Origin: a virus
Strand: one strand, 5' to 3'
Length of the DNA stretch: 26,123 nt
IMG/VR virus record: IMGVR_UViG_3300008267_001644
Location: 1-26,123 of that record
A program made the translations under genes and the position numbers. Below the pieces are notes generated by a model, which saw only the letters and a list, made by a program, of their open reading frames with translations, made no database searches and was not told the DNA's origin. Below, one piece after another: positions 1 to 26,123 of the stretch; the stretch's first letter is position 1; each line of letters opens with the position of its first letter.

Positions 1-368
1 GCAGGTAGAGATATTACAATATTTTTTATTATACTCAAGGTCATATCTGACAAAGCATCTGTTGCATCATACACCTCTAGAAGGAAAGTTTTTACATCAG
101 CTATCTTATACTTCACCACTCCCTTCACCACAAAGTTCTGCTTATCAGCTGTGTATAGAGATTGTGCAGGAAGACTAAGTGTTGTTACCACAACATGTTG
201 CCTAAGAATTTCATCAAAGAATGGTATTTTTAAATGTATACCTGGAGTTAAAACCTTCTTAAACTTACCAAAGCTTAATTGCACCCCCTCTTCATATGAG
301 GGGATGATAACCACTGGTAAGAGTTGGTCTATCCATTGTACTATTAATTCTACTAATTTATCAAACAT
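1..368 (-). CDS. SPFH/band 7 (prohibitin/stomatin-like) protein, C-terminus beyond window
   Basis: About 122 residues are visible. The start ATG (368-366) overlaps the portal stop codon as TAATG, so translation is probably coupled. A hydrophobic N-terminal stretch (residues ~5-22) is followed by the classic SPFH opening: EEGVQLSFGKF (26-36), PGIHLKIPF (42-50), then a strand-rich part with LPAQS (66-70), TADKQ (73-77) and VVKYKI (84-89). SPFH proteins form ring-like or caged oligomers on membranes. In a phage this could act on the host membrane, or be a virion or assembly factor; its place directly after the portal favours a virion or assembly role. The family call is firm from motif spacing; the role is unknown. 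Confidence 0.75.
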   Translation of the reverse strand, partial: MFDKLVELIVQWIDQLLPVVIIPSYEEGVQLSFGKFKKVLTPGIHLKIPFFDEILRQHVVVTTLSLPAQSLYTADKQNFVVKGVVKYKIADVKTFLLEVYDATDALSDMTLSIIKNIVISLP

Positions 369-2962
369 TACTTAGTCTTTTTATTTCTACCTTTGGCATT
401 CTCTTTAGCAACAGCTAGGTCATTAGCCTGATTTTCTCTAGCCACCTTGAGTTTTTCCATTTCTACAGCCATTTTATTAGCTGCTTGTTTATTCTTAGAA
501 TTTATATCAGCTAGTTTTAATTGGTAGTCTTTAGCTGCTCTCTCTTGTTCATGAGATAGTTTACTCATCTCTAGAACATCTGGTATTGCATTTTGATCCA
601 CATCTTCTCCTGGAACATTACCAAATCCTGTAGCTTGAATGATAGCAATCTTCTCTTTAGACAACCTATCAAGCTCTCTTTGATAATCATCATTAGCTTG
701 TTTCTCTTGAGCCATTTGAGCCTGTTGTTGCAACTGAGCTTGAACTTGTTGTTGCTGTTGCTCCATTTGTTGCTGTTGTTGTTGCATCTGCTGATCTTGC
801 AATTGCTCTTGTCTTTGTTTAAGTGTTCTAAACACTTTCTTCATCTGTCTCATAGACTTAGTGCTGTAAAGCTCAATGATGTCATATAGAGAACCACCAT
901 TTTGTATAACAGCTTGAGACAATCCTCTGATTTCATTAAACAATTGTTGATCTTCAGGTCTGTTAGTCAAGAACACTTTAAGATCTCTAAATCTAAGCTC
1001 AGAACCATTCACTTGTACAAATGCAGACTCTCCTGTATTTGTTATATAGGAAAGAGTTGATTGTGGCTTTTTAGCTTCTACATATAGAGCAGCATCTATA
1101 ATAGCTTGATATAACTGACCCATTACATACTCATGAGCAACAAATAATGGTTCTGTTTGAGAATAAGATTGTGATAAGGCAGCATTTGTACCTGTTGCAG
1201 ATTCTGATGCTGATACAGATCCCATTCTTTGTCTACTCATACCTATAAGTTCCCAACACTCAGTCTTTAATTGCATAGCTAGATTATATCTAGACTGTAT
1301 CTCTTGTGTTCTGGTTAGATCAATATCTCTAAACTGGTTGAATGATGAAGGACTCTTTAGGTTCTCTGGAGAGTCATCTATAAATACAACACCTCTGTTT
1401 CTAGCTTCCATTTCCCATACATCCAATGCATCTTGTGCATCACCATCTTTAGGAATAGGTACGTGTCTGATGGATGTTAAATACACCTTACCAACTTCCT
1501 TCTCTAGAAGTTTGTAAAGCTGGTTCATACAAACATTGTACAACACCTGGAATGGTTTCATAAGATCTACAAGAGATTTAGCCTCTGTATTCTTCACCTC
1601 ATGAACAAGTCCAATAATTGGACAGTAGTTAAGAAGCTTGTATGGTTTAATGTGGTAGATGTCTGGACCAATCTTAATACCCTGATACCACTGATTTATC
1701 CATCCCCATTCTAATGATTGTTGTGTAGGAATAGTTCCACTTTTGTATGATTCATCAACAAGCATAGATTGCTCATTGCCCATTTCATCTTCATATATAA
1801 GTTTTCCTATCTTTCTTTTAGATAACCAATAACCTCTAACCACTACATACTTATAACCAAAAGAAGATACGTTTGATGTAAGTCCTAAGAAGTCTTGTAA
1901 CCCATCCTCATTGTTCTTCATCTCAGATTCAATAATCATTCTTGTCTGGAGAACAAGAGGATCGAATGTATCATACTGCACAGAGTCTTGACCAGGAATA
2001 GCATCTGGATTACCAAGATTGGATTCACGTACATTAATCAATCCATAATCTTGAAGAGATGAACGTAAGTGATCTATCTCTTCTTTAGTTAAGTCAGGAA
2101 CAGATTCAATAATTTCAGAAAGTTCCATAACTTGTACTGTACCAGCAGCATAAGCCCCCTGAGCTCTTCCTGTGGGATCAGAAATATATTTTCTATCAGG
2201 TGTACTAAGGAACCATGTGTTCTTAGGATTTGCCACCTCAATGTTAAACCCAAGCTTTGAATTGTCTTCATATATATGATAGAATTCTCTTGCAGAAATA
2301 AGCATATCTCTGAAAGCATCTTCGCTCTTTTCTTTTAAGTTAAACTCAGCTTTCTGACAAGTGAGAACGTGGTTAGCCCACTTCTCAGCTACAGATGTAT
2401 AATCATCCAATTGATCTTGTACATCTTGCATTGTCATTTGGTTAAGCTCTTCAGGATCTATTGATTCAATATCTTGTCCTTGAGCAGCAAGACTTTCTAT
2501 AATCTTACCTTTAGCTTGGTTGATTACATACTCTTGAAGAATCTGTGTTTTGTATTGTAGTTCTTCAGCTTTAGAGTCATCATCAAAAGCTTTCACTCTG
2601 AATGTATCAGGTCTTTTGCTTATTTCTCCTACAAGTTCATTAATAGGAGTGGTAATGATGGAATAATGCTTCACGTACGCAGGAAGTTGAAGATCTGTTG
2701 TAAGCATGTCTGTAAAACTCTTCACTTGAGGCTCTTGATAGAAATCTTCCATCCTGAGAATACCCTTCACTAAATCATAATTCTTAACAAATGTATCTCT
2801 ATTCTTTACATACTCAGCGTAAGCTTTGTTTGCAAAATAGTCCATTGTGTTCTTTATCCAACTTTCATCCTGCTTTTCCTTCTCAGTTTTAAACTGATCT
2901 GGGAATATATTTAAATACGCATAGCGTATAGTAGCATCTTTTGTATACCTTATAATTGCCAT
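368..2962 (-). CDS. Portal protein, crAss-like type
   Basis: 864 residues, within the large size range of crAss-like portals. The portal forms the dodecameric ring at one capsid vertex through which the terminase pumps DNA and to which the tail attaches. The identification rests on length, position directly after the large terminase, and architecture: a long mixed alpha/beta body, then a C-terminal helical part whose residues ~716-760 are very rich in glutamine, followed by a charged Lys/Glu helix (~765-864). Its start overlaps the terminase stop by one base. The Gln run makes the DNA low-complexity near 700-815 (GTT/GCT repeats on the plus strand). No single diagnostic motif was used, so confidence is high but not complete. 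Confidence 0.85.
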   Translation of the reverse strand: MAIIRYTKDATIRYAYLNIFPDQFKTEKEKQDESWIKNTMDYFANKAYAEYVKNRDTFVKNYDLVKGILRMEDFYQEPQVKSFTDMLTTDLQLPAYVKHYSIITTPINELVGEISKRPDTFRVKAFDDDSKAEELQYKTQILQEYVINQAKGKIIESLAAQGQDIESIDPEELNQMTMQDVQDQLDDYTSVAEKWANHVLTCQKAEFNLKEKSEDAFRDMLISAREFYHIYEDNSKLGFNIEVANPKNTWFLSTPDRKYISDPTGRAQGAYAAGTVQVMELSEIIESVPDLTKEEIDHLRSSLQDYGLINVRESNLGNPDAIPGQDSVQYDTFDPLVLQTRMIIESEMKNNEDGLQDFLGLTSNVSSFGYKYVVVRGYWLSKRKIGKLIYEDEMGNEQSMLVDESYKSGTIPTQQSLEWGWINQWYQGIKIGPDIYHIKPYKLLNYCPIIGLVHEVKNTEAKSLVDLMKPFQVLYNVCMNQLYKLLEKEVGKVYLTSIRHVPIPKDGDAQDALDVWEMEARNRGVVFIDDSPENLKSPSSFNQFRDIDLTRTQEIQSRYNLAMQLKTECWELIGMSRQRMGSVSASESATGTNAALSQSYSQTEPLFVAHEYVMGQLYQAIIDAALYVEAKKPQSTLSYITNTGESAFVQVNGSELRFRDLKVFLTNRPEDQQLFNEIRGLSQAVIQNGGSLYDIIELYSTKSMRQMKKVFRTLKQRQEQLQDQQMQQQQQQMEQQQQQVQAQLQQQAQMAQEKQANDDYQRELDRLSKEKIAIIQATGFGNVPGEDVDQNAIPDVLEMSKLSHEQERAAKDYQLKLADINSKNKQAANKMAVEMEKLKVARENQANDLAVAKENAKGRNKKTK

Positions 2963-4983
2963 TATGTAAACAGTTTACGTTTTTTTGTGTTAAATAATCC
3001 TCTTGAATCAGAGAATAATGAGTTCTTTGACTTCTGCAAATATAATGCTTTTACTCTATCATCTCCAGATCCTCCCACCTTTCCCATTATAGGATCCATC
3101 TTCATAGCTTGAGCAATAGCTAATTCTGCTGCTACGATTCTATCAAAGTTACCTTGATCGTTATATTGTATAATCTCCTCTAGAAGTACAGGATCAAATA
3201 TCTTGCTCACACCTAACACCTCTCTTGTAACATTACCATTCTCATCTGTTTCTTTGTGTACAGTTTCTTCCATATACTTCTTGAGACAGTTGTGTAGGTA
3301 GTCAATAATCTTTTGAGCAGATCTGTGTATTCCATACTCACGTTTAACGGTGGTATTTGGAACCACTTCCATCAACCACTGAGGTTGCTTCTCTAGATAG
3401 TGAGCATCACCTTTTGCCTTCATATATTCTATAAAGGATATATCATCATTCTCACAGAGTGTTCTAGCATTATAATACTTGATCAGTAGTCTAGCTTGTT
3501 CTTCCCAGACTTCTTTCTTATCAGGTCTTGCACAATAACTAGCTACAAACATATCCTGATATTTCTCACCTGTAATATCATGCATACGTTTATATATGTA
3601 TACAGATCCTAGAGATGTAGAATATGCAGACTGTCCTTGTCTATATGGATCCACTCCTGCTACATACAGTCCATATGGAGGACTTTCTACAGGGAATTCA
3701 TATATAACCACAGGAGCATCCTTGAGATCACTATTCTTTAGAGGGAAGTTTGTAATAGGTTGTTTATCTGTAAACTCATGCCCTATCTTATTCTCATCTT
3801 GAAATAGGATGACAGGAGTTCCTGTTCTTTCGTTATTAAGTAGTCTTGTCTTCTGTCTTTTAGCAGACTCAATGTCAAAGATGTTTGTATCCTCGTTCAA
3901 GAATATATCATCCACCTCTTGAGGATAATACATCTTCTCTTTAAGATAGGCTATTCTATCACCAGCTTTCTTGAGTCTTTCAAGATTGCTTTGTGTAATC
4001 TCTGTAGCTTTCTCCTCATTAGAAACAAGCATCTCTACATTATGAAGATCAGATTTTGCTGGTTGATTTAGAAAAGCTCCAAGAGTGGACTTTTCTTTAG
4101 CCTCCATTCTATACTTATGAGAAATGAATAAGCCATGGATTCTCTTATCATCCTTTGCATTATTATATGTAAGGAAGTTGAAGTTGTCCACATCAAACAT
4201 CAAACTCTTGGCATCCATGAATTTCTTCATATCACCACCTGTACCTGTAAGGATTGGAGAACAACCCCAACCATATGGTGTGGTGAAACCTGGTATGGCA
4301 GCTTGTAATCCTCTAAGAAAGTTACCCTTACCAATCTCATCTATAATGAGCTTACGTGGTTTTGTACCAGCAATAGCTTCCTCATTATTACCTTCATCAA
4401 GGTTACGTATAAGTATTGAAGAGAATGGTATTCTCTCTCCACCTTTAGTTTTGATCCCTAATGTGACTTGGTTCTTCCAATTATCCTCTATTCTCTGCCA
4501 CCTCCAAGCTTCTGGTAGGAAGTTTAACCCCTTATCAAGCTTATCTGTAATAAGCTTTATATCTGGAGCATTCAGTCCAGCAATAATGTTCTGTGAGTTC
4601 TCATCGAATGTAGCACCCCATCCAATGTAGGATGCCTCTAGTACAGACTTAGCAAAACGTCTGATTCCTAGTATGACCAAGCCTTTCTTCTCCTGTTGTG
4701 CTCTATCTATCTCATTAGTTACCAACCACTCATTATCTCTCAGGAAGGGATTAGCATATTTCTGGCTGATTCTACCACGATCATCTATTACATCCACCTC
4801 TGTATGCCAGATGTTCAAGTGCCAATATAAAAAAGGGTTTATATAAACCCCATCCATCATAGCACCATTCAAACAAAGATCTTTATGGAAGTTAAAGAAG
4901 TCTCTATATTCATCACTCTCTTTATCAGGAAGTCTTTTCTGATTAATCAACCAATCTTTATAGTCTATATTCTGTAATTCCAT
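2962..4983 (-). CDS. terL: Terminase large subunit (ATPase-nuclease)
   Basis: 673 residues. This is the DNA packaging motor: an N-terminal ATPase translocates DNA and a C-terminal RNase H-like nuclease cuts the concatemer. ATPase motifs visible: a deviant Walker A, GIRRFAKS (106-113), Walker B KLIIDE (211-216) with D215/E216, and a coupling motif LTGTGG (245-250). Nuclease: a beta strand with AGVDPYRQG (442-450, D445 a likely metal ligand) and an acidic cluster CENDD (510-514). The deviant Walker A agrees with other tailed-phage terminases. It overlaps the 110-residue gene upstream and the portal downstream by one base each, so the genes are translationally coupled. Confidence 0.92.
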   Translation of the reverse strand: MELQNIDYKDWLINQKRLPDKESDEYRDFFNFHKDLCLNGAMMDGVYINPFLYWHLNIWHTEVDVIDDRGRISQKYANPFLRDNEWLVTNEIDRAQQEKKGLVILGIRRFAKSVLEASYIGWGATFDENSQNIIAGLNAPDIKLITDKLDKGLNFLPEAWRWQRIEDNWKNQVTLGIKTKGGERIPFSSILIRNLDEGNNEEAIAGTKPRKLIIDEIGKGNFLRGLQAAIPGFTTPYGWGCSPILTGTGGDMKKFMDAKSLMFDVDNFNFLTYNNAKDDKRIHGLFISHKYRMEAKEKSTLGAFLNQPAKSDLHNVEMLVSNEEKATEITQSNLERLKKAGDRIAYLKEKMYYPQEVDDIFLNEDTNIFDIESAKRQKTRLLNNERTGTPVILFQDENKIGHEFTDKQPITNFPLKNSDLKDAPVVIYEFPVESPPYGLYVAGVDPYRQGQSAYSTSLGSVYIYKRMHDITGEKYQDMFVASYCARPDKKEVWEEQARLLIKYYNARTLCENDDISFIEYMKAKGDAHYLEKQPQWLMEVVPNTTVKREYGIHRSAQKIIDYLHNCLKKYMEETVHKETDENGNVTREVLGVSKIFDPVLLEEIIQYNDQGNFDRIVAAELAIAQAMKMDPIMGKVGGSGDDRVKALYLQKSKNSLFSDSRGLFNTKKRKLFT

Positions 4984-5315
4984 TATTTTCTGCTTTTAAG
5001 GAAATCTTCTGCCATTGATGACAGTTCTCCTTTACCCCTCACCTCAACCTTATTCTCTTCTATCGTTCTAAGCTTCTCAACCACTTCCACTAGGGCTAAG
5101 TAGTTCTTCATAGTTTCTTGTACAAACTTTCCCTGTGCTTCTATAGAGGCAATCACCATAGGTAACATTCCTCCTTTAGCTGTAGGCTTCCATTCAATCC
5201 TATCCTTTAGCTCATGTAAGGGATTAGCATCAACATAAGCTTTCCAGGATGTGAGCTGTTGCTCTGCCCAGTCAAGCTCTGTATTGATATATGTAGTTTT
5301 CTTTACTGCTGCCAT
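4983..5315 (-). CDS. Small protein directly upstream of terL; possible small terminase
   Basis: 110 residues, mostly predicted alpha-helical (long helices ~8-30 and ~50-90) with a basic C-terminus. It overlaps terL by one base. Position and helical content fit a terminase small subunit, which recognises phage DNA and stimulates TerL, but I see no helix-turn-helix that would settle it. It could equally be another packaging-operon accessory protein. The function is inferred from location only. Confidence 0.6.
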   Translation of the reverse strand: MAAVKKTTYINTELDWAEQQLTSWKAYVDANPLHELKDRIEWKPTAKGGMLPMVIASIEAQGKFVQETMKNYLALVEVVEKLRTIEENKVEVRGKGELSSMAEDFLKSRK

Positions 5316-5578
5316 TATTTACTTTTTAAAAACTCATCTATTAGTTCACAAGAATCTTCATTACAAGCTGGTATATCCTTTTCTTTAGGCATGTAGAATA
5401 CACTACTTCTGTGATCAGTTATTGTGCTTAGCAGACTTACTTTGCTATAGCTATCACGAAGAAGTTGTTTCATACTATCTGAATAAGATAGAAACTCCTC
5501 TAGAGTGAAGTGTTTATTATGCTCATCTTTTGGTGCAATCTCTTTCTTATATACAACTGTCCAATTAATAGTCTCCAT
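5315..5578 (-). CDS. Hypothetical protein in packaging operon
   Basis: 87 residues from the ATG at 5578 (METINWTVVYKKE). A start nine codons earlier would overlap the upstream gene by 41 bases; the chosen one overlaps by 14. The protein is acidic at its C-terminus, with Cys residues in the segment PACNEDSCEL. No family recognised. It overlaps its downstream neighbour by one base, so it is part of the same transcript as terL. Confidence 0.7.
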   Translation of the reverse strand: METINWTVVYKKEIAPKDEHNKHFTLEEFLSYSDSMKQLLRDSYSKVSLLSTITDHRSSVFYMPKEKDIPACNEDSCELIDEFLKSK

Positions 5579-5849
5579 CTTCTTCCTCTTTAAATAGTTT
5601 ATCAAGATTTAGGCCATCTTTTATAATCTCATCTATCTCAGAATCATCAATGTGTCTGATGTCCATTTCAAGTTGGCCTTTATACTTAGTTAAGGCATAT
5701 GCTAGTTCTTTGTCTGACACTCCCCATAGATTTCCACACTCATCAAGAACCGTAGCTAAATGTTTACCCATATTGTATTCTGGGTAGGCAGTATGTAGTT
5801 CTTGTAGAATGTGAAGCACCTTATTGTAGTAGTTTGGCTTCTTATTCAT
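5565..5849 (-). CDS. Hypothetical acidic protein in packaging operon
   Basis: 94 residues, helical, beginning MNKKPNYYNKVLHILQEL and ending in an acidic tail (KEEEDGDY). No recognised domain. The N-terminal half has the look of a small helical bundle; the segment DIRHIDDSEIDEII is strongly acidic. It sits five bases downstream of the 62-residue gene and overlaps the next gene, consistent with an operon. Confidence 0.7.
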   Translation of the reverse strand: MNKKPNYYNKVLHILQELHTAYPEYNMGKHLATVLDECGNLWGVSDKELAYALTKYKGQLEMDIRHIDDSEIDEIIKDGLNLDKLFKEEEDGDY

Positions 5850-5854
5850 TTGTT

Positions 5855-6043
5855 TTATTTTATCAAGATTCCTGCACTAGATGCTGTCAGCTTATCTAAG
5901 CCTGGTTTAACAACATCCTTCAATAGCCTCTGTATTTCATCATTAGCCATTTTCTGGGTTTCTTCTGTAATTCCTGGGGTTGCACATAAAGCTCCTAGCT
6001 TCTCAATAACAATCCAGGCTTCCACTGTTGGGTTCATATTCAT
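5855..6043 (-). CDS. Hypothetical small helical protein
   Basis: 62 residues. Its ATG overlaps the TGA of the upstream gene as ATGA (6043-6040), which fixes the start and suggests coupled translation. Mainly helical (EETQKMANDEIQRLLKDV). No family recognised. Confidence 0.65.
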   Translation of the reverse strand: MNMNPTVEAWIVIEKLGALCATPGITEETQKMANDEIQRLLKDVVKPGLDKLTASSAGILIK

Positions 6044-6291
6044 AATAGTTGGTTTAAATCGTCATCAGATAAATCTATATCATCAAGTTTTTCTTTCAAT
6101 TCATCAAAGCTTGCTTCAGAATCCTTACTCATGTATTCTTCAGAAAAAGCTATGCCTATAGTGTCCTGTTCTTCACCATTCTTCCCTACAATATCCACAT
6201 AGTCTAGGCCACTATTGTATATATCCATAAGAGCATTTATAAAGACACCCAATGGAATTTTCTTCAGTCTTACTTCTTTACCTTTGCTCAT
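6040..6291 (-). CDS. Hypothetical acidic protein
   Basis: 83 residues with a basic N-terminus (MSKGKEVRLKKIPLG) and a very acidic C-terminus (LDDIDLSDDDLNQLL). The layout, a small ordered N-terminal part and an acidic tail, is common among phage accessory proteins, but nothing specific is recognised. It overlaps the zinc-cluster gene upstream by 14 bases. Confidence 0.7.
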   Translation of the reverse strand: MSKGKEVRLKKIPLGVFINALMDIYNSGLDYVDIVGKNGEEQDTIGIAFSEEYMSKDSEASFDELKEKLDDIDLSDDDLNQLL

Positions 6292-6592
6292 ACTTTATAT
6301 CTTTTTTAAATTTATCTTCCTGCTCTTCTGTAAGGACAGCTAGCCACTTCTCTAGAGGACAACTACAAGATAGGCATTTTGTTTTGGCTGAAAGCGTACA
6401 TCCACAATCTGCACAATGTGCATCTGGACGTAGGGATTTATATCCATTCCTTTTAGCGTTCTCAGAATGATGCTCACATTGTAAGCATATTTCCATCCTC
6501 TGTTTACTTGTAAGGTTGATGAACTCTTTCAAATGAGCTGGAGGAATAATCTTATTTCTCCATCCCTCGTAAATTTTAGAAAAATCAAGCAT
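6278..6592 (-). CDS. Cysteine-rich zinc-cluster protein
   Basis: 104 residues with an array of metal ligands: C36-x2-C39 plus H41/H42, then C60-x2-C63-x-C65, and C73-x2-C76-x-C78 followed by PLEKW. These spacings imply one or two structural zinc sites. Small proteins of this pattern recur next to terminase genes in phages of Bacteroidota (from memory of the family, not searched). The role is unknown; a packaging or DNA-binding accessory would fit the location. It overlaps the IHF-like gene by eight bases. Confidence 0.75.
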   Translation of the reverse strand: MLDFSKIYEGWRNKIIPPAHLKEFINLTSKQRMEICLQCEHHSENAKRNGYKSLRPDAHCADCGCTLSAKTKCLSCSCPLEKWLAVLTEEQEDKFKKDIKYEQR

Positions 6593-6914
6593 TGGTTTTG
6601 GCTTTTAAATATTCTATAAATAATAAAAGACTACTATATTTAGACTCTGCCCCTTTCTTCTTATGCTCTGGAACAAGGTCTTTTGCAAACTCATTCTCCA
6701 TCTTAACCTTCAACCTCTCTAACATATCAAGCTTCTTCAAAGCCTTCTTGTGGTTGAAATAAAACTTCCCAAACCCAGAAATCTCCACACAGGCATTATC
6801 CTTCATAGCAACATTGGCCTCGCTAAACTGATGTGTAACAACAGCGTCAATCACCTTCTCTGATGTCAACATCTTTGGAGCTAACGTCCTAATCAAATAG
6901 ATTGGCTTATCCAT
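6585..6914 (-). CDS. IHF/HU-like DNA-binding protein (divergent)
   Basis: 109 residues. The central segment VEISGFGKFYF (43-53) resembles the conserved 'v.i.GFG.F.v' strand pair of HU/IHF proteins, preceded by a helical region (LTSEKVIDAVVTHQFSEAN) like the HU N-terminal helices. The usual DNA-wrapping arm with the RNP motif is not evident; instead the C-terminus is a Lys/Glu-rich helix. crAss-like phages are known to encode IHF-type subunits near the packaging genes. Likely roles are DNA bending in regulation or packaging. Call by partial motif, moderate confidence. Confidence 0.5.
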   Translation of the reverse strand: MDKPIYLIRTLAPKMLTSEKVIDAVVTHQFSEANVAMKDNACVEISGFGKFYFNHKKALKKLDMLERLKVKMENEFAKDLVPEHKKKGAESKYSSLLLFIEYLKAKTNA

Positions 6915-7260
6915 GAATTAGTTTTATTTCTAATGTAAGATCTTTATTAAAATCCAATATAATCATTGGATTGACCTTCACCTTTGTCCCATCCTTCACA
7001 AACACCCCCACCTTCTTCAGCTTAGAAATCAGATTGTTAATCGTTGGACTCGTACTCTCGTATTTCTCACAAAACTCCTTACGTATATTTGCGTAACTGA
7101 TGTTCCCCTTAATAGCTGTAAAGGCTATAAGCTGTATCTCCCTCTGTGTAAGCTTAAGATTGTTCACAGCTGACAGAATGGAATAATACTTCTCAGCCAA
7201 GGAGAAATTATCATTCTCCTGCTTCTTCATCCTTTGTAATATAATCTTCGTTGGTTCCAT
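6907..7260 (-). CDS. Winged-helix transcription regulator-like protein
   Basis: 117 residues from the ATG at 7260. An upstream TTG at 7275 lies inside the promoter and is rejected. Residues ~37-90 read as a wHTH: helix LTQREIQLIAFTAI, then NISYANIRKEFCEKY, then a recognition helix TSPTINNLISKLKKVG, followed by a wing (VFVKDGTKVKVNP). It is the first gene of the leftward operon, directly after a host-type promoter, so it may regulate this operon or its own promoter (inference). It could instead be a structural protein that borrows the fold. Confidence 0.65.
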   Translation of the reverse strand: MEPTKIILQRMKKQENDNFSLAEKYYSILSAVNNLKLTQREIQLIAFTAIKGNISYANIRKEFCEKYESTSPTINNLISKLKKVGVFVKDGTKVKVNPMIILDFNKDLTLEIKLIHG

Positions 7261-7272
7261 ATTTAGTTTACA

Positions 7273-7303
7273 CAAAGATAGTGTTTATTCTTACATTGTC
7301 AAA
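7273..7303 (-). promoter_or_regulatory. Host-type (Bacteroidota sigma) promoter for the packaging operon
   Basis: On the minus strand: TTTG (7303-7300), a 19-base spacer, then TATCTTTG (7280-7273), an exact fit to the Bacteroidota consensus TTTG-N19..21-TAnnTTTG. The start site should fall near 7266-7269, leaving only about 6-9 bases before the ATG at 7260. Confidence 0.8.
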
Positions 7304-7328
7304 TACAAATATTTAAAAGAATGCTATA

Positions 7329-7577
7329 TTATGCATCAATCTTTTCCTTATAGAACACAATTATAAACTCTATAAAGAAAAGTCCTAATATAACCTCCTG
7401 TTCTATAAACTCAGGATCTTCTGTTTCATATTCCATAAATGATATCCCTATATGATGATAGGGATTGGACAAGTATTTAAAAACAAATACAAAATCTATT
7501 GCTCTAGAATTAACCCATCCAATAACAACAGAACTAACATACACAAATCCAACAAACCAAAGAAATACATTTTCCAT
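7329..7577 (-). CDS. Small membrane protein
   Basis: 82 residues with a hydrophobic N-terminal segment (~3-21, FLWFVGFVYVSSVVIGW) and a second near the C-terminus (~62-75, VILGLFFIEFIIVFY), separated by a polar stretch containing EYETEDPEFIEQE. Probably a two-span inner-membrane protein. It has its own host-type promoter and lies between that promoter and the packaging-operon promoter. No family recognised. Confidence 0.65.
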   Translation of the reverse strand: MENVFLWFVGFVYVSSVVIGWVNSRAIDFVFVFKYLSNPYHHIGISFMEYETEDPEFIEQEVILGLFFIEFIIVFYKEKIDA

Positions 7578-7619
7578 ATAGAGAACTTTTTAAATTAACC
7601 TTCCCCACCCAACCTACCC

Positions 7620-7652
7620 CAAAGTTACAGATGTTTTATAATACCATCCAAA
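7620..7652 (-). promoter_or_regulatory. Host-type promoter for the leftward membrane-protein gene
   Basis: On the minus strand: TTTG (7652-7649), 21-base spacer, TAACTTTG (7627-7620), matching TTTG-N19..21-TAnnTTTG exactly. The predicted leader is about 36-40 bases to the ATG at 7577. Read-through could also reach the packaging operon. Confidence 0.75.
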
Positions 7653-7826
7653 TATTTTTTTCTCTATATGGCCATTTTCCCAGGAAAACCCCGTTGGGCC
7701 TAGGAAAAAAATTTTTAGCCCCCTATGCCTTTTATAAACATCCCCCCTATTGTGTTGGTGAGAGGGAAGGTTACACCATACAAGACTCCCCACACAATTT
7801 GAGACAGTTGGGGCTATCCCCTGGCA

Positions 7827-7835
7827 GTCAAAACC
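7827..7835 (+). promoter_or_regulatory. Repeated upstream motif, copy A
   Basis: GTCAAAACC, 27 bases before the ATG of the first lipoprotein gene. The weakest context match of the set: the following TTTCTTA part is absent. Confidence 0.4.
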
Positions 7836-7862
7836 AACACTCACAATTTAAAAAATCAAATT

Positions 7863-8000
7863 ATGAAAATGAATTACAAAGAATGGGATTACACTTTAAT
7901 TCTAATGGGATTAGTGTTGTTAGTAGCAGTTTTAGCAAGTTGTACAACTACAGGCTATGGCTGTAATGGAAGAAGTAAGTGCATGACAAGGGTGAGATGA
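7863..8000 (+). CDS. Mini-lipoprotein 1
   Basis: 45 residues. The N-terminus is charged, then a hydrophobic stretch (TLILMGLVLLVAV) ends in a lipobox LASC with Cys27, the expected lipidation site. The short mature part is CTTTGYGCNGRSKCMTRVR. The motif GYGC-[ND]-G-[RK]-S recurs in the gene at 11387 with Cys at the same residue number. A lipoprotein signal means export and anchoring in a host envelope membrane; possible roles are blocking superinfection or altering the surface (inference). It follows an A/T-rich leader without Shine-Dalgarno. The stop codon lies in the loop of a strong hairpin. Confidence 0.7.
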   Translation: MKMNYKEWDYTLILMGLVLLVAVLASCTTTGYGCNGRSKCMTRVR

Positions 8001-8016
8001 TACACACTCTTGTCAT
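7983..8016 (+). terminator. Strong hairpin at end of lipoprotein 1 gene
   Basis: ATGACAAGGGTG (7983-7994) pairs with CACTCTTGTCAT (8005-8016), 12 base pairs with one G-U and a 10-base loop. No long T run follows, so it may stabilise or process the mRNA rather than terminate it. Confidence 0.5.
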
Positions 8017-8065
8017 TAACAAATCATTATAAACAAATTAAATAAATAAATTAAATAAATAAATC

Positions 8066-8236
8066 ATGAGTAAGTTTGAATTAATCTTTGGACTAATAAT
8101 CCTTGCAATGTTGACAACAATAATAGTATTATGCTACCAAGTGGGGGCAGACATGACAGTAGTGTGGTGTTTGTTAGTACCATTAGTGGTAGTACGATTC
8201 ATCAGAGCAATATTATTAATCAGAACCAAAGACTAA
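8066..8236 (+). CDS. Small two-span membrane protein
   Basis: 56 residues with two hydrophobic stretches: ELIFGLIILAMLTTIIVL (5-22) and MTVVWCLLVPLVVV (30-43), ending in a basic tail (RAILLIRTKD). Probably an inner-membrane protein of the host cell made early in infection. The ATG follows a long A/T leader of repeated TAAA units. No family recognised. Confidence 0.6.
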   Translation: MSKFELIFGLIILAMLTTIIVLCYQVGADMTVVWCLLVPLVVVRFIRAILLIRTKD

Positions 8237-8247
8237 TGGCATTAGTC
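8231..8247. repeat. Perfect palindrome overlapping motif copy B
   Basis: GACTAATG (8231-8238), one central G, CATTAGTC (8240-8247). It covers the stop of the preceding gene and its right arm shares GTC with the GTCAAAACCT motif. It could be a protein-binding site or a short-loop hairpin. Confidence 0.5.
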
Positions 8248-8254
8248 AAAACCT
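8245..8254 (+). promoter_or_regulatory. Repeated upstream motif, copy B
   Basis: GTCAAAACCT followed by CATTAACAAATT, 29 bases before the ATG at 8284. Confidence 0.45.
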
Positions 8255-8283
8255 CATTAACAAATTAATTAAATTAATCAATT

Positions 8284-8610
8284 ATGAAAAAGAATCTATT
8301 GTTAGTCGCTACAGTGTTTTATGCTATTGCATCAGTTGCAACACCATTATTAGGCTTTGCATTATTAGAACCATCATTAAGTAACTTGTTGTTAATCAGC
8401 ATGTTGTTCGTAATGTCAGTGTTTGCTACAGCAATCTATTGTGACAAATGGTTACAAGAGAGGAAATGGGAAAGAGACATTAGTAAAGCATTTAAGATTC
8501 ACAGCAGGCAAGAAATGAAAGCAATGTTCAAACAGCTTGATGAAGAAGAAGAATCAAATGCTACGCTTAATGAAGTGTTTCAAAAGAACAGAAAAGAGTG
8601 GGCGAAATAG
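8284..8610 (+). CDS. Membrane protein with cytoplasmic helical tail
   Basis: 108 residues. Two transmembrane segments (~4-27 and ~33-52) are followed by a charged, probably coiled-coil C-terminal half (residues ~55-108, rich in Lys/Glu, with DEEEES). The basic N-terminus suggests both ends face the cytoplasm. The tail could bind a host or phage partner at the membrane. The gene has its own upstream motif (8245) and a terminator whose loop contains its stop codon. No family recognised. Confidence 0.65.
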   Translation: MKKNLLLVATVFYAIASVATPLLGFALLEPSLSNLLLISMLFVMSVFATAIYCDKWLQERKWERDISKAFKIHSRQEMKAMFKQLDEEEESNATLNEVFQKNRKEWAK

Positions 8611-8622
8611 TCCACTCTTTGT
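8593..8622 (+). terminator. Terminator hairpin
   Basis: AAAGAGTGG (8593-8601) pairs with CCACTCTTT (8612-8620), 9 base pairs. The preceding gene's stop lies in the loop. Confidence 0.6.
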
Positions 8623-8630
8623 TACAGTTT

Positions 8631-8648
8631 GTCAAAACCTTTCTTAAC
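8631..8648 (+). promoter_or_regulatory. Repeated upstream motif, copy C
   Basis: GTCAAAACCTTTCTTAAC, 37 bases before the ATG at 8686. Shares CAAAACCTTTCTTA with copy E exactly. Confidence 0.55.
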
Positions 8649-8685
8649 ATATTAATTATTTTATTCACAATTTAAATTAAATCTT

Positions 8686-9018
8686 ATGCTAAAGATTAAA
8701 ATTCCTTTCGGTTTCAAAATGATTCAAATCGAAAATCACCTGGTAATTTACACAGGCAAAATCAGAATTAAGGCAGAACCTGATGCTTTAAGGCTTGCAT
8801 TACAGAATTACGTAGAGCACCTGACATTCGTACAATCAAGAGGTTCAGGCACTTGCACTACAATCACATTCTGCACAACCAATGTAATCCTGAAGAATCA
8901 GCTAATGGATGCAATCAATCGAACGCTTGCAAGTATAATGCATGCTCGCATTGACAGGAAATACAACCGTTATGCAACCTTTGATGCTGAAAACATTGAA
9001 GACTATTTTGCATTCTAA
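8686..9018 (+). CDS. Hypothetical early-region protein
   Basis: 110 residues, mixed alpha/beta, basic, with two strands at the N-terminus (MLKIKIPFGFKMIQIENHLVIYT) and a helical middle. No domain recognised; the C-terminus ends DYFAF. The bases spanning its stop codon (TTGCATTCTAATTCATCA, 9008-9025) are repeated identically at the end of the gene at 9801. It has its own upstream motif copy and terminator, forming a single-gene cassette. Confidence 0.6.
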   Translation: MLKIKIPFGFKMIQIENHLVIYTGKIRIKAEPDALRLALQNYVEHLTFVQSRGSGTCTTITFCTTNVILKNQLMDAINRTLASIMHARIDRKYNRYATFDAENIEDYFAF

Positions 9019-9027
9019 TTCATCATC

Positions 9028-9055
9028 AAGAGCCCTCATAAAAGGGGGCTCTTTT
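9028..9055 (+). terminator. Intrinsic terminator
   Basis: AAGAGCCC (9028-9035) pairs with GGGCTCTT (9046-9053), extended by two further pairs (9036-9037 with 9044-9045), with a run of T at the end. Confidence 0.8.
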
Positions 9056-9071
9056 AAACTCTTTTATTATT

Positions 9072-9254
9072 ATGAAAAAGCAAGAACATGTTGTAATTCG
9101 TGGTTGGTTCTATAACTCAGACCGTTTTTCTAAGAGTGTTAAACTACGAATAATTACAAGAACTGATTGGTTAATAAACTATGGTTTTAATTTTGACCTT
9201 CTATTTGAGGGTTCAAAAACAGGCTGTCAAAAGTTTATTAAATCAGCACGCTAA
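9072..9254 (+). CDS. Hypothetical small basic protein
   Basis: 60 residues, basic and aromatic (MKKQEHVVIRGWFYNSDRF). No family recognised. It lies between two terminators with no obvious motif copy of its own, so it may depend on read-through from upstream. Confidence 0.5.
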   Translation: MKKQEHVVIRGWFYNSDRFSKSVKLRIITRTDWLINYGFNFDLLFEGSKTGCQKFIKSAR

Positions 9255-9271
9255 AAGTATTTCTTTAGCAA

Positions 9272-9301
9272 GAGAGTCTCAACAGAAATGTTGAGGCTTT
9301 C
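9272..9301 (+). terminator. Terminator-like hairpin
   Basis: GAGAGTCTCAACA (9272-9284), loop GAAA, TGTTGAGGCTTTC (9289-9301), 13 pairs including wobbles. The ATG at 9288 falls inside the hairpin, so a longer start for the next gene is rejected. Confidence 0.6.
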
Positions 9302-9332
9302 TGCTAATATATATAAAAAAGTTATAAAGCAT

Positions 9333-9358
9333 GTATATATAAGCACTCATATATATAC
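9333..9358. repeat. AT inverted repeat in intergenic region
   Basis: GTATATATA (9333-9341) and TATATATAC (9350-9358), a perfect 9-base inverted repeat with an 8-base spacer, followed by a third CATATATATC-like copy near 9362. The 210-base gap between genes at 9255-9464 holds this repeat, the terminator at 9272 and motif copy D. Confidence 0.55.
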
Positions 9359-9427
9359 AACATATATATCAAAGCTTTTCAGGGGGCCACAGCCTTTGTT
9401 TTATTCAAAACCTTTTTTCTTTAGTCC

Positions 9428-9449
9428 GTCTCAAGACCTTTCTTACAAT
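9428..9449 (+). promoter_or_regulatory. Repeated upstream motif, copy D
   Basis: GTCTCAAGACC followed by TTTCTTACAAT, 15 bases before the ATG at 9465. With its flank (TTAGTCC) it is nearly identical to copy E. Confidence 0.6.
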
Positions 9450-9464
9450 CTAAATTATTTACAT

Positions 9465-9692
9465 ATGAGACAGTATTACATTGGACAACACATTGTCTAC
9501 ATGAAAAGATATTGGGTTGTTACCAAAATCTCAAGAGACAGCATTGAGGTGAAGAGCTTAAAATCTAATGCTAAAGGCTGGCATAGAATGCTAACATTCT
9601 ATAATGATATTCCAACACCAATGAATTGGGCTGTTAAGATATCAGACTACGAAGCTCTACTCAAAGATAAACTACCATCTATTGAATTGTAA
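9465..9692 (+). CDS. Hypothetical small protein
   Basis: 75 residues from the ATG at 9465 (MRQYYIGQHIVYMKRYWVV). An upstream in-frame ATG at 9288 lies in a terminator hairpin and would run through motif D, so it is rejected. The fold looks beta-rich, like a small barrel (IGQHIVYMKRYWVVTKISRD), then a helix. No family recognised. Its last codons form the left arm of the terminator at 9671. Confidence 0.6.
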   Translation: MRQYYIGQHIVYMKRYWVVTKISRDSIEVKSLKSNAKGWHRMLTFYNDIPTPMNWAVKISDYEALLKDKLPSIEL

Positions 9693-9706
9693 TAGGTGGT
9701 AGTTTT
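9671..9706 (+). terminator. Intrinsic terminator
   Basis: ACTACCATCTATT (9671-9683) pairs over 13 positions with AATAGGTGGTAGT (9691-9703), ending in TTTT. Its left arm is coding sequence. Confidence 0.8.
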
Positions 9707-9727
9707 CAATTGTCTACTTTTTGGTCC

Positions 9728-9749
9728 ATCTCAAAACCTTTCTTACAAT
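9728..9749 (+). promoter_or_regulatory. Repeated upstream motif, copy E
   Basis: ATCTCAAAACC followed by TTTCTTACAAT, with TTGGTCC before it; 51 bases before the ATG at 9801. Confidence 0.6.
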
Positions 9750-9800
9750 ATAATTAATCATCAAAGTGCTTGCGACACATTAAACACTGCAATCTTAATC

Positions 9801-10205
9801 ATGGCTAAAAACTATGTAATCAACAATGGTAACTTCACACCAAACGGTAATTTCTCAGGCTACACAGCATTGGGTGTTAGGGTGCACTTCCACAAGCGTC
9901 AAATGGATGCATTAGGTTGGAAGACTGATGCTGAAATCAAATTCCCTTTCTATTCAATTGCTGAAGACAAAGAAATTGGTCAGCTTGATAGCAATGGTCA
10001 GGCAGTAGTTGATGCGAATGGTGTTGCTGTAACTTCCAAGCGTCTAACTGCATTGAGTGCTTTCATTGATAGAAATGCAATTAAGCAAGCTCATGCTGAT
10101 AGTGCACTATTGGACATTGAAATTGCTCAGGAGATTAAAGCACAAGCTTCTTCTGCAGGTCTTTCTGAAAGTGCAATTGATGCTCTACAGAGTGTTGCAT
10201 TCTAA
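9801..10205 (+). CDS. Hypothetical early-region protein
   Basis: 134 residues from the ATG at 9801 (MAKNYVINNGNFTPNG). A longer in-frame start would run through motif E and is rejected. The first half looks beta-rich with Gly/Asn turns; the second half is helical and Ala-rich, ending SVAF. No family recognised. Its codon use is more GC- and Ala-rich than its neighbours, as in highly expressed proteins. The stop-codon region repeats that of the gene at 8686 over 18 identical bases. A strong terminator follows. Confidence 0.65.
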   Translation: MAKNYVINNGNFTPNGNFSGYTALGVRVHFHKRQMDALGWKTDAEIKFPFYSIAEDKEIGQLDSNGQAVVDANGVAVTSKRLTALSAFIDRNAIKQAHADSALLDIEIAQEIKAQASSAGLSESAIDALQSVAF

Positions 10206-10214
10206 TTCATCAGG

Positions 10215-10250
10215 AAAAGGGTCTCTCATTAAGGGAGACTCTTTTCTTTT
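10215..10250 (+). terminator. Intrinsic terminator
   Basis: AAAAGGGTCTCTC (10215-10227) pairs over 13 positions with the segment 10233-10245, then a T-rich tail. Confidence 0.8.
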
Positions 10251-10275
10251 AATCAACAGAATGATGCAATCAGCC

Positions 10276-10284
10276 TCAAAACCT
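10276..10284 (+). promoter_or_regulatory. Repeated upstream motif, copy F (short)
   Basis: TCAAAACCT, followed by an AT run (GTATATATATGG) rather than TTTCTTA. It lies eight bases before a possible 35-residue gene. Confidence 0.3.
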
Positions 10285-10292
10285 GTATATAT

Positions 10293-10400
10293 ATGGGTGG
10301 GCATTATGAAATGTTGCTTTGGGTGGGGATTTACATTAACATTTATGTGAATATTGAAGGTGATGTGAAACCCCTTTTGGAATACAAACACTATTTTTAA
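10293..10400 (+). CDS. Possible 35-residue peptide
   Basis: Open frame MGGHYEMLLWVGIYINIYVN continuing to KHYF, with a hydrophobic centre (MLLWVGIYINIYV) that could span or touch a membrane. It fills the gap between a terminator and the next gene and follows motif copy F. There is no other support, so it may be a chance frame. Confidence 0.3.
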   Translation: MGGHYEMLLWVGIYINIYVNIEGDVKPLLEYKHYF

Positions 10401-10446
10401 CCAATGCAATATACGAGGATATGTTGCATACATATAGCATTAAGTT

Positions 10447-10683
10447 ATGAAAAGAACATCATTACAAGATTGTATATCTCTAGGGAATAATAAAGTTGAT
10501 AACAATAGTCTTTATGTGGTTATTGATAGTGAACGTAATAGTGGTAATAGAGCTGGGTCATTTAATATTGCTTATGAAGGAGGATTTCTTGAGCATATTG
10601 GTGATACATTCTATAAGGTGAAAAGAATAGTTGCTGATAACCTTGGACTTGTTATACTATCTGATTATCCTGTTGAGATGTAA
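10447..10683 (+). CDS. Hypothetical small protein
   Basis: 78 residues, MKRTSLQDCISLGNNKVDNN, mostly beta by appearance (SLYVVIDSERN; GDTFYKVKRIVADNLGLVILSDYPVEM). No family recognised. It is followed at once by the structured RNA region at 10688. Confidence 0.6.
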   Translation: MKRTSLQDCISLGNNKVDNNSLYVVIDSERNSGNRAGSFNIAYEGGFLEHIGDTFYKVKRIVADNLGLVILSDYPVEM

Positions 10684-10687
10684 TTAT

Positions 10688-10707
10688 ATGGGCTGTAACA
10701 GGCCCAT
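10688..10707 (+). other. 5' hairpin of the structured RNA region
   Basis: ATGGGC (10688-10693) pairs with GCCCAT (10702-10707). Its left arm overlaps GGCTGTA (10691-10697), which can pair instead with TACAGCC (10803-10809). Confidence 0.5.
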
Positions 10708-10760
10708 TTCTATTTTCCTTTCAAGAGGAACTAATGGTTCGAGTCCATTAATAGAAGCAC
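10708..10760 (+). ncRNA. tRNA-like element without D arm
   Basis: A 7-pair acceptor-like stem, TTCTATT (10708-10714)/AATAGAA (10750-10756), encloses a 5-pair arm TTCCT (10715-10719)/AGGAA (10726-10730) with loop TTCAAG. Two bases later comes a T-type arm: AATGG (10733-10737), loop TTCGAGT (10738-10744), CCATT (10745-10749), joined directly to the acceptor strand as in real tRNA. GGTTCGAGTCC is the canonical T-arm consensus. There is no D arm, the middle loop has six bases rather than seven, and the 3' end reads GCAC, not CCA. It could be a tRNA mimic, a degenerate tRNA or part of a regulatory RNA. Confidence 0.5.
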
Positions 10761-10783
10761 AATATATCTGGACGTATATTGTA
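10760..10783 (+). other. Hairpin 3' of the tRNA-like element
   Basis: ACAATATA (10759-10763 region to 10766) pairs with TATATTGT (10775-10782), eight perfect pairs around the loop TCTGGACG. It stands between the tRNA-like fold and the terminator. Confidence 0.5.
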
Positions 10784-10805
10784 CAGTTAGATACATTTGA
10801 CATAC

Positions 10806-10836
10806 AGCCTGATATTTCTATATTGGGCTCTTTTTT
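10806..10836 (+). terminator. Terminator of the structured RNA region
   Basis: AGCCT (10806-10810) pairs with GGGCT (10825-10829), followed by CTCTTTTTT-like T run. Its left arm overlaps TACAGCC, which can pair with upstream GGCTGTA, so termination could be conditional. Confidence 0.55.
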
Positions 10837-10903
10837 ATTTATTCACATTGTTTACCTCATTAATAAGGGAAACATTTTTATTCACACATTAAATAAAATT
10901 AAC

Positions 10904-11182
10904 ATGGAAACAATTATTAAAGGCAAAAAGCTGCCTAGTTTAGAGATTAGAAGTCCTAAGGTGAGAAAACTCTTAGAAGATCTTCGTATTGATTACAAGA
11001 TTGACCCTCGTGAAAATATAGTTTTATTTGATTTCAAAGAGTTTGATTTTTCCATTAAGAGAGCTAGTGGATTGGATTATTTCATCACTAAAATGATACA
11101 CAAAGCATATCAAGATGGATATAAAGCAGGTGCTAAATCATTAGGTAGGTCACTCATCTATATTATTAATAATAACACTTAA
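10904..11182 (+). CDS. Hypothetical basic protein
   Basis: 92 residues from the ATG at 10904 (METIIKGKKLPSLEIRSPKV). The frame is open further upstream but that part covers the structured RNA, so the later ATG with its A/T leader is chosen. Basic, mixed alpha/beta, with a helical C-terminal part (ITKMIHKAYQDGYKAGAKSLG). No family recognised; nucleic acid binding is conceivable from charge alone. Confidence 0.6.
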   Translation: METIIKGKKLPSLEIRSPKVRKLLEDLRIDYKIDPRENIVLFDFKEFDFSIKRASGLDYFITKMIHKAYQDGYKAGAKSLGRSLIYIINNNT

Positions 11183-11191
11183 ATAGTTATT

Positions 11192-11264
11192 AAAGAGTCT
11201 TGTATTTGTAGAAATACAGGTTTCGGTTAGGTCGCCTGGTGTTTCCACACTGGGCTCTCTTTTA
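11192..11264 (+). terminator. Branched hairpin/terminator structure
   Basis: AAAGAG (11192-11197)/CTCTTT (11257-11262) can enclose two hairpins: CTTGTATTT (11199-11207) with AAATACAGG (11212-11220), and CCTGGTGT (11235-11242) with ACACTGGG (11247-11254). It ends with GGGCTCTCTTTT, as does the terminator at 10836. This is more elaborate than a simple terminator and may be an RNA element. Confidence 0.5.
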
Positions 11265-11297
11265 AATTATTATTTATTCACATATAAAATTAAAACG

Positions 11298-11403
11298 ATG
11301 GCTATTCATTAGTCTTATGACTTGTGCAGGTTATATTGCAGGCTTATTATATTACAACAATTATTTAACAATTAAAAAGAAAAAAAATGCAGGAAACTAT
11401 TAA
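11298..11403 (+). pseudogene. Small membrane peptide gene, apparently frameshifted
   Basis: An ATG at 11298 with a good leader reaches a stop after four codons. In the next frame the sequence continues open as LFISLMTCAGYIAGLLYYNN and a Lys-rich tail, a plausible single-span membrane peptide; the same frame has its own ATG at 11317 (28 residues). A single-base change would join them. It overlaps the start of lipoprotein 2. Either the short form from 11317 is the gene or the locus is broken. Confidence 0.3.
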
Positions 11404-11542
11404 AAAAGTATTAATTGTATTATTTTTGCTATTGGGATTATTGTACACTATTCTAATGAGCTCATGTAGGACTTCTGGTTATGGCTGTGATGGTAAATCC
11501 ACATGGAAACAGACACAGAAAAGAGCTAATAGAATGTATTAA
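11387..11542 (+). CDS. Mini-lipoprotein 2 (paralogue of lipoprotein 1)
   Basis: 51 residues with a hydrophobic signal (VLIVLFLLLGLLYTIL) and lipobox LMSSC, Cys27 being the predicted lipidation site at the same residue number as in lipoprotein 1. The mature part starts CRTSGYGCDGKS, matching CTTTGYGCNGRS of the first protein, and ends in a basic tail. It is exported and envelope-anchored if processed. The repeat of this rare motif within 3.5 kb points to duplication and to a conserved role for the GYGC loop, which may form a disulfide (inference). Confidence 0.7.
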   Translation: MQETIKKVLIVLFLLLGLLYTILMSSCRTSGYGCDGKSTWKQTQKRANRMY

Positions 11543-11552
11543 TGACATTTTG

Positions 11553-11590
11553 TGTGAGCCCTGAAACTTGAGAGAGTGTAGGGGCTTACA
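11553..11590 (+). other. Hairpin in leader of the DnaJ-zinc-type gene
   Basis: TGTGAGCCC (11553-11561) pairs with GGGCTTACA (11582-11590), nine pairs with one G-U. No T run follows, so it may be a 5'UTR structure or the end of the preceding transcript. Confidence 0.45.
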
Positions 11591-11616
11591 TTCCATTAAA
11601 ATCTAACACACATAAT

Positions 11617-12267
11617 ATGTTCACACAAGCAAAACTCATTTTACAATCTTACAAACCTCTAAAACTAGAGAAAGGAATGTGGTTCCTTGCAACACACCAC
11701 GATCAAGTGTCTGTTTATGAATTAGGATATAGCATATATTCTGATGAACAAATGGAAACTTTTTTACAGCTTAATGGCTATCCTGTAGAGCCATATTTAT
11801 ACATTGTAGGTAATCCTAACATCCCTGATGAAACATTCCTAATAGCTACACCTGAACAAATAGGTTGGTTTGATGAAGGAGAACACACTGATGAGATGCA
11901 TGACATATCTATTAAGGAAATTAATAATATTCTTGATAATGATGGCTATTGTCAGATGGAAGTGGAAGAAGAAAACCTAGATGATGATGAAGCTCAAGAG
12001 GAATATATAAACATTGTTCCTGTTCTGACGCAATACAAGGTAACCATTAGATATGAATATGAGGACGATGAACCAGAATACATTCTAGAGGGTGATGAGG
12101 AGTTTGATATGGATGATTATAGATGTGAGATATGTAATGGTACAGGAGAAGCTTATGCTGATGGTGTGAGCTGTTCATCTTGTAATGGTAGTGGTAGTTC
12201 ATATAAAGGTGGTGGTGGAGATGATGAGCCTGATGATTGGGAATATTATTCAAGTTATGATTATTAA
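11617..12267 (+). CDS. Acidic protein with DnaJ-type zinc knuckles
   Basis: 216 residues. The N-terminal ~110 residues are an unrecognised alpha/beta region, followed by a long acidic segment (~115-168). The C-terminus carries two CxxCxGxG repeats typical of DnaJ zinc fingers: C170EIC173NGTG and C186SSC189NGSG, then a Gly/Asp/Tyr-rich tail. One zinc bound by both knuckles is expected. There is no J domain, so it is not a full DnaJ. It may bind unfolded or partner proteins or act as a scaffold (inference). The gene stands alone with its own structured leader. Confidence 0.65.
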   Translation: MFTQAKLILQSYKPLKLEKGMWFLATHHDQVSVYELGYSIYSDEQMETFLQLNGYPVEPYLYIVGNPNIPDETFLIATPEQIGWFDEGEHTDEMHDISIKEINNILDNDGYCQMEVEEENLDDDEAQEEYINIVPVLTQYKVTIRYEYEDDEPEYILEGDEEFDMDDYRCEICNGTGEAYADGVSCSSCNGSGSSYKGGGGDDEPDDWEYYSSYDY

Positions 12268-12284
12268 TCATTTAAACAAATTTT

Positions 12285-12455
12285 ATGAAACAGTTATTAC
12301 TAATACTGTTTGGTCATAAGCCTAAAACAACAGAGCTTAGACCAACAACAAAGTTCAAAACAACAATTCCTAACAATAGACTTTCCCTTCAAGAGTGGGT
12401 GAAAGAATTCAATGTAGGAATGATGTATGACAGAAAGATAATATATATGGGTTAG
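12285..12455 (+). CDS. Hypothetical small basic protein
   Basis: 56 residues, MKQLLLILFGHKPKTTELRP, basic, ending VGMMYDRKIIYMG. The hydrophobic start is too short for a sure signal peptide. It lies 17 bases after the preceding stop with an A/T leader and ends before a strong terminator. Confidence 0.5.
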   Translation: MKQLLLILFGHKPKTTELRPTTKFKTTIPNNRLSLQEWVKEFNVGMMYDRKIIYMG

Positions 12456-12471
12456 TTTTTGTGTGTGGATT

Positions 12472-12508
12472 AAGGCTCTCAACATTAATTTGTTGGGAGC
12501 TTTTTTTA
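12472..12508 (+). terminator. Intrinsic terminator
   Basis: GCTCTCAACA (12475-12484) pairs with TGTTGGGAGC (12491-12500), followed by seven T. Confidence 0.85.
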
Positions 12509-12528
12509 TTTATCTAAGTTCTAAACAT

Positions 12529-13089
12529 ATGGCAGAAAGAAAACTATCTTACAGAGAAGCCTCTAACAAAAAGAAGGTGAGAGAATTCTTATTCTCATTA
12601 TTTGCTCAACAGCAGCTTGATAAGGTTGTTGGACTAGCTGGTCCAGATGTGGATGATTATATAAAGTTCTGTAAATCAAAGGGTTATACAGAGTTTGAGA
12701 TATATGAGAACCACGTTCCTACAATCATTGATCAAATTAAGTTCCTTAGGACAAAGGCTAGAATAAGCCTTACATACGGTAATATTCTCAATGCACATCC
12801 TGACAGAGAGAAAGTTTTATATGACCTTGATTATTGTGTAACTGTAAAGTTTATGCGTTCACATTTAAAGAAGTTCAATAAAAACTTCATTATGACATTC
12901 GCTAGAAGGATTAGTGATAAAGAGACATTCGATTCATTCTTTAAAGCTAAAGGAGAGAAATTAAAATCTGTTCTTACGCTATTTACACCAATCAAACATT
13001 CCATCTTGACCACAGAAGAAGGAAATGAGTATTATTATGTGGAATATCGTGACACATCAAACATGTGTTGTTTTGCAAAAACCAATTAA
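12529..13089 (+). CDS. Rossmann-like protein, possibly methyltransferase-related
   Basis: 186 residues from the ATG at 12529. An in-frame ATG at 12463 lies before the terminator and is rejected. The order of predicted elements fits a class I SAM methyltransferase core: strand VVGLAGPD (33-40), helix, strand FEIYEN (56-61) ending in an acid, strand with YGNIL (83-87), strand VLYDLDYC (96-103), helix, strand NFIMTFARR (119-127). The usual GxGxG loop is replaced by GLAGPD, so activity is uncertain. It may be a DNA-modifying or inactive member; the family call rests on topology only. Confidence 0.45.
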   Translation: MAERKLSYREASNKKKVREFLFSLFAQQQLDKVVGLAGPDVDDYIKFCKSKGYTEFEIYENHVPTIIDQIKFLRTKARISLTYGNILNAHPDREKVLYDLDYCVTVKFMRSHLKKFNKNFIMTFARRISDKETFDSFFKAKGEKLKSVLTLFTPIKHSILTTEEGNEYYYVEYRDTSNMCCFAKTN

Positions 13090-13111
13090 TCATCAATTAA
13101 ATTCAAACAAA

Positions 13112-13417
13112 ATGGCAAGTTTAAGATTTTATTCAAAGCAAGAAATTACAACATTGAAATCAGCAATTAACAGTGGTGAGAAACTAACAAAAGCTGCAGA
13201 CAGGTTAAGTAAAGAACTTAAAAGACCAAAGAACAGTGTTTATTTTAAGTTGTTAGAAACAGCTAAACGTATGGGAGTAATGAAAACCAAAACTAAGAAA
13301 ACAGCTAAAGTGGTTACACAGTCTAATGAAGGTGTTACACTACGCAATGGTTTTGTGTTTGATTTCAAACCACAAAGAGCTGAAATGTATCAAGATCACG
13401 TTCGTATTTATTTTTAA
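13112..13417 (+). CDS. Small basic DNA-binding-like protein
   Basis: 101 residues from the ATG at 13112, 22 bases after the preceding stop. The N-terminal segment FYSKQEITTLKSAINSGEKL, then TKAADRLSKELKRPKNSVYF, resembles a Myb/SANT-type or related three-helix DNA-binding fold, followed by a Lys/Thr-rich linker and a short beta part. The longer in-frame start overlaps the upstream gene and is rejected. DNA binding is inferred from pattern and charge. Confidence 0.55.
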   Translation: MASLRFYSKQEITTLKSAINSGEKLTKAADRLSKELKRPKNSVYFKLLETAKRMGVMKTKTKKTAKVVTQSNEGVTLRNGFVFDFKPQRAEMYQDHVRIYF

Positions 13418-13436
13418 TCATTAAAACTCACACAAA

Positions 13437-13640
13437 ATGAGCTACACACTCGTTTATTCATGCAAGCCTATAGGTATTGCATATGAACCAAGCCCAGCTA
13501 CAAAGCTAATCAATGCTATCCTTAAAGAGAAATGCTCAAGACTAAAATCTACAAGGATAGTGTTGAACAACAACAAATATATTTACCACCCAACAAAAGA
13601 ATACCAATCTTATGTTGTAAGGTTTAGAGGTGTTAAATAA
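13437..13640 (+). CDS. Hypothetical small basic protein
   Basis: 67 residues, MSYTLVYSCKPIGIAYEPSP, basic, ending YQSYVVRFRGVK. A leader CATTAAAACTCACACAAA precedes the ATG, similar to those of neighbouring genes. No family recognised. Confidence 0.6.
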   Translation: MSYTLVYSCKPIGIAYEPSPATKLINAILKEKCSRLKSTRIVLNNNKYIYHPTKEYQSYVVRFRGVK

Positions 13641-13656
13641 TTTATTTGGTTATAAT

Positions 13657-13687
13657 AGAAAGAGATTGTATTTTGCAGTCTCTTTCT
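13657..13687 (+). terminator. Intrinsic terminator
   Basis: AGAAAGAGATTG (13657-13668) pairs with CAGTCTCTTTCT (13676-13687), 12 pairs, followed by TATAATTAATTT. Confidence 0.75.
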
Positions 13688-13703
13688 TATAATTAATTTA
13701 GTT

Positions 13704-13907
13704 ATGATTGGTAAAACATTTAAGACACCACATAGTAAAAAAGACTATAAGGTGATAGAAAAACATCACATGTTTAATGGTGTATGGAAATGTTATCCTC
13801 TTGAGAAAGAACCTCCTTACAAGCAAACATTAATTGATTGCTTTAGTACAGAGTTTATTGAGAAAAACTTAAAACAGGATAACAATGATACCATGCATAT
13901 GCATTGA
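13704..13907 (+). CDS. Hypothetical small protein
   Basis: 67 residues, MIGKTFKTPHSKKDYKVIEK, with a beta-type start and a His/Met-rich end (NDTMHMH). The KTF-x-Y-x-V and W-x-C-x-PL pattern suggests a small beta domain, but no family is recognised. Confidence 0.6.
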   Translation: MIGKTFKTPHSKKDYKVIEKHHMFNGVWKCYPLEKEPPYKQTLIDCFSTEFIEKNLKQDNNDTMHMH

Positions 13908-13912
13908 TTAAA

Positions 13913-13944
13913 TTTGGTAGTTTCAATTATTTGTTTTATCTTTG
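13913..13944 (+). promoter_or_regulatory. Host-type promoter of the homing endonuclease gene
   Basis: TTTG (13913-13916), 20-base spacer, TATCTTTG (13937-13944), an exact fit to TTTG-N19..21-TAnnTTTG. The start site would be near 13950, so the ATG at 13963 is used and an ATG at 13942 is rejected. Confidence 0.8.
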
Positions 13945-13962
13945 CTATACAAATACAATATT

Positions 13963-14598
13963 ATGATAGCAGTTTATAAAATAACCAGTCCAAGCGGAAG
14001 AATATACATAGGAAGCAGTAAAAATATTAAGAAAAGGTTTCAAGCATATAAAATGCTTAATTGCAAAGCTCAGAAAAAGTTATATCAATCTCTAAAAAAG
14101 TATGGATATAACAATCATAAGTTTGAAATTATTGAAGAATGTACTATAGATATATTATTAAAAAAAGAATATGAATATGGTATATTTTATAATGTACTAA
14201 ATCCTAAAAAAGGTTTAAATTTAATTCTTCCAAAAATAGACGATGTATATAACCATATATCTGATGAGCTTATAAATACAATGAAAAAGGCTCAACAGAA
14301 TAGGAAACCTATATCAGAAGAGGCTAGAAAAAGAATGTCTGATGCACATAAAGGTAAAAAACAATCTAAAGAGACCATTGAAAAAAGATTAGGTCATAGA
14401 AGAGGAAAATCTTTATCTCCAGAAGCAAAAAGATCTGGTGCTAAAATTACTGTAGAAAAAGTAATAGAAATTAAAAAATTACTTCAGGAGTTTAAAAGTG
14501 CATACAAAGTACATAGAGTCTTATCAGATCCAAATGTTAGTCTGAGTATAGTAGTAAATATTGCTTACAATCGTTCTTGGAAACATATAAAAATATAA
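13963..14598 (+). CDS. GIY-YIG homing endonuclease with NUMOD3 repeats
   Basis: 211 residues. The N-terminal nuclease has the GIY-YIG pattern with VYK (4-6) in place of GIY and YIG at 15-17, a likely catalytic Arg at 25 and an acidic residue near 69 (KKEYEYG). Two or three NUMOD3-type DNA-binding motifs follow (KPISEEARKRMSDAHKGKK; SKETIEKR; SLSPEAKRS), then a helical C-terminus. Such enzymes cut phage DNA lacking the gene and spread by repair. No flanking gene is visibly split, so it is free-standing. It is more AT-rich than its neighbours and has its own host-type promoter, both signs of recent insertion. Confidence 0.85.
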   Translation: MIAVYKITSPSGRIYIGSSKNIKKRFQAYKMLNCKAQKKLYQSLKKYGYNNHKFEIIEECTIDILLKKEYEYGIFYNVLNPKKGLNLILPKIDDVYNHISDELINTMKKAQQNRKPISEEARKRMSDAHKGKKQSKETIEKRLGHRRGKSLSPEAKRSGAKITVEKVIEIKKLLQEFKSAYKVHRVLSDPNVSLSIVVNIAYNRSWKHIKI

Positions 14599-14601
14599 AC
14601 T

Positions 14602-14805
14602 ATGATAAAAACAATTTGTATTGATGACAGCAGAAAACCTAGGATGATTCCTAAAGACAAATGGCTGGTAAAAGACCAAGAATACCATGTCATATATACA
14701 GTGACTGTCCTACCACAGAAACAATTAGCTTTTCATCTAGCAGAGATAGATCTTGATGAGAGCTGTAAGCCTTATGAGTATTTTATTACACCCAATGAGG
14801 TATAA
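14602..14805 (+). CDS. Hypothetical small acidic protein, conserved-looking
   Basis: 67 residues: MIKTICIDDSRKPRMIPKDK, W-x-V-KDQEYHVIYTV, and ending EIDLDESCKPYEYF. This pattern is familiar from small phage proteins of Bacteroidota hosts, but the function is unknown. It begins four bases after the endonuclease stop, and its stop overlaps the next ATG (TAATG). Confidence 0.65.
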   Translation: MIKTICIDDSRKPRMIPKDKWLVKDQEYHVIYTVTVLPQKQLAFHLAEIDLDESCKPYEYFITPNEV

Positions 14806-14903
14806 TGTGGCTTAAAAAGGACAAAACTATACCCTTTTGGGTGCTAAAAGACACATTATCGTATGATAAATGCGTCACTAAGCACACTTTTTCAAAGGAA
14901 TGA
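14805..14903 (+). CDS. Small 32-residue peptide
   Basis: MWLKKDKTIPFWVLKDTLSY then KCVTKHTFSKE, overlapping the preceding stop by one base, which suggests coupled translation. Basic, not clearly membrane-bound. It ends before the terminator at 14937. Confidence 0.45.
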   Translation: MWLKKDKTIPFWVLKDTLSYDKCVTKHTFSKE

Positions 14904-14936
14904 CTGAAAAATCACACTAAAAAGTAATTATATGCG

Positions 14937-14978
14937 AAAAGATATAAAAACCACTACTTTGTGCAAATTATATCTTTT
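14937..14978 (+). terminator. Intrinsic terminator closing the small-gene zone
   Basis: AAAAGATATAA (14937-14947) pairs perfectly with TTATATCTTTT (14968-14978), with a 20-base loop and a T run. It could act in both directions. Confidence 0.65.
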
Positions 14979-14987
14979 TACGTATAA

Positions 14988-15004
14988 TGGTACTAATAGT
15001 ACCA
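14988..15004. promoter_or_regulatory. Palindrome, possible operator of the replication operon
   Basis: TGGTAC (14988-14993), spacer TAATA, GTACCA (14999-15004). It lies 22 bases before the first ATG of the replication operon, whose second gene encodes a DNA-binding domain. Confidence 0.45.
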
Positions 15005-15026
15005 ATAAACAAATAAATTTAAACTT

Positions 15027-15272
15027 ATGACAGCAGTACAATGGCTAATTGATAGGATTGACATTTCCAGTCCTTTTATGATATCTGAGGATGATATCCA
15101 AAAAGCAATAGAGATGGAAAAGCAACAAACAGAAATATCAGATGAATACATTGATGAAAGAGCAGAATCACATTCAAAAACTTCATCAAACAAGACTATT
15201 GCAAAAACATATTTTAAACATGGTGCTCGTTGGTATAGAGAGCATTTAAAGCAAAGACAATGCAACAAGTGA
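15027..15272 (+). CDS. Hypothetical protein, first gene of replication operon
   Basis: 81 residues, beginning MTAVQWLIDRIDISSPFMIS with a long helical, acidic middle (IQKAIEMEKQQTEISDEYIDE). The TAV-x-WL opening recurs in small phage and mobile-element proteins of Bacteroidota. No function known. It overlaps the OmpR-type gene by 13 bases. Confidence 0.65.
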   Translation: MTAVQWLIDRIDISSPFMISEDDIQKAIEMEKQQTEISDEYIDERAESHSKTSSNKTIAKTYFKHGARWYREHLKQRQCNK

Positions 15273-15658
15273 TAGAAAACATTGTATCAGAGATAAAAGA
15301 ACTTCCTGGTACATTAGTACAAAAAGATGCAGTGATAAAGATCATTGCTGAGTTCTTTAGTGGTATTCAATATCCTGTGTTAGAATATGATGATTTCACT
15401 GTTGATTTGAATTCATATAATATTTTATATGCAGGTAAGAAGGTACATGTACCAAAGAAAGAACTTCAAATAGTTTATCATCTTGTAAAGAATGCAGGTA
15501 GACTCATCTCAAGAGAAGAACTGTTGAGAGATGTTTGGGGCACAAGTGTAATTGTTGGTCCTAGAACAATTGATGTTCATATACGCAAAATCAGAAGAAA
15601 GTTTCCTACCCTTAGATTAAAAACAGTCAAAGGTTTGGGATATAAGTTACCAGATTAA
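15260..15658 (+). CDS. OmpR/PhoB-type winged-helix DNA-binding protein without receiver domain
   Basis: 132 residues. Residues ~41-131 form a clear Trans_reg_C domain: strands LEYDDFTVDLNSYNILYAGK, helix PKKELQIVYHLVKNAGRLIS, turn REELLRDVWG (86-94), recognition helix RTIDVHIRKIRRKF (102-115) and the wing LKTVKGLGYKL (120-130). The first 40 residues are helical and contain no phosphoacceptor Asp of a receiver domain, so phosphorelay control is absent. A transcription regulator encoded at the head of the replication operon may control it, possibly through the palindrome at 14988 (inference). Confidence 0.85.
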   Translation: MQQVIENIVSEIKELPGTLVQKDAVIKIIAEFFSGIQYPVLEYDDFTVDLNSYNILYAGKKVHVPKKELQIVYHLVKNAGRLISREELLRDVWGTSVIVGPRTIDVHIRKIRRKFPTLRLKTVKGLGYKLPD

Positions 15659-15676
15659 TCTACAAAACATAACATC

Positions 15677-15895
15677 ATGTCAGTTACAAAAAAACTAACA
15701 TCTATACAGCTGTATAACCTATTATGTGAGAAGTTTCCACACATTAATGCAACAGAGGGTGAAGATCTCTCTATTCATAATGCAAAACTAAACATTGTTA
15801 CAAGGTGTTGGAATGATCTAGAGAACTTTCCTACTGTTAAAGAAATCTCTGATGCTACAGGGTTTTCTAGTAGAAATTTACATAACTTCGTATGA
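15677..15895 (+). CDS. Hypothetical small protein with possible HTH
   Basis: 72 residues, MSVTKKLTSIQLYNLLCEKF. The C-terminal segment FPTVKEISDATGFSSRNLHN could be a helix-turn-helix. It overlaps the DNA polymerase start as ATGA (15892-15895), indicating coupled translation. Confidence 0.65.
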   Translation: MSVTKKLTSIQLYNLLCEKFPHINATEGEDLSIHNAKLNIVTRCWNDLENFPTVKEISDATGFSSRNLHNFV

Positions 15896-17880
15896 TGATT
15901 TCATTAAATCAATTGAATGATATGGATGTACTAATTTATGACATAGAAACCATGCAGGAGTTATTCCTGGTTGGTGTGTATGATCCTTATACAGACATGT
16001 ATTTTGAGTTTGAAGTGAGTAAACAAGCAAATGAATTAGATTCTTTTGTTAGATTCACTGAGACTCATAAAGATCATTATTGGGTGGGGTATAACAATCT
16101 TAGGTTTGATAGTCAGGTGGTTGAATGGATCATTAGAAATCATGAACAATGGCATGAATTAAGTTCTCTTGAGATAACAGCAAAGATAGCTCAAAAGGCT
16201 GCAGATGTTATTCATGATGCAAACTTTGATGTATTCCCTGAATATAGAGAAGACCAACTTAGCCTCAAACAAATAGATCTATTCAGAGTGAACCACTATG
16301 ATAATAAGAACAGACGTGTATCACTAAAGAGATTAGAGTTTGAGATGGATCTTGAGAACATTGAAGAAATGCCTGTACATCATACAAAAACTGATATGAC
16401 TGATGAAGAGATATATCTCTCCAAAAGCTATTGTAAAAATGATGTTTTGGCGACTTATGAGTTCTATAAGATAACCATTGGTGATTGTAATCATCCTTTG
16501 TACAAGGGTAATAATCAGATTGAGCTCAGGAAAGATATAGAAGAAGAGTTTGGTATCCCATGCTTAAACTATTCTGATAGCAAGATTGGTGATGAGATGA
16601 TTAAGAAGTTCTATTGTATAGAGAAGAACATTATTCCATCAGAACTACCAAAGAAAGGCTATTTCAGGAAAGAAATCAAGGTGAAGAACTGTATTGCTGA
16701 ATATGTAGCATTTGAAACACCAGAGCTCAAAGCTTTCCATAAGAGAATCAAGAGTATGACTCTTGGACTAATGGATGATTTCAAAGAGACAATAAACTTC
16801 TATAACAATGCATACACTTTTGCAAAGGGTGGCCTACATACTGAGAATAGTCCAAGGATTTTCGAAGCTGATGATGATCATTTTATCATTGATTGGGATG
16901 TTAGCAGTTATTATCCTGCTATCATTATTAACAATGGTCGCTACCCTCAACATCTTGGTAAAGAATTCTTGGCTGGGTATAAAAAGATGTTTGAGAAAAG
17001 ACTCGAATTAAAGCCCTTAGCCAAGAAAGATAAGCGTATTAAAGGAATAGTGGGTGCATTGAAGCTTGCAGTTAACTCTGTGTACGGTAAATCTTCTGAT
17101 ATGCAGAATTGGATTTATGACAGACAGCTCACTATGTTCACCACATTAACAGGAGAACTATCTCTCTTGATGCTTATAGAGAAATATGAATTGAATGGTA
17201 TACATGTCATCTCTGCTAATACAGATGGTGTCACTATCAAGATTCATAAAGATCTAATGGACAAGATGTTTGAGATTAATCAATGGTGGTGTGAGGTGAC
17301 ACAATATGAGCTAGAACGTGCTGATTATCAGAAGATTATATTCTCTACGGTAAACGATTATTTAGCAATTAAAACAGATGGTGATGTTAAAAAGAAAGGT
17401 GATTTTCTTACAGATTTCGAGTTACACAAGAATAAGTCTGCTCGCGTGTGTGCTATTGCCCTTGAGCAGTATTTCGTTCATAGCACTCCTATTGAACATA
17501 CTATTAGAAATCATAATAACATTTATGATTTTTGTCTTAGACAAAAAGCTTCGAAAGATTTTCACTATGAAGGAATTAATAGGAGCACAGGTGAAAAGAC
17601 TATTTATAACAAACTCATTCGGTATTACGTATCTAAAAGCGGAGAGAAACTACTTAAAGTTAAGAATGAAGGATGTGATACAAACGCACCAGAAGTCTCA
17701 CAAGTAGAAGCAGGTGAATGGGTGATGCATGTATGCAATCATCTAACCCCTGATCATTCTCTAGAGAACATCAATTACGAGTATTACATTGAAAGAGCTA
17801 ATAAAATAGTTCATAAGATTCAGACAGAAGGTAAAAAGAGAAAAGTTATTATTAACCCTGATCAATTAAGTTTATTCTAA
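15892..17880 (+). CDS. DNA polymerase, family B, with 3'-5' exonuclease
   Basis: 662 residues. The replicative polymerase. Exonuclease motifs: Exo I D17-x-E19 (DIET), Exo II with N69 and D73 (GYNNLRFD), Exo III Y180-x3-D184 (YCKND). Polymerase motifs: A D336VSSYYP, B K391LAVNSVYG (391-399), C N443TDG446 where the family usually has DTDS or DTDG. All key acids are present except that the first Asp of motif C is Asn. No terminal-protein region is evident, and the phage has a primase, so RNA-primed synthesis is likely. Start at 15892 or the next ATG at 15895. Confidence 0.92.
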   Translation: MMISLNQLNDMDVLIYDIETMQELFLVGVYDPYTDMYFEFEVSKQANELDSFVRFTETHKDHYWVGYNNLRFDSQVVEWIIRNHEQWHELSSLEITAKIAQKAADVIHDANFDVFPEYREDQLSLKQIDLFRVNHYDNKNRRVSLKRLEFEMDLENIEEMPVHHTKTDMTDEEIYLSKSYCKNDVLATYEFYKITIGDCNHPLYKGNNQIELRKDIEEEFGIPCLNYSDSKIGDEMIKKFYCIEKNIIPSELPKKGYFRKEIKVKNCIAEYVAFETPELKAFHKRIKSMTLGLMDDFKETINFYNNAYTFAKGGLHTENSPRIFEADDDHFIIDWDVSSYYPAIIINNGRYPQHLGKEFLAGYKKMFEKRLELKPLAKKDKRIKGIVGALKLAVNSVYGKSSDMQNWIYDRQLTMFTTLTGELSLLMLIEKYELNGIHVISANTDGVTIKIHKDLMDKMFEINQWWCEVTQYELERADYQKIIFSTVNDYLAIKTDGDVKKKGDFLTDFELHKNKSARVCAIALEQYFVHSTPIEHTIRNHNNIYDFCLRQKASKDFHYEGINRSTGEKTIYNKLIRYYVSKSGEKLLKVKNEGCDTNAPEVSQVEAGEWVMHVCNHLTPDHSLENINYEYYIERANKIVHKIQTEGKKRKVIINPDQLSLF

Positions 17881-18176
17881 TGGCAACTATTAACAGAACA
17901 AACATAGCTGAACATCTGGTTGATTATCAGCTATCTATGATAGGCAAAACGCTTGCTGAAGCCTATAAAAATGAGAATTGGTATTACGAATGGACACTTA
18001 CAGAAGAACAACACGAACAATTTAGAGATTATGCTATTCCTCTAATCAAAAAGGTTTTTAAATGTAATAAGAGGAAAGCAGAAGCTACATTTGGATGGTT
18101 CGATTTAAGCTTTGGACTTAGAATTGATAACGAAAAAACAGATAACAATGAAAACTTGGAAGATCTTAAACTCTGA
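17880..18176 (+). CDS. Hypothetical protein after DNA polymerase
   Basis: 98 residues, helical, MATINRTNIAEHLVDYQLSM, with several Trp/Tyr (NWYYEWTLTEEQHEQF). It overlaps the polymerase stop by one base. No family recognised; it could be a polymerase accessory by position only. Confidence 0.65.
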   Translation: MATINRTNIAEHLVDYQLSMIGKTLAEAYKNENWYYEWTLTEEQHEQFRDYAIPLIKKVFKCNKRKAEATFGWFDLSFGLRIDNEKTDNNENLEDLKL

Positions 18177-18426
18177 GAATGAACTTCTTACATTTACAGA
18201 AAATGACCTTGTTTACACGCTTTTCAAAACTGATGAAGAAGGTGATGAAATCACTATTCTTAAAGCTGTAGATAATGGTAATGGATTTGAATTTATAGAT
18301 AAGATAAATAAAAGCATGGACTATTGTGATATGGATTACATGCGTTTATTTCTTAATTTAATTGGTAAAATGGACGATAGTTTATATGATTCCTATATAA
18401 TAACAGAACCTATAGGACAAATTTAA
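18148..18426 (+). CDS. Hypothetical acidic protein
   Basis: 92 residues from the ATG at 18148 (MKTWKILNSENELLTFTEND). A start 12 codons earlier would give a larger overlap and is less likely. Acidic, mixed alpha/beta. It overlaps the preceding gene by 29 bases. No family recognised. Confidence 0.6.
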   Translation: MKTWKILNSENELLTFTENDLVYTLFKTDEEGDEITILKAVDNGNGFEFIDKINKSMDYCDMDYMRLFLNLIGKMDDSLYDSYIITEPIGQI

Positions 18427-18431
18427 AAATT

Positions 18432-18539
18432 ATGGAAGATCAAGGAAAAAGAAAGTCTCAGATAAAAGATTCTGAGACTTTTGCTATTATAGCCCTAATA
18501 GCAGCAGTAATTACATTATTATTAACACTCTTAAATTAA
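18432..18539 (+). CDS. 35-residue single-span membrane peptide
   Basis: MEDQGKRKSQIKDSETF followed by a hydrophobic segment AIIALIAAVITLLLTLL to the end: a charged head and one membrane span with the C-terminus out. Start codon six bases after the preceding stop. The coding region contains a terminator-like hairpin. Small size lowers certainty, but the clean hydrophobic pattern supports it. Confidence 0.55.
   Translation: MEDQGKRKSQIKDSETFAIIALIAAVITLLLTLLN
18452..18481 (+). terminator. Terminator-like hairpin inside a small gene
   Basis: AAAGTCTCAGA (18452-18462) pairs perfectly with TCTGAGACTTT (18471-18481), then TG. It sits within codons 7-17 of the 35-residue gene; the T run is short, so it may only attenuate. 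Confidence 0.5.
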
Positions 18540-18544
18540 AGACA

Positions 18545-19090
18545 ATGGGAGCATGTTCATTTGAAAACAGAGGCAGAGGAAAATCTGCACAAGATGTATT
18601 TAAAAAATTACAAGAAAGAGCTGAAAGAGAGTATGGTGATGATTACTACAATGGAACAATCAGCACTGTACCAGGATTCAGAGATCTTACTAATGAATGG
18701 AAAAACAGCAAGAAAGATCTTGATAGGTTTATTAGTGATAAAATAGAAGATAGTAACAAATACGATTGTTTTTGTATTTGTACACATCCACCTGTAGCTA
18801 ATAAAAATAAGACAAAGACACAAGTGGAACATATTGTTGAAAAGGGTACAAAGAAGTGGGAACTAAAATACGTTGTACAAACCTACGATGGTATTATTAG
18901 CTCACATTCAACAAAAGGTGATGCTGTTAAGGCTGCTAGAGTGTATACAGAGAAGTATTTAAGCACTAGCACTGTACACATGAAGAAAATGTTGGCTAAA
19001 GGTAAAACAGAAGTGGCCAAGATAACATACAAAGCTTCTTCTACAGAGAAAGATGGTGAATATATATTTTTTGGTTGGGCAGCAGAATAA
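18545..19090 (+). CDS. Conserved-looking hypothetical protein
   Basis: 181 residues. The opening MGACSFENRGRGKSAQDVFK and ERAEREYGDDYYNGTISTV resembles a family of small proteins common in phages and mobile elements of Bacteroidota (recalled pattern, not searched). The middle contains YDCFCICTHPPV and the C-terminal half is a basic alpha/beta region (WELKYVVQTYDGIISSHSTK; KAARVYTEKYL). Function unknown. Located between polymerase and helicase genes, so a replication or DNA-metabolism accessory is possible. Confidence 0.7.
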   Translation: MGACSFENRGRGKSAQDVFKKLQERAEREYGDDYYNGTISTVPGFRDLTNEWKNSKKDLDRFISDKIEDSNKYDCFCICTHPPVANKNKTKTQVEHIVEKGTKKWELKYVVQTYDGIISSHSTKGDAVKAARVYTEKYLSTSTVHMKKMLAKGKTEVAKITYKASSTEKDGEYIFFGWAAE

Positions 19091-19102
19091 AAACTTAATA
19101 TT

Positions 19103-19330
19103 ATGGAAATAGGAGGAAGAAAAATTTATCAGTTAGTAGATGCTGATGGTAAATACAGAAGCTCTGTTACATTTAAAGGAGAGCATATAGATTTCATCTC
19201 TAAAGAGAGAAGAGAAGCAATTGTTTATACATATGATCAAGCCAGACTACTTGCTCACTATTATATAAAGGAAAAGAACATTCCTGTAATGATAGAATGC
19301 AGAAGAGTTTATTCTAAAACTGAGATATAA
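19103..19330 (+). CDS. Hypothetical small protein
   Basis: 75 residues, MEIGGRKIYQLVDADGKYRS, beta-rich then helical (YDQARLLAHYYIKEKNI). Its stop overlaps the next ATG (TAATG). No family recognised. Confidence 0.65.
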   Translation: MEIGGRKIYQLVDADGKYRSSVTFKGEHIDFISKERREAIVYTYDQARLLAHYYIKEKNIPVMIECRRVYSKTEI

Positions 19331-19518
19331 TGAACGAAGATTTTGAAAGAGAATTTGAAAAAGATTCCGTATATTTGCTTGAAGCAAGAGCCATCTTGGA
19401 AAAAGAATTTTGGGAGTGGTATCACGAAGTGAACAGAATGCCTGCCAAAATTGAAGTGATTAACGAAAGCAAAACTCCACAAAATGAATCTGAGCAGTTT
19501 AACTCTCTCCCATTTTGA
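19330..19518 (+). CDS. Hypothetical small acidic protein
   Basis: 62 residues, MNEDFEREFEKDSVYLLEAR, a helical acidic protein. It overlaps both neighbours (one base upstream, 35 bases downstream). No family recognised. Confidence 0.6.
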   Translation: MNEDFEREFEKDSVYLLEARAILEKEFWEWYHEVNRMPAKIEVINESKTPQNESEQFNSLPF

Positions 19519-20116
19519 GTTTTTACATAACAGTGGATATAATTTAGATCATGTTTTTTTGCTAATGCAGATAGAAATTGGTCTTGATTTTTCTCAAAGT
19601 GAAAACCCAAGAATGAAAGCCTTACATCAAGGCATTTATAGAAAAGGTCTTATAACAGAGGATGGGAAAGTTACCCTTAGGGGTAAAGAACTCCTGAAAT
19701 ATGTTAATGAGACTGAAGAACAACCTGTAGCAAAACCTCTCAAGAAGCTAAAGATTCCTAAAGAGAACTTTGAGGCTTGGTGGAAAGCATATCCAGGTAC
19801 TGATACCTTTACGCATAAGAACACCAAATTTACAGGTACAAGAAGCATTAGAACAAAGAAAGATGATTGTAAAGCTAAATTTGATAACATTATTGCAGAA
19901 GGTGAATATACAGTGCAAGAGATGATTTCTGCTCTAGAGTATGAAGTGCTACAGAAGAAAGAGAATTCTATTAAGCATAAAACCAATAAGCTAACATTTA
20001 TGCAGAATTCTCTTACATATTTAAATCAACGTACATTTGAACCTTTCATTGAGCTTATTAGAGAGGGGCACAAGGTGGAAGAAACACCAACAAATATAGG
20101 AGGTACAGACATATGA
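19484..20116 (+). CDS. Replication accessory candidate (possible helicase loader)
   Basis: 210 residues in two parts. Residues ~1-70 look like a wHTH (LTLSHFEFLHNSGYNLDHV; LHQGIYRKGLITEDGKVTLRGKELL). Residues ~90-195 begin FEAWWKAYPGTDTFTHKNTK and contain a helical region typical of phage replication-initiation or loader proteins that act with DnaB. Position three genes before... rather, two genes upstream of the DnaB-like helicase supports a loading role, but no catalytic motif is present. The start at 19484 keeps the wHTH complete. Confidence 0.5.
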   Translation: MNLSSLTLSHFEFLHNSGYNLDHVFLLMQIEIGLDFSQSENPRMKALHQGIYRKGLITEDGKVTLRGKELLKYVNETEEQPVAKPLKKLKIPKENFEAWWKAYPGTDTFTHKNTKFTGTRSIRTKKDDCKAKFDNIIAEGEYTVQEMISALEYEVLQKKENSIKHKTNKLTFMQNSLTYLNQRTFEPFIELIREGHKVEETPTNIGGTDI

Positions 20117-20349
20117 CACCAAAAGAAAAAGCACAACACTTAGTACTTAAGTTTACATTACATGCTTATGGTGTTTGGGATAAACATGGTTCAAAAGAAG
20201 AAAGATATCATTCTAAACAATGTGCTTTAATAGCAGTGAATGAGATTATTGAAGTGTTAGATCCTGAACATTGGGGTTTAGAAATGAATATTGCTATTGA
20301 TGAGCTTAATTATTGGAGAGACGTAAAACAAGAAATAGAAAGCCTATGA
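20113..20349 (+). CDS. Hypothetical small helical protein
   Basis: 78 residues, MTPKEKAQHLVLKFTLHAYG. It overlaps upstream and downstream genes by four bases each (ATGA), a firm sign of coupled translation with the helicase. The pattern 'KA..L+.kF......KE......K.CAL.AV.EII' is frequent in phages of Bacteroidota. Function unknown. Confidence 0.7.
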   Translation: MTPKEKAQHLVLKFTLHAYGVWDKHGSKEERYHSKQCALIAVNEIIEVLDPEHWGLEMNIAIDELNYWRDVKQEIESL

Positions 20350-21407
20350 GTTTTGAACATTTAAAGAAAGCTGTACAAGATGGTATAGATGGAAGGAATA
20401 GTGGTATTCCTATGGGGTTCAATAGACTGAACAAATATGTAGGTATTAGGAAGTCTATGTACTATCTTGTAGGTGGTCTTACAGGTTCAGGTAAAACATC
20501 CTTTATTGATGATGCATTTGTTCTAAATCCATTTGATTGGTACATTGGTCAGAGAGATCCAAAGATTAAGCTACGCATTATATATCGTTCTATGGAAAGG
20601 TCTGGAACATATAAGCTAGCTAAATGGATCTCTAGAAAGATCTTCTTGGACCAAGGAATGATTATTCCTGTTAACAAGTTGTTAGGTTGGACTGATAAGA
20701 TGACCAAGGATGAGCATGATCTGTTCCTTATGTATGAGGATTATGCAGAGCACATGAAAGAGGTGATTACAATAATCGATGGTCCTGAGAATCCTGTAGG
20801 TATTGCCAAAGAACTAAAAGCTCATGCTGAAGAGAATGGTGAGATTGTTCAACTAGACAAGTATAACAAGAAGTATATACCAAACAATGAGAATGAAATA
20901 ACTATTGTAGTTATTGATCACATTGGTCTATTGAAGCTCACTAAAGATCAGCCCACAAAAAAGCAGGCTATTGATAAGATGTCTGATGAGCTCAGATATG
21001 CTAGAGATTTCTTTGGATATACACCAGTAGTGGTGAGCCAGTTTAATCGTGACATATCAAATATTGTAAGATTGAAGAATGGTGATGTAGAACCTCAATT
21101 AGAGGATTTTGCAGACAGTTCTTCTACACAGAATGATGCTGATGTTGTATTAGCATTGTTTGATCCATTGAGATACAAAGTACCTGATCCTTCAGGATAT
21201 AATCTTGAGAAGCTAAAAGATAGCTTCGGTGCTAAGTATTTCAGAAGCCTTAGACTAATTAAGAATAGCTATGGTGAAGATGATGTGAGGATTGGTCTTG
21301 GTTTCTTAGGTCAAATAGGTATGTTTAAAGAACTTCCTAGAAGAAATGATATGACAGACGCAGACTATGAATCAGTAATAAACAAATCCTATTTCCTAAA
21401 CAAATAA
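20346..21407 (+). CDS. DnaB-like replicative helicase (RecA core only)
   Basis: 353 residues from the ATG at 20346. Unwinds DNA ahead of the fork using ATP. A lead-in IPMGFNRLNKYVGIR matches the DnaB core entry; Walker A GGLTGSGKTS (43-52); H1a-like RIIYRSMERSG; Walker B ITIVVIDHIG; and VVVSQFNRDIS, the DnaB H3-like motif. The N-terminal primase-binding domain of bacterial DnaB (about 100-150 residues) is missing: the core starts near residue 20. It overlaps the upstream gene as ATGA. The helicase call is strong. Confidence 0.88.
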   Translation: MSFEHLKKAVQDGIDGRNSGIPMGFNRLNKYVGIRKSMYYLVGGLTGSGKTSFIDDAFVLNPFDWYIGQRDPKIKLRIIYRSMERSGTYKLAKWISRKIFLDQGMIIPVNKLLGWTDKMTKDEHDLFLMYEDYAEHMKEVITIIDGPENPVGIAKELKAHAEENGEIVQLDKYNKKYIPNNENEITIVVIDHIGLLKLTKDQPTKKQAIDKMSDELRYARDFFGYTPVVVSQFNRDISNIVRLKNGDVEPQLEDFADSSSTQNDADVVLALFDPLRYKVPDPSGYNLEKLKDSFGAKYFRSLRLIKNSYGEDDVRIGLGFLGQIGMFKELPRRNDMTDADYESVINKSYFLNK

Positions 21408-21415
21408 AATCTAAT

Positions 21416-21583
21416 ATGATATTTAAAACATTTAACACCCTTCCAAACAAGAGAGATAACTTTTGGCAGGTTATTCTACTACCAACAATCACAGTCTTAA
21501 GAAGCGTTGATACACATGATGATTATTATGCTGTGAATTGTGAGTGGTTATTTTGGACACTAACAATTATCATTAATGACTAG
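21416..21583 (+). CDS. Hypothetical 55-residue protein
   Basis: MIFKTFNTLPNKRDNFWQVI, ending WLFWTLTIIIND with a hydrophobic stretch. It starts eight bases after the helicase stop and overlaps the next gene by eight bases; its stop is TAG. The tight fit between genes supports it. No family recognised. Confidence 0.5.
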   Translation: MIFKTFNTLPNKRDNFWQVILLPTITVLRSVDTHDDYYAVNCEWLFWTLTIIIND

Positions 21584-21821
21584 AGAACAGTATCTCATGA
21601 TGAGAGAAAAGCAGAGCTTTAACATCATCTTTGAGTATTACAAAGAGAGGTTTGATCTTAAAAAACATTCTCCTTTCTTACAGATAGAACAACTGGCTCA
21701 ACTGTTACCAATGTTTGGTAATGTTAATGGAATATTTGAAAATTGCTGCAAATATTATGATGAGAAGTTTAACGTCACTATTCTATCTGATAAAAATGGG
21801 AATTATATTAAAGCAACATGA
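21576..21821 (+). CDS. Hypothetical small protein
   Basis: 81 residues, MTREQYLMMREKQSFNIIFE, helical with a C-terminal strand. It overlaps the SF2 helicase start as ATGA. Function unknown; operon position suggests replication or recombination. Confidence 0.65.
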   Translation: MTREQYLMMREKQSFNIIFEYYKERFDLKKHSPFLQIEQLAQLLPMFGNVNGIFENCCKYYDEKFNVTILSDKNGNYIKAT

Positions 21822-22894
21822 CAAAACAAGATGAGTTACAACAGCAGTTTATAGACAGGACTGTTAAATTCTTTAAGACAGGCAAGGCAGGGTATTTAGA
21901 CTTAGCTATGAGATTTGGTAAATGTAGAACCACTATAGAGGTGTTGAAGAAGATGATTAGAAAGAATGAGTGGATTTTGATAGCCTATCCTGATAATAAG
22001 CTTAAACAAACCTGGATGGATGAAATGGAGCTATGGGGATTTAATCATCCTAATGTAGAATATGTAAACTTCAGCTCTCTCAAGAAACATGTAGGACAAG
22101 TGTATGATTTTGTTGTAATAGACGAATTTCATAGCTGTTCTGATAATGAAAGAGAGTTAGCCCTGAAGATTATAGAGGCTGCAGATCATACATTGTGTCT
22201 ATCTGGTACAATATCTGATGATACAAGGTTTGATTGGGAGCTTCAGGAGATAGCTTCTTATTCTACAGATGATGGTATTAGAGATGGTATTCTTGCAGAC
22301 TATCAAATATCCGTACATCTCGTACAGCTAGATGATATTACAAAAACTAAGGATAAGAGAGGCAAAGAAAAAACTGAAAAGAAAAGATATGCTGATTATT
22401 CATTTGTAATAGAGAAGCTCAAGAGAGAAGGTGCTAACTTTATGCATCTTGCCCTATCCAGAAACAGACTATCCCAGTCATCAATAGGGAAAATGAATCA
22501 CCTCAAGAAGCTTCTAAAAAAGCTAGAAGACAAGAGAGTGATCATATTTACAGGCTTAGCTAATGTAGCAGATTCTATTGGTATTCCTTCCTACCATAGC
22601 AAATCTAAGGATGAATCTGCATATACAGGATTTCAGGAAGGAGAACACAATCATCTAGCCCTTGCTGCAATGGGTAAGATGGGTGTGACATATAAAAATC
22701 TAGATTCTGTTATTCTCTTGAACTTTACATACAATGCAGAGGAAAGTTCACAGATTTTGAACAGAGCTATTAAACTAGATTATAATGGTAAAGTGGCAGA
22801 TCTTCACATTCTTTGTTTGAATGAGCCACCAGAGTTAAAGAAGATAAAAGAAAGTTTATCAATGTTAGATCAAAGTAAAATTAAATACGTATGA
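21818..22894 (+). CDS. SF2 helicase/ATPase (DEAD/H-like)
   Basis: 358 residues, shorter than most SF2 helicases. Motif I MRFGKCRTT (31-39), motif Ia-like LIAYPDNKLKQTW, motif II DEFH (102-105), motif III LSGT (128-131), and a C-terminal RecA-like part with ALAAMGKMGVTYKNLDSVI and ILNRAIKL resembling motifs V-VI. It likely remodels DNA or nucleoprotein during phage replication or recombination. The Walker A has Cys and Arg where GKT is usual (GKCRTT), a known variant among phage helicases. It overlaps both neighbours by four bases. Confidence 0.85.
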   Translation: MTKQDELQQQFIDRTVKFFKTGKAGYLDLAMRFGKCRTTIEVLKKMIRKNEWILIAYPDNKLKQTWMDEMELWGFNHPNVEYVNFSSLKKHVGQVYDFVVIDEFHSCSDNERELALKIIEAADHTLCLSGTISDDTRFDWELQEIASYSTDDGIRDGILADYQISVHLVQLDDITKTKDKRGKEKTEKKRYADYSFVIEKLKREGANFMHLALSRNRLSQSSIGKMNHLKKLLKKLEDKRVIIFTGLANVADSIGIPSYHSKSKDESAYTGFQEGEHNHLALAAMGKMGVTYKNLDSVILLNFTYNAEESSQILNRAIKLDYNGKVADLHILCLNEPPELKKIKESLSMLDQSKIKYV

Positions 22895-23100
22895 AACTAG
22901 AAATTATTAAAGAAGAAGAGTACAACAACCCTATATGGTATTTCTTAAGAGTGGATGGTAAAACAGTCACTTGTTCAAAATCTTTAGAAGAGATTGAACA
23001 GCGTTATGAAGAAATAAAAGAAAATCCAAATTTGGCAAATTCTTCAAGAATTACTTTGAAATCTGAAGAAATTGTTGTAAATTTACAAGAAAAAAACTAA
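22891..23100 (+). CDS. Hypothetical small protein
   Basis: 69 residues, MKLEIIKEEEYNNPIWYFLR, beta then helical (EEIEQRYEEIKEN). Overlaps the helicase gene as ATGA. No family recognised. Confidence 0.65.
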   Translation: MKLEIIKEEEYNNPIWYFLRVDGKTVTCSKSLEEIEQRYEEIKENPNLANSSRITLKSEEIVVNLQEKN

Positions 23101-23103
23101 ATT

Positions 23104-23775
23104 ATGGCAAGTAAATTAATTGGAATTGTTGGAGCTACAGGTACAGGTAAAAGCACGTCTATTAAGTATTTAGATCCAAAAGAAACATGTATTATTAACA
23201 CTGCAAAGAAAGAACTTCCATTTAAGGGAGCAGACAAACTTTACAATGTTGATAATAAGAATTACAAAGAAATAGATGATATTGTAGACATCACTAAGTT
23301 TCTTAAAACTATCTCTGAGAAGTATACTGACATTAAGAATGTCATCATAGAAGATTCTAACTATATGATGGCTTTTAGAATGGCTGATCAAGCTGAAGTA
23401 GTTGGCTTTCAAAAGTTTACCATCCTTGCAAAACATATGGTGGACTTATTCAGAGAAGCTCGTAAACTTCGTGATGACCTAAAAATCTTCTATTTCACAC
23501 ATCCTGAAACTGTAGAGGATGGTGGTGAGATAGTTGGTTATAAGATGAAGACATCTGGTAAGATGTTGGACAATCAAATTGTTCTTGAGGGACTTTTCAC
23601 AATTTGTCTTTACACTCATGTAGATGAGAATAAAGATGGAACAGTTAATTACAACTTTGTAACTAACAGGTTCAAGAAATATCCTGCAAAGAGCCCTGAT
23701 GGAATGTTTGAGGACATTAAAATCCCAAACAATCTACAGGTGGTAGTGGATACTGTCGACAAGTATTATAATTAA
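23104..23775 (+). CDS. RecA-fold ATPase, Sak4-like
   Basis: 223 residues. Walker A GATGTGKST (10-18) near the N-terminus, Walker B-like NVIIEDSN, and a strand-plus-loop IFYFTHPE, all fitting a single RecA/AAA ATPase domain of the phage Sak4 or UvsX-related type. These proteins promote strand annealing with SSB. The gene directly precedes the SSB-like gene, the usual pairing. A non-recombination AAA ATPase role is the alternative. No extra domain is visible. Confidence 0.75.
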   Translation: MASKLIGIVGATGTGKSTSIKYLDPKETCIINTAKKELPFKGADKLYNVDNKNYKEIDDIVDITKFLKTISEKYTDIKNVIIEDSNYMMAFRMADQAEVVGFQKFTILAKHMVDLFREARKLRDDLKIFYFTHPETVEDGGEIVGYKMKTSGKMLDNQIVLEGLFTICLYTHVDENKDGTVNYNFVTNRFKKYPAKSPDGMFEDIKIPNNLQVVVDTVDKYYN

Positions 23776-23801
23776 TTAACAAACTAAAAAAAAGTAACAA
23801 A

Positions 23802-24671
23802 ATGAGTAACATTGGAGGAAAAAAGAAGGAAGTAACAAGTTATGAAAGCCCAGTAAAGAAAGTAGGCTTATTTGAAGGTAAGGTGGTTGCTATCAACCCT
23901 GATATTGAGGAGTATAAAGAAGTCCTTGGTATTGAACTTAAGGAAGATAGTAAATCTACAGAGTATTTAGGTAAGTCTCAAGATGGTAACACAACACTTA
24001 GAGTTGATGTATGGTTGGAAGAAACTAAAAGCAAAGACAAATTTAGAGTGAGTTTCTTCTTGGAAGACAAAGAAAGAGAGAACAAGGACCAAACTAAGAA
24101 GCAGTATATCAATAACATTGGTAGTTGCACTTGGGCTGATGATCCTAACAACATCCCTGAATGGTTTGCTTCTAGAGAACATCGTGTAGCATTTGTAGGA
24201 GAAGAAGATCTTTACAATTTCTTGCGTGTTTGGTTGGGTAATCTTGACTATCGTGATGCTGAAACCACTCTACAATTGGAATGGAAGAAGCTTATGAAGA
24301 ACAACTTGAGAGATATCAAAGATCAGATTGATGGTGAATATTGCACTAATGTTGTAGCTCTAGCTACCATCAAGACTGTTATCAAGGAAGATGAAACCAA
24401 AGAATACCAAGGTGTTTATAACAAAGCATTCTTGCCTGCATATTCTATCAAACAATTCAGACTTGTAGATTTCTCTAATTCAGGTATTGTATCTAACTTG
24501 CGTAGCAAGAAACCAAAAGATCTAAAACCTCATGAGAGATTTGTACTAAATGTAAATGGTGAATATGGTTGTAAAGATTTCTATATCCTTAAAGATATCA
24601 GAGATTACAATCCAGAAGATAACTTAGTTGCATCAGACAAAGTTATTTCTGATGATGGTGCTGATTTTTAA
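23802..24671 (+). CDS. Single-stranded DNA-binding protein, phage type
   Basis: 289 residues. Binds single-stranded DNA during replication and recombination. The support is context (after the Sak4-like ATPase, before primase) and the C-terminus: an acidic tail ending SDDGADF, like the partner-binding tails of SSB proteins that end in Phe. The body has beta-rich segments (VGLFEGKVVAINPDIEEYKE; TTLRVDVWLEETKSKDKFRV) and a Lys/Glu-rich C-terminal third. No zinc motif. A strong terminator follows, so it ends a transcript. Confidence 0.65.
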   Translation: MSNIGGKKKEVTSYESPVKKVGLFEGKVVAINPDIEEYKEVLGIELKEDSKSTEYLGKSQDGNTTLRVDVWLEETKSKDKFRVSFFLEDKERENKDQTKKQYINNIGSCTWADDPNNIPEWFASREHRVAFVGEEDLYNFLRVWLGNLDYRDAETTLQLEWKKLMKNNLRDIKDQIDGEYCTNVVALATIKTVIKEDETKEYQGVYNKAFLPAYSIKQFRLVDFSNSGIVSNLRSKKPKDLKPHERFVLNVNGEYGCKDFYILKDIRDYNPEDNLVASDKVISDDGADF

Positions 24672-24686
24672 TTGTTAAAAATTACA

Positions 24687-24718
24687 GAAGCCCTCATCAG
24701 AAATGGTGGGGGCTTTTT
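24687..24718 (+). terminator. Intrinsic terminator
   Basis: AAGCCCTCATCA (24688-24699), tetraloop GAAA, TGGTGGGGGCTT (24704-24715), then T run. Twelve pairs including wobbles. Confidence 0.85.
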
Positions 24719-24732
24719 AATTTACATTACAC

Positions 24733-25734
24733 ATGATTACAGGTAGAAAAAGAGAAAAATTATCAACAGAAAGTGTGCTCAAGAGAGTTACAGAGTATGA
24801 TATATTTAGATGGTATATGCCTGATAAGAGTTGGAAGATAAATCAAGTGACCTATTCTCCATTTAGAAATGAGAGAAATCCTTCCTTTATGATTGGTAAT
24901 AAGTCTGGAAGACTGTCTTTCATAGATTTTGCTGATACTAGCAGGAGAGGTGGTTGTTTTGATTTTGTAAAGATGTTGTTTAATCTAAGTTCTCTAGATG
25001 ATGTATTGAGAATGATTGATAGAGATTTTGGACTTGGTATATCCTCAGGTAATTCTACAGGAGAATATAAGAAAGTGGTTGCTGAATACAAGCAACCTGA
25101 AGAAAATAAGCGTTATTCTCTGATTCAGGTGGTTACAAGACCATTCACTAAAGAAGAGCTAGCTTATTGGAATCAATATCATCAAGACATTACAGATCTC
25201 AGAGCTAATAACATTTATTCAGTCAAGAAAGTCTATCTAAACAAACAACTGTTCTCTATTAATGAAAATGAACTTAGGTTTGGTTATTTCTACGATGGAC
25301 ATTGGAAGATATATAGGCCATTTGGTGATAAGAAGAATAAATGGGTTCCTAACAATGTTCCTATTACATCTATAGATGGTAAAGAAGATGTGCAAAACTG
25401 CAGAATAGCTGTAATCAACAAGAGCAAGAAGGATTATATGGTGATGAAGAAAGTGTATCCCTGCTGTTGTGCTGTTCAAAATGAAGGTATTGCATGCTTC
25501 TCTCCAGAGAATGTAGAATATCTCAAAGCTAATTCAGATGTACAAATCCTATCCTTTGATTCTGACATTACAGGTGTAGCAAATTCACAACAAATCACAA
25601 AGCTATTTGACTTTGAATATCTCAATGTTCCAAAAGCTTATTTAAAAGAAGGTATTAAAGACTGGGCTGATCTAGCAAAAGCCCATGGTTTACAAGCAAT
25701 TGAAAATTATTTAACAGAAAAAGAACTATTATGA
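24733..25734 (+). CDS. DnaG-like primase with degenerate zinc and TOPRIM motifs
   Basis: 333 residues. Makes RNA primers at the fork. The N-terminal part follows the CHC2 pattern (SPFRNERNPSF, 42-52; GGCFDFVKMLF, 73-83) but the zinc-binding Cys/His residues are mostly gone, with only one Cys in the second half. TOPRIM segment: INKSKKDYMVM (228-238), where the usual catalytic EG is KS, and FDSD (275-278), which keeps the acidic pair. The lead DWADLAKAHG (310-319) is typical of these primases. Length is short compared with bacterial DnaG (~580). Either a divergent active primase or an inactive relative. Confidence 0.75.
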   Translation: MITGRKREKLSTESVLKRVTEYDIFRWYMPDKSWKINQVTYSPFRNERNPSFMIGNKSGRLSFIDFADTSRRGGCFDFVKMLFNLSSLDDVLRMIDRDFGLGISSGNSTGEYKKVVAEYKQPEENKRYSLIQVVTRPFTKEELAYWNQYHQDITDLRANNIYSVKKVYLNKQLFSINENELRFGYFYDGHWKIYRPFGDKKNKWVPNNVPITSIDGKEDVQNCRIAVINKSKKDYMVMKKVYPCCCAVQNEGIACFSPENVEYLKANSDVQILSFDSDITGVANSQQITKLFDFEYLNVPKAYLKEGIKDWADLAKAHGLQAIENYLTEKELL

Positions 25735-26123
25735 GCAAGACACAAACTTATGGTGTAACAAGAGATATACTCTTGAACGCTGAGCTTCCACAACAAACAA
25801 AAACTTATAAGCCTATTAGCCATGAACAACTAATGGACTTAACATTGAACAGCATCCAAGGTGCAGGATTTGAATTAGGTACAGAATTGTATTCAGCAGC
25901 TAGAAATGGTCAAGTGGCTAATGGCAGATATACAATTAAGAATGTAGCAGATAATGAAATGGAATTACAGATTGGCTGGCAGAATAGCTATGACAAGAGC
26001 ATGAGCTTAAAGTTTGCTATTGGTACAAGAATCTTTATTTGTTCTAATGGTTGTGTATCAGGTGATTATGGTGCATTTCGTAAGAAGCATGTTGGTAGTG
26101 TTCAAGAGTTCACACCAGCAGCT
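25731..26123 (+). CDS. DUF932-like protein, C-terminus beyond window
   Basis: 131 residues visible, overlapping the primase stop as ATGA (25731-25734). It begins MSKTQTYGVTRDILLNAELP; the region IGTRIFICSNGCVSGDYGAF with the strand-loop 'CSNG' fits the DUF932 family of phage and plasmid proteins. Function in the family is uncertain. Placement directly after the primase suggests a replication or DNA-metabolism role. Confidence 0.65.
   Translation, partial: MSKTQTYGVTRDILLNAELPQQTKTYKPISHEQLMDLTLNSIQGAGFELGTELYSAARNGQVANGRYTIKNVADNEMELQIGWQNSYDKSMSLKFAIGTRIFICSNGCVSGDYGAFRKKHVGSVQEFTPAA

Follow-up and report, generated by a model that had tools for sequence, protein, structure and literature searches.

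The window analysed here (the whole stretch of 26,123 nucleotides, positions 1 to 26,123 of IMG/VR record IMGVR_UViG_3300008267_001644) is a virus record of 26 kb whose genes form a crAss-like set. The minus strand carries the portal and terminase genes, and the plus strand those for DNA polymerase and replication. Relatives of the terminase occur in Cellulophaga phages phi17:2 and phi4:1 and in uncultured crAss-like phages. A homing endonuclease gene, GIY-YIG-like by one PHROG match, is located at 13942-14598. All features of the locus described below are on the plus strand. A 78-aa gene of unassigned function (10447..10683) is followed, 4 nt past its stop codon, by a terminator-like hairpin (ATGGGCT-GTAACA-GGCCCAT, 10688..10707). 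This hairpin is flush with a tRNA-like structure (TLS) of 49 bases at 10708-10756, which begins 24 bases after the stop of the 78-aa gene. Further downstream are a second hairpin (ACAATATAT-CTGGAC-GTATATTGT, 10759..10782), a weaker one (10786-10801) and an intrinsic terminator (AGCCTGATAT-TTCT-ATATTGGGCT followed by CTTTTTT, 10806..10835). Taken as a whole, these 157 nt fold 3.9 sd below shuffles. An open frame of 183 aa, starting from a TTG (10631..11182), runs through the TLS into a downstream 92-aa frame. No relatives of the 92-aa protein were found, so the downstream gene could not be used in the conservation test. Another terminator-like hairpin, in the GCCTGGTG-TTTC-CACACTGGGC region at 11234-11255, follows the 92-aa frame and resembles the one at 10806-10829.

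The TLS was read directly from the sequence. Its acceptor-like stem is formed by TTCTATT (10708-10714) and AATAGAA (10750-10756). In place of the D and anticodon arms there is one short arm, TTCCT-(TTCAAG)-AGGAA (10715-10730; strands at 10715-10719 and 10726-10730, loop at 10720-10725), which starts 0 nt after the acceptor strand. A 2-nt linker, CT (10731-10732), leads to the T arm AATGG-TTCGAGT-CCATT (10733-10749; stem at 10733-10737 and 10745-10749, loop at 10738-10744), assigned from sequence and pair probabilities. A discriminator-like G10757 and then C10758 follow the acceptor, without an encoded CCA. Each of the 17 pairs is Watson-Crick, and the first acceptor pair is U1-A72, not G1-C72. 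A sequence-only reading of this DNA had described a perfect 5-pair T stem joined to a perfect 7-pair acceptor-like stem, a 5-pair arm between them, a six-base middle loop and the lack of both D arm and CCA. Each of these was found again in the window. Of the extent that it gave (10708-10760), the start stands and the end does not, as the structure stops at 10756; it had also missed that the TLS lies inside the open frame 10631-11182. When the TLS was folded alone, pair probabilities were 0.94-1.00 in the T arm and 0.71-0.97 for the first six acceptor pairs. The seventh acceptor pair had a probability of 0.20, A10750 being shared with an alternative sixth T-stem pair. The acceptor is presumably stacked coaxially on the T arm.

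The fold exceeds chance expectation. The pattern scanned combined a T stem closed by GG/CC, a loop matching TTCRANN and, 3-35 nt upstream, a perfect acceptor of 7 bp. It gave 0 matches in 400 Markov-randomised 26-kb sequences (10.4 Mb) versus 1 in the window, as the claim that geometry and T loop together are improbable by chance had anticipated. In 1.1 Mb of related phage DNA, one further case was obtained (L034 at about 6960-7021). The TLS shares with tRNA (RF00005) the 7-bp acceptor stem and the 5-bp T arm with a TTCRA-type 7-nt loop; it lacks the D arm and a 7-nt anticodon loop with U33, and neither a covariance model nor ARAGORN called a gene there. The Rfam search with relaxed cutoffs that had been proposed as a check gave chance-level matches only; nothing reached a gathering threshold, and RF00005 was not matched even at E<=10.

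A T arm followed by an acceptor 3' strand could also be an attP copy of the 3' end of a host tRNA, left by integration, and many integrating elements carry such copies (PMC9897764). This origin is extremely improbable here. A scan of 84,980 species genomes found no tRNA with this 3' end; the single exact match lay outside tRNA genes, and a pattern with both acceptor strands gave no match at all. The acceptor 5' strand, needless in an att copy, is present, and none of the window genes scanned was recognised as an integrase.

The only homologue found to carry both the 78-aa gene and the TLS was a single contig (IMGVR_UViG_3300010354_000967, L002/L005). The 78-aa protein is 94% identical there, and the adjoining gene is 91/99/77% identical at codon positions 1/2/3. 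All 34 paired TLS bases and the 7-base T loop are identical. Five substitutions separate the two copies over the 70-nt block of hairpin and TLS, and 5/5 are at unpaired bases (P about 0.002). Three of them convert the arm loop TTCAAG into ATATAG, one changes the linker from CT to CA, and the sole change in the 10688-10707 hairpin is in its loop. The alternative sixth T-stem pair is impossible in L002 (A-A), and the fold predicted there has the 7+5 register. When L002 was folded with its flanks, a competing fold was 2.6 kcal/mol better than the one keeping the TLS. The lower 8 bp of the 10759..10782 hairpin are kept in L002 with a different and longer loop. In the terminator at 10806-10835, four pairs differ on both sides with pairing preserved. 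The sequence-only reading had proposed to look for compensatory changes in both TLS stems. Such changes were obtained for the terminator; within the acceptor and T arm there is no covariation, as the single homologue is identical in the stems, and the case for the TLS rests on conservation, not on compensation. Since stems and T loop are kept and the arm loop is free to change, the fold of the TLS is probably maintained, and for a role other than decoding. Decoding is very unlikely, because the arm loop has six bases in both copies and a 7-nt anticodon loop with U33 is absent from both.

Conservation of this kind bears on the possibility that the TLS is a former phage tRNA gene, now drifting, from which the D and anticodon arms were deleted. 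Such deletions do occur: in the Lactococcus phages described below, phi93 (L146) carries a D-arm-deleted version of the MP1 (L138) pseudo-tRNA. Full tRNA genes are also found in the same interval of related phages. Drift would, however, have to leave 34 paired bases and the 7-base T loop unchanged while neighbouring third codon positions are only 77% identical, and other phage groups, too, retain the acceptor and T arm with a middle that varies. Decay, one of three explanations put forward from the sequence, is therefore rather unlikely, the five unpaired substitutions weighing against it. The other two, a tRNA mimic and a domain of a larger phage RNA, are compatible with a kept, non-decoding fold placed between a hairpin and a covarying terminator.

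The same comparison was applied to translation. A short peptide might start from ATG 10689 (MGCNRPISIFL-RGTNGSSPLIEAQY...) and be read through the region: the frame is open in the window and in L002, and 4/5 substitutions fall at third codon positions (P 0.045). The C-terminal parts are nevertheless unrelated and the lengths differ, the frame stopping after 57 aa in L002 and running to 11182 in the window. Continuation in frame into the next gene, named earlier as a refuting observation, was thus found in the window and not in L002, where the gene further downstream is a different one. The start codon lies inside a hairpin stem, the downstream terminator covaries as RNA, and the equivalent frame in the structure of the Lactococcus 936 phages hits a stop (TAA in GGG ATA TAA). 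Translation across the TLS is consequently very improbable, and the open frame 10631-11182, unconserved past the TLS in L002, is probably not a gene as a whole.

The region could instead act passively, as a 3'-UTR stability element in which stacked hairpins block 3' exonucleases and the T-loop match is incidental or stabilising. The compact array of hairpin, TLS, hairpin and terminator (folding z about -4 in both phages) would suit such a role. It would account neither for the T-loop consensus and 7+5 geometry nor for the look-alikes in unrelated phages, and is improbable.

Further homologues were sought in several ways. No TLS homologue was found in a phage collection searched with 800 bp of context. 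A pattern scan of viral contigs for the same acceptor returned only L005, i.e. the L002 contig, together with tRNA-like and coding matches. A scan for the short arm plus the T arm returned only the L002 contig and L129; the latter was rejected as a homologue, as its match falls in an ARAGORN-called tRNA-Thr. Covariance model R1, run over 49 related phage records, placed L002 alone above noise, and a profile search with the upstream 78-aa protein gave no new loci. In L003/L004, relatives of the 78-aa gene (57-58%) are followed by a hairpin in the corresponding position and by no TLS; the TGTAACA hairpin loop was not supported as a clade-wide motif. In two tRNA-rich phages (L006:7002-7103 and L011:87-188) a probable tRNA missed by ARAGORN was seen; its anticodon arm is CGA-like and its variable region is long. 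It has the acceptor TTCTATT/AATAGAA in common with the window TLS.

crAss-like relatives were found via the polymerase, and the interval from terminase to gene B (window 11617-12267) was compared. L018 and L034 have a tRNA-Arg there; in L046, L058 and L068/L112 it holds tRNA-like genes whose acceptor and T arms are standard and whose middles are not those of a tRNA. L034 has a second short tRNA-like element, of 63 nt, nearer the polymerase. Across 49 related records there are 27 occurrences of the T-arm core GGTTCRANTCC versus 6 of the reversed control pattern; several of the 27 are tmRNA or ordinary tRNA, and a few are coding-like or have no T stem. Nine of the 49 related crAss-like records carry a phage tmRNA between gene B and the polymerase, above the Rfam cut-off (e.g. 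L023:7329-7746, L032:8394-8805, L035:8543-8954 and L046:8371-8754). Leu-like tRNA-like genes were seen in L105, L106, L107, L117, L118, L123/L173, L112/L169 and L058:1111-1268. Their acceptor and T arm are near-constant (most AGTCAGG...ACAGGTTCGAATCCTGTCCTGACTA) and their anticodon regions aberrant; in L169, a 9-bp anticodon-like stem carries an insert of about 75 nt.

Searching with the TLS alone yielded two unannotated look-alikes in unrelated phages, one in Lactococcus 936 phages (Skunavirus) and one in Clostridioides phages. In 936 slot 1, downstream of middle gene M4 (PhiS0139, CHPC129, M50), the sequence is GGGATAT-AAGYTAACGGAACTT-CA-AATGGTTCGAGTCCATT-ATATCTC, or GGGATAT-[AAGTTAACGGAACTT]-CA-AATGGTTCGAGTCCATT-ATATCTC with the middle in bracketed form; the CA linker is also that of L002. 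ASCC358, 645 and other 936 phages have GAGATAT-31 nt-CA, the same T arm (AATGGTTCGAGTCCATT) and GTATCTC. By BLAST, 78 Lactococcus records matched the 936 structure, only part of which were read by eye. An identically flanked slot holds tRNA-Trp in L133, L135-L137, L139, L140, L145 and L147, a pseudo-tRNA in MP1 and the D-arm-deleted version of the latter in phi93. A second 936 slot may have tRNA-Pro, or a tRNA-like RNA with the anticodon arm cut to a tetraloop hairpin. Examples of the second-slot RNA at L130:992-1055 and in L135, L137, L139 and L145 keep D and T arms and have a GCAA-, ACAA- or TGCA-loop hairpin. In most loci read, a third slot has an acceptor and T arm separated by a middle of 7-27 nt; three pairs of its T stem are changed on both sides among four variants. 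ViennaRNA favours another fold for slot 1 (-14.4 vs -8.8 kcal/mol), so that what makes these sequences tRNA-like is their sequence and geometry and not the predicted energy. In a 936-phage genome paper, no tRNA was found by tRNAscan-SE and ARAGORN (PMC6105707). Judging from bIBB names, phages of that paper are presumably among the carriers of the structure.

The Clostridioides element, GGAGATT-[ATT|GTT|CTT]-AATGGTTCGATTCCATT-AATCTCC, is a bare, unannotated acceptor-T minihelix located behind a hairpin. Its 3-nt bulge is variable and its stems are constant; two annotated records contain it, as do about ten IMG/VR contigs, part of which may be the same phages. A Prevotella Lak-phage match was rejected as a look-alike, being an ordinary tRNA-Asn. 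The window TLS, the 936 structures and the Clostridioides element are of one kind by design, either through descent or through convergence: each has a 7-bp acceptor, a 5-bp T arm, a short or absent middle and neither D nor anticodon arm, and is unannotated. Their T-arm sequence is close to the general tRNA consensus. The high covariation in a mixed set is partly there by construction, as members were chosen for pairing, and is not independent evidence.

From these data, the TLS is most likely a genuine, unannotated, non-decoding tRNA-like RNA. Our preferred reading, to which we give a probability of roughly 40%, regards it as a minimal tRNA-like domain that a phage transcript carries at its 3' end and that most likely serves as a processing signal for host RNase P. 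The recognised unit would be the acceptor stem stacked on the T arm, a spacer hairpin replacing the D and anticodon arms. The host tRNA-maturation machinery, RNase P first of all, would read this stack, and RNase P would cut the readthrough transcript at or near 10707|10708. The cut would separate the 78-aa mRNA, with its own hairpin at the end, from a trailer of about 50-125 nt ending at the terminator 10806-10835. We infer that the locus is transcribed, that RNase P is what reads the stack, where the cut is made and that the phage benefits. A processing signal is favoured over a working tRNA because only the top half is kept, the TLS does not appear to decode, and there are look-alikes in unrelated phages. 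Among model substrates of RNase P, the classical minimal one consists of acceptor, T stem and T loop (McClain 1987, summarised in the review PMC11143913). Natural phage RNase P substrates other than tRNAs include M3 RNA, C4 RNA and T4 gene 32 mRNA (PMC11143913), and the bacterial enzyme also cuts tmRNA and 4.5S precursors and some mRNAs (PMC11143913, PMC12710915, PMC4919922). The acceptor/T-like helix of natural non-tRNA substrates has its counterpart in the TLS (12 bp in two helices plus the T loop). In the window, a U precedes the expected cut. With a hairpin flush with the acceptor, there is no single-stranded leader unless the end breathes, which may hinder RNase P; with another hairpin 2 nt 3' of the TLS, there is no free RCCA end before processing. 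The U1-A72 pair, the L002 competing fold, the 936 slot-1 fold and the single homologue are counted against the RNase P reading.

An excised RNA could alternatively accumulate and occupy a tRNA-binding host factor, acting as a mimic or decoy and not as the mark of a cut site. Candidate targets are RNase P itself, the CCA-adding enzyme, a tRNA-modifying enzyme, EF-Tu or a tRNA-cleaving defence nuclease. The anatomy expected is that of an RNase P signal, so that sequence alone cannot separate the two. Anticodon-damaged tRNA-like genes, frequent in related phages and in 936 phages, would suit baits uncuttable in the anticodon loop, and phages with several such RNAs exist (L052, L034, 936 phages). 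On the other hand, no defence or counter-defence gene is tied to the TLS, and a literature search on phage tRNA decoys gave nothing fitting. The TLS is also embedded between hairpins on a transcript, and no convincing promoter of its own was seen just upstream. A decoy seems rather unlikely.

More broadly, and as a tentative proposal, phages of unrelated groups may widely carry unannotated 'top-half tRNAs' at operon-end tRNA sites, kept for RNase P punctuation or as enzyme bait. Such RNAs would consist of acceptor and T arm, with variable filler where the D and anticodon arms would be, because the top half would suffice for either role. They would have been missed by tRNA gene finders because the cloverleaf is absent. 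Phage 'tRNA genes' are usually explained by codon supply. Acceptor/T-only structures swapping with full tRNAs in one slot suggest that, in some phages, what is useful in a tRNA gene is its recognition by processing enzymes. If true, this would explain some pseudo-tRNAs that annotation discards.

The general idea of a tRNA-like RNase P substrate is already known, in phages (phi80 M3 RNA, P1/P7 C4 RNA) and elsewhere (mascRNA). No description of the D-armless form, of its swapping with real tRNAs in one slot or of its recurrence in unrelated phages was found in the openly licensed papers searched; form and recurrence appear to be new. The phi80 M3 RNA and the P1/P7 C4 antisense RNA precursor are, like the TLS, non-tRNA phage RNAs, and are cut by RNase P according to the review (PMC11143913). 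Cleavage is known for M3 and C4 and only predicted for the TLS, for which no antisense role is suggested. The mascRNA of MALAT1 and the menRNA of MEN-beta are tRNA-like domains in the 3' part of a transcript, released by RNase P and RNase Z (PMC4919922). These belong to eukaryotic long non-coding RNAs, whereas the TLS is of phage origin and lies behind a coding gene, flanked by a hairpin and a terminator. The model substrate of McClain (1987) has the same top-half anatomy, and the Clostridioides element is almost exactly such a minihelix; that substrate is synthetic, and the window TLS adds a 16-nt spacer arm and is without CCA. Mitochondrial D-armless tRNAs (e.g. nematode tRNA-Ser) likewise have no D arm (PMC7609411), but they keep a decoding anticodon loop, unlike the loops TTCAAG and ATATAG of the window and L002. 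tmRNA (ssrA) also has a tRNA top half with a T arm and no D stem. The TLS has neither its tag reading frame and pseudoknots nor its GGGGG-type acceptor with an alanine-type G-U pair (C3-G70 in the TLS), and gave no Rfam match to RF00023. tmRNA is also placed differently relative to gene B and the polymerase; as position, acceptor and T arm all differ, the TLS was rejected as the tRNA domain of a tmRNA. The annotated tRNA-Trp and tRNA-Pro of 936 phages have a full cloverleaf and an anticodon, and the tRNA-Trp occupies the same slot as the D-armless structures of these phages.
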